From positions 62,001 through 126,000 of the IMG/VR virus record IMGVR_UViG_3300047546_003518: a DNA stretch of 64,000 nucleotides. One strand, given 5' to 3'. This document shows positions 1-64,000 of the stretch, piece by piece. Below the pieces are notes generated by a model. It saw nothing but the letters and a program-made list of their open reading frames with translations, ran no database searches and had not been told where the DNA came from. The DNA comes from a virus. Made by a program: the position numbers and the translations under genes. Position 1 is the first letter of the stretch. Each line of letters opens with the position of its first letter.

Positions 1-966
1 AGACCAAAATTATCTGAGCAGGACCAAATTAGCGAGCTAGACATGCAGGACCTGTTGTTTATGGAAAATCGTGACCGCGTATACGACACAACTATTTACG
101 AATTGCGCGGCACCTACAATGTAACTGATCAGGATTTTGATCTAAGCCAATTTGGTTTGTTTTTAAATGCTGATACTTTGTTTATTACCTTTCATACCAA
201 TGAAATGGTAGAGCGTTTGGGCCGTAAACTTATGGCAGGGGATGTTGTTGAAGTTCCTCACCTAAACGACGACTTATTGCTAGATGCTACTGCAAAAAGC
301 ATTAACAAATTTTATGCTGTGCAAGATGCAAGCCGCGCCGCAGAAGGTTTTGGCCCAACATGGTGGCCACACTTGTGGCGTGTTAAGGTATCACCAATTA
401 ATGATGCACAAGAGTATCGTAGCATACTAGGCGATCCTGAGGATGCTGATAGCTTAAAGAATGCTCTAAGCACTTATCAAACTGAAATTAAAATTGACAA
501 AGCCATACTTGCAAGTGCAGAGTCGTTTACGCCAGGTGTAGGATATCCTGCAGGATATCCAAACAATTCTCCCGACGAGCCCACTTACACTCCTGCTATC
601 AATGTGATGCGAACAGGTGGTATTAGTGACAATACTGTAATGACTAGAGAATTGGCAGCAGCTCGCGGCGATACCACTGATGTGCCAACTGGGTTAACAT
701 TTCCTAGTCAACCCAATCAAGGTGATTTGTTTATTCGTGTTGACTTTACTCCTAATCGACTGTTTGCTTATCGAGGATCAAGATGGCACAGAGTTCTTGA
801 TGTTGAAATTACCGACTGGCGAGCTAATACTGTTAATGCTGGTAGCTTTATTCAAAATCCGGCCGGCACAACTGCCAACGGATTTGGAACAGATATATCT
901 TCAGTACCAAGCAGTCAACCATTGAGTCAAGTATTTACTAAACCAAAACCCAAGGCAGACAACTAA
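1..966 (+). CDS. 14: Neck protein, gp14-like (5'-truncated by window edge)
   Basis: The reading frame is open from base 1, so the first ATG at 43 is internal and the true start lies outside the window. The residues before it (RPKLSEQDQISELD) continue the family pattern. Recognisable blocks are the MENRDRVYDT segment and the GRKLMAGDVVEVPHL segment, both typical of cyanophage/pelagiphage gp14 neck proteins. In T4, gp14 forms part of the neck that closes the filled head and receives the tail. The stop overlaps the gp15 start by one base (TAATG), consistent with coupled translation. Identity is by recalled family similarity. Confidence 0.8.
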   Translation, partial: RPKLSEQDQISELDMQDLLFMENRDRVYDTTIYELRGTYNVTDQDFDLSQFGLFLNADTLFITFHTNEMVERLGRKLMAGDVVEVPHLNDDLLLDATAKSINKFYAVQDASRAAEGFGPTWWPHLWRVKVSPINDAQEYRSILGDPEDADSLKNALSTYQTEIKIDKAILASAESFTPGVGYPAGYPNNSPDEPTYTPAINVMRTGGISDNTVMTRELAAARGDTTDVPTGLTFPSQPNQGDLFIRVDFTPNRLFAYRGSRWHRVLDVEITDWRANTVNAGSFIQNPAGTTANGFGTDISSVPSSQPLSQVFTKPKPKADN

Positions 967-2306
967 TGAGTCAACAATATTTTTATGATCAACAAATTAG
1001 ACGCTGGCTCTTACAGTTTATGCGCTTGTTCAGTGGCTTTTCTGTAAAGATGGGCAAAGACGGCACTGGTGCCGACCATTATCATCAAGTACCAGTGCGT
1101 TACGGTGATACAACTCGCATGAGTCAGCACATTCTACGCAAAAACAGTGAAAACACTATTCTAAGCGTGCCGGCTATTAGTTGTTACATTGCTGAACTGT
1201 TGCCTAATGCTGAAAGAAGAATGACTCCGACTTATCAAGAAACGGTTCAGATATACGAAAAGCTTTATGATGACGCCACTGGTACCTACCAAGATAAGGT
1301 TGGCGAGACATATTCGCTTGATAGACATTCTCCTATTCCGTATGACTTAACAATCAATGTTGACATATGGACTAGTAATACGGAACAAAAACTTCAACTG
1401 CTTGAACAAATCTTGTTGCTGTTTAATCCCAGCGTTAACTTGCAAAGCAGCCAAAATCCTTACGACTGGACTAGCTTGGCAGTGGTTGAGTTAATTAACA
1501 TCACATGGACGGCCAGGGCAATCCCTCAAGGCACCGACGACATCATTGATGTTGCTAGTTTAATCTTTCAGTTGCCTATCTTCCTTACACCTCCCGCAAA
1601 GGTCAAGAGACAAGTTCTCATTCACAGTATTCTAAACAATGTTGGTGCTGACTTTGGCTTTATCGACGACATTATCATCAACAGCAATTTTCAAAGTCGT
1701 CAATGGATTACATTCAAAGACAGGCACATTCGTGTTACCGGTGAGTATGTACAGTTGTTAAACAAAGACAACACTATTGTTGATCCAGAGACTGGTGAGA
1801 ATTTAAGTTGGAAATTGCACTTTGACAACTATGGCGGTATCAATGATGGTATCACTGAAATTAGACTTAAACTGGGCAGCATTGATGATCCGCAAGAGGT
1901 TATTCTTAAAGTAAGTCAGGTCGGTGGAAATCCCAATATACTAAGTTACGAAATGGACAATTCCACTTTACCAACCAATACTATTGGCATGATCAACGGT
2001 GTTATTGATCCTACTCGAGGAAAGCCCGGCGATGGCACTATTCCGCCAGTTGCCAGTGGGCAGAGATATTTGATAATTGACAGCGTTCCACAAAACGGAT
2101 TCTGGGGTACTGTGGTTGCAGAGGCCAATGACATCATTGAATACAATGGTTCAAATTGGGTAGTAAGCTTTGATGCCAGTGCAGTGAATGGTACAGCATA
2201 TACTGTGAATGCCAATACCATGAAAAAATTATTCTTTGATGGCAATGACTGGTCAGTTGCTGTTGAAGGCATTTTTGATCACGGCTACTGGAGAATTGTG
2301 AACTAA
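966..2306 (+). CDS. 15: Tail completion / sheath stabilisation protein, gp15-like with C-terminal extension
   Basis: The N-terminal ~220 residues have the gp15 layout: FYDQQIRRWLLQFMRLFS at the start, a QVPVRYGD strand, a PIPYDLTINVDIWT strand and LLEQILLLFNPSVNL. T4 gp15 caps the contracted or extended tail and joins it to the neck, and it follows gp14 as here. T4 gp15 is about 270 residues while this protein has 446. The extra ~200 residues hold a Ser/Gly/Asn-rich beta-type module (GQRYLIID...IIEYNGSNWV) that looks like a decoration domain. It starts on the ATG overlapping the gp14 stop. The gp15 assignment is good; the role of the extension is unknown. Confidence 0.75.
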   Translation: MSQQYFYDQQIRRWLLQFMRLFSGFSVKMGKDGTGADHYHQVPVRYGDTTRMSQHILRKNSENTILSVPAISCYIAELLPNAERRMTPTYQETVQIYEKLYDDATGTYQDKVGETYSLDRHSPIPYDLTINVDIWTSNTEQKLQLLEQILLLFNPSVNLQSSQNPYDWTSLAVVELINITWTARAIPQGTDDIIDVASLIFQLPIFLTPPAKVKRQVLIHSILNNVGADFGFIDDIIINSNFQSRQWITFKDRHIRVTGEYVQLLNKDNTIVDPETGENLSWKLHFDNYGGINDGITEIRLKLGSIDDPQEVILKVSQVGGNPNILSYEMDNSTLPTNTIGMINGVIDPTRGKPGDGTIPPVASGQRYLIIDSVPQNGFWGTVVAEANDIIEYNGSNWVVSFDASAVNGTAYTVNANTMKKLFFDGNDWSVAVEGIFDHGYWRIVN

Positions 2307-2316
2307 CTATTAGACT

Positions 2317-2748
2317 ATGAGAGCAGTTGGAGCATTAATTATCAGTCAAAGTACTCGACGAGTACTAATGCAACTAAGAAGCCCTGAAGAGTCATATGGA
2401 CTATCTTGGGGACTATGGGGTGGAAAACTCAATTCTAACGAAGGCGATCTCAATGGTCTCAAACGAGAACTTTGTGAAGAACTTGGTTACCCTGGAGTTC
2501 CGGACACCGTGGCCATGAGTCATGTTTACACTTTTGTCAGCAGAGATAATAGATTTAGACATGTAAGCTATCTAATCTTATGTAAAGATGAATTTGTTCC
2601 AACACTAGACCACGAAAGTTCAGGGTATTGTTGGGTTGACTTATGGCGCTGGCCACAACCGTTGCATCGAAACACAGCTAAAATGTTTAGTAGTCGCGGT
2701 TTTAAAAATGCACTAGAAGGGTTGTTGTGTGATGATAAGGTTAGTTAA
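2317..2748 (+). CDS. Nudix hydrolase
   Basis: A complete Nudix box is visible: G36-x5-E42-x7-R50-E51-L52-x-E54-E55-x-G57. This helix binds Mg2+ and positions a nucleoside-diphosphate-linked substrate for pyrophosphate hydrolysis. At 143 residues it is a single-domain Nudix enzyme of the MutT-like size class. The substrate cannot be read from the sequence; oxidised dNTPs, ADP-ribose, NDP-sugars or capped RNA are all possible. It begins 10 bases after gp15 with no convincing Shine-Dalgarno, and its end overlaps the next gene. The location inside the neck operon suggests late expression. Confidence 0.85.
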   Translation: MRAVGALIISQSTRRVLMQLRSPEESYGLSWGLWGGKLNSNEGDLNGLKRELCEELGYPGVPDTVAMSHVYTFVSRDNRFRHVSYLILCKDEFVPTLDHESSGYCWVDLWRWPQPLHRNTAKMFSSRGFKNALEGLLCDDKVS

Positions 2749-3151
2749 GCCCGAACGCCAACTACCAATTAGCTATAACGGGCCACATCGGCAACTGGAA
2801 TTTTATCACTGCTGGAGACCGTGGCTGAATAATCCGTGGTTAAACAAACTTTATAAAGAATCAGTTTGCTATACAGAACGATGGTATCTAGAACTAAGAA
2901 AAATGATCTTAGATTCACATTGGGACCACCCTTTGATACATAGCATCACTGGTGACATAGAATTAAAAAAATCATTGGTAAAAAGTACTGTACTTGATGG
3001 GGCAATGTTTAGAACAATTATTAATGACCCAGCTTATCCTGAGTACCATATATCAGCTAGCGTAAACTTAAAAAAAATCAACCGATGGTGTGCGTTTTTT
3101 GTCAGCTTGCCTGATTCACATAAAACTCTTGTACACCTAAATGACCAATGA
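2732..3151 (+). CDS. Hypothetical protein, convergent with glycosyltransferase gene
   Basis: A 139-residue Trp/Tyr-rich soluble protein with no motif I recognise. It has an aromatic N-terminal half (HCWRPWLNNPWLNKLY) and no signal peptide or membrane segment. A GTG at 2729 and an ATG at 2732 are both possible starts, and the GAAGGG at 2716-2721 fits either. I use the ATG. It overlaps the end of the Nudix gene by about 17 bases, so it is probably translated from the same message. Its 3' end overlaps the oppositely oriented glycosyltransferase gene by about 50 bases. It could be a partner of the Nudix enzyme, but nothing in the sequence shows this. Confidence 0.6.
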   Translation: MIRLVKPERQLPISYNGPHRQLEFYHCWRPWLNNPWLNKLYKESVCYTERWYLELRKMILDSHWDHPLIHSITGDIELKKSLVKSTVLDGAMFRTIINDPAYPEYHISASVNLKKINRWCAFFVSLPDSHKTLVHLNDQ

Positions 3152-3767
3152 CCCGGCTGAGGTCAAGGTCGCACCAAATTTCAAATCCATTGCTAGTCAA
3201 AGCTTGACAAAAGCCCATGTCTTCGCCTTGCCAAGTTGATGTAGGTGGATGCCATATTAGCGGAAAGTGCGGACTGGGTATGTGATCAATGACGGATGCT
3301 CGATGTAGCACACAACCCATACCGGTGTAATTTACTTGGACAAGCCCGTGACCAGTGACATCTACAGGTTCCACTGGATCTATGTTATAAAATGCCGTTG
3401 GATGAAATGGTTCTACTCTCTTAGAGTAGGTTGCACACACTACATCCTTTTTATGTTCCAGCAGTCTAACTATAGTATCTTCCGGGAAAGTCATGTCGCT
3501 GTCAAACCACATGATGTGATCAGCCTGATGTAGATCAATAGCAGTATCCAACAATACTTGGCGTTGGTTGCTTAATACAGTACCTGCATCCATGTCAAGT
3601 ATAACTGGTATACCTTGTGCTTCGGTATAGCGAATAGCATTGACCAAACAATATGTAAAGGTAGCGTGTACCAATCCATTGGTTGGCACACATATCACTA
3701 CCTGCTCACTTAACTTTAAAGGAGCATTGTAAATGTCAAATAAATTCTTAGAAGATTTTCCAAACAT
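3102..3767 (-). CDS. GT-A fold glycosyltransferase (family 2-like)
   Basis: A 221-residue protein with a GT-A nucleotide-binding domain. It opens with a VVICVPTNG strand and loop, followed by a MWFDSDMTFP segment whose D89-S-D91 is the DxD metal/UDP-sugar motif. C-terminal features are YTGMGCVLHR, WQGEDMGFC (acceptor/base-type ED) and IGHLG with the late His common in GT2-like enzymes. It would transfer a sugar from a nucleotide sugar to an unknown acceptor. Phage surface, DNA base or host LPS are possible. Its start overlaps the upstream gene's stop (TAATG), so the two are coupled. No transmembrane segment is seen, so it should be cytoplasmic. Confidence 0.75.
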   Translation of the reverse strand: MFGKSSKNLFDIYNAPLKLSEQVVICVPTNGLVHATFTYCLVNAIRYTEAQGIPVILDMDAGTVLSNQRQVLLDTAIDLHQADHIMWFDSDMTFPEDTIVRLLEHKKDVVCATYSKRVEPFHPTAFYNIDPVEPVDVTGHGLVQVNYTGMGCVLHRASVIDHIPSPHFPLIWHPPTSTWQGEDMGFCQALTSNGFEIWCDLDLSRVIGHLGVQEFYVNQAS

Positions 3768-4303
3768 TAATCGGCGTCAGTATTGTTGGGTTCGGTCATT
3801 GCTGATGTTGGAACATTTGCAAGATTTGCTTTTCTTTCGGCGTGTCGGGTAACTTTACCAATTACATTTAAGAAATGCTGACACTTGGTAATAGCTTCTT
3901 CGTAATGCTCTGCAGGAAGTTTAAGCAATTGAGCCATATTTTCAGCAGTGGTCTTTTGTACCAATGCTTCTATTGCTGCTCTTCTAGAAAGTTCTTCTAC
4001 CCAGTATTCAGCTTCGGCTTCCTCAATAGCATTGGCAATGTTTCCGCCGATACTTTCTTGCACTTCTGCAATTTTGGCAGCAATTATATTCATTTCTGCA
4101 AGGATTGCATCTCTTTGCCAATCAGCAACTGACTTGGCATATTCTGCATTTAAAAACTCAATGTCTCTGCATAAAGCAACTAAAAATCTAGGACCTGATT
4201 GATTTGAAAACAAAAAATTTTCGCGTTCAAAATTTGTGCGGTACGGAACTTGTTTTAGCACCGTTCTTGCATTGTGTAAAATTTCATTTTGTTGAAGTGG
4301 CAC
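3767..4303 (-). CDS. Hypothetical helical protein (GTG start)
   Basis: A 178-residue, mostly alpha-helical protein with long Ala/Glu-rich segments (IAAKIAEVQESIGGNIANAIEEAEAEYW) and an Asn/Asp-rich tail. No known family is recognised. The longer frame opens with an ATG at 4336, but a strong AGGAGG sits 8 bases before the GTG at 4303-4301, so GTG is the likely start. It is translated just ahead of the glycosyltransferase with a one-base overlap. An isolated TATAAT-like hexamer lies upstream but no good -35 is seen. It could be a structural or scaffolding protein; that is only a guess from its composition. Confidence 0.6.
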   Translation of the reverse strand: MPLQQNEILHNARTVLKQVPYRTNFERENFLFSNQSGPRFLVALCRDIEFLNAEYAKSVADWQRDAILAEMNIIAAKIAEVQESIGGNIANAIEEAEAEYWVEELSRRAAIEALVQKTTAENMAQLLKLPAEHYEEAITKCQHFLNVIGKVTRHAERKANLANVPTSAMTEPNNTDAD

Positions 4304-4362
4304 CGTAATTACCTCCTGTTGTCCTATATGTATCAATTATAATGCTTCAGAGATAACCAAAA

Positions 4363-4387
4363 GAAAAGGGGGCATTGCCCCCTTTTC
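4363..4387 (-). terminator. Rho-independent terminator after the 64-aa gene
   Basis: A ten-pair stem, GAAAAGGGGG with CCCCCTTTTC, closes a short loop. Read on the minus strand it runs into TTTTCTTTT. It lies just past the stop of the 64-residue gene (4403) and separates the fibre unit from the downstream glycosyltransferase unit. Confidence 0.85.
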
Positions 4388-4402
4388 CAATTTGCACTTT
4401 AA

Positions 4403-4597
4403 TTAAACATCGTTATATGGTGTAGTACGACCACCAAATAATGAGCTTAAACTAACAGAACCTGTAGTGACTCCAAGATAAGCACCAAGTGTACCACGCA
4501 GAGCAATATTTTGTCCTGCGCCAGCAGCAATATTGCTGTAGGCTTTTTTAACTCGGCCAAAGCTTTTTGCTGATCCGGTTGCTGGAAGGATTGCCAT
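4403..4597 (-). CDS. Small fibre-associated protein of unknown function
   Basis: A 64-residue protein with low complexity and many Gly, Ser and Ala residues, ending FGGRTTPYNDV. Short proteins with the pattern MAILPATG...SLSSLFGGRTTPY occur beside fibre genes in other environmental T4-like phages, as far as I recall. It has a strong Shine-Dalgarno (AAGGAG) 8 bases before the ATG. It lies 28 bases after the S74 fibre gene and is followed by a clear terminator, so it is the last gene of the fibre unit. It may be a fibre tip or attachment accessory. No membrane segment or catalytic motif is visible. Confidence 0.6.
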   Translation of the reverse strand: MAILPATGSAKSFGRVKKAYSNIAAGAGQNIALRGTLGAYLGVTTGSVSLSSLFGGRTTPYNDV

Positions 4598-4625
4598 AAT
4601 TTAGTCTCCTTTTAGTGTCCAGATC

Positions 4626-7600
4626 TTAGTGTAAAGTTCTGCTGCTCTTCACCTCTTGGCGAAGTTCTTCGATCATTGCTTGTTGTTCTTTGATCGCTTG
4701 AACTAGCACTGATACTACCTTGTCGTAACGAATGGTCTTATAACCAGCCAATCCTGACTCGGTTACCAATTCTGGCATTACTGCTTCAACTTCTTGAGCA
4801 AGTAAACCAATTTGGTTGTCATAACGCTCGACTCCCAACTCATGAGCTAGGTCATTGGCCTTATAGGTGTAACCACCAATTGCCATAACTTTGTCAAGAG
4901 CACCTTCGATAGGATTGATGTCTGTCTTCAATCTTTCGTCGGAGAAGTAAGCTGTAATTTCACCAGTTGCTGTGATACTACCAGTTGCTGCAATAGCACC
5001 AGATGTAATTGTACCAACTGTGATGTTTGGTGTACCAGCTAGGCCTGTTGCTGTACCTGACAATGTAGCTGTAATTGTACCAGCACTAAAGTTGCCACTT
5101 GCATCACGAGCAACAACTTTGCTTGCTGTGTTCAAGTTTGTAGCATCAACTGCTAGTGTACCTGTACCAGTAATTGTACCACCAGTCAAGTAGCTGCCAG
5201 CAGCAACGCTTGTTACTGTACCAACGCTAATGCTACCACCCAACGCTGTGGATGTACCATTGATTGTAATTGCGCTGTTTGCTAGTTTTGCGTTAGCAAT
5301 ACTACCTGCTAACATTGTGTTAGTGACTGTACCAGTGTCGCCTGTTGTAACTACTGTACCAGTTGTTGCTGGCATTGTTAATACTGTGCCTGTACCTGCT
5401 ACTGCGGCTGGAATTAATTGAATTGTACCACTAGTACTACCACTGAATGTTGTGCTTGCTAAACCGGCTAGTGTTGTAGAACTAGAACCTAAACTGATTG
5501 CTGTTGTACCAACTGTAACACTTGAGTTTGCCAACTTGGCATTGGCAATACTACCAGCAAGCATAGTGTTAGTAACTGTACCAGTGTCACCAGAAGTAAT
5601 AACTGTACCAGTTGTAGCTGGTAGAGTAATTGTTGTGGTTCCGGCTGCGGCTGCTGGTTGTAGTGTTAATGTACCACTTGTTGAACCAGGCATTGCAACG
5701 CTACTAATACCAGTTAATGCTTGGTTAGCACTTGCGCGAGCAAGACCAACTGCTGTAGTACCAACATAAAGTGTGTCGGTTGTTTTTGCTACGCTGGTAA
5801 TTGCACCAGTTGAGCCGTTAACACTTGTAACACCGCTGTTGGTAATTGTAGCTGTACTACCTTCGCCTGGTGTATGTGTAATACTAATACCAGTACCGGC
5901 TGTTAAATCAACCATGTAATTACCAGTTGTGTCTGTACCAAGTGCAACGCTGTTAGCGGCTACTGTGGCTGTCAATGTTACGTTAGCACTACCATCAATG
6001 CTTACGCTACCACTTAGATCGCCACCTAAGGTAATTGTACGAGCATTTGCCCATGCACTGGCTGTGCTTGCGTTACCAGTCAATGCACCAGTAAAGCCTG
6101 TTGAAGTAACACTTGTTAATCCAGCCAGTGTAGTTGAGCTTGCGCCTAGTGCAATAGCTGTTGTACCAACTGTAACAGAACTGTTTGCCAACTTAGCATT
6201 GGCAATGCTGCCTGCCAACATGGTATTTGTAACAGTACCGCTATCGCCAGTTGTAACCACAGTACCAGTTGTAGCTGGAAGTGTTAATACTGTACCTGTA
6301 CCAGCGGCTGCGGCTGGAATTACCTGAACGCTACCACTTGTTGAACCAGGCAATGTTACAGAGCTAATACCAGTTAGTGCTTGGTTGGCGCTACTTGTTT
6401 GCAGAGTAGTTGTACCTGCAAACAATGTTACGCTGCCACCTAGGCTGGTGCTGGCGCTGTTAACTGTGATTGAGCTGTTTGACAAGCTAGCATTTGGAAT
6501 AGCACTTGTGCTGATAGCACCGGTACTGCTATTGTAGCTGATACCTGTACCAGCACTTAGGCTGCTTAGAGTAATAAAGCTTGCACCGTTTGTTAGTTGG
6601 TTAGTGTTAGTTGGGATTGTGAATACACCAGTTGTACTGTTGTAGGCACCGCTACCAGCTGTAAAGCTAACTGCACCACGAGCACGAGCATTTGAGAAAT
6701 ATAAATTTGTACTACCTTCAGCAACATCATCTGTACCTAGTGTACGAGTTCCACCTAGTGCAGTTGATGTACCATTGATTGTAATGCTGTTATTTGACAA
6801 GCTGCTATTTGGAATACTGCCAAGACTGATTACGCCAGTTGTGCTGTTATAGCTTACACCTGACGCTGTGGTAGCACTTAACGCACCTCTAGCACGAGCT
6901 GTTGTATGGTAAAGATTTGTTGAACCTTCTGCCAACACATCTGTGCTTGTTGCCATTGGATAGTATGTTGCACCATCGTTTGTGAACTGCCATATATCAC
7001 TGCCTTCGTTCCAACGAAGCTGTGTATCAGCTTCATCACCACGCTCAATTAAAATACCAGCGTTCTGACTTGGAGCACCGGTATGGTCACTGTTTAGGGT
7101 GATGATGTTGTCAGCTAAGTTGATTGTGTTTGAGTTAACAACTGTTTGTGTTCCGCTAACTGTAAAGTTGCCAGCAACTGTTACACCATTGGCATCAACT
7201 GTAAGAGCTGTGCTACCGTCAACGCTGACTGTTACTGTACCAGTACCTGTATCTGTTACTGTAACGTTTGAGTTACCTTGTGAAATACTGCTTGTGCTGA
7301 TTGCGGCAACTGTTGTATCAACATAACCTTTTGTGGCTGCATCAGTACTTGCACTAGGTGCTCCAAGACTAATAATCTTGTCACCGTTCATGTTAATGGA
7401 ATCGCCAAATTGAACAGCAACGCCTGCACTATCAGTAATACGCTTACCGCTAGTCATCTGTAATGTGCTGTCAACTTGTAATGTTGTTGTGCTTGAACCT
7501 AGTTGTAAAACACCTGTACCAAGTGTCTTGATACGAATATTTTCGTCTGTGTCAGCAGTGAATGTAATTGTACCAGAATCGTCTTGAAGAACTTTCTGTC

Positions 7601-8093
7601 CATTAACATACAAAGAACCTGGACCAACATAGATATCTTTCCACTGCTTGGTTGGACTACCCAAGTCATATGTAACATCTGTACTTGGAATAATGCTACC
7701 AGCAATACTGCTGATACCGCCAGTTAAGGTCATGCCAGCAAATGTTGGGCTACCTGCTGTGCTTAGGTTTTGTGCTGTGCTGATTACACCAGTACCGCTG
7801 TTGTAGCTGATACCTGTACCTGCGCTTAGATGTCCTCTAACAACGCTGGCGCTGGCCCATTTGTTTGTTTGACCGCTGTCGCTTACATCGTCTGATGTAA
7901 TTGTTACTGCACCAGTTTCGCCATTAACACTGGTTACACCACCGATTTGAACAACGCTAGGTGTGCCGTTGTCTTTCTTGATGTAGATCAAACCATCGTA
8001 TGTGTTGATAGCAATTTCGCCTAGTGCTAGCTGGGCAGTTGTTGGAACTTTGCCAGGCGTAGCACTACGCTTTAAAATAATCGTATTGGCCAT
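4626..8093 (-). CDS. Long tail fibre / adhesin with C-terminal S74 intramolecular chaperone
   Basis: A 1155-residue fibre. The N-terminus (MANTIILKRSATPGKVPTTAQLALGE) is the attachment/tropism-determinant-type head seen in many phage fibres. The middle is Thr/Ser/Gly-rich beta repeat, including four near copies of a block around TNTMLAGSIANAKLANSS. The C-terminus carries YFSDERLKTDI...IGLLAQEVEAVMPEL and a Tyr-Asp-Lys segment, the peptidase S74 (endosialidase-type) domain that trimerises the fibre and then usually cleaves itself off. A short coiled coil (IKEQQAMIEELRQEV) ends it. A late box at 8153-8159 gives it its own promoter. The receptor is unknown; the internal repeats make it recombination-prone. 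Confidence 0.85.
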   Translation of the reverse strand: MANTIILKRSATPGKVPTTAQLALGEIAINTYDGLIYIKKDNGTPSVVQIGGVTSVNGETGAVTITSDDVSDSGQTNKWASASVVRGHLSAGTGISYNSGTGVISTAQNLSTAGSPTFAGMTLTGGISSIAGSIIPSTDVTYDLGSPTKQWKDIYVGPGSLYVNGQKVLQDDSGTITFTADTDENIRIKTLGTGVLQLGSSTTTLQVDSTLQMTSGKRITDSAGVAVQFGDSINMNGDKIISLGAPSASTDAATKGYVDTTVAAISTSSISQGNSNVTVTDTGTGTVTVSVDGSTALTVDANGVTVAGNFTVSGTQTVVNSNTINLADNIITLNSDHTGAPSQNAGILIERGDEADTQLRWNEGSDIWQFTNDGATYYPMATSTDVLAEGSTNLYHTTARARGALSATTASGVSYNSTTGVISLGSIPNSSLSNNSITINGTSTALGGTRTLGTDDVAEGSTNLYFSNARARGAVSFTAGSGAYNSTTGVFTIPTNTNQLTNGASFITLSSLSAGTGISYNSSTGAISTSAIPNASLSNSSITVNSASTSLGGSVTLFAGTTTLQTSSANQALTGISSVTLPGSTSGSVQVIPAAAAGTGTVLTLPATTGTVVTTGDSGTVTNTMLAGSIANAKLANSSVTVGTTAIALGASSTTLAGLTSVTSTGFTGALTGNASTASAWANARTITLGGDLSGSVSIDGSANVTLTATVAANSVALGTDTTGNYMVDLTAGTGISITHTPGEGSTATITNSGVTSVNGSTGAITSVAKTTDTLYVGTTAVGLARASANQALTGISSVAMPGSTSGTLTLQPAAAAGTTTITLPATTGTVITSGDTGTVTNTMLAGSIANAKLANSSVTVGTTAISLGSSSTTLAGLASTTFSGSTSGTIQLIPAAVAGTGTVLTMPATTGTVVTTGDTGTVTNTMLAGSIANAKLANSAITINGTSTALGGSISVGTVTSVAAGSYLTGGTITGTGTLAVDATNLNTASKVVARDASGNFSAGTITATLSGTATGLAGTPNITVGTITSGAIAATGSITATGEITAYFSDERLKTDINPIEGALDKVMAIGGYTYKANDLAHELGVERYDNQIGLLAQEVEAVMPELVTESGLAGYKTIRYDKVVSVLVQAIKEQQAMIEELRQEVKSSRTLH

Positions 8094-8152
8094 TTGAGTA
8101 TGTACTCCCTAATTAGGTCAAAAAGAGTCATTGAGATTCTTCTTTCAACTCT

Positions 8153-8159
8153 TATTTAG
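8153..8159 (-). promoter_or_regulatory. Late promoter box CTAAATA
   Basis: CTAAATA on the minus strand resembles the T4 late consensus TATAAATA used by gp55-programmed RNA polymerase. It lies 60 bases before the S74 fibre ATG and just after the terminator of the preceding fibre-like gene, so the S74 fibre is probably its own late unit. Confidence 0.6.
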
Positions 8160-8170
8160 TTGACCCAAGG

Positions 8171-8198
8171 AAAAAAATTATTTTATGGGGAATAATTT
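8171..8198 (-). terminator. AT-rich rho-independent terminator after the 166-aa gene
   Basis: AAATTATT pairs with AATAATTT across an eight-base loop and is followed on the minus strand by a T run. The stem begins at the stop codon of the 166-residue gene. The stem is weak in GC, but its position between gene and next promoter supports termination. Confidence 0.6.
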
Positions 8199-8697
8199 AA
8201 TAACTGCCGCCATCAACGCTGATGTCAATTTCGGTGATGTTAGTTATTTGACCGGTTTCATCCAGCACAATCTGCAAGGTTTTGTCGCTGGCACCGTATG
8301 TACCGCTGAGATTTGCTGTTCCAATATGGCTTTCTTTAGCAAAAACAATGCTAGTAACCCCCGGAGTAATAACGCCCTGCGTTATTAAAGTCCAATTTGT
8401 CCTAGCATAAGTATCTCCTTCTTCAACATAAACCCGTGTTCCTGGAGTTAGCTCGAATGCAGAATCAGCATCGTGTGCCCTAGAAAGTGTTGACGACCCA
8501 GAAGACCAAGAATAAATGCCATTTTGGCTTGAAAGTGTTTGACCAGCAAGAAGAACTCGGTCTAAATTGGCCAGCGTTACGCCGTCAATTGTTGTAATTG
8601 TACTTGATAAGCTTACATTTGTGCGAGTCGCGCATCTCACACTATCTTTATAGTCGGTGACCGCACTGACTATATTTTTTCCGCGGAAAATTGGCAT
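8197..8697 (-). CDS. Fibre-like structural protein with repeat-type beta module
   Basis: A 166-residue protein with the segment VRCATRTNVSLS...IDGVTLANLDRVLLAGQT...NGIYSW...TPGTRVYVEEGDTYART. This beta module is common in phage tail-fibre and head-fibre proteins. The C-terminus ends DISVDGGSY, close to the TVDGGSF end of the neighbouring 1342-residue fibre, so the two share a terminal motif and may dock at the same place. It has its own late box (8732-8738) and its own terminator. It is probably a short fibre or fibre-tip subunit; the exact function is unknown. Confidence 0.65.
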   Translation of the reverse strand: MPIFRGKNIVSAVTDYKDSVRCATRTNVSLSSTITTIDGVTLANLDRVLLAGQTLSSQNGIYSWSSGSSTLSRAHDADSAFELTPGTRVYVEEGDTYARTNWTLITQGVITPGVTSIVFAKESHIGTANLSGTYGASDKTLQIVLDETGQITNITEIDISVDGGSY

Positions 8698-8731
8698 TTA
8701 GAAAGAATCCTATTGCTTCTTAGCAGTAAGC

Positions 8732-8738
8732 TATTTAG
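8732..8738 (-). promoter_or_regulatory. Late promoter box CTAAATA
   Basis: CTAAATA on the minus strand, 34 bases before the ATG of the 166-residue gene. It abuts the T run of the preceding terminator (8743-8769), a compact stop-then-start arrangement. Confidence 0.65.
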
Positions 8739-8742
8739 TGAA

Positions 8743-8769
8743 AAAGGGTGTAGCTAGGCTACACCCTTT
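8743..8769 (-). terminator. Rho-independent terminator after the 1342-aa fibre
   Basis: Twelve perfect pairs (AAAGGGTGTAGC with GCTACACCCTTT) around a three-base loop, followed on the minus strand by TTTTTC. It lies about 40 bases after the fibre stop codon at 8811. Confidence 0.9.
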
Positions 8770-8810
8770 CTGTTCACTATAGTTCTAAACTGTTAATTTA
8801 ACTTAACATC

Positions 8811-11800
8811 TTAGAATGAACCACCATCAACGGTACTGCTTTCGTTGAGAATACCACCAGCAGTTAGGCTGCTTGTTGATGTTACACGAACGAAAATGTA
8901 ATCGTTGAGTTCTGGTGCTGTATCAAACACAATACTTGTTACATTTGAAACTGTACTCAATGTGTAAGAGTATGTTGGTGCCTGAATCAAACCGTTAACG
9001 AATACTTGAGTATTGTCAATGCTTGATACTTCAACACCTGTGCTGAAGCTAGTTTCTGTACCGTCACCAGTAAAGTTCAATGTTGTAGCTGTAACAGCAA
9101 CGTTTTGTGGAACAAATTCGTTACGAGCCACACTCCAAACTAGAGTATAACCGTCCTGTAGCGCATCATCTGCATCCACATCGGCTAGGTCTCTGATACT
9201 TGCTAAAGCAATTCTACCATCAGCACGACCATCTGTGTAGTACAGATTAGTTGCACCTTCGTCGATTGCATCTGTATCAGGTGTTACAAATGTAAGTACA
9301 CCAGTACCACCGTTGTACGCAAGAATAGAAGCATCATCGGATGTTAAGCTGATAGCACTTCTTGCACGAGCATCGGTAAAGTATAGGTTTGTAGTACCTT
9401 CACTGATATCATCTGTATCTAAAGTAACTACACCGGTTGCACCGTTGACGCTGTGAACTGCGGCATCAGTGCTGATAACACCAGTCGAACTATTGTAGTT
9501 GATGTTTGAACCAGCACTTAGCGCACCTCTAGCACGAGCCACTGTATGGTAAAGATTTGTTGAACCTTCAGCAACCTTGTCAGTGTCTACATTGCCAAGA
9601 TTAAATGTGAACACACCAGTGGTACTATCATAGGCCAATACTGTGTTGTCATCTGTGGTTAAACTTACTGCACCAGCAGCTCGAGCATTTGTAAAGTACA
9701 AATTGCTTCCGCCTTCGGCTAGGTCATCGGTGTCATGATTTGACAAAGCAAAGTCAAACACACCTGTACCTGAGTTGTATGTCAGGTCGCCTGTGGCTGA
9801 AAAGTGAGCACGAGCATCGCTAGCACTTGGACCTGTGTATGTGAATACACCGGTCTGATTATCATAGCTAAATGATCCATCACCACCTGCATCTGTTGCA
9901 GAAACCACTGTGCGAATTTCACTGATCAATGGACTTTGATAAGTGAACACACCAGTTGCACTATCGTAGGTAAAGTCGTCACCTAATGAATATGCATTTC
10001 CAGCATTTGAGTGCGAGGCACTTACTGCTCCTCGGTAGTCGCTGTCAGTTGGACCAGCAAATGAGAACGCACCAGTTGCACTATCATAGCTCAGTGTACC
10101 ATCACCGCTTGTAGTGCTTGCTGAAAAATGAGCACGAGTTTCACTTGCACTTGGACCCGTCATGCTGAACACGCCAGTTGCGCTGTCATATGTAAAGTTG
10201 CCATCGCCACTTACAAAATTGGCACTCACTGCTCCACGATATTCAGTGTTTGTAGGACCAGCAAATGAGAACGCACCAGTTGCACTATCATAGCTCAGTG
10301 TACCATCACCGCTTGTAGTACTTGCTGAGAAGTGAGCACGAGTTTCACTTGCACTTGGACCTGTCATACTGAACACGCCGGTTGCGCTGTCATAAGTGAA
10401 GTTGCCATCACCGCTGACAAAATTGGCGCTTACTGCATTTCTTGCACGGCTGTCTGTGAAGTACAAGTTTGTTGTACCTTCAGACAAATCATCTGTGTCA
10501 TGGTTGCTGATATCGCTTACTGTACCAGTTACATCACCTACCAAGTCTCCGTTGAATGTAGTTGCTGTTACATCGCCTGTAACATTTACATCCTTGTTGA
10601 GATCCCAGCTGTCTGTGCCACTAGCATAAGTGATTGTTGCGCTAGCGCCAGCAACGGTAATACCAGCACCATTGGCTGCGGCTGCATTTGCAGAACCCAC
10701 TGCCAAGGTTAGATTTTTATCAGCAATGTCAACTGTTGTTGAATTTACAGTTGTTACTGTACCATTAACTGTTAAATCACCGCTAACTGTTACATCAGCA
10801 AATGTAACATTGTCAGCTGTGCCAACAGATTGACCAATACTGATTACGCCAGTACTATTGTCGTAGCTAACACCTGTTCCAGCTGATAGTGCTGCACGAG
10901 CACGAGCATCGGTAAAGTATAGATTTGATGAACCTTCTGCAATATCATCTGTATCTAACGCCGAAGCATTGGCTGAAATTACACCAGTTGCAGAGTCATA
11001 ACTGATACCGTTGCCTGCAGATAGTTCACCGCGAATATTTGCGGCTGTTACTTTAGCAAAAGTAAATGCACCAGTTGTGTTGTCATAGCTTAGGCCGCCG
11101 TGACCGGTACCAGTTGTACCGGCACTGAAGTGAGCACGAGCCTCGCTGGCACTTGGACCTGTGTATGTGAATACACCAGTTGCGCTGTCGTAGCTGAATG
11201 AGCCATCACCGCCTGCATCGCTGGCTGAGAAGTGAGCGCGAGCTTCACTGGCATTTGGACCAGTGTATGTGAATACACCAGTTGCACTATCGTAGCTGAA
11301 TGAACCATCACCACCTGCATCACTTGCTGAAAAGTGAGCACGAGCCTCGCTGGCACTTGGACCAGTGTATGTGAAAGTACCTGTGGCTGAATCATATGAG
11401 AATGAGCCATCACCACCTGCATCACTTGCTGAAAAATGAGCGCGAGCCTCACTAGCACTTGGACCAGTGTATGTGAATGCACCTGTTGTGCTGTCGTAGC
11501 TAAATGAGCCATCGCCACCAGCATCAGTTGCACTTACTGCATTACGAGCACGAGTGTCTGTGTAGTAAAGGTTAACTGAGCCTTCGCCAATGGTATCTGT
11601 ATCTGGAGTTGCAAAAGTAAACACACCAGTGCTGTTATCATAAGCAAGGATATTGGCATCGTCTGTGGTTAAGCTTACAGCATTACGGGCACGACTGTCA
11701 GTATAGTACAGATTTGTTGAACCTTCAGACAAATCATCTGTGTCGTGATTTGATAAAGCAAATCCAATCACACCAGTTGTAGAATTGTATGTTAGGTCAC

Positions 11801-12839
11801 CAGTCACTGAAACAGCACTACGAGCGCGAGCATCTGTAAAGTACAGATTTGTTGAACCTTCGCTGATACCATCAGTGTCTGGCTTTGTGAATGTTAACAC
11901 ACCAGTGCCCGAGTTATATGCTAATACTGTGTTATCGCTGGTAGTTAAGCTGATAGAACTTCTTGCACGAGCAGCAGTATGATAAAGATTTGTAGTACCT
12001 TCGGTGATATCATCTGTATCAAGAACTACAACGCCAGTTGCACCATTTACACTATGAACTGCGGCGTCGGTGCTGATTACACCTGTTGAGCTGTTATAGT
12101 TGATGTTGGCACCAGCACTTAGCGCACCTCTGGCACGAGCTACTGTGTGATAAAGGTTTGTTGCGCCTTCTGTTACTTTATCTGTATCTGGTGTATTCCA
12201 AGTAAACTCACCAGTGGTGCTGCTGTATGAAAGCAAAGAAGAATCATCAGTTGTTAAACTTACAGCATTACGAACACGAGTGTTAGTATAGAATAAGTTT
12301 GATGTACCTTCAAGAATACCATCGGTAGTTGGCCAAGCAAAACTAAACTGACCAGTTGTAGAATCATAGTCTAGTACAGATGAGTTGTTACCAGACAAGC
12401 TGATTGCACTTCTAGCACGAGCATCAGTGAAGTATAGATTAGTTACACCTTCGCTGAGACCATCAGTATCGTTGATGGTAATACTTGCAATTTCTTGATC
12501 AACATAACCTTTGGTTGCAGCATCTAAATTGTTACTAGGTGCACCTGACAATACTAGCGTACCAGTCATTGTACCACCGGCTAATGCTAGTTTTCCTGCT
12601 AATGCGTTAGTTACTGTAGAAGCAAAACTTGCATCATCACTGATAGCTGCGGCCAACTCGTTAAGTGTATCAAGAGCTGCTGGTGCTGAGTCAATCAGGT
12701 TAGCAATGTTACTTTTAACGAAGGCCGTAGAAGCAACCTGCGTTGTGTTAGTAGCGTCAGCAGCGGTTGGGGCTGTTGGCGTACCACGAAGATCAACACT
12801 TTCTTGAATAGAACTTGATCTAGCTTTAATTAAAGGCAT
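8811..12839 (-). CDS. Giant repeat-rich tail fibre protein
   Basis: A 1342-residue fibre. The N-terminal ~130 residues (TTQVASTAFVKSNIANLI, LAGGTMTGTLVLSGAP, LDAATKGYVDQEI) form the usual fibre head module. The shaft consists of two interleaved repeat types: one around DDLSEGSTNLYFTDARARS and one around GDGSFSYDSATGVFTYTGP. The C-terminal ~80 residues (FTGDGTETSFSTG, VFVNGLIQAPTYSYTL) match a module also present in the 381-residue upstream protein, and the chain ends TVDGGSF. It lacks an S74 domain, so folding help may come from another protein. Translation starts after AAAAAGGAAA. It is probably a receptor-binding or shaft fibre. Confidence 0.8.
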   Translation of the reverse strand: MPLIKARSSSIQESVDLRGTPTAPTAADATNTTQVASTAFVKSNIANLIDSAPAALDTLNELAAAISDDASFASTVTNALAGKLALAGGTMTGTLVLSGAPSNNLDAATKGYVDQEIASITINDTDGLSEGVTNLYFTDARARSAISLSGNNSSVLDYDSTTGQFSFAWPTTDGILEGTSNLFYTNTRVRNAVSLTTDDSSLLSYSSTTGEFTWNTPDTDKVTEGATNLYHTVARARGALSAGANINYNSSTGVISTDAAVHSVNGATGVVVLDTDDITEGTTNLYHTAARARSSISLTTSDNTVLAYNSGTGVLTFTKPDTDGISEGSTNLYFTDARARSAVSVTGDLTYNSTTGVIGFALSNHDTDDLSEGSTNLYYTDSRARNAVSLTTDDANILAYDNSTGVFTFATPDTDTIGEGSVNLYYTDTRARNAVSATDAGGDGSFSYDSTTGAFTYTGPSASEARAHFSASDAGGDGSFSYDSATGTFTYTGPSASEARAHFSASDAGGDGSFSYDSATGVFTYTGPNASEARAHFSASDAGGDGSFSYDSATGVFTYTGPSASEARAHFSAGTTGTGHGGLSYDNTTGAFTFAKVTAANIRGELSAGNGISYDSATGVISANASALDTDDIAEGSSNLYFTDARARAALSAGTGVSYDNSTGVISIGQSVGTADNVTFADVTVSGDLTVNGTVTTVNSTTVDIADKNLTLAVGSANAAAANGAGITVAGASATITYASGTDSWDLNKDVNVTGDVTATTFNGDLVGDVTGTVSDISNHDTDDLSEGTTNLYFTDSRARNAVSANFVSGDGNFTYDSATGVFSMTGPSASETRAHFSASTTSGDGTLSYDSATGAFSFAGPTNTEYRGAVSANFVSGDGNFTYDSATGVFSMTGPSASETRAHFSASTTSGDGTLSYDSATGAFSFAGPTDSDYRGAVSASHSNAGNAYSLGDDFTYDSATGVFTYQSPLISEIRTVVSATDAGGDGSFSYDNQTGVFTYTGPSASDARAHFSATGDLTYNSGTGVFDFALSNHDTDDLAEGGSNLYFTNARAAGAVSLTTDDNTVLAYDSTTGVFTFNLGNVDTDKVAEGSTNLYHTVARARGALSAGSNINYNSSTGVISTDAAVHSVNGATGVVTLDTDDISEGTTNLYFTDARARSAISLTSDDASILAYNGGTGVLTFVTPDTDAIDEGATNLYYTDGRADGRIALASIRDLADVDADDALQDGYTLVWSVARNEFVPQNVAVTATTLNFTGDGTETSFSTGVEVSSIDNTQVFVNGLIQAPTYSYTLSTVSNVTSIVFDTAPELNDYIFVRVTSTSSLTAGGILNESSTVDGGSF
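10031..10438 (-). repeat. Tandem duplication of a 68-codon fibre unit (204 nt x 2)
   Basis: Two nearly identical 204-base copies lie inside the 1342-residue fibre gene (for example GGACCAGCAAATGAG at 10051 and again at 10255). The encoded unit runs from SANFVSGDG to YRGAV. The few differences are mostly synonymous, so the duplication is recent or kept similar by recombination. Boundaries are approximate. Confidence 0.8.
11121..11528 (-). repeat. Four tandem 34-codon repeats (102 nt) in fibre shaft
   Basis: Four consecutive 102-base units encode a 34-residue block with DAGGDGSFSYDS, TGPSASEARAHFSAS. Protein identity is much higher than nucleotide identity, because codons vary between copies. 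That suggests selection for the protein repeat with older duplication than the 204-base pair nearby. Boundaries are approximate. Confidence 0.8.
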
Positions 12840-12916
12840 TTTTGTTTTTCCTTTTTAATGAGTTTCTCTGAAACTCGTCGACCGTTGAATATGGAGTCGT
12901 GGCCAATAGGAAAAAA

Positions 12917-14062
12917 TTAAATAACCAACAACCAGAAGTTTTTCGTTATATCAACGCTTCCGTTGCTGGCTGTTATAGCAATTTCATATCTACTTGGACT
13001 GCTATTGTTTGGGGCAGTTCCAACTAAATTTGATCCGCTAATGGATAACCATCCAATGTTTGCTTCTCCGGCATTTGCAGGAGAAATAGTAATACTTGCA
13101 GCATTATTTACTTCAAGACTAAAATTAATAGCATCTCCACCAGAAAAAGTTCCAATATAGGAATTGCTATCTGTCCAATGAGGTACAGAAACCCCATAGT
13201 GAATCAGCTCATGGAATACAAATTCGTTGCCACTGGTATCAATTAATGTTAAATCCTGCGGTGTATTCCAAAATGACCCAGATACTGTAGCAGTTTCAAT
13301 CATGAGTTGCATGATGTTTGGAGAAGGATAATCAATCCTTGTAACTGCCTTGTTGCCAATCTTGGCACCAGTACCGTAGGTAATGTCAGTTGCTACAATT
13401 GTAATTGTGTTATACTGAGCAATTGTACCGTAACTTACATCTGTGACTGTGGGTCTAGCACGATCGGTTGAAGTGGTACTCTTTAAAACTTTGATTAATA
13501 TTCTTGCACCAGCTTCTGGTGCTTCATCAAAACTAACAATGTGACCACTAACCAGTGTAAAACTATATGTTGGTTCTTGTTGTATACCATCAATGCTGAC
13601 TACTAAATTGTTCATCGTTGGAACAGTAGTAATAATGTCAAAATTTAACGAAGTACCATCGCCAACAAAATATCGATTGATTACAGTCAGCGCCTGTGTC
13701 TGAGATCTAAATCCGCCAATGTTAGAGTCATAAGATATAACTTGACCGTCTGATACACCAATGGTATTAACATCAGACAAATCGTTAAGTGTAAGATTTG
13801 TAATTGTTGTGCCAATTGAACTACTGAGATTTGAAGTAACAGTATCAACATAATCTTTGTTTGTTAATGTTTGCCAAGCAGATCCGTCATAGTATTCAGG
13901 TTTAGTAATACTACTGGCAAACCGCAGATATCCAGCAACACTTAAAGCTGGTCGTTCAGTATCGTCACCTGCAGGAAGCTTTAAGGCACCTGTGCCTAAA
14001 ATTTTAAGGACACCAGAATCTGGCTCCAGCGCCTCCTGCGAGTGATTGGTCTTAATTGACAT
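12917..14062 (-). CDS. Fibre-like protein with C-terminal Ig/cadherin-like domain
   Basis: A 381-residue protein. The first ~120 residues look like a fibre head segment (GVLKILGTGALKLPAGDDTERP, YLRFASSITKPEYYDGSAW). Residues ~130-195 (YFVGDGTSLNFDI...VSIDGIQQEPTYSFTL) match the C-terminal module of the 1342-residue fibre next door. The last ~80 residues (ISPANAGEANIGWLSISGSNLVGTAP, YEIAITASNG) resemble the putative Ig (He_PIG) fold used for adhesion. Its start overlaps the holin stop (TAATG), so translation is coupled. It is probably an adhesin or fibre connector; the receptor is unknown. Confidence 0.7.
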   Translation of the reverse strand: MSIKTNHSQEALEPDSGVLKILGTGALKLPAGDDTERPALSVAGYLRFASSITKPEYYDGSAWQTLTNKDYVDTVTSNLSSSIGTTITNLTLNDLSDVNTIGVSDGQVISYDSNIGGFRSQTQALTVINRYFVGDGTSLNFDIITTVPTMNNLVVSIDGIQQEPTYSFTLVSGHIVSFDEAPEAGARILIKVLKSTTSTDRARPTVTDVSYGTIAQYNTITIVATDITYGTGAKIGNKAVTRIDYPSPNIMQLMIETATVSGSFWNTPQDLTLIDTSGNEFVFHELIHYGVSVPHWTDSNSYIGTFSGGDAINFSLEVNNAASITISPANAGEANIGWLSISGSNLVGTAPNNSSPSRYEIAITASNGSVDITKNFWLLVI

Positions 14063-14508
14063 TAACTTTTCCCGGCAATCTTCTCTTGGCTACGGCCATA
14101 TGCTGCCAAACCTAGTACAGCACCCATGGCAATGTGATACAATCCTGCACCTTGCAATGTCAGCGGGCTCCATTGGCTAGTTACTTGGCCGCCTTGAAGG
14201 GCTTGTAACACGCTCCAAAGCACTGGGAAAATCACAAAGTCAGTTGCACAAGTAATCATATAGATAAAGGCCATCATTGGGCGCCATTTGCTATTGATAA
14301 ACTTGCCAAATTTGTCATCTGTTTCCAATGTATTTGTTGCACCCTGAACAGCTACTTGGGCAGCAGCATCTGCAACGGCTTTGGTTTTTGCTGCTTCATC
14401 GGCGCTTGACCAACCACCAGCAGCTACACGAGCATCAATGTTTACTTGTGCTTTTGGACTAAGTGCATTAAAAGCACCACTATCGTCATAATCATCAAAT
14501 TTTGGCAT
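14062..14508 (-). CDS. Holin, three-TM GTA/phage release type
   Basis: A 148-residue protein whose C-terminal half matches the 'holin of 3 TMs, for gene-transfer release' pattern: KWRPMMAFIYMITCATDFVIFPVLW, then SPLTLQGAGLYHIAMGAVLGLAAYGRSQEK. Two clear hydrophobic spans and a weaker third are visible, placing it in the inner membrane. There it would form the lesion that lets lysis enzymes reach peptidoglycan. The N-terminal ~75 residues are soluble and Ala/Asp-rich. The longer frame opens 21 bases earlier, but AAGGAG lies 10 bases before the ATG at 14508, so that is the start. A late box at 14530-14536 precedes it. No endolysin gene is adjacent. Confidence 0.8.
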   Translation of the reverse strand: MPKFDDYDDSGAFNALSPKAQVNIDARVAAGGWSSADEAAKTKAVADAAAQVAVQGATNTLETDDKFGKFINSKWRPMMAFIYMITCATDFVIFPVLWSVLQALQGGQVTSQWSPLTLQGAGLYHIAMGAVLGLAAYGRSQEKIAGKS

Positions 14509-14529
14509 GGATTCGAATCTCCTTACCAT

Positions 14530-14536
14530 TATTTAG
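14530..14536 (-). promoter_or_regulatory. Late promoter box CTAAATA
   Basis: CTAAATA on the minus strand. With T4 spacing the transcript would begin at AAGGAG, so the Shine-Dalgarno would be the very 5' end of the mRNA, 16 bases before the holin ATG. It would drive holin, the 381-residue protein and possibly the giant fibre. Confidence 0.65.
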
Positions 14537-14543
14537 TAAAGGA

Positions 14544-14774
14544 TCACTTTTTTAAATTCAAAAAAGATTTAATAGCGTTGGAAACTTCGGCTGCAAAATC
14601 GTTGCCTGCATCAACTGCTCCCCATTTTCCAACAGGGCAAACAGACTTAGCAATTGTTACTTTGAGATTTACCAAACATCCGCACATACTGCATTGTTTT
14701 GTTGATCGGCGGTAATACTCACATCGCTGGCAATGTCCTGCCCTTTCTAATCTAACTGGCATGCTAGTAAACAT
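14544..14774 (-). CDS. Cys-rich mini-protein (DUF6171-like zinc-ribbon type)
   Basis: A protein of up to 76 residues with six cysteines in the arrangement HCQRCEYYRRSTKQCSMCGC...SVCPVGKW. This looks like a small metal-binding knuckle and resembles the phage DUF6171 pattern. The C-terminal tail is amphipathic. Two in-frame starts exist (14774 and 14762); no strong Shine-Dalgarno separates them. A CTAAGTA box ends 7 bases before the first ATG, so the message may be nearly leaderless. It lies between the capsid terminator and the holin promoter as a single-gene unit. Function is unknown. Confidence 0.65.
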   Translation of the reverse strand: MFTSMPVRLERAGHCQRCEYYRRSTKQCSMCGCLVNLKVTIAKSVCPVGKWGAVDAGNDFAAEVSNAIKSFLNLKK

Positions 14775-14781
14775 AGACTTC

Positions 14782-14788
14782 TACTTAG
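14782..14788 (-). promoter_or_regulatory. Variant late box CTAAGTA
   Basis: CTAAGTA on the minus strand, 7 bases before the first ATG of the Cys-rich mini-protein and just past the capsid terminator. It differs from the CTAAATA boxes by one base. The same variant recurs in the head module. Confidence 0.35.
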
Positions 14789-14794
14789 CCAAAA

Positions 14795-14820
14795 GAAAAG
14801 GGCTCCAAAGAGCCCTTTTC
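14795..14820 (-). terminator. Rho-independent terminator after major capsid gene
   Basis: Eleven perfect pairs (GAAAAGGGCTC with GAGCCCTTTTC) around a four-base loop, followed on the minus strand by TTTT. It lies 27 bases past the gp23 stop and ends the head operon. It closely resembles the terminator at 4363-4387 in layout. Confidence 0.9.
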
Positions 14821-14846
14821 CATTTTAAACTTAATCCAATCAGTGA

Positions 14847-16052
14847 TTAGATGAAGCTTAGTGCGCCGCTGTCGATTGCAATTGTGTTTACATAGTCGGC
14901 AGCATTACCCAGAGATGAAGAGCTGTTTGAAAGCTCAACATAGCCATAGCGTGTCATGAAACTGACAGTTGGCTCAAATGTTGCTGGGTCAAGGATAACA
15001 CCACTGCTCATCAATGGGATGTATGGGCAGTAGAATGCTGGTGCATCCATTTCGTTAGCACCCTTGTAACCTACTAGAACTGGAGCATCATCACCAGCAT
15101 AGTGGTTTACATATACACGAACAGAGCTGTTCAATGTACCAACGAACTTGGTGTTTGTTGGGGCTTCGAAAGTACCTTCTGTTGTTCTTGCGAACGCAGA
15201 AGTTGTAGCACTTTGTAGAATTGTCAATGCTGTTGGGCTAACAACAATGTAGTTACCAGCACCACGACGTGTACGAGCAGCAATGTCGTTAGCAGCACGG
15301 TTGATCAGAACTGCTAGAGCAGCGTGTTGGTCACCAACGAAAGAAGCCTGACCACTTACAGCTGACTGATCGTATGTGGCAAATGCACCACCAGCAAGAG
15401 CTGTCAAGCTAGCAATGATTTCCTGGTCAATTTCAGCAGTAATTTCTTGTGCTAGAGCGGCCATGATTTCTGCTTCAACATCAACACCGTGGATGGCGTT
15501 AGCGTCTTGAGCAGCTTCAAATGTCCAACGAGCACTTAGCTTACGGCTCTTAGCTTCAACAGTTTCTTTCAGGATCTGGATGTTCATCTTCTTACCAGCA
15601 ACACCTTCAAGAGCACTTGTTGCAGCGGCTGTACCAGCAGCAGCACCAGAGTACTGTTGAGCAATCTTGAATGGGCTTAGTGCTTCATCGTTTGCACTTA
15701 CTGCACCACCAATAACATCACCAGCAGCACCACCTGTACGCTCAGTTGCAGCTTCTGCGTAACGAACACGCAGAGTATGAATCTGAGAAACTGGGCCTTG
15801 CATTGGCTGAACACCAACTAGCTCGTTAGCAATAGTTGTTGGCATTACACGACGGATAACAGGAAGAATTACCTTGTTTAGAACGGCAACGTTACCAGCG
15901 GCTGTAGCGCCAGATGTAGCTGTTTCTGTTAGGTACTTCTTGGTGTTTTCCAAACATACTTCCATTGTGGTCTTTCTCTGACCACTTAGACCTTCTACTA
16001 GGGCTTCCTTAGTAGCAGACCAATTTTTAGCTTCGAATAGAGCTTGTGACAT
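14847..16052 (-). CDS. 23: Major capsid protein gp23
   Basis: A 401-residue HK97-fold capsid protein of the T4 gp23 family. Recognised segments are VLNKVILPVIRRVMPTTIANELVGVQPM, GPVSQIHTLRVRYA, KSRKLSARWTFEAAQDANAIHG, and RRGAGNYIVVSPTALTIL. It is shorter than T4 gp23 (521 residues), as is usual for environmental T4-like phages, and probably lacks part of the insertion domain. In T4 the N-terminal ~65 residues are removed by gp21; here the N-terminal segment MSQALFEAKNWSATKEA could be that propeptide. A good Shine-Dalgarno (TTAGGAGAC) precedes the ATG. It ends the gp67-21-22-23 operon before a strong terminator. Confidence 0.95.
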   Translation of the reverse strand: MSQALFEAKNWSATKEALVEGLSGQRKTTMEVCLENTKKYLTETATSGATAAGNVAVLNKVILPVIRRVMPTTIANELVGVQPMQGPVSQIHTLRVRYAEAATERTGGAAGDVIGGAVSANDEALSPFKIAQQYSGAAAGTAAATSALEGVAGKKMNIQILKETVEAKSRKLSARWTFEAAQDANAIHGVDVEAEIMAALAQEITAEIDQEIIASLTALAGGAFATYDQSAVSGQASFVGDQHAALAVLINRAANDIAARTRRGAGNYIVVSPTALTILQSATTSAFARTTEGTFEAPTNTKFVGTLNSSVRVYVNHYAGDDAPVLVGYKGANEMDAPAFYCPYIPLMSSGVILDPATFEPTVSFMTRYGYVELSNSSSSLGNAADYVNTIAIDSGALSFI

Positions 16053-16067
16053 TTTATGTCTCCTAAA

Positions 16068-17180
16068 TTAAATCTTAATACCAGCGAGTTTACGGAGCTG
16101 TTGAATTGTATCGTCAGCTTCGGCTGGGGCAGCAACTGGCTCGGTCTGAGTCTTGTTGCCTGTAATCACAGTCTTCTGCGATTGTTGTCCTTCAATGAGT
16201 TGTTTCTTCTCGCGACGAACTTCTTCATTTAGAACCGATGGCAAGAACTTTTGGAATTGATCTTTTAGCTTAGAAGTATCTGTGCTTTCCAGTAACTCTT
16301 CCATAATGGCTCTCTTATCTTTTGACAATGGAGCACATAAATCTTGCATTACGCGAACTCGCTGTGCTTGATCTTCCGCAATGCGCTGACGACGAAGCGA
16401 CTCGCTGATAATTTCTTCTTTCTGATTGATAGTGTTTTTAGCCTCTGTTAGTTCTGATTGAATTTCTTCAATTTTACGGTTCAATTGACTGACAGTAGTA
16501 CCATCAGCAAATTTACTTGCCATAAATTCGGCAGCAAATGCTTCCATGATCTTACGACCAAAGTTGTTTTCTTTTGCTTCACGAATATCTGTTTTGAGCT
16601 GTGTCATTTCTTTCTTGAAAGTTTCAGTTACTAAGGCGTTGACCTTTTCGCTGGCTTTCTTAACAAAATTTGACTTGGCTTCATTGATTGCAGTACGACC
16701 TTCAGCAACTAGTTTTACACGAGCTTCTACTAATCTCTTGTGATCTTCATGCAATTCAGCTAGTTCACCAGTTAACTTGCGTAGCGCAAATTCTTCTAGT
16801 CTAGCAAATGCGTCTTTTTGTCCTGCACGATCATTGCGAAGTTCTTGAATTTCCTTTGACAAGGTTTCAATTACCAGCTTCTGTAACAAAGCTGTATCTT
16901 CTTTGATCTTGGCAGCATACTTTGTACGCTGTGCCATTGCTTCTTCGCGCAATGTTTTTAAGTCAGCTGCACCAGCATTGATGGTGTCTTGCATTAACTT
17001 GTCCATTGCTTCAATTAGCTGACTCTTGTCGTGTTCGTAGCGTGATGCAAACTCTTCACGAAGTTCAGCTGTAACTTCTTCACGGCTTTCGGCTAAGTGT
17101 TTTTCCCAAGCGGCATTGATGTTATCGCGCACCTCTTCGGAAAGAACAGTTGAACCAAGCATATCTGTAAATTGACTCAT
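16068..17180 (-). CDS. 22: Prohead core scaffolding protein gp22
   Basis: A 370-residue, highly charged, almost wholly helical protein, as expected of gp22. It starts MSQFTDMLGSTVLSEEVRDNI, has long coiled-coil stretches rich in Glu, Lys and Ala, and ends DDTIQQLRKLAGIKI. In T4, gp22 forms the inner core around which gp23 assembles and is later degraded to small peptides by gp21. The order gp21-gp22-gp23 matches T4. GAGGAG lies just before the ATG. A Gln/Thr-rich linker (GQQSQKTVITGNKTQTEPVAAP) separates the C-terminal ~25 residues, which in T4 bind capsid protein. Confidence 0.92.
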   Translation of the reverse strand: MSQFTDMLGSTVLSEEVRDNINAAWEKHLAESREEVTAELREEFASRYEHDKSQLIEAMDKLMQDTINAGAADLKTLREEAMAQRTKYAAKIKEDTALLQKLVIETLSKEIQELRNDRAGQKDAFARLEEFALRKLTGELAELHEDHKRLVEARVKLVAEGRTAINEAKSNFVKKASEKVNALVTETFKKEMTQLKTDIREAKENNFGRKIMEAFAAEFMASKFADGTTVSQLNRKIEEIQSELTEAKNTINQKEEIISESLRRQRIAEDQAQRVRVMQDLCAPLSKDKRAIMEELLESTDTSKLKDQFQKFLPSVLNEEVRREKKQLIEGQQSQKTVITGNKTQTEPVAAPAEADDTIQQLRKLAGIKI

Positions 17181-17190
17181 AGTAATCTCC

Positions 17191-17829
17191 TCAGACTTTC
17201 TTTAAACTTGAAATGAACTTTGTAACTTCATTTACAAGATGTTTTTGTGCGGACCGATCGTGGTTCACCGCGTAGGCCACATCCATTAGAGCGGCACGTC
17301 GACGATTTCCCAGTACTCTTTCATAAATGGCAGTAGGATAAGCTTCTGGCGCACTTGGTTGTGCTACCACATCAACAGTTACAATTTCAAAATCAGATAC
17401 ATTACCTGATTCTTGAACATTGCCTGATCCGCGGCTGCTTACGCCTAACTTAACACCACTTTCGAGTAATGTTTTGATAATGTTTCCCATTGGAGTTGGA
17501 ATGAGCTTTAGCTTACCATACCCGTTTGGACCATCCATCCACATCTCTGTAACCATGTGACTTACGCGGTCAATGTTTACTTGTAAATCATCCGGATGAT
17601 CTGCTTCTCCAAGTACAGAGAAACCACTATCTAATCGTTTACGAATGCTCTCTACAGCATTGGCAATTTCATTTACAGGATATACACGCTGATTGTGATT
17701 GCGTACACCTCCCTGGATAAAAATACCTTTCATGTAGAGATCCTTACCGCCACTGACAGACTCTTTGGTTTCAACAACCATACCTGCCTGATCAAATGTT
17801 AAATTTTCTCTTAGTGGCTGTAGGTTCAT
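17191..17829 (-). CDS. 21: Prohead core protease gp21 (S80-type serine protease)
   Basis: A 212-residue protease. Recognised blocks are MKGIFIQGGVRNHNQRVYP, GEADHPDD with the likely catalytic His, and GVSSRGSG with the catalytic Ser, followed by VTVDVVAQPSAPEAYPTAIYE. This is the herpes-protease-like fold shared by T4 gp21. It cleaves scaffold and capsid proteins once the prohead is closed. It lies between the gp67-like and gp22 genes, 10 bases before the latter. Length and motif order match the family, and nothing essential is missing. Confidence 0.93.
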   Translation of the reverse strand: MNLQPLRENLTFDQAGMVVETKESVSGGKDLYMKGIFIQGGVRNHNQRVYPVNEIANAVESIRKRLDSGFSVLGEADHPDDLQVNIDRVSHMVTEMWMDGPNGYGKLKLIPTPMGNIIKTLLESGVKLGVSSRGSGNVQESGNVSDFEIVTVDVVAQPSAPEAYPTAIYERVLGNRRRAALMDVAYAVNHDRSAQKHLVNEVTKFISSLKKV

Positions 17830-17835
17830 TTTGGA

Positions 17836-18537
17836 TTAACCCTTTACTGATACTTTCTTAAGATCTGGCTTGGTTGTACCGCCTAAATCTTGTGCTGAAG
17901 GAGCCTTTGCTGGGCTTGTGCCACTAGCTACGCCATCAGCAGAACCAGCACCAATCTTAACAGCTGGGCGAGCCATCATTGGATTCTTGCCAGCAACTGG
18001 GCTGTGCTTTTCATCAGCTTTATCGCTATTGTCTGGAGAAGATACTTTGCTTAATTCAGCAGACTCTTCAATGCTTTCTGGTGTTACTTCTTCTGGGGCT
18101 GCATCAGCAGGTGCTTCGGCAGGAACATCAGCAGGTGCTTCGCCAGAAGCCATTTGTTCAAATTCGGCTTTTAGCTTTGCTAAGGCGGACTCTACATCCA
18201 TCATTGCATCAGCAACATCAGCTGCATCAGCACTTACAGGAGCAGCTTCGCCTTCACCTTCGCCTGTGCCCAATTCAGCACTTAGCTCAGCAGTAGCAGC
18301 AGCCTCGCCGTCAGCTGGAGGTGCAATCTCATCACCTTCTTCGGTTAATTCTGAATCGACTTCGTCGATGTCGTCTGAAATGTCAGATGTCTCATCAAAC
18401 ATTTCTTCGTCAGCCATAATGTCTTCGTACACTTTGCGGCCGATACCTACATAGTAATCATGTAGCAGAGCAGTAGCTTTATCTTCTTCTTTGTTTAGAA
18501 GATGGTCTAGTGCTTGCTCAAGAACAGTTTTACTCAT
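17836..18537 (-). CDS. Prohead core protein, gp67-like N-terminus with acidic tail
   Basis: A 233-residue protein. The first ~45 residues (LEQALDHLLNKEEDKATALLHDYYVGIGRKVYEDIM) fit the helical pattern of T4 gp67, an internal core protein cut to a peptide by gp21. The remainder is very acidic and rich in Ala, Glu and Pro (EAPADVPAEAPADAAPEE), with a basic Lys end (KKVSVKG). T4 gp67 is about 80 residues, so the acidic region is an extension. The position just upstream of gp21-gp22-gp23 supports a core role. AAGGAG precedes the ATG. Family assignment is by position and a short N-terminal likeness only. Confidence 0.55.
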   Translation of the reverse strand: MSKTVLEQALDHLLNKEEDKATALLHDYYVGIGRKVYEDIMADEEMFDETSDISDDIDEVDSELTEEGDEIAPPADGEAAATAELSAELGTGEGEGEAAPVSADAADVADAMMDVESALAKLKAEFEQMASGEAPADVPAEAPADAAPEEVTPESIEESAELSKVSSPDNSDKADEKHSPVAGKNPMMARPAVKIGAGSADGVASGTSPAKAPSAQDLGGTTKPDLKKVSVKG

Positions 18538-18561
18538 TTATTATCTCCTTGCGCTAAGGGG

Positions 18562-18602
18562 TATACACGCCGTAAGGGTGTACTTTGCCAATAACTACTT
18601 AC
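18562..18602 (-). promoter_or_regulatory. Variant late box GTAAGTA and leader hairpin of the head operon
   Basis: GTAAGTA lies on the minus strand at 18596-18602, about 60 bases before the gp67-like ATG. Between box and gene, TACACCC and GGCGTGTA form a short hairpin (18562-18580) in the predicted leader. The box is one base off the CTAAATA sites elsewhere. Confidence 0.35.
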
Positions 18603-18677
18603 TAATGGCGCACTAAAATACAGAGGAAATGGCGGAAAAAACGGAGTTTTTGTTTATTATTTCTGGCCTATAAATAA

Positions 18678-18704
18678 AAAATCCGCCTAGTTATGGCGGA
18701 TTTT
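18678..18704 (-). terminator. Rho-independent terminator after the 68-aa head gene
   Basis: Ten pairs (AAAATCCGCC with GGCGGATTTT) around a seven-base loop. The minus strand continues TTTATTTATAGG after the T-ended stem. It lies directly at the stop of the 68-residue gene and separates the portal unit from the gp67-21-22-23 unit. The + strand side is also T-rich, so it may work both ways. Confidence 0.85.
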
Positions 18705-18706
18705 AT

Positions 18707-18913
18707 TTAGGCTGCTGGGGGTCTAGCATACATCTGTTTGATAAACTTTAGCTTAGATTTACTTTCATATTCACGCAAATCTCGTACTTTTCTCAGCTTG
18801 TTTACATGCTCTAGTGTTAATCTCTTTCTACGCAAATCCCCATAGAAAGCTACTTCAGGATCTACTTCCTTTTCAATTTCATCGCTGGCTTTTTGTAGGT
18901 CATTGAATCTCAT
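18707..18913 (-). CDS. Small conserved head-module protein of unknown function
   Basis: A 68-residue, strongly charged helical protein. The core VAFYGDLRRKRLTLEHVNKLRKVRDLREYE, followed by a C-terminal MYARPP, is a pattern I recall between portal and gp67/gp21 genes in other marine T4-like phages. It sits in the position of T4 gp67/gp68 but is not clearly similar to either. The Shine-Dalgarno is poor (GGA only), while an ATAAGTA box lies exactly 5 bases before the ATG. A strong terminator follows directly. It is probably a head assembly or core protein. Confidence 0.6.
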   Translation of the reverse strand: MRFNDLQKASDEIEKEVDPEVAFYGDLRRKRLTLEHVNKLRKVRDLREYESKSKLKFIKQMYARPPAA

Positions 18914-18918
18914 ACTGC

Positions 18919-18925
18919 TACTTAT
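18919..18925 (-). promoter_or_regulatory. Variant late box ATAAGTA, 5 nt before ATG
   Basis: ATAAGTA on the minus strand with a five-base spacer (GCAGT) to the ATG of the 68-residue gene. Under T4 late spacing the transcript would start on the ATG itself. The single-base deviation from TAAATA makes this tentative. Confidence 0.3.
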
Positions 18926-18938
18926 CCAATTTTGTCAA

Positions 18939-20621
18939 TTAAACCGGTGGAGCGGCTGGAGCAGGAGCGGCTGGTGCAGCTGGTGCCGCAGGCTCAGCTG
19001 TTGCTGGCTCAGCAGGTGCTGATAAATCTCCTAGCCCGCCGGTGAGATCTAGATCAGACTCCGACGGACCTTTTAATCCAGTAGCACTAAAGTCTGCGCC
19101 TTCTTCTTGGTTGTTGTCATTGCTGCCTGAATTTTCTTCTTCCCAGAGTTTTTCATTTTCCAAGATTTCGTCTTCAGTCATTCCCAGGAACTTTTGCAGT
19201 TTAAATCTATGTGATAGATATGGAATTTCAGCTAGTTGAGTAAACACCGCGGCACGAGCATTGTTTATTTCAATTTCTCTGTATTCGCTGAAATTTTGTG
19301 GCTCTAGCATGTCAATGTCAAAGCTTGAACTATCAATATTTGCACCACGATTCTTAAGGAAAACTTTAAATTCTTTGTCAAAGAATGGAGCAACCAAACC
19401 CTGCAAGCGTCTGCAATAACGATTAAATCTAAACTCTTGAATCAGTGCGGTACCCATACGACCATCTGTAAATGCCAGCGCCGAATCATCTGGACCAGTG
19501 GGTAGATAGCTACTAGGAATTCGTAGACCTCTCAATAATTTGTTGCTGAAAAACTTAAGGTCGTCGATTTCACCTAGTCCTGTACCACCTGGCAACACTT
19601 CAACTTTACTACCACGACCATCTGCAGTTTGAGCAAAGAAAAAGTCTTCCATGATGCTTAGTGGATTATAGCTGGCATCAAGTGATGTACCACCACCTGT
19701 TCTTGTTGGAATGCGCTTTTGATGAATTTCATTTTTTACACGCTCTACAAAGGCCATGGCCTGGTGACTTGGTAGATTACCAGTGTCAATGTAAAATACT
19801 CTACGCTCAGGTGCTCGCTGTACACGATAGATAATAATAGCATCTTCAAGCATTTCTTTTTGTTTAAAGATCTTAAACACACTATCTAGAATACTTGCTC
19901 CAAACGGCCAATTAGTATCAAGCCCTTCGTTAAGCGTGATGTGTAACACATGCTCACCGCTGACCACTGTTTCTTCACCGGCGCCACCACTTCTTCCTAC
20001 ATTGCCACTGCCTGCGCTGTACACACTTGGAGTGTTTAATGTAGTAGCACCTGTTAGCGTGTTAACATTGTCTATGGGCTGAGTAGCAACCTTGGTTCCT
20101 AAATTTGGATGAATATTAGTAATGACATATTGTTCAACGCTTCTTCCTTCGGCTTCGTTAATTACCGCTCGCTTGACATCATTAGCGTTGACCCAATACA
20201 GTTCAAAGGTTTCTGGATCTCTAAGATAAAAATGGTCTCCATACTTTAAAGTACTGCGGAAGGTACGGAAAATTCTCTGATCAATTTTATTGATAGCACA
20301 CCATTTCTTAAGATACTCAGAGACAATTTTGTTTTCGCTGTCGGTTGGAGTGTCTTTCCAGATGACTCTAAATGGTAAGTTTGTGTCCGGATCCGCCTGA
20401 GTGCAAAATTCAGCAATGGTATCTAAGGCAGCATTGATCTCTGAATCTAGATCCATTTGATCGTATTGTGTGTAACGCTCAACTCTGTTTGCCTGGCCGC
20501 TGTAGACATCTTGTAACCAAGACGCATACTTGGCACCTGCATATCCAGGTCCATTCTTGCGCCCGTTGCCAGACATTTCTGACTGCGGTTCCCAAATTTT
20601 AAAGTGTTTTCTCCAACTCAT
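18939..20621 (-). CDS. 20: Portal vertex protein gp20
   Basis: A 560-residue portal of the T4 gp20 family. Recognised segments are YTQYDQMDLDSEINAALDTIAEFCTQ, TFRSTLKYGDHFYLRD, YRVQRAPERRVFYIDTGNLPSHQAMAFVERVKNEIHQKR, a YNPLSIMEDFFFAQTADGRGSKVEVLPGGTGLGEIDDLKFF block and LRGLRIPSSYL. The C-terminal ~60 residues are a Pro/Ala-rich low-complexity tail. The dodecameric portal starts head assembly and is the DNA entry and exit channel. In T4 it is followed by gp67/68/21/22/23, as here. Upstream lies the tape-measure-like gene instead of the sheath and tube genes gp18 and gp19. Confidence 0.95.
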   Translation of the reverse strand: MSWRKHFKIWEPQSEMSGNGRKNGPGYAGAKYASWLQDVYSGQANRVERYTQYDQMDLDSEINAALDTIAEFCTQADPDTNLPFRVIWKDTPTDSENKIVSEYLKKWCAINKIDQRIFRTFRSTLKYGDHFYLRDPETFELYWVNANDVKRAVINEAEGRSVEQYVITNIHPNLGTKVATQPIDNVNTLTGATTLNTPSVYSAGSGNVGRSGGAGEETVVSGEHVLHITLNEGLDTNWPFGASILDSVFKIFKQKEMLEDAIIIYRVQRAPERRVFYIDTGNLPSHQAMAFVERVKNEIHQKRIPTRTGGGTSLDASYNPLSIMEDFFFAQTADGRGSKVEVLPGGTGLGEIDDLKFFSNKLLRGLRIPSSYLPTGPDDSALAFTDGRMGTALIQEFRFNRYCRRLQGLVAPFFDKEFKVFLKNRGANIDSSSFDIDMLEPQNFSEYREIEINNARAAVFTQLAEIPYLSHRFKLQKFLGMTEDEILENEKLWEEENSGSNDNNQEEGADFSATGLKGPSESDLDLTGGLGDLSAPAEPATAEPAAPAAPAAPAPAAPPV

Positions 20622-20626
20622 ACTAT

Positions 20627-20633
20627 TACTTAC
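20627..20633 (-). promoter_or_regulatory. Variant late box GTAAGTA, 5 nt before portal ATG
   Basis: GTAAGTA on the minus strand with a five-base spacer (ATAGT) before the portal ATG. It overlaps an AAAGG that could serve as a distant Shine-Dalgarno, so a promoter role is uncertain. Confidence 0.3.
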
Positions 20634-20641
20634 CTTTATTT

Positions 20642-23600
20642 TTAACCTAGTCTAACCGGAGCATCCGAAGGAGCTGGTTTGGTATTGCCTCGGATGGCTG
20701 CAATATCGTTTTGAATACTAGACAAATATCCCATCATGGCTGTGACCATTTCCGGACTCATCGCTGGTTGAGCATTATCTGGTGCTGCTGCTGGGCTTGT
20801 GGCTGGCGTAGAACCTTCGGGTAATGTTGTAATGCCCGCTGTAGCAGTACCAGGTGTTATTGTTGGTGAAGCGGCACCAAGAGACGCAGTTGAAGGTAAC
20901 GATTCTATCTGACTAATACTGCTAAGACTTTCACCAATGGATTTTAAATATTCCGCAGTTAAACGCATTTCCTCACTTGATCCAGCTAATGCAAATTCTT
21001 GCATCGAAGTTTTTAAAGTGTCAAATGCGTCTTTGTTGAATTCAGACACACCTTTGTTCAGTGATAGTACGCCTTCGCCAAAGTTCTTGATGCCTTCGCC
21101 AACCAAAGCAATCTTGTCTGCCATTGGCACAAATTCTTTGACTTTGTCCAGTGGGCTCTTAGCACCAAACAAACTGGCAATACCGCTAATAATTCCAGCA
21201 CCAGTTCCTGCCAGCATGCCTAGTGCAAACACACCCATGCCAAGACCTATGGCGGCTAAACCTGCACCAATTGCAATTAAGTTTGTACCGTCAATTTCTG
21301 CAATCGATGTTAATGCTTCGCTGAAAGTTTTCATTCCTGCGCCAGCAATACCTAAACCAACACCAAGAGCCGCGGCTGCAACTCCTAGACCAACAAATGC
21401 CGCAATACCGGCAACAAAAATGGCTGCACCAACTCCGCTCATCATTATTGCACCTAGTGCAAATACTGCGGCTGTTAATACACCTAGTGCTACTGTACCT
21501 TTTAACAATGCTCCCCAGTCAACATCATTGAATGAAGCAAATCCTTTTCCTGCTATCCACATAGACGCACCAAGTGCCGCAATAGCCAACGAACCAACTA
21601 AAATCTGACCTGAGATATTACCTAAAGCCATGGCTGCTACACCCAATACAGTTAGTGCTAATGCGCCTTTAACCAAACTATCCCAGTTGACTTCATTGAA
21701 GGCTGCAAATCCTTTGCCTGCCACCCACATAGATGCACCAAGTATAGTAATAGCAAAAGCACCTTTGAGTAGGTCAGTTGTCATGCCACCTAAAAGTTTT
21801 GCTGTAACAGCCAACACGCCAATTGCCAATGCACCTTTAACTAAACTACCCCAATCAACTTCATTGAATGTTTTAAATCCAATGGCCGAAACCATTACTG
21901 CCGCACCTAGAAGAGTGATTGTTGCTGCTCCTTTAACCATTGCAGTTGTAGCTTCGCCAACAAGGCGTGCCATAGCAATTAGACCACCCAATGCTACAGC
22001 ACCTTTGAGCATGCCTTCCCATTTGACTTCGCCAAATGTTTTAAACCCGTGTGCTGCCATGGCCAATGCCGCACCTAGAAGAGCAATAGTAGCAGCACCT
22101 TTGACTGCCTTGCTATCTCCCATTTTACCCAACATGTCTGCAAATCCAGATAAGCCACTGCCCACTGCGCCAGACATCTTGTCCATTACGCCGCCGCCGG
22201 CGCCTCCGCCACCTAGTTTGCCTAAGCCTGGCACTTTGCTTAACATGCCGCCGAGCTTTTCACCTATGCCACCAAGCAGCTTTCCGCCAAGGCCGCCGCT
22301 TAATATTGCTCCGGCGCCGCCGGCCAATGCTGTTGCACCAAACACTCCTGTCAGTGCTACCAGGCCTGCTGTTAGACCAATGATAACATTACGCAAACTG
22401 TTTAGGGCATCGGTTAGCTTGTTCATGGCAGTGATGTTGCCAGACTCTGTGGTTGTGCCTTGTGCTTCTAATTGTCGTTTTGCTTCTGTATCACCTGCTT
22501 CTGCTCGTTGTTGCAATCGCATCCTAGCAGCCGCGGCGCCGGCTCGTTGACCAGCACCAGCAAACTCTGGATCAATTTGCATTCTTCTTCGTTGTTCAAA
22601 CTGAGCTTCTAATGCGCCAATTTCTGCTCTAGCACCTTCTTGAAGATTTCGAGCGTTACCTAATCCACCTTCTCTACCTTGGGCACTTTGAATGGCTCTT
22701 TCAATTGAGTCAAAGGTTTGTTGATCCATGCCACCTGCCATGGCACGAGCCTGTCCTATATCGCCTTGTACTATTGACGCTGCCATTCTTGCTCTGGTTT
22801 CAGCATCTACTTTAACGCCCATCTGATCTATAAGAGCTGCAACGTTTGCAGCTTCTTGATCAAGACCCAACAACGCCGATGTTTGTCCGCCAGAAGTTCT
22901 TCTAAATTCTTCCATGGCTTTGAGTATTTCTTTGGAACTGACACCAAAGGTATTGCTAAGAGTTCTTGCGGCTGTTACAGTTTGTTCGTATTGACGAACC
23001 ATCATTCTTTGAGCATCAGCTTCGCTTTTGGCAGTCAAGCTAATGGTTTGGCTCAGCGAACCCATTACTGCGGCTTGATCTTCTTGGCTGAGACCCATCT
23101 CAGCAGTAGCCCGTTGAGCTCTGTCCATGGTCTTGGTTAATTCTGGTCCAAGATTTCTCGACAAGGATCTACTGATCACACCACTGCCTACTCTAAAGCC
23201 TCTGGCCAATTCGCTGAGTGCTTCCACTGATTCTTGTGAGTTGCGACCAAATGCTTTGAATCCACCTTGACTGAGTTCAATGGCTTTGATAAAGCTTTCG
23301 CCTAGGCCGCTCATTAATTTGGCCTGTTTAATTGATCCTACTCTAAACGCACCTAAATCAGCGAAGCCACCTAATTGTCGTGCATCATCAGCAAAGCTGG
23401 TCAATGCTGTTAGCATAAAGCTTACGCCACCAGCAAAGCCTCCCAGTATGTTGCCAATTCTGCTAGAGCTGTTGGATAAAGTGCTTGATAGTCCATCAAA
23501 CGCCTGTGCTACATCACCTTTTCCGGTTAGTAAATTTTTACCAAAAGTCTTTAAGCCATCTTCCAGTTTACTATAGCTGCTTGTGACTTTTTTAACTTGG

Positions 23601-23887
23601 TCTGTTTCTTCGTTAACAGCTTTGATAAGTTTTTCGCGTTCTTTGAGATCCTTGTCTGTGAGTCTTCCCGAAGCATCCAGCTCATCATTGAGAGCTTTTA
23701 GACGCTTTTTCATTTTTTCTAGTTCTTCATTAGGAATACTATCGCCTTTGTCTTTGTCTTTGCCGCGACCAGGTAATGGCGAATTGGTTCCTCTGCCCAT
23801 GCTGGAGCCCATGTCACTCATTTTATCAGTGAGCTTTTCTATAGCACGTTGGAGATTGATTGCAGATTCGTCGCTGAGTTCAGCCAT
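20642..23887 (-). CDS. Tail tape-measure-like protein (gp29 analogue)
   Basis: A 1081-residue protein with the classic tape-measure layout. The N-terminal ~450 residues are charged and coiled-coil rich (EELEKMKKRLKALNDELDASG, KEILKAMEEFRRTSGG). A hydrophobic Gly/Ala-rich region at residues ~490-930 follows, with four 56-residue repeats around FNEVNWDSLVKGALAL. A Pro/Ala-rich C-terminus ends it. Such proteins fill the tail tube, set its length and leave ahead of the DNA, where hydrophobic segments can enter the host membrane. T4 gp29 is about 590 residues, so this one is much longer. The role is inferred from composition; no catalytic domain is seen. It is divergent from gp26 with its own late box. 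Confidence 0.7.
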   Translation of the reverse strand: MAELSDESAINLQRAIEKLTDKMSDMGSSMGRGTNSPLPGRGKDKDKGDSIPNEELEKMKKRLKALNDELDASGRLTDKDLKEREKLIKAVNEETDQVKKVTSSYSKLEDGLKTFGKNLLTGKGDVAQAFDGLSSTLSNSSSRIGNILGGFAGGVSFMLTALTSFADDARQLGGFADLGAFRVGSIKQAKLMSGLGESFIKAIELSQGGFKAFGRNSQESVEALSELARGFRVGSGVISRSLSRNLGPELTKTMDRAQRATAEMGLSQEDQAAVMGSLSQTISLTAKSEADAQRMMVRQYEQTVTAARTLSNTFGVSSKEILKAMEEFRRTSGGQTSALLGLDQEAANVAALIDQMGVKVDAETRARMAASIVQGDIGQARAMAGGMDQQTFDSIERAIQSAQGREGGLGNARNLQEGARAEIGALEAQFEQRRRMQIDPEFAGAGQRAGAAAARMRLQQRAEAGDTEAKRQLEAQGTTTESGNITAMNKLTDALNSLRNVIIGLTAGLVALTGVFGATALAGGAGAILSGGLGGKLLGGIGEKLGGMLSKVPGLGKLGGGGAGGGVMDKMSGAVGSGLSGFADMLGKMGDSKAVKGAATIALLGAALAMAAHGFKTFGEVKWEGMLKGAVALGGLIAMARLVGEATTAMVKGAATITLLGAAVMVSAIGFKTFNEVDWGSLVKGALAIGVLAVTAKLLGGMTTDLLKGAFAITILGASMWVAGKGFAAFNEVNWDSLVKGALALTVLGVAAMALGNISGQILVGSLAIAALGASMWIAGKGFASFNDVDWGALLKGTVALGVLTAAVFALGAIMMSGVGAAIFVAGIAAFVGLGVAAAALGVGLGIAGAGMKTFSEALTSIAEIDGTNLIAIGAGLAAIGLGMGVFALGMLAGTGAGIISGIASLFGAKSPLDKVKEFVPMADKIALVGEGIKNFGEGVLSLNKGVSEFNKDAFDTLKTSMQEFALAGSSEEMRLTAEYLKSIGESLSSISQIESLPSTASLGAASPTITPGTATAGITTLPEGSTPATSPAAAPDNAQPAMSPEMVTAMMGYLSSIQNDIAAIRGNTKPAPSDAPVRLG
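21436..22107 (-). repeat. Four 168-nt (56-codon) repeats in the tape-measure gene
   Basis: Equivalent sites encoding E/D-V-x-W (near 21520, 21688, 21856 and 22024) are spaced exactly 168 bases apart. Each unit encodes two hydrophobic Gly/Ala-rich segments and one polar FNEVxW turn. Unit boundaries are arbitrary. Confidence 0.8.
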
Positions 23888-23920
23888 TAAATTACGGTCC
23901 TGTGGCCATTAAATTACCAC

Positions 23921-23958
23921 ATAAATAGATTATGCAATAGGCCTATGAACCTATTTAT
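23921..23958. promoter_or_regulatory. Divergent late promoters within an inverted repeat
   Basis: ATAAATAG (23921-23928, + strand) and its perfect complement CTATTTAT (23951-23958) form back-to-back late boxes. The + box would serve gp26 and the - box the tape-measure gene. A ten-base palindrome, ATAGGCCTAT (23937-23946), lies between them at the predicted start sites. The boxes point towards each other, so the two transcripts would overlap by about 14 bases at their 5' ends. Confidence 0.6.
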
Positions 23959-23975
23959 CGTTAAGGATTAAGTAC

Positions 23976-24863
23976 ATGGATAATCAAAACCCACTCAAAA
24001 AGCCCTTGCCTCCGGCTAACCCGCTGAGCCAGTTTTATCGCAGGCCCGGCAACTTTATTGAGCTACCAAGTGGTGGGCGTTTTTATAAGAATCCGCCCAA
24101 GCTGTCTGAAACCAACGAATTGGCAGTTTATCCAATGACTGCCAAAGACGAAATGGTTCTTAAAAACCCAGATTCTTTGCTCAACGGCGAAGCACTCAAG
24201 CATGTGTTGGCCAGCGTAGCACCAGATATCAAGGACGTGAATGAAATTCCGGCACCAGACATTGATGCCATTTTAGTTTCCATGCGTATGGCCAGCTATG
24301 GTGACGACATGGAATTGGATGTGTCACACAGATGCAATGCCAGCGAAGGCAAGTCACAGAGAATCACTGTGAGTCTTGGCGGAGTTTTGTCCACTCTCAA
24401 ACCAATCAGCAGTGAAGTTGGCAATGTTACACTGAGTTCTGGTATTAGGGTTGAACTCAAACCCTATACACTGGATGCTCAAAGTCGTTTGCTGAGACAA
24501 CAATTTGTTACCATGCGCCAGTTGCAAGCTCTGGAATCAAAGGAAAACTCCACAGTGGATCAAAAAGCCGAAGTAGCCAACAAAGGTTACGCAGCTCTAG
24601 TTGATCTTAGTCAAGAAACTCTAGCACAGAGCATTATGTCTGTAACACTACCCGATGGCACACAGGTAACAAATTACGCACACATCTACGACTGGGTTAA
24701 AAATCTAGACCGCGCCAGCAACGAGCGCCTAGACCAAGAACTTAAAAAGTTTGGAACCTTTGGTATTACTCGAGAAGTCACAGTCAAGTGTGATTACTGC
24801 GGTGAAGAATACAAGTCAGATATGCTGTTTGATCCTACAAGTTTTTTCGCCGTAGGCTCTTGA
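23976..24863 (+). CDS. 26: Baseplate hub subunit gp26-like
   Basis: A 295-residue protein with the T4 baseplate (gp26) family signature: FIELPSGGRFYKNPPKLSETNELAVYPMTAKDEMVLKNPDSLLNG near the start. A C-terminal Cys pair follows (VKCDYCGEEYKSDMLFDPTSFF), typical of this family and probably zinc binding. Another Cys (HRCNASEGK) sits near residue 120. gp26 helps assemble the central hub under the tail tube. The gene has AAGGAT upstream of the ATG and a late box at 23921. Its stop overlaps the next start (TGATG). Confidence 0.88.
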   Translation: MDNQNPLKKPLPPANPLSQFYRRPGNFIELPSGGRFYKNPPKLSETNELAVYPMTAKDEMVLKNPDSLLNGEALKHVLASVAPDIKDVNEIPAPDIDAILVSMRMASYGDDMELDVSHRCNASEGKSQRITVSLGGVLSTLKPISSEVGNVTLSSGIRVELKPYTLDAQSRLLRQQFVTMRQLQALESKENSTVDQKAEVANKGYAALVDLSQETLAQSIMSVTLPDGTQVTNYAHIYDWVKNLDRASNERLDQELKKFGTFGITREVTVKCDYCGEEYKSDMLFDPTSFFAVGS

Positions 24864-25087
24864 TGCTTGGAACCGATGGAACAAAAATCCGTCGATTTGT
24901 TGACAGCATAGAAACCGAGGCAAGAGCCTTAATCAAAGAAGTTTCAACTCTCAGCGTGTGGGGCAGTATCAGCATCAATGAGATTTGGGCCATGAGTTAT
25001 CTCGAAAGACAGGTACTCAGCGAAACCATAAAAGAAAAAACCGAAGCATACTATGGCAAGAAGGGTTTCGCCAGATCTCGATTCTAA
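24863..25087 (+). CDS. Small baseplate-hub assembly protein (gp51 position)
   Basis: A 74-residue helical protein (STLSVWGSISINEIWAMSYLERQVLSETIKEKTEAYYGKK) that starts at the ATG overlapping the gp26 stop; a TTG one codon earlier is less likely. Short proteins with a 'xxIxxxEIWxMSxxER' core directly after gp26 are annotated as gp51, the hub assembly catalyst, in cyanophages. T4 gp51 is much longer, about 250 residues. It is probably a chaperone present in few copies. The call rests on position and a short pattern. Confidence 0.5.
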   Translation: MLGTDGTKIRRFVDSIETEARALIKEVSTLSVWGSISINEIWAMSYLERQVLSETIKEKTEAYYGKKGFARSRF

Positions 25088-25104
25088 TTATGTTTCATCT
25101 TAAT

Positions 25105-25123
25105 AGGGCGATTTCATCGCCCT
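25105..25123 (+). terminator. Terminator-like hairpin after the gp26 unit
   Basis: AGGGCGAT and ATCGCCCT form eight perfect pairs with a TTC loop, 17 bases past the stop of the gp51-position gene. It is followed by TGAATTT rather than a pure T run, so termination may be partial. Read-through would then transcribe the structured region downstream. Confidence 0.6.
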
Positions 25124-25260
25124 TGAATTTCGTATCGCTTCGCTCTACTCATTCAGGTTTTATTGATTTAGAGTGATTAACTTAGAAACAATTTAGATTT
25201 GTTTAATAGTGAATCATTTGATTAACATTATGATTACTTGACTTAGATTTACCAGTCACA
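25124..25260. other. AT-rich non-coding spacer
   Basis: No plausible gene or Shine-Dalgarno is found here. The stretch is distinctly richer in A and T than the hairpin-dense sequence that follows. Partial promoter-like hexamers occur (TTGATT at 25218, TATGAT at 25230), but no pair has good spacing. It is the natural place for a promoter of the RNA candidate. Confidence 0.5.
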
Positions 25261-25680
25261 CTTAGCCGTTTTACCGGCTAAGAAAAACATTTTGATCTTG
25301 ACTCAGACCCCCATGTCACATTGGATTAAGCAACTGTTTCCAGCTAGGGCGGTTATGCTGTACCCTTTTACGCTTGTCTTGTTATAACGCATATTACGAA
25401 AGCAATCCAATCTGCTTGCGTAATATTGTAGGTTGTAATAGTTCACCAGAGCCTACTCATTTTGGTCATCGTATACTTGTGCCAATTCGTTTCATACCGT
25501 GAATTGCGTCCTGTCAAGGATAGTGGCAGTCAAGTCCCTGCTACCGCGTCAGGTGTTCCGTCCCCTGTGCAACCCTAGTGCCAGGTTTTATGGGTGTCTG
25601 TTAACCAGCCGACACAGGCTTATCGGTAGTGATAAGAAGCCTTTTGTAGTTTGCGTTTTACGCAGCTGGGCCGGGGTGAG
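25261..25680 (+). ncRNA. Candidate large structured non-coding RNA
   Basis: About 420 bases without a credible gene, packed with hairpins. Positions of paired arms: 25261-25268/25275-25282 (8 perfect); 25391-25404/25413-25426 (13 of 14); 25428-25434/25450-25456 (7 with one U-G); 25483-25488/25501-25506 (6); 25523-25529/25538-25544 (7 with one G-U); 25594-25598/25611-25615 (5); 25616-25624/25631-25642 (9 with a two-base bulge); 25652-25656/25660-25664 (5, TTT loop). A long-range helix, 25339-25345 with 25664-25670, could close a ~330-base domain. The wobble pairs are wobbles only on the + strand, so a rightward transcript is favoured. It lies between two convergent operons and has higher GC than the spacer before it. 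I do not recognise a group I intron core, RNase P, tmRNA or tRNA. Large phage RNAs such as GOLLD or ROOL are worth testing. The 67-residue frame across it looks like chance. Confidence 0.5.
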
Positions 25681-26109
25681 TTATAATTTGCCTAGGATGT
25701 GAGAGCCGTGAACTCTAACTTGGATATGACCGTTATAATAGTCTAGTGATTCTAGTACTTTTCTGTCGAATTGTTCTTTTGCTTCTAGGTAGCTACAAGC
25801 GGATTTGCTTTTGCAAAAATGTAGAATTTCTCTGATAAAGTTGTCTTTGCCTAAGAGTTCTACATCTTTGCTTAGTTCAGGTGATGAGCCATAATATTCT
25901 TGCCAGTCGCTGTCAATTTTTGTTCGTATGCGTTTTTTCTTTTTGATACCATTTTTTTGTTTAACGACCCGATAAGTTGTCTTACTAAACTTAGCCAACT
26001 TTTTCCCAATGTACTTACGATTGTTTGTGATATTTGTTATCAAATACACAAATCCTACGCAATCTTCTGGTAGGGTGTTAACAACAGACTCTTGGTACAG
26101 CCATGTCAT
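25681..26109 (-). CDS. GIY-YIG endonuclease, free-standing
   Basis: A 142-residue protein with a GIY-YIG-type nuclease fold. VYL (21-23) takes the GIY position, followed by ITNITNNRKYIGKK with YIG at 33-35. A basic KKKKRIRTKIDSDWQEYYGSS segment and an ELLGKDNFIREIL...EAKEQFD block follow, as in phage homing-type nucleases. Such enzymes cut DNA site-specifically and often spread their own gene. No intron or split gene is seen here, so it would be free-standing. It starts at the ATG overlapping the previous stop (TAATG) and is the last gene of the early-type operon. It abuts the structured RNA candidate, which it faces convergently. Confidence 0.75.
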   Translation of the reverse strand: MTWLYQESVVNTLPEDCVGFVYLITNITNNRKYIGKKLAKFSKTTYRVVKQKNGIKKKKRIRTKIDSDWQEYYGSSPELSKDVELLGKDNFIREILHFCKSKSACSYLEAKEQFDRKVLESLDYYNGHIQVRVHGSHILGKL

Positions 26110-26294
26110 TACTTGGCCGCAAGAGCTTCTTTCTCCGCAGTGATCTCCTTGCGGCGTTCCTTGATGGCCTTGCTCATTTCCTGTAGTGCTTTACGAGCAC
26201 GAGCCGCACTGGCTTTTACGCCCTTGACAGCAAACTTTTCGTTTTCGGCCTTGTAGGCTTCAAATTGCTCGAGTAATGTTTCATGATTTGACAT
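26109..26294 (-). CDS. Small basic histone H1-like (Hc1-type) protein
   Basis: A 61-residue helical protein with the Lys/Arg/Ala-rich core VKGVKASAARARKALQEMSKAIKERRKEI. This is the pattern of Hc1-like proteins found in many T4-like environmental phages and in bacteria. It could coat or bend DNA, or accompany replication and recombination. An excellent AAGGAG lies before the ATG. It is placed directly after gp46, in the recombination operon, and overlaps the GIY-YIG start. Family naming rests on the pattern alone. Confidence 0.6.
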   Translation of the reverse strand: MSNHETLLEQFEAYKAENEKFAVKGVKASAARARKALQEMSKAIKERRKEITAEKEALAAK

Positions 26295-26305
26295 TAAATG
26301 TCTCC

Positions 26306-28084
26306 TTAGTTAATCTCATGTATTTGTGTATCTGTATCCAGCATGGTGAACCCATTTTGCTTAACAACGGACAAGACATTGTTGACTCTACTGGCCAATT
26401 CATCGCGATGACTGATTAAGAAGATATTGCGATTCATTTCTCGACCCATAGCTTTAAGTATAGCCATAGCGTTTTCGATTCCAATTTGGTCCATGCCCGA
26501 GTCTACTAGTTCGTCAATGAACAACAAGTTCATGGGTTCAGTAAAGCTTTCATACACATCTCTAAAACTCCAGCTCAGTGCTAGAATTAGTCGATTTCGT
26601 TCTCCACGACTCAGGTTATCAAAATCAAAGCTTTGACCCAACTGACTGATGTCAACTTCAAGGTCGCTTCTAAACGAAACCTGGTGTGGTAATTGTAACT
26701 TATCCAAGTAATAGCCTAGTCTATGATTCAAATAGGCTAAATTTTGCTCAATTATGCGTTTTCGGACAAATGAATCCTTGCTAGTAAGCAATTTGAGAAG
26801 AAAGTCTTGGTGCTCTAGCATTTTGGTTAACCGGTTAATCTCATCCCAGCTGATTTCTGCCAAAGCTGTATTTTTTAGTGTAGAGATCTGTTCCTGATAA
26901 GGATCTTGCTCAGCATCCTTGTTTAACAACTGCTGTCGCAGATTGTCTAAATGGTTCTTGTGTGCGGCAGCATCTTCAACTTCTAAATATTTGGTTTTTG
27001 GTCTTGCACCTAGATCGCCAATGGTCTTTACAGCAATATTGGCCTGTGCTAGATATCCGTGCTCTTCTTTTAGAGCCGCAATAGTTGAATCGATAGTTGC
27101 CTGCACGGATGCAGTCATTTTTTCATGCTGCTCATCATGAACATCTTGACCGCAACTGGGACAGCGATGTTCAAGAATCTCCGCCAAGCTTTTTTGCGAC
27201 AATGACAGAGTTTCTTGCAGTTTCTTTACACCGCTTTGTCTAGCAGCCAATTCTTTATTGGCTAACTTTAGGCGATTTTCGTTTTCCTTATAAAGAGCCA
27301 CAGCACGATGAGCCTCTAGTTCGGCTTCAATGTCTGTGGACTCAAGTTCCTCAATGACGCCGTTGAGTTCAGTCATGTCAGCAACTTTCTTAGAGGCCCA
27401 AGTACGACTTCTGCGCTCAAGATCATCAATGGTCGTTTGAATTCGACTGTTGCTTTCTTGCAAGGCTTTGATTTTTGCTTCTTCGTCTCTAATAGATTCC
27501 TTGCTAGACTTAATCTGTTCTCTTAGGATTTCTGCTTTTTCACTGAGCAAGGTGATGCCCAGGAGTTCTTCAATGATATCTCTTTGCTCATTAGCTCGCA
27601 AACTCAAAAAGGGCTGAGTATAGGTATTAAGAGCAACCAAGTGCTTGAACATTTCAGCACTCATGCCCACAACACGATCAATGGCTTCTTGTGTTACACG
27701 GTTTTCGCCTGCACCCTCATCGGTGCCTGCTTCATTGACTTCGTGGTCGTCGACAATAAAACGCAGTAGATTGGGCTTGCGACCACGCTCAATGATGTAC
27801 TTGTTGCCGTTCTTTTCAAACTCAACAGTGACCAGCATGTTTTTACCATTGGTCTTGTTAATTAAGTTTTCTTTGCGAATGTTTGTAAGTGCCGATCCAA
27901 AGATAGCATAACTTAGGGCGTTGACAATTGTGGTTTTGCCTACACCATTGCGAGCACCATCACCACCAAGGTCAAGGTTATTGCCTAGTACCAAGGTGAG
28001 ACCTTGCTGATTCATGCGTAGGGCCTGTGTTACATTGCCCACACTCATAAAGTTTTTAATTGTGAGATTTTTAAAAATAATCAA
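26306..28084 (-). CDS. 46: Recombination nuclease ATPase subunit gp46 (SbcC/Rad50-like)
   Basis: A 592-residue SMC-type ATPase. Walker A is GARNGVGKTT (residues 43-52). Two long coiled coils flank a zinc hook (HRCPSCGQDVH, near residue 315). The ABC signature is LSRGERNRL, Walker B is LLFIDELVDSGMD and the H-loop is LISHRDEL. With gp47 it forms the nuclease that resects DNA ends for recombination-dependent replication and degrades host DNA. The start is a TTG that overlaps the gp47 stop (TTGA), so translation depends on gp47. Length and motifs match the family. Confidence 0.95.
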   Translation of the reverse strand: MIIFKNLTIKNFMSVGNVTQALRMNQQGLTLVLGNNLDLGGDGARNGVGKTTIVNALSYAIFGSALTNIRKENLINKTNGKNMLVTVEFEKNGNKYIIERGRKPNLLRFIVDDHEVNEAGTDEGAGENRVTQEAIDRVVGMSAEMFKHLVALNTYTQPFLSLRANEQRDIIEELLGITLLSEKAEILREQIKSSKESIRDEEAKIKALQESNSRIQTTIDDLERRSRTWASKKVADMTELNGVIEELESTDIEAELEAHRAVALYKENENRLKLANKELAARQSGVKKLQETLSLSQKSLAEILEHRCPSCGQDVHDEQHEKMTASVQATIDSTIAALKEEHGYLAQANIAVKTIGDLGARPKTKYLEVEDAAAHKNHLDNLRQQLLNKDAEQDPYQEQISTLKNTALAEISWDEINRLTKMLEHQDFLLKLLTSKDSFVRKRIIEQNLAYLNHRLGYYLDKLQLPHQVSFRSDLEVDISQLGQSFDFDNLSRGERNRLILALSWSFRDVYESFTEPMNLLFIDELVDSGMDQIGIENAMAILKAMGREMNRNIFLISHRDELASRVNNVLSVVKQNGFTMLDTDTQIHEIN

Positions 28085-29103
28085 CGGGTAAGTCCTTGGT
28101 AAATCTGAGTCAACACTTGTCGATCAACCACATCTGAATCAATGGCTTGAATCTGATTAAGCACAATAGCATCTACGCTTTCAAACTGCAATTCGCCGCC
28201 AGTCCATTCGGTACTGTGTTCTTCTTTTTTGGTTGGAATAAGACTCAGCTCGCGCATGCCATAGGTACTAATCCACTGCTCTTTGATATAGGTAGCTTCT
28301 TCAAAGCTGATATCAACATCAATTGTAATGCGAGCAAATGTTTGTGTATCAAAGAGGCTTTCGTGTTTGTCAATGGCTTCTGTTAAAGTCAGCGTTCTAA
28401 ACTTAGGAGCACCAGGCCAATTACGAAAATCTGGTTGGCCGCCCCACTCTAAAAACATGCAACCGCGCTCATCGTCCCAAGCATCAGCATAGTTATGTGG
28501 GAAGCAATTGCCCATGTATATGACATTGCCTTTTTGCTGTCGTTTATGAAAGTGACCGCTAAACACTAATTCCTGATTAGGAAAGTGTGTGGCATTTAGG
28601 CCGCCGTGGTCGGGCATGTCTACCATGGCATTCATTTTAAAATGCGGTAGCTCAAAGTGTCCAAACACATAACGACTCTTAAGTCGCTTCATCTTTTCCC
28701 ACTCATCACCTACAAGCCAAGGCACAATGGTGATATCACCAATGGTGGTAATTTCATCAACCAGCTCAACATTGTCAAGGTGTTTGGCAAAAGGCAATGA
28801 GTTAATCTCTCGCTTTTCTCTATAAGCAAGATCGTGATTGCCCATGATCAAGTATACCTTTTCAAAGTTTTCAGAAAGGTACTTGATGTTTGATGAAGTG
28901 TAGTTTAGGGTACTGACATTGACCGCTGAACGATTGTTGTGCCAGTCGCCAAGAAAGAAGCAGGTTTCTGCTCCTTCGCGACGAGCCTCAGCGGTCATCC
29001 ATTTGATAAAATTTTCACAGTCGTCGTTATGGCTGCGACTGTTGTTTCGCAGACCAAAATGAATATCTGTGAAGCATACTGCTTTCTTAAAGGCTTGAGT
29101 CAT
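28081..29103 (-). CDS. 47: Recombination nuclease subunit gp47 (SbcD/Mre11-like)
   Basis: A 340-residue calcineurin-like phosphoesterase. Metal-site motifs are visible in order: FTDIHFGLRN (D13, H15), FLGDWHNNR, YLIMGNHDLA, and GHFHKRQQKG. The C-terminal region would cap the active site and bind gp46. The enzyme is an Mn2+-dependent exo/endonuclease working with gp46. The gene begins five bases after the DUF465 stop and ends overlapping gp46. Nothing is missing compared with the T4 protein (339 residues). Confidence 0.95.
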   Translation of the reverse strand: MTQAFKKAVCFTDIHFGLRNNSRSHNDDCENFIKWMTAEARREGAETCFFLGDWHNNRSAVNVSTLNYTSSNIKYLSENFEKVYLIMGNHDLAYREKREINSLPFAKHLDNVELVDEITTIGDITIVPWLVGDEWEKMKRLKSRYVFGHFELPHFKMNAMVDMPDHGGLNATHFPNQELVFSGHFHKRQQKGNVIYMGNCFPHNYADAWDDERGCMFLEWGGQPDFRNWPGAPKFRTLTLTEAIDKHESLFDTQTFARITIDVDISFEEATYIKEQWISTYGMRELSLIPTKKEEHSTEWTGGELQFESVDAIVLNQIQAIDSDVVDRQVLTQIYQGLTR

Positions 29104-29107
29104 TGGG

Positions 29108-29302
29108 TTAGTTTAACATTTCTTCAAGGCGTTGTCTACATCTTAATAGTTCATCTTTAATCTTTAGTTTCTTTTTACGAATTTGGCGAGCCTCAACCGA
29201 ATCATACTGATGTTGCTTTTCCATCTGTATGAGTTTTCGATCTAGGTGTTGATGTGATTCTTCAAGATGCCCAATGTGACTCTTGAGACTATCTGTGTGC
29301 AT
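29108..29302 (-). CDS. DUF465/YdcH-family small coiled-coil protein
   Basis: A 64-residue protein with the DUF465 pattern: HIGHLEESHQHLDRKLIQMEKQ, then IRKKKLKIKDELLRCRQRLEEML. It should form a helical hairpin or coiled coil. The family is widespread in proteobacteria and phages, with no settled function. It sits between the MazG-like enzyme and gp47 in the early-type operon. No catalytic residues are expected. Confidence 0.75.
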   Translation of the reverse strand: MHTDSLKSHIGHLEESHQHLDRKLIQMEKQHQYDSVEARQIRKKKLKIKDELLRCRQRLEEMLN

Positions 29303-29305
29303 GAG

Positions 29306-29674
29306 TTACCCCTTTAAAAATGCCTCCAATTTGGGAGGCTCCCAACCCTCGGGTTTAAGGACTTTACCGTCTTCTCTTTTACGAACCTTGCCAGTGTTTG
29401 GATCAATCTTAGCAAAGTTAGTACGCATAACTTCATTCCAGGCACCTTCACCATCGGCACCCAGACTGTGCAATGCACCAATGGTTACAACCAATATGTC
29501 AACCAGTGCATCTAGTTGTTCAACTTTATCTTCATCTCGAACTGCGGCAAATAACTCATTGACTTCTTCCTCAATGAGAACCGAATAAAGTTTGAATTGT
29601 TGCTTGTTGTAGAAGCCTGTGCTTTGATCACAGGCTTGCATAAAACGCTCTTGGTCAGTAAAAGGATTGGTCAT
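29306..29674 (-). CDS. MazG/PRA-PH-like nucleotide pyrophosphohydrolase
   Basis: A 122-residue all-helical enzyme with the MazG-type metal motif: LIEEEVNEL (E36, E37, E40) and, one helix later, DALVDILVV (D55, D59). The tail VRKREDGKVLKPEGWEPP is typical of phage members that resemble phosphoribosyl-ATP pyrophosphohydrolase. It would hydrolyse a (d)NTP or a related nucleotide to the monophosphate. In cyanophages such enzymes are thought to alter nucleotide or alarmone pools; the substrate here is unknown. Start and stop overlap neighbours (ATGA with gp55). Confidence 0.8.
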   Translation of the reverse strand: MTNPFTDQERFMQACDQSTGFYNKQQFKLYSVLIEEEVNELFAAVRDEDKVEQLDALVDILVVTIGALHSLGADGEGAWNEVMRTNFAKIDPNTGKVRKREDGKVLKPEGWEPPKLEAFLKG

Positions 29675-30663
29675 AGGCTAGGTTCCTTGTCGTCTATTTC
29701 AATCTTGGTTAATTCAATGTCTGCGTCTGGGTCAATGTCCATTGACTCAACGGTCTTGGCAATCATTTCTGCATCTTTGAGAGCATTGATTCTTTCAATC
29801 TCTGCATGATGTGCTTGAGAGCTCTCCATTTGTCGTGTCCAACTTGGCATCTGGCCTGAATCTTGCAGTAGGTCGTCACGAATGTCTCGCTGACGCTTTT
29901 CAATATTTAATACACGAGTAAAGCTGTTGGTCACCGCCGCAGTATAATAAGCAAATGGATTTTGACTCTTACCTTCGTCAAACTGAAGTGCAATTTGTGT
30001 TAGTTGGATCAACGCCTGGCCACGCATTTCGTCAACATAGCTATAGCCTCGCCAGTTGGCTCTAAAACTATAGCGTTCGCAGAGCTTGAGAAACATAGCA
30101 CCAAGCCTGTTGGTGATTTGTGCATGATCTGTTGAAAAGTGTCCAGTCTTTAAATCGCCTTTCCAGTGGCTCCGCAGTACTTCTCTCCAAGTGCCATCGT
30201 CATTGAGCACAAAATGTTTAAAAGGAGGAAAATTAACTTTGGATCTATGATCAGCAAGACTTTTTGGATTGTTCTTACGACCAGGTTCCAGTGGAATGTG
30301 TTCAAAGGTCATAAGCCTGATAACCAAATCAGATGTGGGTATTTTTTTAGGATTAACAACAAACTCGTCGGCCTTGGGTTTTGTGCTGGCTTTTCCGCCA
30401 GCAGCTTCCCATTGTGCCAATGCTGCCTTGTGTGCTTCGCTACTGAGTCTTGCGGCTCTTGCAGCCTTGGCTAAATTAACAGCACCCTCAGGGCAAGCCT
30501 TGGTTTTACGGTTATGAAAGCTTTTAAGGTCTGAGACAATGTAATCATATTGATGATACTCGGGTCCTGCGGACCAGCAATATCTCATTTTACTTTTATG
30601 GATTTCAGCAAGAATATCTTTGTTTTTTAGATATATGGTTTTTGTTTTTTCTTCTTCTAACAC
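29671..30663 (-). CDS. 55: Late-transcription sigma factor gp55-like
   Basis: A 330-residue protein whose C-terminal part carries the gp55 core: YSFRANWRGYSYVDEMRGQALIQLTQIALQFDEGKSQNPFAYYTAAVTNSFTRVLNIEKRQRD. This corresponds to sigma region 2, which recognises the late -10 box. T4 gp55 is about 185 residues; the extra N-terminal half, with a Lys/Ala-rich stretch, is an extension of unknown use. The start is GTG, with AAGGAG six bases before it. It heads the early-type operon behind a consensus sigma70-like promoter, consistent with being made before the late genes it activates. No gp33 co-activator is recognised in the window. Confidence 0.85.
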   Translation of the reverse strand: MLEEEKTKTIYLKNKDILAEIHKSKMRYCWSAGPEYHQYDYIVSDLKSFHNRKTKACPEGAVNLAKAARAARLSSEAHKAALAQWEAAGGKASTKPKADEFVVNPKKIPTSDLVIRLMTFEHIPLEPGRKNNPKSLADHRSKVNFPPFKHFVLNDDGTWREVLRSHWKGDLKTGHFSTDHAQITNRLGAMFLKLCERYSFRANWRGYSYVDEMRGQALIQLTQIALQFDEGKSQNPFAYYTAAVTNSFTRVLNIEKRQRDIRDDLLQDSGQMPSWTRQMESSQAHHAEIERINALKDAEMIAKTVESMDIDPDADIELTKIEIDDKEPSL

Positions 30664-30681
30664 AATAGTCTCCTTGCGTTA

Positions 30682-30710
30682 ATTGTAGCATTTGCACTGA
30701 CTGTTGTCAA
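30682..30710 (-). promoter_or_regulatory. Sigma70-type early promoter for the gp55-gp46 operon
   Basis: On the minus strand, TTGACA (30710-30705), a 17-base spacer and TACAAT (30687-30682). This is nearly the perfect housekeeping consensus, and no other site in the window looks as good. It should drive gp55, MazG-like, DUF465, gp47, gp46, Hc1-like and GIY-YIG early in infection. Confidence 0.8.
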
Positions 30711-30746
30711 TGGTTTTGGTGGTAAAGTATGTAGATAACTCAACCG

Positions 30747-30753
30747 GTAAATA
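30747..30753 (+). promoter_or_regulatory. Late box GTAAATA, 5 nt before ATG
   Basis: GTAAATA, a five-base spacer (GTCAT) and the ATG of the nucleotidyltransferase gene. No Shine-Dalgarno fits between. It lies back to back with the early promoter of gp55, about 37 bases away. Confidence 0.5.
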
Positions 30754-30758
30754 GTCAT

Positions 30759-31406
30759 ATGAAGATATCAGACCTTAGACCTAGAATAGTAGCGGTGTAC
30801 GCTGGACGCTTTCACCCCTTTCACATTGGACACACTGAAGTTTACCGCGAGCTAGCCGCAAAATTTGGTGCTGACAATACTTACATCGTTACCAGTGCCA
30901 AGGTTGAGCCGGAAAAGAGTCCTTTTGATTTTGCTGAAAAGATGTCAATGATGGTGGCCGCAGGCATTCCAGAATCACATATTGTACAAGAAATATCACC
31001 GTATTCGCCAGTGAATCTGATTGCCAAGCTTGGACTTGACCCTGACAAAGATATTTTGGTCTTTGGAGTTGGCAGCAAAGACATGGCTGAAGACCCAAGG
31101 TTTACATTCAAGCCGCTCAAGGATGGTACAGCATCATATCTTCAACCTTACAAAGAAAAGGGCCTGATGCCTCTTAACAGCGGCAAGAATGCAGACGGTA
31201 CTAGAGCTGGACATGGATATGTGATTCCAGTGAAAGATGTAAAATTTAAAGTTCTCGGCAAACAGGTCAACAGCGCCAGCGAAATTAGACAGATGTATAA
31301 AGATGCTAATGAAGAAGAGCGTTTAGCAATCTTAGCAGACCTTTACCCACAAAGCGGATCTGCTGTTCAACAACTCAAACGCATATTTGATGCAAGGCTA
31401 GCATAA
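30759..31406 (+). CDS. Nucleotidyltransferase (NMN/pantetheine adenylyltransferase-like)
   Basis: A 215-residue Rossmann-like nucleotidyltransferase. GRFHPFHIGH (residues 16-25) is the (T/H)xGH motif that binds the NTP phosphates. VNSASEIRQM near residue 170 takes the place of the C-terminal ISSTxxR motif. It would transfer AMP or CMP from an NTP to a phosphorylated substrate; NMN, making NAD+, is one option. Similar 'cytidylyltransferase' genes occur within the baseplate cluster of cyanophages. It is first in a + strand virion operon, with a late box placed so that the mRNA may be leaderless. Confidence 0.75.
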   Translation: MKISDLRPRIVAVYAGRFHPFHIGHTEVYRELAAKFGADNTYIVTSAKVEPEKSPFDFAEKMSMMVAAGIPESHIVQEISPYSPVNLIAKLGLDPDKDILVFGVGSKDMAEDPRFTFKPLKDGTASYLQPYKEKGLMPLNSGKNADGTRAGHGYVIPVKDVKFKVLGKQVNSASEIRQMYKDANEEERLAILADLYPQSGSAVQQLKRIFDARLA

Positions 31407-31407
31407 C

Positions 31408-32013
31408 ATGGCAATTTTAGGAAATAAAGTAGAACTATCTTTTGCGGCCTTGGGCAAAACTATCACATGGCCTGCAACGCCCAAAATTACCCAGGGCATC
31501 CAAGTAAACTATCAGACCTGGGAACTACAGCACACCAACTACCAGCCCAGCGCATTTGGTAATCGTGCCACACCTGAGATAGTTATTAGCGGACCTTGGT
31601 TTAGCAGAGATAGCACAGAAGCACAGGCTACGCTGGAAGCTATTCATACTTTAAGAACTGCTACCATGATGTACTATGGTAGAAATGATTCCAAACGAGG
31701 AACTCCGCCTCCAATTGGAAGATTTACGGCCTATGGTTTATACAACAAAGTGCCAGTGGTGGTAAAAAGTTTTCAATACGATTTCCCCAACGATGTTGAT
31801 TATGTTACTGCTGGCGGTCCTACTCAATCAGGTGGCAATCAGAGTGGAAACTCTCAAGCTGCCGCAGCCAGTGCCAATGACGCACAGGCCGTGCCAGTGC
31901 TGTTTGATATGTCTGTTACCTTGATAGTGCAAATGAATCCTATTGAAGTTGTTAAGAATTTTGAGCTAGATAAATTTAAATCAGGTTCGCTACTGGGTGA
32001 AGGATATATTTAA
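31408..32013 (+). CDS. Tail-tube cap / baseplate-tube junction protein (gp48/gp54-like)
   Basis: A 201-residue beta-rich protein. The segment TWPATPKITQGIQVNYQTWELQHTNYQPSAFGNRATPEIVISGPW followed by GTPPPIGRFTAYGLYNKVPVVVKSFQYDFPNDVDYV matches the C-terminal domain pattern of the T4 gp48/gp54 tube-initiator family, as I recall it from cyanophages. In T4 these proteins sit on the hub and start tube growth. The Gln/Asn/Ala-rich insert near residue 140 looks like a loop. It is shorter than T4 gp54 (320 residues). The gene lies between the nucleotidyltransferase and gp53 genes, with one-base gaps. Confidence 0.55.
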   Translation: MAILGNKVELSFAALGKTITWPATPKITQGIQVNYQTWELQHTNYQPSAFGNRATPEIVISGPWFSRDSTEAQATLEAIHTLRTATMMYYGRNDSKRGTPPPIGRFTAYGLYNKVPVVVKSFQYDFPNDVDYVTAGGPTQSGGNQSGNSQAAAASANDAQAVPVLFDMSVTLIVQMNPIEVVKNFELDKFKSGSLLGEGYI

Positions 32014-32015
32014 AA

Positions 32016-32315
32016 ATGGCAACTACTGGTTTAAATCAATATGCAAATACCAATATCAAAGACTTTTATCTTGATATTGCAAATTTGCCAACAGCACAAA
32101 GTTTATTGCAAGGCAAGATTCCAGAGTTTGTAACTGTGGCGCCTAAGTTTCAATATAGGCTGGATCTGTTAAGCTACGACCTTTATGGATCTAGTGCATT
32201 TTGGTGGGTAATTTTATTACTAAACAGAAACCAGTTAAAAGATCCAGTGAGAGACTTAAAAACAGGAATGATACTGCGAGTACTTGCTCCTAAAGACATA
32301 CAGGGAGTTCGCTAA
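32016..32315 (+). CDS. 53: Baseplate wedge protein gp53-like
   Basis: A 99-residue protein with the gp53 core: FQYRLDLLSYDLYGSSAFWWVILLLNRNQLKDPVRDLKTGMILRV. This LysM-like module is typical of gp53 wedge proteins. T4 gp53 is 196 residues and joins neighbouring wedges around the hub; the short form is usual for environmental relatives. Its stop overlaps the next ATG (TAATG). The place between the tube-cap and hub genes supports the call. Confidence 0.8.
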   Translation: MATTGLNQYANTNIKDFYLDIANLPTAQSLLQGKIPEFVTVAPKFQYRLDLLSYDLYGSSAFWWVILLLNRNQLKDPVRDLKTGMILRVLAPKDIQGVR

Positions 32316-34393
32316 TGCAAAAACCAGATCACTTGGATGATATCGGCATCCCTGACATTCATTATAATCCCTTACAGAATTATCGCAATGTAACTTACAA
32401 TACTAGGTTAACAATGATGCCTAGAATTGAAGCAACACAGGAAAGAACACAACGATCATATGATTATAAAAAAGGCATGATAATGTGGGAAACCGGTGGC
32501 AGTGGTACTATCTATCTAGAAGAAATGACTATTGAAACTGTTGGCACTGGGTCTGCTACTGGCACCTATGCCATGCAACAATATCATAAGTTTGCTGGTA
32601 AACTAGTTGAACCGGTTGGTGGTCGTTTTATAGAATCTGTGGCCATTTGTGCGTTGAATCTAGGCTATCCTAATACTTCAGATGCAGTATACCTATTGGA
32701 GGTGAGCTTCAACGGATATAACACCGACAGCGATATCCCTGAAGTTTGTAAAGGATGGGACGGCGAAGAATTAGTGTTTCGTTGGTATGTGCGACTAATG
32801 ACTCTAAAGATGAAGTTAGACTATAAAGGCAGCACCTACGATTTTGAATTATATCCAGCAACCGGTGCTGCTCAGCAATCTGACCACTTGCACATTGAGC
32901 AAGGTATGTCCATGGAAGGCACCCCAGCAACTGTTCAACAGTTCTGCGACGACCTTGCTAAGGCACTGAACAAGCGCGAAGAAGAGAAGGTTAAGTCCGG
33001 CCAACGCTGCTTCCCGCATGTGTATAAAATTATACCGCATCGCGATATAGCAGGACTAGCTATGGCTGATTTTAGTTTCCTAGGCCGCATGGTTCAAAGT
33101 TGGGGCTGGTTCCGTGGTTCTATACAAATGCCCGCTGGTACTACGATTCAAAATTTTATTTTAAATTCTTTGCCACAAAGCAGAGAAATTCTTTCATATC
33201 TACATAGAATACCAGAAAAGAAAGAATACAATACCACAGACACCAAGCCAGACACTATTCATATCTTGCCTCGCAGCTTTAGCATTATTTGTGGAGCAAA
33301 GGCACGCGAGCAAAATGGTGCAATTATGTTTGATAATAAAATTGGAACCAGTGCCAAAGAAGTAGTGTATTTTTTAACAACCAAAATGGATGCTAAAAAT
33401 GTCATTGGTGCTAGGGAATACGAAGATGCCTGGAGTCAAGCCAATAGAGATAAACGAGTCAACGAATATTTAAAACTGGGACTTTTGCGTAAAGCCTACA
33501 AGTGGATTTACACAGGTGAAAACACTGAAGTTATCAACTGTGACATCAAACTTGATAATCTCTGGCGTCTAGTAAGACCGTTGTTTGTCAATGAAAAAGG
33601 AGAACCCATTGCACAAGGCGCCAGCAATCAACAACCAGCTCAGCGTGGCCAACGACCAAACACAGCGGTCAGATGCAATGAAGCTCGGATGATTAATGTT
33701 ACTGGCTCTGGTGAAGCTTCTTATGCTGAAGATGTGCCCTACAGGCCCGGCCAAGACTTGGATGTAAATCCAAAACCAAATTGGTATCCGCACATGCCGC
33801 AGACTGCAATCATTAATACAACAGTTCAGCAGGATGCAAGACAAGGAGCCTTGTCACCACAGAATGCACAAGAGTACAGCGTTTACAGACAAATTAATAA
33901 TTCGCAAGGACAGGGTTCGGCTGATATGCTAACGATCAACTTAGAGGTAGTTGGCGATCCTTATTTTTTGTTTCAGATACCTGGTACACCAGGTAAGCCG
34001 CCATATGAAGAAGATGTTTGGGAATATGTTGCAAAGAATCTAACAGAAGAGCAAATGGCCGAAACACGCAAAAAAACAGCATCTCATAACTGGCTACCTT
34101 TTATCTATTTTCAAGCTACTATTCCGGCAGCTGATTTCACCAGTGACGACTTAATGAATTTGAGACAAGCCGATACAATTACAGGGATTTATTCCTGCAA
34201 AAAAGTTATCAATAAATTCTTTAAGGGAAAATTTACATCTACTTTAGATTGCTATAGAGATCAATTATCTAATCCTTGGGGTCGACGAGCTACTACAAGC
34301 TCTACATTCAATCCTCAGCCATCTGGCGGCGGCCAAGCATCAGCAACAGGCCCTACAACTGGTGGCAATCGAGGCACCAGAGGAGGAGCATAA
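32315..34393 (+). CDS. Probable baseplate hub protein (gp27 position)
   Basis: A 692-residue protein without a motif I can name. It is mixed alpha/beta, with strands in the N-terminal third (GSGTIYLEEMTIETVG, VYLLEVSFNGY) and a Lys/Glu helix near residue 220. The C-terminal segment LTINLEVVGDPYFLFQIPGTPG, QADTITGIYSCKKVINKFFKGKFTSTLDCYRD resembles the end of hub proteins that receive the spike. The tail (residues ~655-692) is Gly/Ser/Thr-rich. It directly precedes gp5, which in T4-like phages binds gp27 in the hub. The gp27 analogy rests on position and the C-terminal pattern, and it is longer than T4 gp27 (391). Confidence 0.5.
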   Translation: MQKPDHLDDIGIPDIHYNPLQNYRNVTYNTRLTMMPRIEATQERTQRSYDYKKGMIMWETGGSGTIYLEEMTIETVGTGSATGTYAMQQYHKFAGKLVEPVGGRFIESVAICALNLGYPNTSDAVYLLEVSFNGYNTDSDIPEVCKGWDGEELVFRWYVRLMTLKMKLDYKGSTYDFELYPATGAAQQSDHLHIEQGMSMEGTPATVQQFCDDLAKALNKREEEKVKSGQRCFPHVYKIIPHRDIAGLAMADFSFLGRMVQSWGWFRGSIQMPAGTTIQNFILNSLPQSREILSYLHRIPEKKEYNTTDTKPDTIHILPRSFSIICGAKAREQNGAIMFDNKIGTSAKEVVYFLTTKMDAKNVIGAREYEDAWSQANRDKRVNEYLKLGLLRKAYKWIYTGENTEVINCDIKLDNLWRLVRPLFVNEKGEPIAQGASNQQPAQRGQRPNTAVRCNEARMINVTGSGEASYAEDVPYRPGQDLDVNPKPNWYPHMPQTAIINTTVQQDARQGALSPQNAQEYSVYRQINNSQGQGSADMLTINLEVVGDPYFLFQIPGTPGKPPYEEDVWEYVAKNLTEEQMAETRKKTASHNWLPFIYFQATIPAADFTSDDLMNLRQADTITGIYSCKKVINKFFKGKFTSTLDCYRDQLSNPWGRRATTSSTFNPQPSGGGQASATGPTTGGNRGTRGGA

Positions 34394-34396
34394 TAG

Positions 34397-36544
34397 ATGA
34401 GAGCTACCTCAAATGGTGAACGATTAAGCCACCATAACCCGGCTGCAAGCGGCACCTTTAAGACCAATGGAATTTTTATTGGCAAGGTAAAACGCAATGT
34501 TGACCCAACTGGCTTAGGTAAGCTGTGGGTGTGGATCCCTCAGATGAGCAGCGCCGATGAGTCAGATGAATCAAGCTGGCTTATTGTTCGTTATTGTCCA
34601 CCATTGGCAGGAGCAGCAGATCCTGGCAAAGACGAAGCGCCTGCTAAAGATGCAACCAAATATGGACAAACCAAACAAAGTTATGGCTTTTGGGGAGTTC
34701 CCCCAGACCTAAATGTGCAGGTAGTATGTGCCTTTATCAATGGCGATATTCACATGGGAGTTTGGTGGTGTTGTTTACCATCTGATGGACACACACATGC
34801 CATACCAGCTGTGGCCTCCGGACAAACACATCAAGGTGAAGTGTTACCAGTGGGTGAGCGCAATCGTAATAATTCAACCGATGCCCAAGTTGAAAATAGA
34901 CCAAAGCATCCGCAAGGCGATAACCTTATCAGGCAAGGTCTAGACAAAGATCTTTCTCGTGGTCACAGCAATGCAGGCCCGTTTCGTAATACCAGCGAAG
35001 GGCCTGGTAATGCTTATGGAATATTGTCGCCTGGTCAACATCGTATCGTACTCGACGATGGCCCCAATGGTGGGCCAGGTGGACAAATCAGATTACAAAC
35101 AGCATCAGGCAACACTCTTATTTTAGACAATGGTGGCGGCTATATCTATGCTATCAATGCCGCCGGAACCGCGTGGTTCCAACTTGATGCGGCTGGCAAT
35201 ATTGATTTTTACGCCAAGGGCGATTTCTCAGTTAATGCCGAAGGTAACATTAATTTTAGAACACCAAACAATTTCAACATTGACGCAGGTCAAAATGTCA
35301 ATGCTGTAGCAGGTCAAAATTGGAATCTCGAAGCCTGTGAAATATTCAATGCCACTGGAACTACCGGAATGAAATTAACAGCCGGGCAGAACATGAATAT
35401 TCTAGCTGACAGCCAAATGAAGCTGACAGCACAGCGTATTGACCTCAATGGTCCGCCAGCTGAAAGAGCTGAAATACCAGCCACTAACTCTTTGACCAGC
35501 AACAGCGAAGTTGGCAAGAGTGTTGCCGGTCGTGTACCAGAACGCGAACCCTATGGTGGCCACAGCTATCGACAAGGTGAACAGCCTACAGTCCCACCTG
35601 GTAGCCCAGGAGTGCCGGCAAATACTATCACGCCGGCTGCGTCAAGCTATGAAGACAACACGCCGCCGCCCGAAGCTACCAATGCTGTGGATTGCGTTCC
35701 AGAGCCTACCCAATCTAAACTCAGCGATGAAGGATTTGCAATCTTAAAAAGCCGTGAAGCTTATCGAGGTATTATGTACAGCGACTTCCAAGGATACAGC
35801 ATTGGTTATGGTTGTCGCTTGGACATTTTTGGCCCTGGTGGTGGCGGGAAAATTGATGAAAATCTAAAGCAAGCGTTGGCTGCTGGACCCAGCGAAGCCG
35901 AAGCCAGACTGGCCAGTCGACAAATTGTTGACAGAGAAAATACTCCTCGAGTCATGAGAGCACTAGAACGAGCCAAAGCCGGTAAAAATGTATGCTTGAC
36001 CCAGAGTCAAATTGATGCATTAATCATGGCTTCTTATAGTAATCCTGCAGCCGCCGATAGGATGGCTGCTGATCTATGTGATGCAGCAGCTAAAAATCCA
36101 GACGGTAAAGCTTCCAATGAAGATATTGCAAAAATCTGGGCTAATTCACCTTATAACAACAGCAGTAATGCTAGAAACAGCGATGCAAATTATGCAATGA
36201 CTGGTAAGCCAAATGCCAGTACTGTGGTCAAATCACCCGAACGCTTAATGAATGAAGGACAGGCTGCTGGTAACAGGGACATATCTTCGGGTCGTGTTCC
36301 ATTACCAGAAAACAATAGTTGGCGCGGCCAATTTGGTAACGGTGGACAAACAGGAACCAGGGTTAACACAACCTATGGACAACCAACTCCAACCCATAGA
36401 GCGCAATATGAACGAAGCACATACTTAAACACTGGGCAAGTGCCGCAAGGGTCAAGCTTGACTTTAACACAGCTCAAAGACAAGTACGGTGAACCACATA
36501 TTGGTGGAAATTATCCGCCAGGTGCGCCAACTCGTACTGCTTAA
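34397..36544 (+). CDS. 5: Baseplate spike with lysozyme domain (gp5-like, rearranged domains)
   Basis: A 715-residue spike. Residues ~20-135 form an OB-fold (GIFIGKVKRNVDPTGLGKLWVWIPQM, VVCAFINGDIHMGVWWCCLPSD). Residues ~210-355 are a VgrG/gp5-like beta-prism (HRIVLDDGPNGG, TLILDNGGGYIYAINAAG, DFSVNAEGNINF, MKLTAQRIDLNGPP). Residues ~440-600 are a T4-lysozyme-like GH24 domain with E454, D463 and S468 in the catalytic positions. T4 gp5 places its lysozyme between OB-fold and prism; here it follows the prism. The D-to-S/T loop is one residue shorter than usual, with Ser for Thr. It should perforate peptidoglycan during entry. GGAGGAG precedes the ATG. Confidence 0.85.
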   Translation: MRATSNGERLSHHNPAASGTFKTNGIFIGKVKRNVDPTGLGKLWVWIPQMSSADESDESSWLIVRYCPPLAGAADPGKDEAPAKDATKYGQTKQSYGFWGVPPDLNVQVVCAFINGDIHMGVWWCCLPSDGHTHAIPAVASGQTHQGEVLPVGERNRNNSTDAQVENRPKHPQGDNLIRQGLDKDLSRGHSNAGPFRNTSEGPGNAYGILSPGQHRIVLDDGPNGGPGGQIRLQTASGNTLILDNGGGYIYAINAAGTAWFQLDAAGNIDFYAKGDFSVNAEGNINFRTPNNFNIDAGQNVNAVAGQNWNLEACEIFNATGTTGMKLTAGQNMNILADSQMKLTAQRIDLNGPPAERAEIPATNSLTSNSEVGKSVAGRVPEREPYGGHSYRQGEQPTVPPGSPGVPANTITPAASSYEDNTPPPEATNAVDCVPEPTQSKLSDEGFAILKSREAYRGIMYSDFQGYSIGYGCRLDIFGPGGGGKIDENLKQALAAGPSEAEARLASRQIVDRENTPRVMRALERAKAGKNVCLTQSQIDALIMASYSNPAAADRMAADLCDAAAKNPDGKASNEDIAKIWANSPYNNSSNARNSDANYAMTGKPNASTVVKSPERLMNEGQAAGNRDISSGRVPLPENNSWRGQFGNGGQTGTRVNTTYGQPTPTHRAQYERSTYLNTGQVPQGSSLTLTQLKDKYGEPHIGGNYPPGAPTRTA

Positions 36545-36568
36545 TAAAACCCAGCATAATACAACCTG

Positions 36569-36575
36569 CTAAATA
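36569..36575 (+). promoter_or_regulatory. Late box CTAAATA, 5 nt before gp25 ATG
   Basis: CTAAATA, a five-base spacer (GGTGT) and the ATG at 36581. T4 late spacing would put the transcript start on the ATG. AGGTG in the same place could instead serve as Shine-Dalgarno for the ATG at 36587, so the start is open to test. Confidence 0.55.
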
Positions 36576-36580
36576 GGTGT

Positions 36581-36958
36581 ATGCCAATGATTTCTTCATT
36601 TCGCGGATATAGTTCGATAGGAACCAGCTTTCTATCGCCAGTTCGCTACGACTTAGATCTTGCCAAGCAAGACCTCTTAAACCACTTTGGTACACGCAAA
36701 GGCGAGCGTGTAATGATGCCTACATTTGGTAGTATAATTTGGGAATTGTTGTTTGATCCACTAGATGAAGAAACTAAGAAAAAAATCAATGATGATGTTG
36801 TTAGTATTATTAAAAACGATCCAAGGTGGCAACTGCTAACGGTTGATATCGATGAAGAACCAAATGCGTTAAATGTCAAGGTTGAAGTTTTGTATTTGCC
36901 CGCTGATGAAAAAGTACAACTACCTTTGGTTTACGATAAAGGAACAGAAACAGAATGA
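36581..36958 (+). CDS. 25: Baseplate wedge protein gp25
   Basis: A 125-residue gp25/GPW family protein. LLNHFGTRKGERVMMPTFGSIIWELLFDPLDEETKKKI is the family core, including the conserved E-R pattern. Together with gp6 and gp53 it forms the inner baseplate that holds the first sheath ring; relatives include TssE of type VI secretion. The ATG at 36581 fits a leaderless start 5 bases after a late box; the ATG at 36587 has an AGGTG 7 bases upstream. The stop overlaps the gp6 start (ATGA). Length matches T4 (132). Confidence 0.92.
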   Translation: MPMISSFRGYSSIGTSFLSPVRYDLDLAKQDLLNHFGTRKGERVMMPTFGSIIWELLFDPLDEETKKKINDDVVSIIKNDPRWQLLTVDIDEEPNALNVKVEVLYLPADEKVQLPLVYDKGTETE

Positions 36959-39900
36959 CACAGTCTAGACGACTTGGGCAACTAAACGCCGCAGAAAATT
37001 GGGTTAATACCTATCGCTATTTGACTAATGCAAACTTCAAAGCCTATGATTTTGATAGCCTGCGAACAGCATTATTAAATTATGTACAGGTAAACTACCC
37101 CGAAGATTTCAACGATTTTATTAACTCAAGCGAATATGTTGCGCTGATTGACCTTATGGCCTACATGGGGCAAAACATTGCTTTCCGCAGTGATTTAAAT
37201 CTAAGAGAAACTTTCTTAGAAACTGCTGAAGTGCGCGGCAATGTGTTGAGTATTGCTCGTCAGCTTGGCTACAAACCTTCTAGAAATATTGCAGCTGGCG
37301 GATTTTTAAAAGTTGCTTCTATTAGCACTACCCAAAATATTGTAGACAGCAGAGGCACAAACTTGGCCGGCCAAGCCATAGTATGGGGCGATCCGTTAAA
37401 CTCTGATTTCAACGAACAGTTTTCATTGATCATGAATCAAGCATTGAATAAGCTGAACCCCATTGGGCGACCAATCAGTCGCATTGTTGACAACGGCGTA
37501 ACAAGACAACTGTACCAGATTGATCAGCTCGAAACAAGAACCATGGTTGAAACCATTGGCCTAACAGGAAAAAACAATAATTCCTATTCTTGTGAGCTGG
37601 TACCGGTTAACATTGACATTGAAACACAGCTAGCAGTTGAAAGTGTACCTAATCCTTACGGATATCTGTCGTTGTTGTTTAACAATGATGGATCAGGCTT
37701 TTCGGCACAAAGCAACGGCTGGTTTTTCATGTTCAAGCAAGGAAGGCTAAGATTTGACGACTATGTACTTACAGAAAGCATTGAAAATCGTGTAATTGAC
37801 ATCGAAGCTGACAGCATTAACAATACAGATGTCTGGGTGCAGAGCATTGACAATACCGGCCGTATTTTAGAAAACTGGACACAGGTGTCCAACATCATGG
37901 GTAACAACATTGTTTTTAACAATGTTAACAAAGACACTAGAAAACTTTTTGAAGTTATTACAAGAGAAAACGACACCGTGTCAATAAAATTTGGAGATGG
38001 TGTATTCTCAGATATACCCACTGGTAATATTCGTGTTTGGTATAGGCAAAGTGCAAGTGAGTCTGTGTCATTTGTGCCAATCAATGTGAATAACACAGAA
38101 ATTTATATTGATTATCTAGACTCGCTGGGCGTTAAGCAGACCTTAACAGTAACATTACAATTGACTGATATAGTTTCAAACTCTCCAGGTGAAACTATTG
38201 AAGAAATCAAAAACAAAGCAAGTCGCACCGCAGCAAGTCAAGAAAGAATGATCACCGGCAGCGATTACAATACATATCCTGAAGGTAAGATTGGGGGCAT
38301 TGCCAAGGTTAAGTCTATTAATAGAATTCATGCAGGACAAAGTTTGTTCAGTGATTTTCAAGATCCTACTGGCACTTACAGACCAGCAATATCTCTTGCT
38401 GACGACGGATTTATCTACACCGACGAAGTCGTAGAGCAATCAGCAATTGATATTGGGCTGAGTCAAGATGAGGTAACCAATGTAATTGAAAATCAATTAC
38501 TTGATCGATCACTTCATCAGTTTTATTACAAGAACTATCAACCAATTATATCTTCCGAAACGGTGTATTGGAAAACAGTTGACACATCAAATTCTATCAG
38601 CCACGGTTACTTTGTATTAGATGATGGTCAAGGTTTACCATTGAGAATTGGCAAAGGTAACCCTGATATCCAGTTTAGAAATCTACGCAAAAATACATTG
38701 ATTAAAACCGTTGACGGTGTTTGGGCTAAAATTAGTGATGTTTATCGAGAAGGATTTGGCTTAACAGACAACTTAGGTGTCAACACTGGACTTCGTGCAA
38801 ACGGTCAAGGCGCTGTGTTTTTAAACAAAATAATTCAAAGCTCAGATCCGGTGCGTGTTTTGTCATGGTTCCCTGCACTTAGAACTGTGTTTGCCGCAGC
38901 GGAAAGAGTTGATATCGCCAAAGAAATTGCAGCTCTGAGAGATTTTGCTCTTAGATACGATCAGATATTTGATCGTTGGCGCATTATTCGTGCGGACAAC
39001 ATTGACTTGACCAGCAGTTTTAGTCTGACCAATGCAGGAAACAACACCAATCAGAATTTAGACTCAAGCTGGTTAGTGAGATTCACTTACAGCACCCTTA
39101 CTGAAACATGGAGTTCTTACCTAAGAAAAGATCAAACAACATTTGGCAGCGAGCGACAGTTGGCGTTTTACAATACCAAATTTGGCAAAGGTCTCGATCG
39201 AAGAACTCGTCGTAGTATTTCTGATACACTTAAAATTTTAACAGTGAACAGTGGCATCAATGAAGAACTAACGCTGGATATTGTTGACTATTACAAGTTA
39301 AATGACAGTCGCTATGACTTCAAACGAGTACTGGTATGGCTTCCGGGCTTGGCAGAAACACTGATTCCAAATGATCCGGAATTAATTTCTAATCTGATTA
39401 GTGGAAATACCGTAACCTTGAATCGTGTTGAACTTGTTGACGCACCGGGACAGTATACTCTATTGCCAGCAGTTGGAACCACCGGAGAGTTGGGTCCATA
39501 TCCAGGAAGAACCGGATTGAAAATACAATACAATCATGTTCCTCTAAGAGACATACGAATTAATCCAACCACAACTAATATCATTGACATGTATGTGTTG
39601 ACATCTCAATTCAATGCAGAATTTAGAGGATGGATTGCCGGCGGAAGTCGCAGAGGCCTAAGACCTTTGCCTCCGGATTCATTTACCTTGTCGAAACAAA
39701 TGGCATCTGTGATTCCTGCAAAAAGCATCAGTGATTCCATTGTGTTCCATCCTGTTAACTTTAAGATCATCTTTGGTGTTGGTAGTGACTTGCGTAACCA
39801 AGTTAAAATTCGAGTTACAAAAAGCGACGGAACCAAGATAAGTGACGCAGAAATTAGATCTAGAGTAATCCAGGCCATAGATGAGTATTTCTCCATTGAC

Positions 39901-40122
39901 AATTGGGAGTTTGGGGAAACATTTTATTTCACAGACATGGCTTCTTGGGTACATGCTAAACTGGGCGGAATTATCAGCAGTATTGCATTAATTCCTAGAC
40001 AGACCGGCTTAACTCCAAACGACATGTTTCAGATTCGCTGTGACGATGATGAAATTTTTATCAGTAGTGCATCAGTAAGCGATGTTGAAATTATTACCAG
40101 CGCCGCCACGATAACAATTTAA
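36955..40122 (+). CDS. 6: Baseplate wedge protein gp6
   Basis: A 1055-residue wedge protein. The N-terminal part (YDFDSLRTALLNYVQVNYPEDFNDFINSSEYVALIDLMAYMGQNIAFRSDLNLRETFLETA) is the gp6/J-like signature. It continues LSIARQLGYKPSRNIAAGG, and a SIKFGDGVFSDIPTGNIRVWY block and GSDYNTYP are also typical. T4 gp6 is 660 residues; the C-terminal half here is longer, as in cyanophages. gp6 forms the iris around the hub and triggers sheath contraction. It starts on an ATGA overlap with gp25. The assignment is firm for the N-terminal half. Confidence 0.9.
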   Translation: MTQSRRLGQLNAAENWVNTYRYLTNANFKAYDFDSLRTALLNYVQVNYPEDFNDFINSSEYVALIDLMAYMGQNIAFRSDLNLRETFLETAEVRGNVLSIARQLGYKPSRNIAAGGFLKVASISTTQNIVDSRGTNLAGQAIVWGDPLNSDFNEQFSLIMNQALNKLNPIGRPISRIVDNGVTRQLYQIDQLETRTMVETIGLTGKNNNSYSCELVPVNIDIETQLAVESVPNPYGYLSLLFNNDGSGFSAQSNGWFFMFKQGRLRFDDYVLTESIENRVIDIEADSINNTDVWVQSIDNTGRILENWTQVSNIMGNNIVFNNVNKDTRKLFEVITRENDTVSIKFGDGVFSDIPTGNIRVWYRQSASESVSFVPINVNNTEIYIDYLDSLGVKQTLTVTLQLTDIVSNSPGETIEEIKNKASRTAASQERMITGSDYNTYPEGKIGGIAKVKSINRIHAGQSLFSDFQDPTGTYRPAISLADDGFIYTDEVVEQSAIDIGLSQDEVTNVIENQLLDRSLHQFYYKNYQPIISSETVYWKTVDTSNSISHGYFVLDDGQGLPLRIGKGNPDIQFRNLRKNTLIKTVDGVWAKISDVYREGFGLTDNLGVNTGLRANGQGAVFLNKIIQSSDPVRVLSWFPALRTVFAAAERVDIAKEIAALRDFALRYDQIFDRWRIIRADNIDLTSSFSLTNAGNNTNQNLDSSWLVRFTYSTLTETWSSYLRKDQTTFGSERQLAFYNTKFGKGLDRRTRRSISDTLKILTVNSGINEELTLDIVDYYKLNDSRYDFKRVLVWLPGLAETLIPNDPELISNLISGNTVTLNRVELVDAPGQYTLLPAVGTTGELGPYPGRTGLKIQYNHVPLRDIRINPTTTNIIDMYVLTSQFNAEFRGWIAGGSRRGLRPLPPDSFTLSKQMASVIPAKSISDSIVFHPVNFKIIFGVGSDLRNQVKIRVTKSDGTKISDAEIRSRVIQAIDEYFSIDNWEFGETFYFTDMASWVHAKLGGIISSIALIPRQTGLTPNDMFQIRCDDDEIFISSASVSDVEIITSAATITI

Positions 40123-40133
40123 GGTATTAGAAG

Positions 40134-43100
40134 ATGGCCAAAAATCCTAAGAAAGTAAATCCAGAAAAACCATTGATTAAGACAGCACCAGGACAAACAC
40201 TGGTTGAGTCTACTTTGCCTAAGGTCTACGACTTATTGCCAGGTGTTTTTAAAACTGAAGGCAATAAAAAGATTCTGGATGCTTTTGTGGAAAATATGTT
40301 TCAGCCAGCAAGCCTTGAAACATTGAATTTTACCATTGGAAGAAAAACAAACGAAACCATTGACAATGTTAACTTGCCACATCCAACGGCTCGTCGCCAA
40401 CTAGAATCTGGACTAGTCCTGTTTACAGAAACTGGTGTAGAAACAGTAACAGCAGATGACATTGCAGTCAAATGGGGCTTCAATGACAGAACGCAGGAAA
40501 ATCCAGTTCCGATTGCAATTTGCGACTTGCCAATTGATCCAGACAAGTTTATTAATTGGTATGACTACTTCTGGCTGGAAGAAGGCATGCCTGCAATCAA
40601 TGTCACTGGTGGCTCTCAGCCTGAATACTACGACATAAAAAGAGATATTATTGGTAGTCGTTACTACACACTACCAGTGCAAAGAAACGGGCGTAGCCTA
40701 GAGCTAAAGAATGGCATGCGTTTAATTTTTCAACAGCATCCTTATCAGACCAGCATTGCTGCCGACGAATACAAGCAGTATGTGTCAACAGGTGCTAGCG
40801 TTGATGCCATTGGGTTTGAGTTAACAGGATACAACAAAGATTATGTTGGTGTTAGTATCAATGGTGAATTAAAAGTTGAAAATGTTGACTATCGTATTCT
40901 AGGCAATGAAGTTTACTGGATTACACCACCGGCTGCTGGGGATATAGTTTACATTGCTCTAGACGATTATTACCTTACCAAGGACGAATACAAGTCTCCG
41001 AGAATTTGGCAAGTTGAAGGAGTAGGAACTGAACAAGGCATCCGCTTGCTTGGAACCACTCATTTGGTCACTGCTACAGTATACAGTAAAGTAGTTCAAA
41101 GCAAGTGGGATCAAACAACCATTCCTTGGGATAGAATTGAATGGGATGGAGACATCCAGGGCATCAACGACAAGCACTACATTTTACAAAAGGTAGGTGC
41201 TGAAAATCGTAATGCACACAGTCGAGTAAATGTGTGGTATCACCGAGACACAATTCAAACACTTGCCGATTACCTAGGGTTATCCTTTGAAGACATTGCA
41301 TTGTCATCGGCTCGCGCTCTACGACCAATTATTGAGTTTGATAATACACTAGAAATGTGGACCCAGGGAACTGCTTATCGTCCATGGGTAAACAGCGTTG
41401 AAAAAGTTAACAGCGACCCTGGTCATTACATTAACAAATCAATTCGCGACGCTAACATTGAATTGCGAATGGCCACATCTAGAACAGAAGAATATAAGTT
41501 AAATGCTGCTCCGCGAGTGCTATGGCTCGTTGATGGTCCTTATCTAAATAAAATTATTAATTTTAGATCTTCAAATGGTGTAATAAGTGAATTTTTTGTT
41601 GAAACAGCAACCAACGGCGATGTTGTTGTGGTTCAAAACAGCTCTGGTGTTGTTGGTTTATCTTTTGTTGAATACTATTGGAAAGACGGACAAGCAGTAC
41701 TGGCAAATTATCGAAAAAATAAAACTCAACAGCCATTATTTGAGCTGTACGGTCGAGACGGACTCAAGCTCAGCGAATTAGAAAACATTGGTATACTACC
41801 TAATATTGTTAACAGCACACTGGTTGAATTAGTTGAAGGTGACACCTATGATTCAGAAAGTGGTTATAAGTTAAAATTTTCACCAAGTAATTTTAGCGAA
41901 TTGAGTAATGAAAATATTGCCAAGAATCCTATGTACAATATTTTGTACAAGACTACTCAGCAAAATTTGGCAAGTTACTTTAAAACCAATGTAAGAAAAA
42001 CCTATCCGGGCCCATATTCTTTTAGACGATGGGCCGGCGGCAACAAGGACTTTGAACTTAGCAACGGTTGGAAACAAGCATGGTTTAGGCTAAAAAGTGC
42101 AGCAGTTCGCAAGATATCCATTGACGGAGAAACAAGTATCCCATTGGATTTGTCTATGTGGGCAAATTATCATTGGGGAATAACTGTAAATCAAGGTCTT
42201 GCTACCTTTGTGCATTTGGACAATTATCAGCCAGTGGTTGACAATCGTGCAGTGGTAGCACGAGGACAGCCTGCAACATTTAAACTGTTCTTGATTGATT
42301 CTGATGTTACATCAGTGACTGTCAATGATGGAGTCACAGAGAGCACGGTTAATGTAGTTGATGATGCAATAACATTTTTAGTTTCTACCGAAGCCAGCGA
42401 CTTACTGACAATCAGTTGGGATTCAACAGTTCTTGTGGCCAGAGTTATTGATTCAACGCAGGATCCAAGAAATCCTAAAGTCAAGCTCAATGGTCTTGAC
42501 ATTGATTATTCTTTTGAAAGTACTGTCAGTGGCAATTCAGTAACTGCGGTTAGTTTATTAGTAAATGGTCAAGGCGCTTTAGAAATTGTACATCAAGGCA
42601 ACATCGTTGACGACGATGTTATCACCGCCGTGCCCGGCATGGATCTAAATCCAGATCAATACACCATACTCAATGAATTCAGCGTTGCAAAAATCATTGA
42701 AAGAGTACAGGCAGAAATTTCTGCCACAAAGAGAAAAGACCAATCTTGGATTGACTGTTTGGCTGTTAAATCCTTAAATGGTATACAAATGGCTGAACAT
42801 AGTTCTATGCGAGCAGCCTGGGCAACAATTAAGTTAAATCCAAGCATTGAAGAACTGGTAATTTCTAGATCATTGGCAGTTTGGAAGTGGCATAGAAAAT
42901 TCTTAAACAAGCTTGAAGAATTGCATAATATGACCAATCTAGAAGCAGCGCCTTTAGAAAATACTGTTAATAGAATCTTAGAAGAAATGCTGGTTGGCAC
43001 AACTCAGAGTTCTGTGGATGCAATTACAGGCGTAGCAATGGTCACTTCAGGTATGAATGTTAGTACTGTTGATGTAACTACAACAGAGTCTGAGTTTGAA

Positions 43101-46100
43101 TTACCCGGTACATTAAGCACCGACTACTATAGTGCTGATCATGTTTATGTGTATCAAAATGGCCAATTGCTAACATATATCAATGATTATTCTCTTGATA
43201 AAATTAACAATTTGATAGTGTTAAACACTCCTGCAGTGGCCGGAGACCAGTTAGTAATATATCATGCCAACGAAGCTGATTTGTACACAGGAATACCAGC
43301 CAGCCCGGCTAAACTTGGGTTGTCTGCAGTCTATGAGCCAAAGTTTATTGAAGAAACCTGGGGCTCTAACAGCCGCAAGTACATTCAACGACATGACGGA
43401 ACAAAGATTACGGCATATCAACCGCCAGATAGCAGCGCACCTGAAGATTACATACTGAACAAGCTGATACTAGAGCTTGAAAAGAGAATCTACAATGGTA
43501 TCACAGTTGTATCTGGAGACAGAGAAAGACAGTTACTGGTCAACAACTACAGCCGTAATCCTCTGACTAGATTACAAATTAGAAGTCAGCTTGAGTGGTA
43601 TCAAGTAAACAGTCTTGATTATAGAGATCGCAGTGATTTTGTGCTCACAGATCCATGGACTTGGAATTACAATGGTAAGAGTTGGAGAGCAATTTACATT
43701 GATAAGTTTGGCACTTACAACATTCACTCGGCGCCCTGGGAATCACTAGGTTACAGCATCAAGCCACAGTGGTGGGATTTACATTACTCTTGGACAGATG
43801 CTACTAAACGCACAGCACTTGAACGGGCATTGCGTAACGGAATAATCAGCAATCCCGGAGAAGAGCTTACCATTGAACCTAATCTTAGAAGATTGGTAAG
43901 CATCTTTCCTGTAGACTCCGCTGGAAACTTGTTAGATCCAGTCAGCGGAGGAATAGTCTCTGCACCCAGCGCAGATGCAGCCAGAGAACCATGGGAAATT
44001 GGTTCTCTAGGTCCTTATGAATTCTTGTGGGTAAGTAGCCCATCTGGTGCATGGTCAAATGTAATGCACGGACTAAGCAACTACAATGTGGTCAGTGAAT
44101 TCTTTGACAGTAACATAGATCCTTATGCCAAACAAAAGCATGTTAAAAATTACAGCATAGCACCCAAAGGCGTAGATTCAATAGCACCAACGCAGTTTTT
44201 CCAAGATAGGCCAACACTGGGCCTAGGTGCAGTATTGTTTGAAGGAAATCGAGATCTAAATCATCTTGGTGAAACACCTTTGACTGACTTAATTTCAATT
44301 TCAGTGAGAATTGGCTTTGGGCTAGGTGGTTTCAGTGATGGTAATATCAATATAAAATTGCCTTTTTCAAGAAGCGGATTAAACAATTATGTTCCAGTAG
44401 AAGATACGGTAATGACTCTTAGCGAGGGTGTATCAGTTTCTCAACTTCGCTATAGCGCAGTTCGTTTACAAAAAGACATTGACGGATTTCGTGTATTTGG
44501 GTTTGATCCTGGGCAAAGACATTTTACAATATTTAAACCAACAAAAACCAGTCCTACACGAAATTTAGATACTGCATACGGCACATTTAAAGAGTATCAA
44601 GAGTGGGATACTACTCCAGTGGATATAGACTATGGATATCTTCTGGCCAATAAGCAAGAAGTGTTAACATTTTTAATTGGTCTTGGCGAATATCAACAAA
44701 ACCGTGGTCTTGTCTTAGACGAAGTTGATGCCCGCGGAGTCAATATAACCTGGAAACAAGCCGCCATTGATGCATTCCAGTGGATTGAAGAAGGCTGGGG
44801 TAGTGGTCATTATTGTATCATTGGAGTTGCGACTAGGTCTGGAATTAGATTTAGACACGAACGCGGAAATCTTGATGATTTATCCAAGGGCTTAGGCTCA
44901 ACTGGTAAGATTCTTTTTAGTTCAGGTAGACCAGCGTTGGCAACCGAAGTATTGGTAACAAGAAACATTGAGAATAACACAGACAGCGTACAGCCATTGA
45001 ACGATGAGCAAATAGTTTTTGCTGATCTTTCGCTGCGTGATTTCCAACATGTAGTTTTCATCAATAGAAAAACCAAATTTAATGATACCATTGTTGATTC
45101 AGTGACTGGCAACAGAGTTAATAGTGTAAAAATTTCAGCCAGACGAACACATGCCTGGACAGGTCGCCCAGCGGTCAATGGCGCAATTCCAACTGAAACA
45201 GGTATTTTACCTAGCTTTGAGGCACTGGCCACTGACATTGTAAAAAGTCGACAACCTGAAACCAGTGCGTTTGAATTTTTTAAAAATTCAATTTCAAGAT
45301 CAAATGTAGTACCAGCCAAAGATAGCGTTGTTGGTGACATTATTCAAGATGACACTAACTTATTCTTATATCAGCAGGGTGTACAAACTGCTGCGGGTAC
45401 TAACCTAACCATTGATGCCTTGTTTAGAAATACCAATTTTGATATTCCTGGAAAAGTTCAGGAAATTCAAGTCAATGAACAATGGATGTTTGATGTTGGC
45501 CAATTTGGAAAAACTGGGCCAAAAAAGCTTTGGGAAATTGAGCTACGAAAAGAAGACTTCACTGGTCGCAGACAAATCATACGATTTAACCCAGACAGCG
45601 GGTCCAGCGATCTAAGAAGCGACAATATCATTGACCTAATTGGTAACAATGATCCTCGCTGGGTAACAAAACCCGACGATCCAAAATTTAGAATGATACC
45701 TCGCAGTGAAATCACTGTGGAGTATAGCAAAGCCAATGACTGGTTGCCCAGTGCAGGTATTGCTGAACTAACAGATACAGATTTACGCATTGTTTCCTTG
45801 GATGAATTTAATTTCAGCGACTTACTGACATTAAATGAGTCAAAAGAAAACAACAGCACCTTGACTGTTGCAAAAGTTTTTGGAACACGGTCATTTAGCA
45901 AGTTTGCTGAATACAAGAAAGGCGACTATGCATGGAACCAAGGCATATTCTACGAAGCCCTAGAAAACTATACAGGATCTTCTCTTGGTTCATTTGATAC
46001 TGATAAATGGCAAAGTGTAAACATAAGCGGTAAATTACTGCCATCAATCTGGATCAGTGATTACAATGGTTACGGCTGGAATGTGCTACAGGTTATGCCT

Positions 46101-48665
46101 GGAGTATATGTAGAAGAATGCTGTCCAAATGCACTAGACCCTAATTTAATTGAAAGCAAAATTACATTTGCAAGTCCTCACTTGTTGGCTGTTGGAGAGA
46201 AATTTATTCTGGTTGGCGCCGGGGATGGCGCACTAGATACTTTACTAACTGTCAAAGAAATCGTTGATGACTACAATATACTAGTAGATGCTAAATCAAC
46301 TTCAGGTGAGATTGTTTACAATCTAGTTGCCTTTAAGATTAAATCTGTAAAGTTTAATTCTGATGCCGAATGGCAAGCAGCGCCGGTAAACTTTATTCCA
46401 GGCATGAAAGCCTATATTGATTATGGTGACACAGAAGGCAGTTGGAAAGTTGTTACCTATGTTGAAGACGGATCAGATGTAGGAACCCAGCCAGACATTA
46501 TTGTAGAATACAGTGGACCAATGGTAGCCAGTGGCGATCTAAATGCGGTCAAGCTTATCAATGGTAAAACTCAAGAACAATTGACCACCCTGGAAGTATT
46601 TGATCCTTATAAGGGATTAACCATAGACGAAGCAGCAAATTACATTGACTACAAGGGAATTGCAGACCCAGCAGTTTATAATGTTACAGACCTAGGTGAT
46701 AAGGACCCAGAAGCAGTTGAAAGTTGGAGTCGCTCACAGGTTGGAAAACTGTGGTGGGATCTATCATCGCTGAGATACATTGAGTATGAACAAACAGATG
46801 ATATTCAATATCGTGCCACCCACTGGGGAGAAAAATATGCAAACACATCTGTTGTAGTATATGAGTGGACCGAAGTTGACAGCGAACCCACTGTCAATGA
46901 CTTTCCCTATGCAAGATTAGATAAGAGCAGTAGCACAGCTGGACAAATTCGTTACAGTGAAGAACAAGTGTTTAATGTAACCACTGGCAGAGTAGAAACA
47001 AAATATTATTTCTGGAATGGCAATGTTGGTCATTTAAATCCAGCTGCACCTGATAGAATTTATTCTGCAAATGCCATTCAGTCCATGCTCAATGATCCAG
47101 ACGCCAATGGCATTGCTTGGATAGCTCCAATTGATGAAAACGCATTGCTAGTTTCAAACATCAATGATTTCTTTGCAGAAAGCGATAGGCTTATTTTAAG
47201 ACTTGAGCAAGATGCTTTCCCAGAACAAAACTTTAATTTTGCTAAACTAATATCAGAAGGATTTTCAGGTGATGTCATTGACGACTATTTCTACAAACGC
47301 TTAGAAGCCAGCATTACAGCCAGAGACAATTATAGAGAAATTTATCCTATTAAACCTTTTGTGCCTGGTCAGCAATACTACAAAGGTGACTTTGTTGTTA
47401 ACTTTAATAGTGGTATCTTTGTTCAGCTTACCACTCCGGGAGAATATACTACCAAGGACTACCCGCTTCTGAATAGCATTGATGACCAACGAGAAAACAT
47501 AACTCAAATTTGGCAAGCAATACCTGGCCGTGACCATAGAATATTTCAGGCCGCAAAAGACTTTACTGCATCTAGTTTGCTTTCTACTGATAGAAACGCA
47601 AGAAGGCTGATTAAGAGTGGTGCAGTTGGCATGATCTCTGGTGTGTTAGAGCTAGATCCTAATGAGTATTATGCAGTACTGAATACACGACGCCAAGTGC
47701 CTAGCAGTCGTTTACATCCAGCAAGAAGATATGGTAATCAAATTGTGCCACTACCTCAGAGTTGGTTCAATAATGTCAGAGAAGCTCGCCGAGTATTGGT
47801 TTCAGCGGCCAACAGCTTTTTGCTGAATATTGATACTGTGAGTAAACAAGACTGGGACAAATACCTAAGAACATACAAGCCGCTGTTTGGACCTTATTCG
47901 AGAAACCTTACCGGCCTTTGGAGATACGCTGATTATGTTGCCACTGACTATATCCCTGGCAATGAAATTACTCGCCTGACAAACTTTAGTCAAGTAGTTG
48001 ATCTCGACGATGATATTACTAATTTTGCTATTGTTGATTCAGCAAACGACACCATTGAAGCATACAACAAAGATGGCAACATTGTAACTCTAGTGTACAG
48101 AAAAAATGGAACTATTCAGTTCAACGATGCTCTTTGGAATGGCTCACTAGGTGACACCTGGGATTCAACTCGTTGGGACTCAACTCGCTGGGACGAAGAC
48201 GGCAGCGAAATCATTGAAAGCATACTCAAGGCTCTGCGATATTCAATCTTTGTTGGTGCTGACTTGGGTTACTTTAACCTGCTGTTCTTTGCGCTGGTCA
48301 AAGAAAGTCTTGTGCAAATTCCAACAGCCGATTGGGTAGCAAAAACTACCTATTTAGATGTAACACAGACCAGTTCAAATAACCTAAATCAAGTTAAGAA
48401 TTTTTATAACAAGAAAGATCGATTGGTAGGAAAATACATTGATGAAGTCAAACCTTATCACACCAAGACACTTGATAAGAATCAGTTCAGCGTTAAGGTT
48501 GTGCCAACTTCAGTTGACATTACAGAATCCATAGACCTAACTATCACCACTGTGGCTGTATTGGTTCAGGAGCAGGATGAAAATGCCATTGTGTCAACAG
48601 AACTTGGGCTGGGAATTCCTCAAAGATTTGATACAGTAACGCAATCGCTTACTGAAGAGAGTTAA
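40134..48665 (+). CDS. Giant structural protein in the gp7 baseplate-wedge position
   Basis: A 2843-residue soluble protein, the largest in the window. It begins with a Lys/Pro-rich segment, then LVESTLPKVYDLLPGVFKTEGNKKILDAFVENMFQPASLETLNFTIGRK, a start I associate with the very large wedge/tail proteins following gp6 in cyanophages. The body is many beta-rich Trp/Tyr-containing modules (YYWKDGQAVLANY, RLQIRSQLEWYQVNSLDYRDRSDF) with no catalytic motif. Near the end is a short tandem (WDSTRWDSTRWDE). T4 gp7 is 1032 residues. A Shine-Dalgarno-like AGAAG precedes the ATG. By position it is a wedge or fibre-anchoring protein; homology to gp7 is not proven. Confidence 0.6.
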   Translation: MAKNPKKVNPEKPLIKTAPGQTLVESTLPKVYDLLPGVFKTEGNKKILDAFVENMFQPASLETLNFTIGRKTNETIDNVNLPHPTARRQLESGLVLFTETGVETVTADDIAVKWGFNDRTQENPVPIAICDLPIDPDKFINWYDYFWLEEGMPAINVTGGSQPEYYDIKRDIIGSRYYTLPVQRNGRSLELKNGMRLIFQQHPYQTSIAADEYKQYVSTGASVDAIGFELTGYNKDYVGVSINGELKVENVDYRILGNEVYWITPPAAGDIVYIALDDYYLTKDEYKSPRIWQVEGVGTEQGIRLLGTTHLVTATVYSKVVQSKWDQTTIPWDRIEWDGDIQGINDKHYILQKVGAENRNAHSRVNVWYHRDTIQTLADYLGLSFEDIALSSARALRPIIEFDNTLEMWTQGTAYRPWVNSVEKVNSDPGHYINKSIRDANIELRMATSRTEEYKLNAAPRVLWLVDGPYLNKIINFRSSNGVISEFFVETATNGDVVVVQNSSGVVGLSFVEYYWKDGQAVLANYRKNKTQQPLFELYGRDGLKLSELENIGILPNIVNSTLVELVEGDTYDSESGYKLKFSPSNFSELSNENIAKNPMYNILYKTTQQNLASYFKTNVRKTYPGPYSFRRWAGGNKDFELSNGWKQAWFRLKSAAVRKISIDGETSIPLDLSMWANYHWGITVNQGLATFVHLDNYQPVVDNRAVVARGQPATFKLFLIDSDVTSVTVNDGVTESTVNVVDDAITFLVSTEASDLLTISWDSTVLVARVIDSTQDPRNPKVKLNGLDIDYSFESTVSGNSVTAVSLLVNGQGALEIVHQGNIVDDDVITAVPGMDLNPDQYTILNEFSVAKIIERVQAEISATKRKDQSWIDCLAVKSLNGIQMAEHSSMRAAWATIKLNPSIEELVISRSLAVWKWHRKFLNKLEELHNMTNLEAAPLENTVNRILEEMLVGTTQSSVDAITGVAMVTSGMNVSTVDVTTTESEFELPGTLSTDYYSADHVYVYQNGQLLTYINDYSLDKINNLIVLNTPAVAGDQLVIYHANEADLYTGIPASPAKLGLSAVYEPKFIEETWGSNSRKYIQRHDGTKITAYQPPDSSAPEDYILNKLILELEKRIYNGITVVSGDRERQLLVNNYSRNPLTRLQIRSQLEWYQVNSLDYRDRSDFVLTDPWTWNYNGKSWRAIYIDKFGTYNIHSAPWESLGYSIKPQWWDLHYSWTDATKRTALERALRNGIISNPGEELTIEPNLRRLVSIFPVDSAGNLLDPVSGGIVSAPSADAAREPWEIGSLGPYEFLWVSSPSGAWSNVMHGLSNYNVVSEFFDSNIDPYAKQKHVKNYSIAPKGVDSIAPTQFFQDRPTLGLGAVLFEGNRDLNHLGETPLTDLISISVRIGFGLGGFSDGNINIKLPFSRSGLNNYVPVEDTVMTLSEGVSVSQLRYSAVRLQKDIDGFRVFGFDPGQRHFTIFKPTKTSPTRNLDTAYGTFKEYQEWDTTPVDIDYGYLLANKQEVLTFLIGLGEYQQNRGLVLDEVDARGVNITWKQAAIDAFQWIEEGWGSGHYCIIGVATRSGIRFRHERGNLDDLSKGLGSTGKILFSSGRPALATEVLVTRNIENNTDSVQPLNDEQIVFADLSLRDFQHVVFINRKTKFNDTIVDSVTGNRVNSVKISARRTHAWTGRPAVNGAIPTETGILPSFEALATDIVKSRQPETSAFEFFKNSISRSNVVPAKDSVVGDIIQDDTNLFLYQQGVQTAAGTNLTIDALFRNTNFDIPGKVQEIQVNEQWMFDVGQFGKTGPKKLWEIELRKEDFTGRRQIIRFNPDSGSSDLRSDNIIDLIGNNDPRWVTKPDDPKFRMIPRSEITVEYSKANDWLPSAGIAELTDTDLRIVSLDEFNFSDLLTLNESKENNSTLTVAKVFGTRSFSKFAEYKKGDYAWNQGIFYEALENYTGSSLGSFDTDKWQSVNISGKLLPSIWISDYNGYGWNVLQVMPGVYVEECCPNALDPNLIESKITFASPHLLAVGEKFILVGAGDGALDTLLTVKEIVDDYNILVDAKSTSGEIVYNLVAFKIKSVKFNSDAEWQAAPVNFIPGMKAYIDYGDTEGSWKVVTYVEDGSDVGTQPDIIVEYSGPMVASGDLNAVKLINGKTQEQLTTLEVFDPYKGLTIDEAANYIDYKGIADPAVYNVTDLGDKDPEAVESWSRSQVGKLWWDLSSLRYIEYEQTDDIQYRATHWGEKYANTSVVVYEWTEVDSEPTVNDFPYARLDKSSSTAGQIRYSEEQVFNVTTGRVETKYYFWNGNVGHLNPAAPDRIYSANAIQSMLNDPDANGIAWIAPIDENALLVSNINDFFAESDRLILRLEQDAFPEQNFNFAKLISEGFSGDVIDDYFYKRLEASITARDNYREIYPIKPFVPGQQYYKGDFVVNFNSGIFVQLTTPGEYTTKDYPLLNSIDDQRENITQIWQAIPGRDHRIFQAAKDFTASSLLSTDRNARRLIKSGAVGMISGVLELDPNEYYAVLNTRRQVPSSRLHPARRYGNQIVPLPQSWFNNVREARRVLVSAANSFLLNIDTVSKQDWDKYLRTYKPLFGPYSRNLTGLWRYADYVATDYIPGNEITRLTNFSQVVDLDDDITNFAIVDSANDTIEAYNKDGNIVTLVYRKNGTIQFNDALWNGSLGDTWDSTRWDSTRWDEDGSEIIESILKALRYSIFVGADLGYFNLLFFALVKESLVQIPTADWVAKTTYLDVTQTSSNNLNQVKNFYNKKDRLVGKYIDEVKPYHTKTLDKNQFSVKVVPTSVDITESIDLTITTVAVLVQEQDENAIVSTELGLGIPQRFDTVTQSLTEES

Positions 48666-48685
48666 CAAGGGTTATATAGAAAAAA

Positions 48686-48692
48686 CTAAATA
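48686..48692 (+). promoter_or_regulatory. Late box CTAAATA, 5 nt before ATG at 48698
   Basis: CTAAATA overlaps an ATG at 48692 and lies exactly 5 bases before the in-frame ATG at 48698. The latter matches the spacing at the gp25 and nucleotidyltransferase genes, so it is taken as the start. No Shine-Dalgarno is present. Confidence 0.5.
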
Positions 48693-48697
48693 TGACT

Positions 48698-49327
48698 ATG
48701 ACCAGCATGAAACTGCCAATTAAAATAGACACTTTTATTGTTATCAAGGATCTTGATACCGGTAAAATCCTGCGCGAAGGGCACAACGCTATCCATCGTG
48801 AAAATATGAGCATTGCCATAGCCAATGGGCTAGCAAGAAACAACAATTCAAGCTTTATCAGTGAGATACATTTTGGACGAGGCGCCAGTATTGTTTCTGA
48901 CACTGGCACCATCACTTATAGAAAACCAAATGTGACTGGTGTTAGTGCTAACCTTTACAATACTGTGTATTTTAGGGTAGTTGATGACGAAGATTTAAAT
49001 AATCCGGACTTTGAATTTAATTCTACAAAACAAGTTCACACAACTGGAACAGACTTTTCAGATACTGTGATTACTGCAACACTAGATTACACAGAGCCAA
49101 TGATCAATGACAGTGTTTACAACATTGTAAACGGCACTCAACAAAGCCTTGATGCAACAACCAGCGTCAACGGCGAATTTGTGTTTGATGAAATTGGGTT
49201 AAAAACCAGAGGATTAACCGGACTCAATACTGGAAATTTGTTAACGCATTTTATATTTCACCCAGTAGAAAAACAGGCTAATCAAAGAATTCAAATAGTT
49301 TACACCCTTAGGGTGCAAGCTGGTTAA
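48698..49327 (+). CDS. Virion structural protein of unknown function
   Basis: A protein of 209 residues from the preferred start. It has an IDTFIVIKDLDTGKILREGHNAIHRENMSIAIANGLA segment, then beta strands (SEIHFGRGASIV, YNTVYFRVVDDE) and ends FDEIGLKTRG...LLTHFIFHPVEKQANQRIQIVYTLRV. Proteins with this 'G.N.IH.EN...AIA.GL' start and a V-x-YTLR end occur beside fibre genes in environmental T4-like phages, as I recall. It probably attaches fibres or decorates the baseplate. Three in-frame ATGs (48692, 48698, 48707) are possible starts. No enzyme motif is seen. Confidence 0.55.
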   Translation: MTSMKLPIKIDTFIVIKDLDTGKILREGHNAIHRENMSIAIANGLARNNNSSFISEIHFGRGASIVSDTGTITYRKPNVTGVSANLYNTVYFRVVDDEDLNNPDFEFNSTKQVHTTGTDFSDTVITATLDYTEPMINDSVYNIVNGTQQSLDATTSVNGEFVFDEIGLKTRGLTGLNTGNLLTHFIFHPVEKQANQRIQIVYTLRVQAG

Positions 49328-49330
49328 AAA

Positions 49331-49350
49331 GGTATAAGAATAAATATACC
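49331..49350 (+). promoter_or_regulatory. Late promoter inside an inverted repeat
   Basis: ATAAATA (49340-49346) lies within GGTATA / TATACC (49331-49336 and 49345-49350). It is followed by a ~28-base leader with AAGGGGA before the ATG at 49380, so this late message has a normal ribosome site. Confidence 0.6.
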
Positions 49351-49379
49351 AAAGGCAATTAAGCCAAGGGGATATAAAA

Positions 49380-50447
49380 ATGGCATACGAAGTCAATAAA
49401 AGCAACGGAGAAGTACTGGTAAATCTTATCGACGGTGAAGTCGACAATACCACTACGGCTCTAAACTTGCTGGGTAAAAACTACCTGGGCTATGGCGAAC
49501 TTATCGCTGAAAACTTTGTTCACATGCTGGAAAATTTTGCCAGCAGCGCAGAACCAGCAAGTCCAATCGCAGGTCAGCTGTGGTTTAACACCGGTGAAAA
49601 TAGATTAGCAGTTAGAGATTCGGATGAGTATTGGAAAACACTTGCTCATCTGACCAGTAGACAAAATCGCCCAACAGAAACAGCTCGTTCGGGCGATTTC
49701 TGGTGGGACACTACCAACAAAGCATTGAAAATTTATGTGGGTCAAACTGCCAACGATCAAGCACTACCTGGATACAATAATGGTTGGGTCAATGTTGGTG
49801 CATTTGAAGGTGGCAGTGGCATTAGCTTTGCTACACTATTGGATACAAACGGCACCACACATAAAGTAGTGCGTCTCAATGCCAATGGCATCTGTGTTGC
49901 AATTATTAGTACTGATGCAGAATTTACAATTGCTGCTTCACATGCCATCCCTGGCTTTACTACAATTGGTAAGGGTATTAACATGAACAGCACTGGTAAT
50001 ACTACAACAACCTTTAACCCAAATGCTTTCAAATTGCGTGGTATTTCTATGGAAGCAGAATTTGCGGACGTTGCTGAGATTTATGTAGCCGATGCTGCTT
50101 ATGAGCCAGGTACACTGGTATCACTAGGCGGTAGTGCTGATGTTACTGTGACCGCCGGAGTTGCTGACCAAAACATATTTGGCATTGTTTCTTCTAGACC
50201 AGCTTATTTGATGAATGCCAAACAAAAGCATGAAAAAAATGCGCTACCAATTGCAGTGGCTGGCCGAATTCCTGTTAAAGTAACAGGTGTAGTTAACAAA
50301 GGAGATCGCTTAATTGCCAGTGATATTCCTGGAGTAGCTCAGGCAGCTTCTGTAGATGCACCAGCTTGGAGTATCATTGGTCGTAGCTTAGGAAACTTTG
50401 CAGGAGATGGCGTTGGTATAATCGAAGCCACAGTTGGAGTTCGTTAA
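49380..50447 (+). CDS. Fibre/shaft protein with Peptidase_G2-like C-terminal module
   Basis: A 355-residue protein. The N-terminal ~110 residues (ALNLLGKNYLGYGELIAENFVHMLENFASSAEPASPIAGQLWFNT, GDFWWDTTNKALKIYVG) are a repeat-type module of environmental T4-like fibres. The C-terminal part (EAEFADVAEIYVADAAYEPGTLVSLGG, NIFGIVSSRPAYLMN, PIAVAGRIPVKVTGVVNKGDRLIASDIPGVAQ) resembles the Peptidase_G2 autoproteolytic or capping domain seen at fibre ends. It may trimerise the fibre. AAGGGGA precedes the ATG. Autocleavage is a family property and is not visible here. Confidence 0.65.
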   Translation: MAYEVNKSNGEVLVNLIDGEVDNTTTALNLLGKNYLGYGELIAENFVHMLENFASSAEPASPIAGQLWFNTGENRLAVRDSDEYWKTLAHLTSRQNRPTETARSGDFWWDTTNKALKIYVGQTANDQALPGYNNGWVNVGAFEGGSGISFATLLDTNGTTHKVVRLNANGICVAIISTDAEFTIAASHAIPGFTTIGKGINMNSTGNTTTTFNPNAFKLRGISMEAEFADVAEIYVADAAYEPGTLVSLGGSADVTVTAGVADQNIFGIVSSRPAYLMNAKQKHEKNALPIAVAGRIPVKVTGVVNKGDRLIASDIPGVAQAASVDAPAWSIIGRSLGNFAGDGVGIIEATVGVR

Positions 50448-50452
50448 TAGCC

Positions 50453-51781
50453 ATGCCATTAAACACACCAATTCTTCCAGTTGGAACATTCCTTGGCGAG
50501 CGATGTATCGGTTATGACCGATGGGGTTGGTATGCCGACGGCTATGGCGGATCCTACACACAACTAATTGAGAAAAATTCAACAGTCTGCGGCTATGTGC
50601 CGAGACCAAGAGATCCTGCTACTTTTGCAGACCCTGACGAAAAAATTGCCAAGCATTGGTTCAACGAGTTAACTGACGATGTCAATGAACTATTTGGTGA
50701 TACTCATGCAGGTGAGGGTCCTACAACAAACAGAACTGATCCAGAGACCGAAGATAACATTCGCTGGGGCTGGGGCGGTGATAACATTGAAAATGTAGAT
50801 GCCACACAAAAAATTACTGCGGCCCTAACTAACGAAATTGTCAATAGAATTAACATCAGCACTTTAAGAACCAACAGTTCAGATCAAGAGTTGGTAGTTG
50901 TTGCTCGCGGCGAAAAGATGACCGAGAGCTTTTTTGATACAGCCATTACATTGCTAGATGGTGCAAGAGAAAAGCGCAACGATGTTGATCCAGCATACAC
51001 TCAACTTGGCACACTTGCTACCTATGATAGTTCTGGTGCCACTTGGGCAAATCAACTTGAATGTACCATTGAGTTAGACTTTGGCGGATATGAAAAAGGA
51101 CGACATTTCTTTAATGCAGGTGGTGCAATAAGATTTATTTTTAGTCAAGTCGAAGGTTACGGTGCTGGCTATCATATTTGGCGTTGTATCTTTTTAGACC
51201 AAGGAACCTTAAATTTTACAGTAGAAAATCTCTCTAGTATCAACAACCGCGGCATCACACAAGACCGCGGATATGCCAAAATGATTGACGCTGAACAACT
51301 ACTGTATACTAGCCCATCGGGTTCTGGCGGAACTAGTTATGGTGGATATGGTGGATATGGCGGCTATGGCGGCTATGGTGGATATGGCGGCTATGGTGGA
51401 TATGGTGGATACGATGCATTTGGATGCCCATTGCCCTATGGCGAAGGCGGCTATGGTGGATATGGCGGCAGCGGCAGTTACGGTGGCTATGGTCCAGGTT
51501 GGCAACACCTAGGAGGCTATGGTGGTTATGGTGGCTATGGCGGATATAACGGTGGTTATGGAACCTACGCTTCTAGCAGAGCTAAGATCTACGGTGAATT
51601 TCATAACGGAAATCTAAGATTTAGAATCTTGCTTGATAATTCTGGTATGGGTGTACTAGTTCGCGGCAAAACTAGATTGGTTGTAAGTAAAACACAGCCA
51701 ACCGCAGTAACAGAAAACGATGTTACTTTAACTATTCCAAGCCCAACAGTTACTTTAATTGAAGACTGGCACTTGGTTTAA
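50453..51781 (+). CDS. Tail fibre protein with Gly-Gly-Tyr repeat insert
   Basis: A 442-residue fibre-like protein. Residues ~1-290 are a soluble domain with several Trp and Tyr (GYDRWGWYADGYGG, HWFNELTDDVNELFGDTH, DNIRWGWGG) and a beta region (NQLECTIELDFGGYEKGRHFFNAGGAIRFIF). Residues ~297-375 are an array of Gly-Gly-Tyr triplets broken by a short DAFGCPLPYGEG segment. The last ~65 residues return to beta structure (SRAKIYGEFHNGNLRFRILLDN). The insert is rich in Tyr and Gly, like silk or adhesive proteins, and could stick to surfaces or act as a flexible spacer. No enzyme motif is seen. Confidence 0.65.
   Translation: MPLNTPILPVGTFLGERCIGYDRWGWYADGYGGSYTQLIEKNSTVCGYVPRPRDPATFADPDEKIAKHWFNELTDDVNELFGDTHAGEGPTTNRTDPETEDNIRWGWGGDNIENVDATQKITAALTNEIVNRINISTLRTNSSDQELVVVARGEKMTESFFDTAITLLDGAREKRNDVDPAYTQLGTLATYDSSGATWANQLECTIELDFGGYEKGRHFFNAGGAIRFIFSQVEGYGAGYHIWRCIFLDQGTLNFTVENLSSINNRGITQDRGYAKMIDAEQLLYTSPSGSGGTSYGGYGGYGGYGGYGGYGGYGGYGGYDAFGCPLPYGEGGYGGYGGSGSYGGYGPGWQHLGGYGGYGGYGGYNGGYGTYASSRAKIYGEFHNGNLRFRILLDNSGMGVLVRGKTRLVVSKTQPTAVTENDVTLTIPSPTVTLIEDWHLV
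51340..51570 (+). repeat. Short-period tandem repeat coding Gly-Gly-Tyr
   Basis: Nine-base units of the form TATGGNGGN (N mostly T, A or C) repeat throughout, interrupted at about 51413-51448 and 51467-51520. All units keep the frame, so length change by whole units would lengthen or shorten the glycine-tyrosine insert without breaking the gene. Confidence 0.85.
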
Positions 51782-51807
51782 TTGGAAAAATCCATTCAAT
51801 TTTGTGT

Positions 51808-51822
51808 CGCTAAATAACAGCG
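51808..51822 (+). promoter_or_regulatory. Late promoter of the accessory operon
   Basis: CTAAATA (51810-51816) lies in an inverted repeat, CGCT (51808-51811) and AGCG (51819-51822). The predicted transcript starts near 51822, giving a ~22-base leader before the ATG at 51844. It is the only clear promoter ahead of the 51.8-63.1 kb operon. Confidence 0.6.
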
Positions 51823-51843
51823 CATATAATAGTTTGGATTTCA

Positions 51844-52191
51844 ATGGACCAGCAAAAACTCAATGAGGCCTTGGCCTTTGCAAATTATCGTTTAACACTA
51901 CAGGTACAGCGTCAGAACATTGAGGCTACCTTTCATACCGCCTTGATTCTTTCATATCAAGGCTCAATTTTTAAAGTTAATCGCGAACTCATTTCTTTTG
52001 CAGATATTGCCTTACGCAACAGCCAGCCCTTGCTAGTCGATGACCAAACTGGTAATGTTGTCCAAATTGATAATCCACAAGAATTTTTAAGCAATTGTTT
52101 TGAAACATACAATGCTGCTATGCAGGCAAAGAAAGTGGCCCAGCAGCAACTTAAATCGGCTAGGTCAACTGCTAAAATTGTAGGGCTCTAA
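51844..52191 (+). CDS. Conserved small protein of unknown function
   Basis: A 115-residue protein. The first half is mixed (LNEALAFANYRLTLQVQRQNIEATFHTALILSYQGSIFKVN) and the last third is a Lys/Gln/Ala-rich helix (AMQAKKVAQQQLKSARSTAKIV). No domain or motif is recognised, and there is no signal or membrane segment. It is first in the accessory operon, behind a late box. The ribosome site is weak (GGA at -8). The next gene begins two bases after its stop. It might still belong to the virion set, since fibre genes lie directly upstream. Confidence 0.55.
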   Translation: MDQQKLNEALAFANYRLTLQVQRQNIEATFHTALILSYQGSIFKVNRELISFADIALRNSQPLLVDDQTGNVVQIDNPQEFLSNCFETYNAAMQAKKVAQQQLKSARSTAKIVGL

Positions 52192-52193
52192 CT

Positions 52194-53072
52194 ATGTCTA
52201 GTAAGGGCTTTATGATGTTCGCATACAACAACGAACAACTGGACTACACTCAGTTGGCCATTGTGGCTGCTTATGCAGTGAAAAAATACATGCCAGATTA
52301 CCCGGTTGTGCTGGTCACTAACCAACAGAGTCTGGAGCATTGTCAGCACACGCATGGGCATGAGTTAATGAATGCGGCCTGGGATGATGTGGTACTTACA
52401 GATCCGGGTTACGAAAGAAATATGCGGTTGCATCACGACGGCGCATATTATAGTTTCAATGCACAGTTTACCAATACCAACAAGCACGACATCTACAATC
52501 TCAGTCCTTTTGACGAAACTATCTTAATCGACACAGATTATCTTTGCGGCAATGATAACTTATCAAAGCTGTTTGGTGGACCATATGATGTTGCCATGTA
52601 CAGAGATGCTCGCAATTTACGCATGGAAGAACCCTTTACCACTGAGCGTTGGTTGCACTATGCTGGTATTCGCATGTGGTGGTCCACAGTGGTCTACTGG
52701 CGCAAGAGTGAAGAAGCCGAACATTTCTTTAGTGTTTGGGCAGCAGTGAAAAAGAACTGGGAATACTATCGCTTTTTATATAAGTTTCCTGGAAGCTTGT
52801 ATAGAACCGACTACTCTGCTAGTATTGCTGCTCATATGTGTGACGGTTGGCAAGACGGCGGCTTTATTGGTCAAATTCCCAACTACATGCGTTATCAAGA
52901 CCAGCGTGACGACATCATTGAAGTCAAAGGACCTAATCATTGGGCTATGTTAAGTAACTTGCCCGAAGAGTGGAAAAACTTAGCTGTTGAGATCAGAGGC
53001 GAAGACATTCACCTTATGAACAAAAAAAGCATTCTCCGTAACTATGAAAAAATTATGGAGATGCTGGCATGA
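52194..53072 (+). CDS. GT-A/GT8-like glycosyltransferase
   Basis: A 292-residue protein. The N-terminal strand FMMFAYNNEQLDYTQLAIVAAYAVKKYMPDYPVVLVTN is a nucleotide-sugar-binding start. FDETILIDTDYLCGN (DTD 113-115) is the DxD metal site in the GT8-like position. Later aromatic stretches (HYAGIRMWWSTVVYWRKS) probably form the acceptor groove. It would add a sugar, possibly glucose or galactose, to an unknown acceptor in the cytoplasm. It overlaps the next gene (ATGA) and so is translationally coupled to it. Specificity cannot be judged. Confidence 0.65.
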   Translation: MSSKGFMMFAYNNEQLDYTQLAIVAAYAVKKYMPDYPVVLVTNQQSLEHCQHTHGHELMNAAWDDVVLTDPGYERNMRLHHDGAYYSFNAQFTNTNKHDIYNLSPFDETILIDTDYLCGNDNLSKLFGGPYDVAMYRDARNLRMEEPFTTERWLHYAGIRMWWSTVVYWRKSEEAEHFFSVWAAVKKNWEYYRFLYKFPGSLYRTDYSASIAAHMCDGWQDGGFIGQIPNYMRYQDQRDDIIEVKGPNHWAMLSNLPEEWKNLAVEIRGEDIHLMNKKSILRNYEKIMEMLA

Positions 53073-53788
53073 CCGTTCATATTTTAGTTGAAACAAATGG
53101 AACCATTGAGCACCAACTGGTAGAGATTACCAAGCACGATGCGGTTCTCATTGACGCCCAAGAAAAATTTAACCTAGTTGAATTGTCAAACAAAACTCTC
53201 AGTGAAAAAATAAAACTACTGGCTGAAATCAACTATGAACCTGGCGATGTTGTTTGCTTTGCAGGGTTATGCCTGCGGCAATTTACAAAGTCTGCCAGAG
53301 AGCTAGCAAAGCTTAAAAAAATTAATCTTATACCTGGAATGGGTGTTGACCATAGACTACAAGCAATTTGGCCAAATAAAATAAGTCGTCGATTGCCTAT
53401 TGACAAAAACTTTTATGTGGCCTGGCCGTCGATGTTAATCATTGGTGATGTTGAAACAGCACAACAGGGATTTGCTGTGTTAGATCAACTGCTCAATGAC
53501 GGCACACAATCATGTTGGCCGCATTATGTTCCAGACGATCCAACCCTGGAACAAACTCTGTCAATTTTGTCCATTATGGAAAACTGGCAAGCACCTGATT
53601 GGTTTAAGTTAGTTGATCTTAGTGTTAGAGATCTAGAAGTTGTGCCAGTGATGTACGCCACACATGCATGGCACGATTGGATTGCGTTTTATCCTGCCAA
53701 TGGCAATTTTAAATTAGAAAATCATACGCAACTTTACCCAGTTTGGTTAGCTGGAAGTCTTAAGCCATTGGAATATTGGAAAGTATGA
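53069..53788 (+). CDS. Hypothetical protein in accessory operon
   Basis: A 239-residue soluble alpha/beta protein without a motif I recognise. A central block GDVVCFAGLCLRQFTKSARELAKLKKINLIPGMGVDHRLQAIWPNKISRRLPIDKNFYVAWPS and a Trp-rich end (ATHAWHDWIAFYPANGNF) are notable. It lies between a glycosyltransferase and another unknown gene, overlapping both by four bases, which suggests fixed stoichiometry with them. It could be an accessory of sugar transfer, but nothing in the sequence shows it. Confidence 0.5.
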   Translation: MTVHILVETNGTIEHQLVEITKHDAVLIDAQEKFNLVELSNKTLSEKIKLLAEINYEPGDVVCFAGLCLRQFTKSARELAKLKKINLIPGMGVDHRLQAIWPNKISRRLPIDKNFYVAWPSMLIIGDVETAQQGFAVLDQLLNDGTQSCWPHYVPDDPTLEQTLSILSIMENWQAPDWFKLVDLSVRDLEVVPVMYATHAWHDWIAFYPANGNFKLENHTQLYPVWLAGSLKPLEYWKV

Positions 53789-54768
53789 GCACAGGTATTC
53801 AATTTGAACTTCGTCGGAGAGAACGAAAACGCAATGAAATTTGGTCAGTTCAATATAATATTCACACCGGCCAGATCATTGGAATTGAACCTGGCTCCAG
53901 CACAGCTACAGATCGTTTAACGCTTTCATTTGCTAAGGTACGCTCAATCTTAGAAGGTACTAAAAATCAAGCCAATTTTAGAGTTGGATTCAACGAAGCA
54001 ATTGGCGCATTAGACCTCATTGATGTTCGAGAACCAAAACCCATTGTTACCAAGAAGAAACAGCGCAGTCACGGCTGGTTAACCATTGGCGAATATCAAG
54101 GTGATATTGATTCGGATCTTAGAGCTCTGTTGTTCAATGAAAATGGTATGCTCAGGGTTGAAGCATCTCGCATGTGGGCCAGTGGCGCTAAAGAAATGTT
54201 ATCGCGCGAAAGTACAACAGAAACCATTCCGCTTTTTATCACTGACATTGAAGATCCTCACCAACTGTTAGGGTTCTCAGAGATTAAATTAAACGATATT
54301 GTTGAACGCGGCTTTTGGGAAACTAGACTTTGGTCGTTTATTGATCATCAAATTGTAACTCGCATACTATACCAAGGACAAAAGATTAGAATTAACTTGC
54401 CAGCAGTGGCGCATTCGTTGTTCTTTACTAGACTTACCCAATACTCAGAGTTTACTGGCATCATTGATGATCAGACAGTAATGAGTCACATTGGACCAGG
54501 TAAACATGTGTCGCTGTTTGTTAGGGATGGTGTACTATGGGCGCAGAGTCATTACCAGCCTGGTGGTGCCATTGACCAGCTCAAAGGACATTTACAGATT
54601 GCAGTGGTCAATGGAACAGACTTAGAGTCATTTGTTTCCTGGGCCTGGCTACCTGCGCTATTGCTAAGACAATCACAGCCGTTTGAAGTGTTACCAGATT
54701 GGTCACACAAGCAACCGCCTTCGGCGTTATATAAGGCTAATAATATTGATATAGGAGTTCTTCCGTGA
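53785..54768 (+). CDS. Hypothetical beta-rich protein in accessory operon
   Basis: A 327-residue protein from the ATG that overlaps the previous stop (ATGA); a TTG three codons earlier is less likely. The N-terminal ~50 residues are basic (ELRRRERKRNEIWSVQYN), and the rest alternates strands and turns (SHGWLTIGEYQGDID, HVSLFVRDGVLWAQSHYQPGG). No catalytic motif or membrane segment is recognised. It overlaps the next gene, a GT-A-like protein, by four bases. It could be a structural protein retained at the end of the virion cluster or an accessory factor of the glycosyltransferases. Confidence 0.5.
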   Translation: MSTGIQFELRRRERKRNEIWSVQYNIHTGQIIGIEPGSSTATDRLTLSFAKVRSILEGTKNQANFRVGFNEAIGALDLIDVREPKPIVTKKKQRSHGWLTIGEYQGDIDSDLRALLFNENGMLRVEASRMWASGAKEMLSRESTTETIPLFITDIEDPHQLLGFSEIKLNDIVERGFWETRLWSFIDHQIVTRILYQGQKIRINLPAVAHSLFFTRLTQYSEFTGIIDDQTVMSHIGPGKHVSLFVRDGVLWAQSHYQPGGAIDQLKGHLQIAVVNGTDLESFVSWAWLPALLLRQSQPFEVLPDWSHKQPPSALYKANNIDIGVLP

Positions 54769-55736
54769 AAACCCCAATTAGTGAATTTGATGTAGTTTTT
54801 ATCAGCTACGACGAACCAAATGCTGATGAGAATTATGCTGATCTACTAGAAAAATGCCCTTGGGCAAAAAGAAGTCATGGTGTATATGGCAGTGATGCTT
54901 GCCATAAAGCGGCTGCAAAGTTGGCAGAAACTGAACGCTTTATTACCATTGATGCAGACAACAAGGTTCGCCCAGACTTTTTTGAATTAGAGCTAGATCT
55001 ACGCAAGTTTGATCGCAGCGATGTACTGTCGTGGTCGGGTAAAAATGTTATCAATGGCCTGGTCTATGGTAACGGTGGCGTTAAGCTTTGGCCTAAAAAG
55101 GTTGTTGAGCAAATGCGTACACACGAAGCCGTTGACAATGGACCTGGAGCAGTAGACTTCTGTTGGGACATTCATTACCATCAGCTCAATAACATCTACA
55201 GCGATGTGTTTAATAATGCCACACCATATCAGGCATATCGTGCTGGTTTCAGGGAAGGCGTAAAGCTGGCATTGCACGATGGCCGCCCAATGGATTGGCG
55301 TCAAATTGCTGAAAAGAACAATTTTAAAAATCATCGTAGACTGCTGGTCTGGATGAGTGTTGGACAAGATGTTACAAACGGATTATGGGCCATGTACGGC
55401 GCAAGACTTGGTTGTTATTTGACCAACATTCGCAGAGACTGGGATTACAAACTGGTTGCTGACTTTGAGTGGCACAACCAATACTGGAGAGAAGATATCA
55501 TGCCACAATTTGCTGGCGATGAAGTGACCTGTCCAGTCAGCAAATATTCCTGGAGCAAGACCAAGCTTATGGCAGAAACTGTAAAGCTAGGACGAGTAAT
55601 GCGTCAGGACCTTCGTCTTGAAATTGCTGACCTAGACGAAGCCGGCAGTCGCTTCTTTAAGGCCAGTTACTTTAACCCACATCGACTTGGTCCCACTGTC
55701 AAGGAAAGCGATGTTGAACAGTTTATTTCGGAGTAA
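54765..55736 (+). CDS. GT-A-like protein, paralogue 1 of 3 (FISYDEPNAD family)
   Basis: A 323-residue protein starting with GTG behind AGGAG. VVFISYDEPNADENY (residues 10-24) and FITIDADNKV (DAD at 63-65) give a nucleotide-sugar transferase-like start with a DxD metal site. Later GLVYGNGGVKLWPKK, VDFCWD and TPYQAYRAGFREGVKL are shared with the 56596 paralogue. I infer a glycosyltransferase of an environmental phage family that I cannot name. No membrane segment is seen. Three members in a row suggest successive additions to one acceptor. Confidence 0.55.
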   Translation: MKTPISEFDVVFISYDEPNADENYADLLEKCPWAKRSHGVYGSDACHKAAAKLAETERFITIDADNKVRPDFFELELDLRKFDRSDVLSWSGKNVINGLVYGNGGVKLWPKKVVEQMRTHEAVDNGPGAVDFCWDIHYHQLNNIYSDVFNNATPYQAYRAGFREGVKLALHDGRPMDWRQIAEKNNFKNHRRLLVWMSVGQDVTNGLWAMYGARLGCYLTNIRRDWDYKLVADFEWHNQYWREDIMPQFAGDEVTCPVSKYSWSKTKLMAETVKLGRVMRQDLRLEIADLDEAGSRFFKASYFNPHRLGPTVKESDVEQFISE

Positions 55737-55739
55737 GCT

Positions 55740-56609
55740 TTGTTAGATGTATTTTTCATTAGTATGCTGGAACAAGGTGCTGATGAAAACTTTGCACGGC
55801 TACTGGAATTTGCCCCACAAGCACAGCGCATTGATAATGTAGTTGGAATTTATAATGTGCATCGTACTTGTGCAGAGCGCAGCAAAACAGAAAATTTTTG
55901 GGTAGTGGATGCTGACGCTTGGATAGTCGACGGATTTGATTTTGCCTGGGAACCCAATGATGAAGTACTGCATTGGGGAGTACCGGAGTCTGAATGTGTA
56001 CATGTTTGGCCCAGTATCAATCCTGTCAACAACTTAAAATACGGATATGGTGCAGTTAAGGTATTCCCTCAAAAACCATTTTTAGAAAACAAGTCCTGGA
56101 GTGTTGATGTAACTGCTTCTATAGCTCAACTAGTCACAAGGGATACTATCAGTTGCGAAACAAGATTTAATGCCACACCACAAAGTGCCTGGATTGGAGC
56201 ATTTCGCGAGTGTGCTAAGATGGCTTCATTGGCCATAATTAAGAATAGAATTAAAAGCATTCGTCGGCAAGAACAAACAGAGCTAGAAGAACTGTCTAAG
56301 TATATTGCAACGCAGGAATGGGATCAGAATAAGAAAAACAACTATCGTCGCAGTCGTGCCACAGTTATCACCGAACACTATAAATCTCAAAAAGAAATTT
56401 TTCACTACTGGGAAGAAATGGAAGAAATAAGTCAGCGTCAGTTGATCTGGTGTACACGCGGCTGGGATGCTAAGAATGGAAAATACGCAGTACTAGGAGC
56501 GCAGGCCGGAGCAACATTTGGCTTAAAATACAGCGACTCGTCAAAGTTAGATTTAATCAACAACTGGGAGTGGCTAGAAAAGGAATTTGAAAAAAATGTC
56601 ACTGTTTAA
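55740..56609 (+). CDS. GT-A-like protein, paralogue 2 of 3 (diverged)
   Basis: A 289-residue relative of its two neighbours. VFFISMLEQGADENFARLLEFAPQAQR matches their opening, WVVDADAW carries the DxD (57-59) and YGYGAVKVFP replaces YGNGGVKLW. The middle is replaced by a charged helical stretch (KNRIKSIRRQEQTELEELSKYIATQEW). The SYDEP motif is lost, so catalysis may differ or be absent. Its start is a TTG three bases after the previous stop; no ATG fits the alignment. The C-terminal end overlaps paralogue 3. Confidence 0.5.
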   Translation: MLDVFFISMLEQGADENFARLLEFAPQAQRIDNVVGIYNVHRTCAERSKTENFWVVDADAWIVDGFDFAWEPNDEVLHWGVPESECVHVWPSINPVNNLKYGYGAVKVFPQKPFLENKSWSVDVTASIAQLVTRDTISCETRFNATPQSAWIGAFRECAKMASLAIIKNRIKSIRRQEQTELEELSKYIATQEWDQNKKNNYRRSRATVITEHYKSQKEIFHYWEEMEEISQRQLIWCTRGWDAKNGKYAVLGAQAGATFGLKYSDSSKLDLINNWEWLEKEFEKNVTV

Positions 56610-57567
56610 TCATGCTAAGTTAGTTAACAAGGAAGTACATTCTCTTGGTAAATTTCCTGTGGCGTTTTTAAGCTATGACGAACCCAATGCTGATCAACAT
56701 TGGGAGCATCTGCAAAGAAATAGGCCTGGTAATCTTGTTCGAAGAGTACACGGAGTCAAAGGATTTGATGCCGCACATAAAGCTGCTGCTGCGGCCTTTC
56801 CCAATAGCACCCATGTGATAACAGTGGATGCAGATAATCTTGTTGACTTGAACTTTTTTAATTTGCAATTGCAAGCAGATATTAAATTGCCAATCAGCTA
56901 CTCGTGGAACGGAAGACAACATACCAATGGGTTGATGTATGGCAATGGTGGAATCAAGCTGTGGAGCAGAATTCATTTGGAAACCATGCGTAGTCATGAA
57001 GCAGCAGATTCAGAAAGAGATGCTGTGGACTTTTGCTGGGACGGATCTCAATACAAAACGCTGTCTGGTTGCTGGTCAACCACATATACCAATGGCAGTC
57101 CTTATCAGGCCTTTAGAGTTGGCTTTCGTGAAGGCATCAAACTAAGCATGGATCAAGGACAGGCAGTGCCATTTGAACAGTGGACCAATAAAATTCACGG
57201 TGCAAATTTCCAGCGTTTACTAACCTGGATGACTGTGGGCGCAGATGTTAAGAACGGCTGGTGGACAATCTACGGTGCTCGTTTAGCAGTTAAACTTTTA
57301 CAGTACGATGATTTTGATCCAATGCATATTCGCGACTACGAATGGTTTAAAGATTTCTTTGAAAGCCACAGCAAAGACAATCCTATGAAATCAAGCAAGC
57401 AATTGAGCAAAGCAATCAGTGCTGGCTTAGGCTTCGCGCTACCTGAATTTGATGCTAGCCACAGCGAAGTTATTAAGAGACTACAGTTTCATCCCAATAA
57501 AGAATTAACAAATGAGGATGTAGCAGCACAGACAAACCTAAAACTGTATGGTTGGTTCAATGGATAA
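56596..57567 (+). CDS. GT-A-like protein, paralogue 3 of 3
   Basis: A 323-residue protein from the ATG at 56596; a TTG nine bases earlier is an alternative. VAFLSYDEPNADQHW (22-36), HVITVDADN (DAD 78-80), GLMYGNGGIKLW, AVDFCWD and SPYQAFRVGFREGIKL match paralogue 1 closely in order and spacing. It is probably a glycosyltransferase. It overlaps both its neighbours, so the three genes and the methyltransferase-like gene form one coupled block. The donor and acceptor are unknown. Confidence 0.55.
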   Translation: MSLFNHAKLVNKEVHSLGKFPVAFLSYDEPNADQHWEHLQRNRPGNLVRRVHGVKGFDAAHKAAAAAFPNSTHVITVDADNLVDLNFFNLQLQADIKLPISYSWNGRQHTNGLMYGNGGIKLWSRIHLETMRSHEAADSERDAVDFCWDGSQYKTLSGCWSTTYTNGSPYQAFRVGFREGIKLSMDQGQAVPFEQWTNKIHGANFQRLLTWMTVGADVKNGWWTIYGARLAVKLLQYDDFDPMHIRDYEWFKDFFESHSKDNPMKSSKQLSKAISAGLGFALPEFDASHSEVIKRLQFHPNKELTNEDVAAQTNLKLYGWFNG

Positions 57568-58771
57568 GTCTGTTGAATTAAAAAACTCCATGCTGATCTT
57601 CTTAGATGAAATCGTTGGATTTCGTCGAAGCTTGCATTTTTTACATCGTTGGTACGAAACACAGGATCAAGAAGACCTAGTTAAGCTAATTGTTGAAATA
57701 GGAAAAGAGCATTATCTTAATCTATGGCCATTGGTTAACTACTGTCAAGGCAAGAACGATCATATTGATCAGACTGTACATAGTTTGTTTTTGAAACATC
57801 TTCGTTTGCCACGAGAGTGGTCAGAAGGAAAAGAAATCATGCTGAGTCCTGTACCAGCATGGCTAATACAACAAACAAACTTGTCTTACACCGATAATCT
57901 TGAAATACAAGAAGGTCGCTTTTGGGAACTACACGATTGGGTGCATGAAAACAGCAAAGAGTTTGACAACCCTTTGTCAGCAATACCTTTTGTACTTGGC
58001 AAAATCAAAGAGTCAAAGGAAGACATTACTAAACTTTTTGAAGTAATAAAAATTTTTCTAGGTGACACCTTGTTGTCGTGCTTAGAAGATAACTCAATGT
58101 CTTGCTTTACTAGAGAAGTTTCTAAATACTATCCAGATCGAGCCAAACAAATAAGCCTACTTGCAGAAATAATCGAAGAAAACCCAGAGTTAAACTGGAA
58201 AGACGCACTGAGTAGAAATCAAGTGCAAAGTAAACTTTGGTTACTGGAAAAAATGCAAGAGTCTGGTGCAACCTCTAAGGCTCAAATAAAAAATATACTA
58301 GAGCCGCAGACTATTATTGTTGTTGGTGGTTGGGTTGGAATTTTACCTTGGTTAATGACTCTAACTGATTTTGAATTCTACAAGCTAGTACATACTCCAG
58401 AACTGATCAACATCGATCTAGACAAAACAGTACATCCAGCCGCTGAAAAATTAGTTGGCAACGCAAGCAAATTCAAATATCGTAGCTTGGCCAAGGACAT
58501 TAAAAAATACAATTTTACACAACACAAAAATCTAATAGTGATTGATACTATCGTCGAGCATTTCAAAGACCACGGAAAGTGGATTAAAAGCTTGCCTAAA
58601 GGCACACTGGTTGTACTACAAGGCAACAACATGTTTGATGTACCAGATCATGTAAATTGTCATAACAGCCTTGAGGAGTTTTTAGAATCGTCTGGATTAA
58701 ATACTATACTATGGAGCGGAGAACTGATATTGAATAAATGTCTGCGCTTTATGGCTATAGGTAAAGTATAA
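57560..58771 (+). CDS. Methyltransferase-like protein (Rossmann C-terminal domain)
   Basis: A 403-residue protein from the ATG at 57560; an in-frame ATG lies 12 bases upstream. The N-terminal ~230 residues are helical and unfamiliar. From ~245 a Rossmann-like domain follows: TIIVVGGWVGILPWLM (glycine-rich SAM-type loop), INIDLDKTVHPAAEKL (acidic end of strand 2) and LIVIDTIVEHF (strand 4). This order fits a class I SAM-dependent methyltransferase. The glycine loop is not a textbook GxGxG, so cofactor use is inferred. It could methylate a sugar or another product of this operon. Confidence 0.55.
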   Translation: MDKSVELKNSMLIFLDEIVGFRRSLHFLHRWYETQDQEDLVKLIVEIGKEHYLNLWPLVNYCQGKNDHIDQTVHSLFLKHLRLPREWSEGKEIMLSPVPAWLIQQTNLSYTDNLEIQEGRFWELHDWVHENSKEFDNPLSAIPFVLGKIKESKEDITKLFEVIKIFLGDTLLSCLEDNSMSCFTREVSKYYPDRAKQISLLAEIIEENPELNWKDALSRNQVQSKLWLLEKMQESGATSKAQIKNILEPQTIIVVGGWVGILPWLMTLTDFEFYKLVHTPELINIDLDKTVHPAAEKLVGNASKFKYRSLAKDIKKYNFTQHKNLIVIDTIVEHFKDHGKWIKSLPKGTLVVLQGNNMFDVPDHVNCHNSLEEFLESSGLNTILWSGELILNKCLRFMAIGKV

Positions 58772-59283
58772 TGGACAGACGATTTAGACTCTATGATTTC
58801 AAAGTTGACATTGAAAAGCTAAAAGAAGAAACACACCGTATACTTTGGGACAGCACCACAGGGCGGTATCAGCATCAATTGTCTTTGCAAACCAATGGCG
58901 ATAACGATTGGCAATCTGGAACTGGAAAACGCGAAGGGCAAGACGAAGCCCAGTGGGATAAACTACATCCTAATCTGGTTGGAACTTGGTGGGAAGGCTT
59001 TTTAACCAGCTTTCCTTTTAAAGTATACAGAGCCAGACTAATGACCATGTATCCCAGGACTTGTTATAGTATTCACACAGACATGACTCCTAGAGTACAC
59101 ATTCCCATTGTTACCCATCGTCAAGCAAGATTTATTTTTACAGATCCACCAATTCTAAGACATCTGCCAGCTGATGGCAGCGTGTGGTGGGTTGATACTA
59201 CCAAAGAACATTCAGCCATGAATGGCAGCTTAATTGATCGTATACACCTGGTCATGTGCCTGGTAAACACCAACGAAGATTAG
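58771..59283 (+). CDS. 2-oxoglutarate/Fe(II)-dependent oxygenase (aspartyl hydroxylase-like)
   Basis: A 170-residue double-stranded beta-helix enzyme. IHTDMTPRVHIPIVTH supplies the H102-x-D104 iron pair, and EHSAMNGSLIDRIHLVM supplies the distal His147 and the conserved Asn/Arg-His context of aspartyl/asparaginyl hydroxylase-like enzymes. It would hydroxylate an amino-acid side chain or a small molecule using O2 and 2-oxoglutarate. The start overlaps the upstream stop (TAATG). The HxD...H triad is complete, so it should be active. Confidence 0.75.
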   Translation: MDRRFRLYDFKVDIEKLKEETHRILWDSTTGRYQHQLSLQTNGDNDWQSGTGKREGQDEAQWDKLHPNLVGTWWEGFLTSFPFKVYRARLMTMYPRTCYSIHTDMTPRVHIPIVTHRQARFIFTDPPILRHLPADGSVWWVDTTKEHSAMNGSLIDRIHLVMCLVNTNED

Positions 59284-59297
59284 CTGATACATACAGG

Positions 59298-59942
59298 ATG
59301 AGCCTGCGTGTTGAATTAGCTTATTCTGATAACATTGATCCTTTCTTAAAAGACTACCAAGTTTTTTTGGATCGTATCGCTACCTCTGACGCACCTGCTC
59401 TTGGTAACATGGGCTATGATGCTCCGGCAGGGCTAATGTATATTGCACAACAACGGCTTCGATGGTTCCGAGGTCAGGGTCATATTGCGTTTTTATATGA
59501 CCGTGATCAGATTGTCGGAGTCAGTTGCGTTGAGCACAGCACACTTCATGTTGAATTGGGCTCAGGAGGCAATCGTTGTTGGCTGCTCAAGGACTATCGA
59601 CTCAACAACGAAGTCAGCAATTACTTGTTAGCAGCCAATTTAAACTGGTGCCAGGAAAAATGTAAAAAGGGCATGATACTTTCTTTTAACAACTACAACA
59701 AGTGGATATACAGTACTATTGCTAGAATCAGCTCAGGTCAAGGCAGACCATTAGGGCGAGTATGGAGCAATTGGTGGAATAACTGTGTGGTATTACCTCG
59801 AATGGTACGCTTATTCAACACACCACAGTGGGCAGTAATTAAACCTGTGTCAAACAACTACATTGTTGACCTTGATGAACTGGTGCTGGAAATTGACAAA
59901 AAGTACGGAGTTGCTCGTACAAGTCCTTATGTAAGCGCATGA
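59298..59942 (+). CDS. GNAT-like acyltransferase, member 1
   Basis: A 214-residue protein. The core GHIAFLYDRDQIVGVSCVEHSTLHVELGSGGNRCWLLKDYRLN has the strand-turn-strand order of GNAT acetyltransferases, with a later helix NYLLAANLNWCQEKCKKGM and GMILSFNNYN. No unmistakable acetyl-CoA loop (Q/RxxGxG/A) is present, so the family is tentative. An upstream GTG at 59256 would overlap the oxygenase gene; I prefer the ATG at 59298. The stop overlaps the PP-loop gene (ATGA). A related-looking gene follows at 60871. Confidence 0.45.
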   Translation: MSLRVELAYSDNIDPFLKDYQVFLDRIATSDAPALGNMGYDAPAGLMYIAQQRLRWFRGQGHIAFLYDRDQIVGVSCVEHSTLHVELGSGGNRCWLLKDYRLNNEVSNYLLAANLNWCQEKCKKGMILSFNNYNKWIYSTIARISSGQGRPLGRVWSNWWNNCVVLPRMVRLFNTPQWAVIKPVSNNYIVDLDELVLEIDKKYGVARTSPYVSA

Positions 59943-60886
59943 TTAATAACACTGAAAACAATCACCTGTTATACTATTATAATCAAGATCCGCAGCAGGT
60001 TTGGAGAGCCAACGACCTTGACACTACCACTATGGAGATTGGCATTTGTACACGAAAGCCAATGAGCTTGCGAGCAGAGCTTATTAGAACTGCTCGCGCC
60101 TTACACAAAGAATACCCTGACCTAACACTTTTTATGAGCGGAGGACTTGACTGCGAAATGGCGCTGAGAAGCTTTTTAGCAGCAGGCATAACTCCAAGAA
60201 TAGCAACAGTAAAGTTCTATGGCGAAGGAAATCTTCACGACATTGGACCAATGATGAAAATGTTAAATGAGATGAACATCTCATATACTGTTATTAATTT
60301 TGATCTAGAAGATTTTGTTTATTCTGGTCGCTGCTATGAAGTAGGTCGTAGGTATCAAGCATACACTCTTTATCAACAAATGCTATTAGATGTTGCTGAA
60401 GCATTTGCAATGCCAATGATTACCATTGATGAAATAGAACTTGAAAAATCTTATTCAGTGGATTGGAAAACAGGTAATACTTCTAACCAATGGGTTTTTG
60501 TAAAAAAAGAAGATCAAGATGGCTGCTGGCGTAGATTCAACGATCGCACTGGCATCCCGGCGTTGAATAATTTTTATTCTTATAGCCCTGAATCAATGCT
60601 GGCTTTTTTACAAATACCAACAGTTGATGATCTAATCAACGACAGAATTCCTGGCAAGCTTGGTTGGACATCAAGCAAGATGAAAATTTACAGCCATCTA
60701 GGATACAGTTTCCGTCAGAGGCCCAAATGGTTTGGCATAGAAAACTACAAGCACCTTTGGGATCAGGTTGAGTACAATGCTTCGGTTGCAACTTGTAAAT
60801 TTAATCCCAGGCTTTACCAAGTTGATGCGCTTGAGCTTAGATATAACTTATTAAATGGAAAAAAGACACTATGTCATATCGCTTGA
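59939..60886 (+). CDS. PP-loop ATP pyrophosphatase-like enzyme
   Basis: A 315-residue protein with a PP-loop: LTLFMSGGLDCEMALRSFLAAG (SGGLDC at 67-72). This is the ATP-binding loop of asparagine synthetase, GMP synthetase and tRNA thiolation enzymes, which adenylate a substrate and release pyrophosphate. Here Cys replaces the usual final Ser of SGGxDS. Further strands (ATVKFYGEG, YTVINFD) fit an adenine-nucleotide alpha-hydrolase fold. No glutamine-amidotransferase domain is attached, so ammonia or another nucleophile would be used. It overlaps both its neighbours. The product is unknown. Confidence 0.65.
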   Translation: MINNTENNHLLYYYNQDPQQVWRANDLDTTTMEIGICTRKPMSLRAELIRTARALHKEYPDLTLFMSGGLDCEMALRSFLAAGITPRIATVKFYGEGNLHDIGPMMKMLNEMNISYTVINFDLEDFVYSGRCYEVGRRYQAYTLYQQMLLDVAEAFAMPMITIDEIELEKSYSVDWKTGNTSNQWVFVKKEDQDGCWRRFNDRTGIPALNNFYSYSPESMLAFLQIPTVDDLINDRIPGKLGWTSSKMKIYSHLGYSFRQRPKWFGIENYKHLWDQVEYNASVATCKFNPRLYQVDALELRYNLLNGKKTLCHIA

Positions 60887-61524
60887 TTGAAATTGACTCA
60901 GACAACTTGTCGTCTCTGCTGGAATTTGCCGAACTGGTATATCAAAATACAGACGCAGACAAATACCCAGAATTTAGATTTTCAACAGATATTGATGATG
61001 CTGGCAAAAGAAAAAAATTCTACAAAGCTTTCACATTGCCAAGTTCTTTTGCTAATCACAACATCAGGCAGGCATTTGCATTAGTTGATGACAATGGAAA
61101 GTATATTATAGCCGCAGGAGTAACCAGGTTTGAAAATTGGCCAAGTTGGTCCGTGGCTTGGGTTTTGAGTCCGCGTAACAATTTTAAATTTATAGCATGT
61201 TTTAGAGAACTCATGTCACAGTTGGCCTGTTTACACGAATCTATTGGCTTCAATGAATTTTTTGTAACTTATCCAAGTTCGAGAGAATCAGCATACAGTA
61301 AAATTATGTTGCCGTTTCGTGAAAAATATTACACTTTTGTTGAATGCACAGTACCTGCCAAAGAAAGAAGTCCGTATGGGTTTATATATTCTTTAATGGG
61401 CCAAACTTTGCATCCTCATGATATGAGTTTAAGAAGGTATATTCTTCGACGACAAAACACAGACCCTAAGGTATTAAATACAAACTCTAACAGTACGCAG
61501 GAAAAAAATGAACTGGTTGATTAA
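60871..61524 (+). CDS. GNAT-like acyltransferase, member 2
   Basis: A 217-residue protein. It opens with YRLIEIDSDNLSSLLEFAELVYQNT, has QAFALVDDNGKYIIAAGVTRFENWPSWSVAWVLSP (paired strands) and a helix KFIACFRELMSQLACLHESIGFNEFFVTYPS. This is the topology of an N-acyltransferase, but no clear acetyl-CoA loop is visible. It overlaps the PP-loop gene by 16 bases and the desaturase gene by 17. Such long overlaps suggest joint translation and possibly joint function. The substrate is unknown. Confidence 0.45.
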   Translation: MSYRLIEIDSDNLSSLLEFAELVYQNTDADKYPEFRFSTDIDDAGKRKKFYKAFTLPSSFANHNIRQAFALVDDNGKYIIAAGVTRFENWPSWSVAWVLSPRNNFKFIACFRELMSQLACLHESIGFNEFFVTYPSSRESAYSKIMLPFREKYYTFVECTVPAKERSPYGFIYSLMGQTLHPHDMSLRRYILRRQNTDPKVLNTNSNSTQEKNELVD

Positions 61525-62404
61525 ACAAAAAGAGCTGTATCTAAAAACCAAACAAGTGCCTTATATTATTGCTATTTGGTTGCCCTATCATGTGGCAGCA
61601 ATTCTTGCAGTGATCTATGCATTGCAAGATTGGAGTTGGTGGTATCCTGTTTGGGCCGTGTGTGGCTGGATCTTGCTTGACGGTGTTGGCAATAATCTAA
61701 CATTGCATCGCTGGTTAAGTCACAAGTCGTGGACGCCAAGAAAAGCTGCTGAACCTTTTTTGCTTTGGGCTGCAACCATGGTTGGCGAAGGAAGCCCTCT
61801 TTGGTGGGCTGCTTTGCATCGTGGTCATCATCATCGTGTAAGTGATCAACCCGGAAAAGACATCCACACTCCTGTAGAAAATGGTTGGCTGCACAGTTAC
61901 ATGGGTTGGCAATTTGGCATTGATCAGGGTAGTGTAAGCTTCCGCTATGCAGTTGACTTGCTGAGAGATAGGCGCATTACCTTTATTCATGAAAATTACA
62001 ACAAGGTAATCTACGGCACATTGGCAATCAGCTATCTTTTGTTTGGGCTAACATTTACTGTTTGGTTCTTTGTTATTGGTGCGTTAATGAGTTTGCATGC
62101 CGATGGTTTAGTCAATACCTTTGGTCATGTCAGCCGAGCAGGCTACAAGAACTTTGATAACAGAGATGTCAGCACCAATGTATGGTGGCTAGGATATTTT
62201 CACTGGGGTAGCGGTTGGCACAACAATCATCATCAAAAGGCCAGCAGTTTTGATTTTGGCACCAGTGTAAGCGGTCGTCCTCATGAGTTTGATCCGTGCA
62301 TGATTTTAATGTTGCCATTTGCGCCTGTAGAGGAATCAAAACGCTTGTGGAATCTAAGAAAAAATGCTATATTAGAAAAGCAACAAGAAAGAGAAACTAA
62401 ATGA
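61508..62404 (+). CDS. Membrane fatty-acid desaturase
   Basis: A 298-residue integral membrane desaturase with all three histidine boxes: HRWLSH (67-72), HRGHHH (104-109) and HNNHH (238-242). These coordinate the di-iron centre. Four hydrophobic spans are visible (~19-38, ~45-60, ~83-100, ~170-195). The layout is that of delta-9 acyl-CoA/acyl-lipid desaturases (OLE1/DesC type). It would insert a double bond in host membrane lipids, using host electron donors. The start overlaps the upstream gene by 17 bases and the stop overlaps thyX (ATGA). Confidence 0.9.
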   Translation: MNWLIKQKELYLKTKQVPYIIAIWLPYHVAAILAVIYALQDWSWWYPVWAVCGWILLDGVGNNLTLHRWLSHKSWTPRKAAEPFLLWAATMVGEGSPLWWAALHRGHHHRVSDQPGKDIHTPVENGWLHSYMGWQFGIDQGSVSFRYAVDLLRDRRITFIHENYNKVIYGTLAISYLLFGLTFTVWFFVIGALMSLHADGLVNTFGHVSRAGYKNFDNRDVSTNVWWLGYFHWGSGWHNNHHQKASSFDFGTSVSGRPHEFDPCMILMLPFAPVEESKRLWNLRKNAILEKQQERETK

Positions 62405-63066
62405 ATGTTCAACTACTCAGCTACTCCAAGCCCACAGAGCAATTTGCCAACAAAGGCATCACAGATGCACAGGAACTCATTGCGTATTGCGCCCGTGTCA
62501 GCAACCCTAGCAACCAATTCAACACAGACACATCCGAAAAGCTCATCAGATACCTCATCAAGCACCAGCACTGGTCACCACTCGAAATGGTCTCAGCCTG
62601 CATGGAAATCACTACTACAAGAGATATTGCAAGACAAATCCTTCGACACAGAAGCTTTAGCTTCCAAGAGTTCAGCCAACGATATGCTGATCCTACTCAG
62701 GATCTCTCGTTTGTTTGTAGAGAAGCAAGACTGCAAGACACAAAAAATAGACAAAACAGCATTGAAACGAATGATACAATGCTACAAAATGAATGGTATC
62801 GTGCTCAACAACGAGTCATCTTTGCTGCAAAAAGAGAGTACGAGTGGGCTATCGCTAACGGTATAGCCAAGGAGCAAGCACGAGCAGTACTGCCCGAAGG
62901 ACTTATTGAAAGTCGCTTGTATATGAATGGCACATTACGAAGCTGGGTTCACTTTATTGAACTGAGAAGTGCCAATGGAACTCAGAAAGAGCACCAAGAA
63001 ATTGCCAAAGCTTGTGCTCAGGTTATTGCTGAAATTTTTCCAATGGCAAAAGATTTAGTCGTTTAA
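62401..63066 (+). CDS. thyX: FAD-dependent thymidylate synthase ThyX
   Basis: A 221-residue flavin-dependent thymidylate synthase. The ThyX motif RHRx7S is complete (R82-H83-R84...S92 within RHRSFSFQEFSQRY). Conserved HQHWSPLEM and PEGLIESRLYMNGTLRSWVHFIELR are also present, the latter with the catalytic region. It makes dTMP from dUMP for phage DNA synthesis. The start is coupled to the desaturase stop (ATGA). It is the last gene of the operon; its 3' end overlaps the convergent gene by 12 bases. Confidence 0.95.
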   Translation: MNVQLLSYSKPTEQFANKGITDAQELIAYCARVSNPSNQFNTDTSEKLIRYLIKHQHWSPLEMVSACMEITTTRDIARQILRHRSFSFQEFSQRYADPTQDLSFVCREARLQDTKNRQNSIETNDTMLQNEWYRAQQRVIFAAKREYEWAIANGIAKEQARAVLPEGLIESRLYMNGTLRSWVHFIELRSANGTQKEHQEIAKACAQVIAEIFPMAKDLVV

Positions 63067-64000
63067 CGACTTTGTGGCAGTCAATGACCCATCTTCGTTC
63101 TGCCACAAAAATCCCCAGGCGTTGTTGTAGCGAGTGATGCTGGGCAAGCTAGGCCATTTGGTCTTGTACTTAAAGTATCGCTCGTTCAGCCAGATATCAT
63201 TGATCAATTGTTTGGCTGGTAGTTTATAGGTATTCCACCGATCTCCTACCTTAGGTTCTGTGGAATACAACGCCCATTCTTGATACGCAACAGTATCAAA
63301 AAAGTTAACAATATTTCCAGCCATGTACTCTGCTTCTCTGGCGCTAGGAGAATGCATACTTAGACGATACTTAACTGCTTGCCATTTGCAGGTAAAGTTA
63401 ATCCACCATAGGAAATCGTGATTAGTTTCAATGGGTAGAGGTGCTGCATTAACTAAGTCGTAGAGCATTTGTTCACGCTCATCTCGGTAGTCTTCTTGTT
63501 TGTCTAGCAACCAGTGTAAAGATTCGTATTCCCAGTTTCCATGGATAGCATCAAAATTTCCTGTGCGATCCATATAGCTTTTTAAAGTCAAGCTACCAAA
63601 CAAATTATCAGCACACTCTCCGGTTATGCATAGATTTAGCGGATCATTGATAATGCCATAGAAGTTATTGCTTGGCAACAGCCTTGTTCCAAAGTGGGGC
63701 AATATAATTTCATTAAAAAACTCACTGTTTTCAACTTGACTATCTTCATTTACTGCACACCAAACAGATTCTTTAATATCTGCCCAATGGGGATGACTGA
63801 TTAGTAACGAAACAATCAGAGTACTATCAATGCCGCCGCTAAAAAAGACAACAAGTCTTTGTTTGTTCTTTGTTTTAAAAAGTTCAATGCACTCATCAAT
63901 GCGTTGATAGCTGGCAGCACTGAATGTAGGTACAGTAGCGGGCTTATTGGGTATTGGACTATTGTTGTGTACATCAATACCTGGAATGTTTAATGTACCA
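63055..64000 (-). CDS. Asparagine-synthetase-like PP-loop protein (5' end beyond window)
   Basis: The minus-strand frame stays open from 63055 to the window edge, so the start is outside; the apparent start at 63702 is internal. Upstream of that point the frame encodes QRLVVFFSGGIDSTLIVSLL, with the PP-loop SGGIDS at 63823-63840. TGECADNLFGSL follows, then helical Trp/Tyr-rich sequence, in the order of the C-terminal synthetase domain of AsnB-like proteins. It would adenylate a carboxylate for amide or ligation chemistry. The amidotransferase half, if any, is not in the window. It converges with thyX. Confidence 0.75.
   Translation of the reverse strand, partial: GTLNIPGIDVHNNSPIPNKPATVPTFSAASYQRIDECIELFKTKNKQRLVVFFSGGIDSTLIVSLLISHPHWADIKESVWCAVNEDSQVENSEFFNEIILPHFGTRLLPSNNFYGIINDPLNLCITGECADNLFGSLTLKSYMDRTGNFDAIHGNWEYESLHWLLDKQEDYRDEREQMLYDLVNAAPLPIETNHDFLWWINFTCKWQAVKYRLSMHSPSAREAEYMAGNIVNFFDTVAYQEWALYSTEPKVGDRWNTYKLPAKQLINDIWLNERYFKYKTKWPSLPSITRYNNAWGFLWQNEDGSLTATKSLND

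Follow-up and report, generated by a model that had tools for sequence, protein, structure and literature searches.

Genes at the locus

The window analysed here, a 64-kb stretch of a 177.7-kb viral record, contains about 420 bases without a credible gene between two convergent operons (25261-25680), as the preliminary description of this DNA had recognised. The surroundings are T4-like: the minus strand carries genes for a gp55-type late sigma factor, gp47 and gp46 (SbcD/SbcC-like), an Hc1-like protein and a SegE-type GIY-YIG protein, and a plus-strand operon converges on them from the other side (Table 1). The Hc1-like protein, encoded at 26109-26294 (-) between gp46 and segE, is a 61-aa histone H1-like protein (Pfam PF07432). 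Pfam assigns the segE product to the SegE GIY-YIG family, yet it is called 'NAD synthetase' in PHROG family 447 and in many phage records, apparently a propagated annotation error. ARAGORN finds no tRNA or tmRNA gene in the window.

Table 1. Features of the RNA locus in window coordinates; pairing is given for the alignment of 44 sequences
Feature	Position	Strand	Evidence and remarks
segE-like GIY-YIG endonuclease gene	25681-26109	-	Pfam PF19835, E 2e-32; directly upstream of the RNA
Whole RNA, ~530 nt	25634 (5′) to 25104 (3′)	-	Conservation across phage and bacterial relatives; ends inferred from conservation only
RF01718-covered part	25475-25620	-	cmscan, full model
Pseudoknot PK1	25541-25629 (25629-25624 with 25546-25541)	-	100% paired in 44 sequences; 3 doubly changed pairs
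Hairpin H1	25594-25615	-	100% paired; double changes at 5/5 pairs
Hairpin H2 (Rfam)	25565-25584	-	Supported by Rfam model; 47.7% of cells paired, poor between-group alignment; not claimed
Hairpin H3, loop forms PK1	25537-25553	-	100% paired; double changes at 3/4 pairs
Multiloop-closing helix M1 around H4 (25520-25509) and H5 (25505-25484)	25476-25534	-	92-98% paired; many double changes
Hairpin H6, GTAGG/CCTAC, beyond Rfam model	25428-25456	-	100% paired; 3 doubly changed pairs, 15-20 sequences each
Hairpin H7, sequence variable	25391-25426	-	Inverted repeat; seen in relatives by eye
Pseudoknot PK2	25352-25388 (25388-25384 with 25356-25352, AAAGG hairpin loop)	-	99.1% paired; 4 doubly changed pairs
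Helix H8	25328-25375 (25375-25372/25331-25328)	-	94% paired; double changes at 4/4 pairs
H8b, inside H8	25366-25363/25349-25346	-	93% paired
H9, inside H8	25345-25342/25335-25332	-	77% paired
Direct repeat R1 (GAGTCAAGA)	25296-25304	-	Matches R2 within a genome, varies between genomes
Hairpin H10, CTTAGCC..GGCTAAG, then TGTGACT	25261-25282	-	99.4% paired; in phages and bacteria
Direct repeat R2 (AAGTCAAGT)	25236-25244	-	Matches R1 within a genome, varies between genomes
Domain 4 stem, internal GA/GAA motif	25125-25154	-	Other classes and bacteria: form kept, paired sequence differs (by eye)
Last hairpin (AGGGCGATGAAATCGCCCT)	25105-25123	-	Hairpin here also in bacteria and in class A, C, D and E relatives
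Convergent operon: T4 baseplate-hub-like gene and 75-aa gene	23976-25087	+	Pfam PF12322; downstream neighbours conserved

A minus-strand RNA that begins with Polynucleobacter-1 RNA

A cmscan search of Rfam matches 25620-25475 on the minus strand to RF01718, the Polynucleobacter-1 RNA, at 85.9 bits (E 7.8e-17; cut-off 37) over model positions 1-141, that is, above the curated cut-off and over the full length, as family membership is judged. This is the sole Rfam match above cut-off in the whole window and the sole match at E up to 1 in the RNA region. GOLLD, ROOL, OLE, group I and II introns, RNase P and tmRNA have no Rfam match in the RNA region, where ARAGORN also reports nothing. The preliminary description could match the RNA to no common class. 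It is indeed none of GOLLD, ROOL, an intron, RNase P or tmRNA, but its 5′ domain belongs to RF01718, a family in Rfam since 2010 that a single open-access paper names.

Conservation continues well outside the Rfam model: upstream in a CTACYG strand, and downstream in H6, an AAAAGG hairpin, the CTTAGCC..GGCTAAG hairpin followed by TGTGACT, and a fourth domain composed of a GA-containing stem and the last hairpin. Judged by this conservation, RF01718 is only the 5′ domain, about the first quarter, of a conserved RNA of ~530 nt that extends ~370 nt past the described Polynucleobacter-1 motif. The last hairpin, which also lies 3′ of the plus-strand operon, is probably the 3′ end of the RNA. The extent first proposed was too short, since the RNA continues to ~25104, and the AT-rich stretch before 25261 that had been read as if it held a promoter is a spacer within the 3′ part.

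The aligned helices contain 123 G-U pairs and 53 A-C pairs when read on the minus strand, which fixes the strand; together with the strand of the Rfam match, this asymmetry rules out the plus-strand RNA originally proposed. A conserved open frame had been named among the outcomes that would speak against an RNA, and none is present: across 44 relatives, every frame averages 6-9 stops. For 25261-25680 the folding energy gives z-scores of -2.36 (plus strand) and -1.72 (minus strand), by themselves weak evidence; the support for a structured RNA is comparative.

Covariation and secondary structure

Helices were derived from covarying columns in 75 non-redundant sequences; their pairs were then counted in a second alignment, which comprised 44 diverse sequences from phages and bacteria. 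The resulting structure of 68 pairs, with two pseudoknots, has 91.3% of cells paired in the 44 sequences and both-side changes at 43 of its 68 pairs, figures that are favoured somewhat by overlap between the sequences used for derivation and for counting. Doubly changed cells number 495, against 154 in shuffled alignments (0 of 500 shuffles as high) and 47-78 when the structure is slid along the alignment; of these two controls the slid one is the safer, as shuffling takes no account of relatedness. PK1 joins the 5′ CTACYG strand to the loop of the hairpin at 25553-25537, an interaction absent from the Rfam model, and one PK1 pair occurs as U-A, C-G and G-C. Double changes arise in many lineages, for which explanations other than a conserved RNA structure would be hard to find. 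Taken together, these comparisons strongly support a large structured RNA at 25634-25104 on the minus strand.

The preliminary proposal of a large, structured phage RNA located where two operons converge thus survives in substance, while its strand, its length and the absence of any match do not. Compensatory changes in homologues of related phages, whose absence was to count against an RNA, are clearly present. Several of the stable hairpins it proposed are true helices (25261-25282, 25391-25426, 25484-25505 and 25428-25456). Its wobbles at 25433/25451 and 25525/25542 are not pairs in the conserved structure, and its long-range closing helix (25339-25345 with 25664-25670) is not conserved: 25342-25345 is part of H9, and 25664-25670 lies outside the RNA, in the variable spacer that precedes it.

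Direct repeats in the 3′ domain

In the 3′ domain R1 precedes a hairpin and R2 comes after it (25304-25236 in the window); ACTC stands before R1 and ATCT before R2. The repeated sequence differs by genome (GCGAAAG, GAGAAAG, GATAATG, GATGATG, GATAGAG, CATGAA and others), and class A phages have a looser form, with AGTCAAG present twice in the window. When the repeats were extracted by landmarks independent of their identity, 50 of 56 R1/R2 pairs were identical over six bases. Sixteen distinct R1/R2 combinations average 5.62 of six identical positions, compared with 3.56 for shuffled partners (0/5000); shared ancestry inflates these statistics, and the pattern nevertheless recurs in separate lineages. 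The combined R1/R2 signature occurs 91 times in the loci examined and 3 times in reversed sequence. A search of the RNA for a third element that pairs with R1 and R2 found no consistent partner.

Matching direct repeats close to GIY-YIG or recombinase genes are also what one would expect if R1-hairpin-R2 were a DNA site for a recombinase or nuclease (that of segE or of the bacterial islands described below), with the RNA fold secondary. We regard this as very improbable: the hundreds of compensatory changes and the one-strand excess of G-U pairs indicate selection on RNA pairing, and segE is not always present.

The repeats could likewise belong to an origin or priming RNA, comparable to ColE1 RNA II or the T4 R-loop origins, that lets islands use a helper's replication machinery. 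The RNA occurs once per contig, in the 177.7-kb record as in its relatives, and at a fixed place, and the islands encode a clamp-loader-like protein. The GC-skew minimum, however, lies near 90 kb, at the same place as the switch in gene strand, which explains it and leaves no independent origin signal; moreover, the structural constraint on the RNA far exceeds that of a primer. An origin function is on balance unlikely.

Distribution and modular classes among phages

A pattern built on the conserved core matched 58 viral contigs, a pattern for the 3′ part at least 119 stretches, many of them new, and a pattern for a third group gave at least 120 matches. With either the 3′ pattern or the R1/R2 signature taken to mark the RNA, an RNA of any class lies 260-1,360 nt 3′ of segE in 72 of the 73 relatives that have at least 1 kb of downstream sequence, compared with 0 of 75 in the upstream control. 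By these counts the RNA is a near-constant element in a group of uncultured aquatic T4-like phages. Distant blastn queries of 50,697 cultured-phage records returned no match to the RNA, and plasmids gave none either. The R1/R2 signature is absent near segE in the cultured phages Melnitz, C48C1, V45v66, RHph_I1_18, BUCT-ZZ01 and phiM12.

At least five types of 5′ domain stand on one common 3′ domain, and three of them have no Rfam match. The RF01718 domain is found in class A, to which the window belongs, and in class C (89.7 bits in L190, 84.2 bits in L220). Classes B (L083, L088, L099), D (L207, L234) and E (L192, L229) join other 5′ sequences, without an accepted Rfam match, to the same 3′ domain, with membership of D and E based on that domain, its R1/R2 signature and position. 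Matches of L216 to a miRNA family were weak, fell below that family's cut-off and were disregarded.

The gene immediately preceding the RNA is segE in 95 of 137 loci, on the same strand, and in class C the RNA begins a few nucleotides past the segE stop codon. This arrangement would suit a 3′ UTR element that acts in cis, to stabilise the gp46/gp47/segE mRNA or to regulate it, and has no separate life. However, the RNA is retained where another gene replaces segE as its neighbour (another conserved gene stands there in 18 of the 137 loci; L208 is one example), and several loci have an extra ORF in between (L208, L191, L197). Bacterial copies, moreover, occupy an intergenic region of their own and are divergent from the neighbouring DUF6641 gene, and we know of no 3′ UTR element of this size with two pseudoknots. 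We therefore consider a purely 3′ UTR role doubtful.

Copies in bacterial islands

Thirteen of 151 Polynucleobacter genomes carry the RNA above the RF01718 cut-off, some in two copies. The true copies among bacterial genome contigs lie in Polynucleobacter and in a few MAGs; when the wider family and class were sampled with a strict pattern, the matches were of the Polynucleobacter type only. The occurrence in Polynucleobacter genomes and viral contigs agrees with that expected of RF01718, in Burkholderiales and in freshwater or estuary samples. Pattern matches in L061, L066, L068, L070, L071, L076 and L078 fall in unrelated sequence and are due to chance. In one Polynucleobacter genome the two copies are ~18 kb apart. 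MAG contigs with the RNA (L063, L073 and L074) are labelled Nitrospira lenta, Syntrophobacter and Cryomorphaceae; because the L074 RNA is nearly identical to Polynucleobacter copies, at least that contig may be misbinned.

The bacterial copies lie in islands that run from tRNA-Phe through an integrase, cargo (a DNA methylase, an EVE-domain protein, a restriction system or a Fic protein), and a module of a clamp-loader-like AAA protein (phrog_168, E 1.1e-17) and a tyrosine recombinase, to the RNA and a divergent DUF6641 gene. Two islands have end repeats, of 45 nt and 43 nt, placed 10.8 and 10.1 kb apart; an integrase and a tRNA attachment site with end repeats, features by which satellites are recognised, are thus both present. 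The islands in L269, L270, L271 and L272, ~10 kb long and tRNA-integrated, contain two proteins of unknown function besides the AAA protein, DUF6641 and defence-like cargo.

These islands are possibly phage satellites. They share the RNA with phages and have TAAATA upstream of it; island proteins, by contrast, have no match among the proteins of the phage contig and the other phage loci examined, nor did tblastn of one island protein against cultured phages return any, so that 'satellite' is a hypothesis, for which the RNA speaks and, weakly, the promoter motif.

The T4 late promoter, TATAAATA (PMC1524935), has TAAATA as its core. TAAATA occurs 19-71 nt upstream of the RNA in 18 of 18 non-redundant bacterial copies, but only 2 of 57 phage copies have it in the 300 nt that precede the RNA; since it is common elsewhere in the AT-rich islands, its position there is suggestive only. 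Separately, at 10 of the 76 TAAATA sites of this phage, exactly 5 nt separate the hexamer from an ATG that begins an ORF of at least 60 aa, as in two plus-strand genes of the window whose starts are at 30759 and 36581, whereas permuted hexamers give at most 3 each. With the T4 late promoter at -13 to -6, such an ATG would fall on +1 or close to it, and some late mRNAs of this phage may therefore be leaderless.

Polynucleobacter-1, from Burkholderiales and fresh water, was first tabulated as a probable RNA with a probable cis-regulatory role (Weinberg et al. 2010, PMC2864571). The RNA might accordingly be a 5′ leader, as its provisional entry in Table 1 of that work has it ('cis-reg? y'), a call that was given when a motif lies upstream of genes and that forms no part of the Rfam model. 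Neither phage nor island copies have that position. In phages the genes that come after the RNA are convergent; island copies have next to them either a convergent gene or, several hundred nucleotides on, a recombinase, with no constant downstream gene; the RNA also runs far past the motif then described. A leader function is scarcely credible.

Comparison with known RNAs and a possible role

Phages of classes A and C resemble Polynucleobacter-1, as do the bacterial copies, in that they match RF01718. The Rfam model, however, covers ~141 of ~530 nt, without PK1, PK2, H6-H10, R1/R2 or domain 4, and the RNA is here a core element of T4-like phages that has three more classes of 5′ domain outside the model. 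We found no description of the long RNA, its phage home, the other 5′ classes or R1/R2 in the open-access literature.

GOLLD also combines a constant 3′ with a variable 5′ region, and large phage RNAs can form RNA cages (PMC12286853). Like GOLLD and ROOL, the RNA described here is large, pseudoknotted, carried by phages and integrated elements, and without a known function; unlike them, it has a length of ~530 nt, is unrelated to either in sequence and lacks the tRNA-gene vicinity that serves to recognise them. The lytic phage ICP1 produces an ncRNA of ~800 nt, and such an RNA can be the most abundant transcript; the PLE satellite of ICP1 has an abundant ncRNA that is not described as homologous to that of ICP1 (PMC7567579). 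In contrast, phage and island RNAs are homologous here, and the likeness to the ICP1 and PLE RNAs is drawn from their published description. In general outline, our ~10-kb islands resemble the tRNA-integrated PICMI and tycheposon satellites (PMC10803314) in having an integrase, a replication-like module and defence-like cargo; they differ in that their proteins are unrelated to the phage proteins compared.

The RNA probably has a real job in the phage life cycle, and we lean modestly towards a free-standing, putatively trans-acting ornate RNA of ~530 nt that serves the lytic cycle of a T4-like phage. It would probably form the end of the gp55/gp47/gp46/Hc1/segE operon transcript, or else be made from an operon-internal promoter, and the transcript would end at the last hairpin, ahead of the convergent baseplate operon. 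By analogy with GOLLD and ROOL, it might then act in trans as an ornate RNA or an RNA-protein particle, the constant 3′ domain performing the common work and the exchangeable 5′ domain setting the partner or host. The presence of this RNA in Polynucleobacter islands is plausibly explained if the islands are satellites living on such phages. Its separate existence, action in trans, lytic role and satellite link are what we infer. A binding partner for the RNA was not found, and no complementarity of at least 14 nt exists between the RNA and the remainder of the contig.

A bolder reading, less likely than not, is that these RNAs form a new superfamily of ~0.5-kb ornate RNAs, with 5′ domains exchanged on one 3′ domain, which would be a core component of a large group of uncultured T4-like phages. 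Chromosomal satellites would share the RNA to exploit their helper, and the matched, genome-specific R1 and R2 would be addresses through which RNA, phage and satellite recognise a common partner.

With this analysis, an isolated 141-nt Rfam motif with a probable cis-regulatory label becomes the 5′ part of a phage RNA that is large, modular and strongly supported by covariation. Polynucleobacter-1 gains a phage home and a link to integrated bacterial islands, and the R1/R2 repeats offer a concrete clue to mechanism. The role of large phage RNAs is made testable here, in a setting where a phage and a possible satellite meet in a freshwater host genus that can be cultivated.
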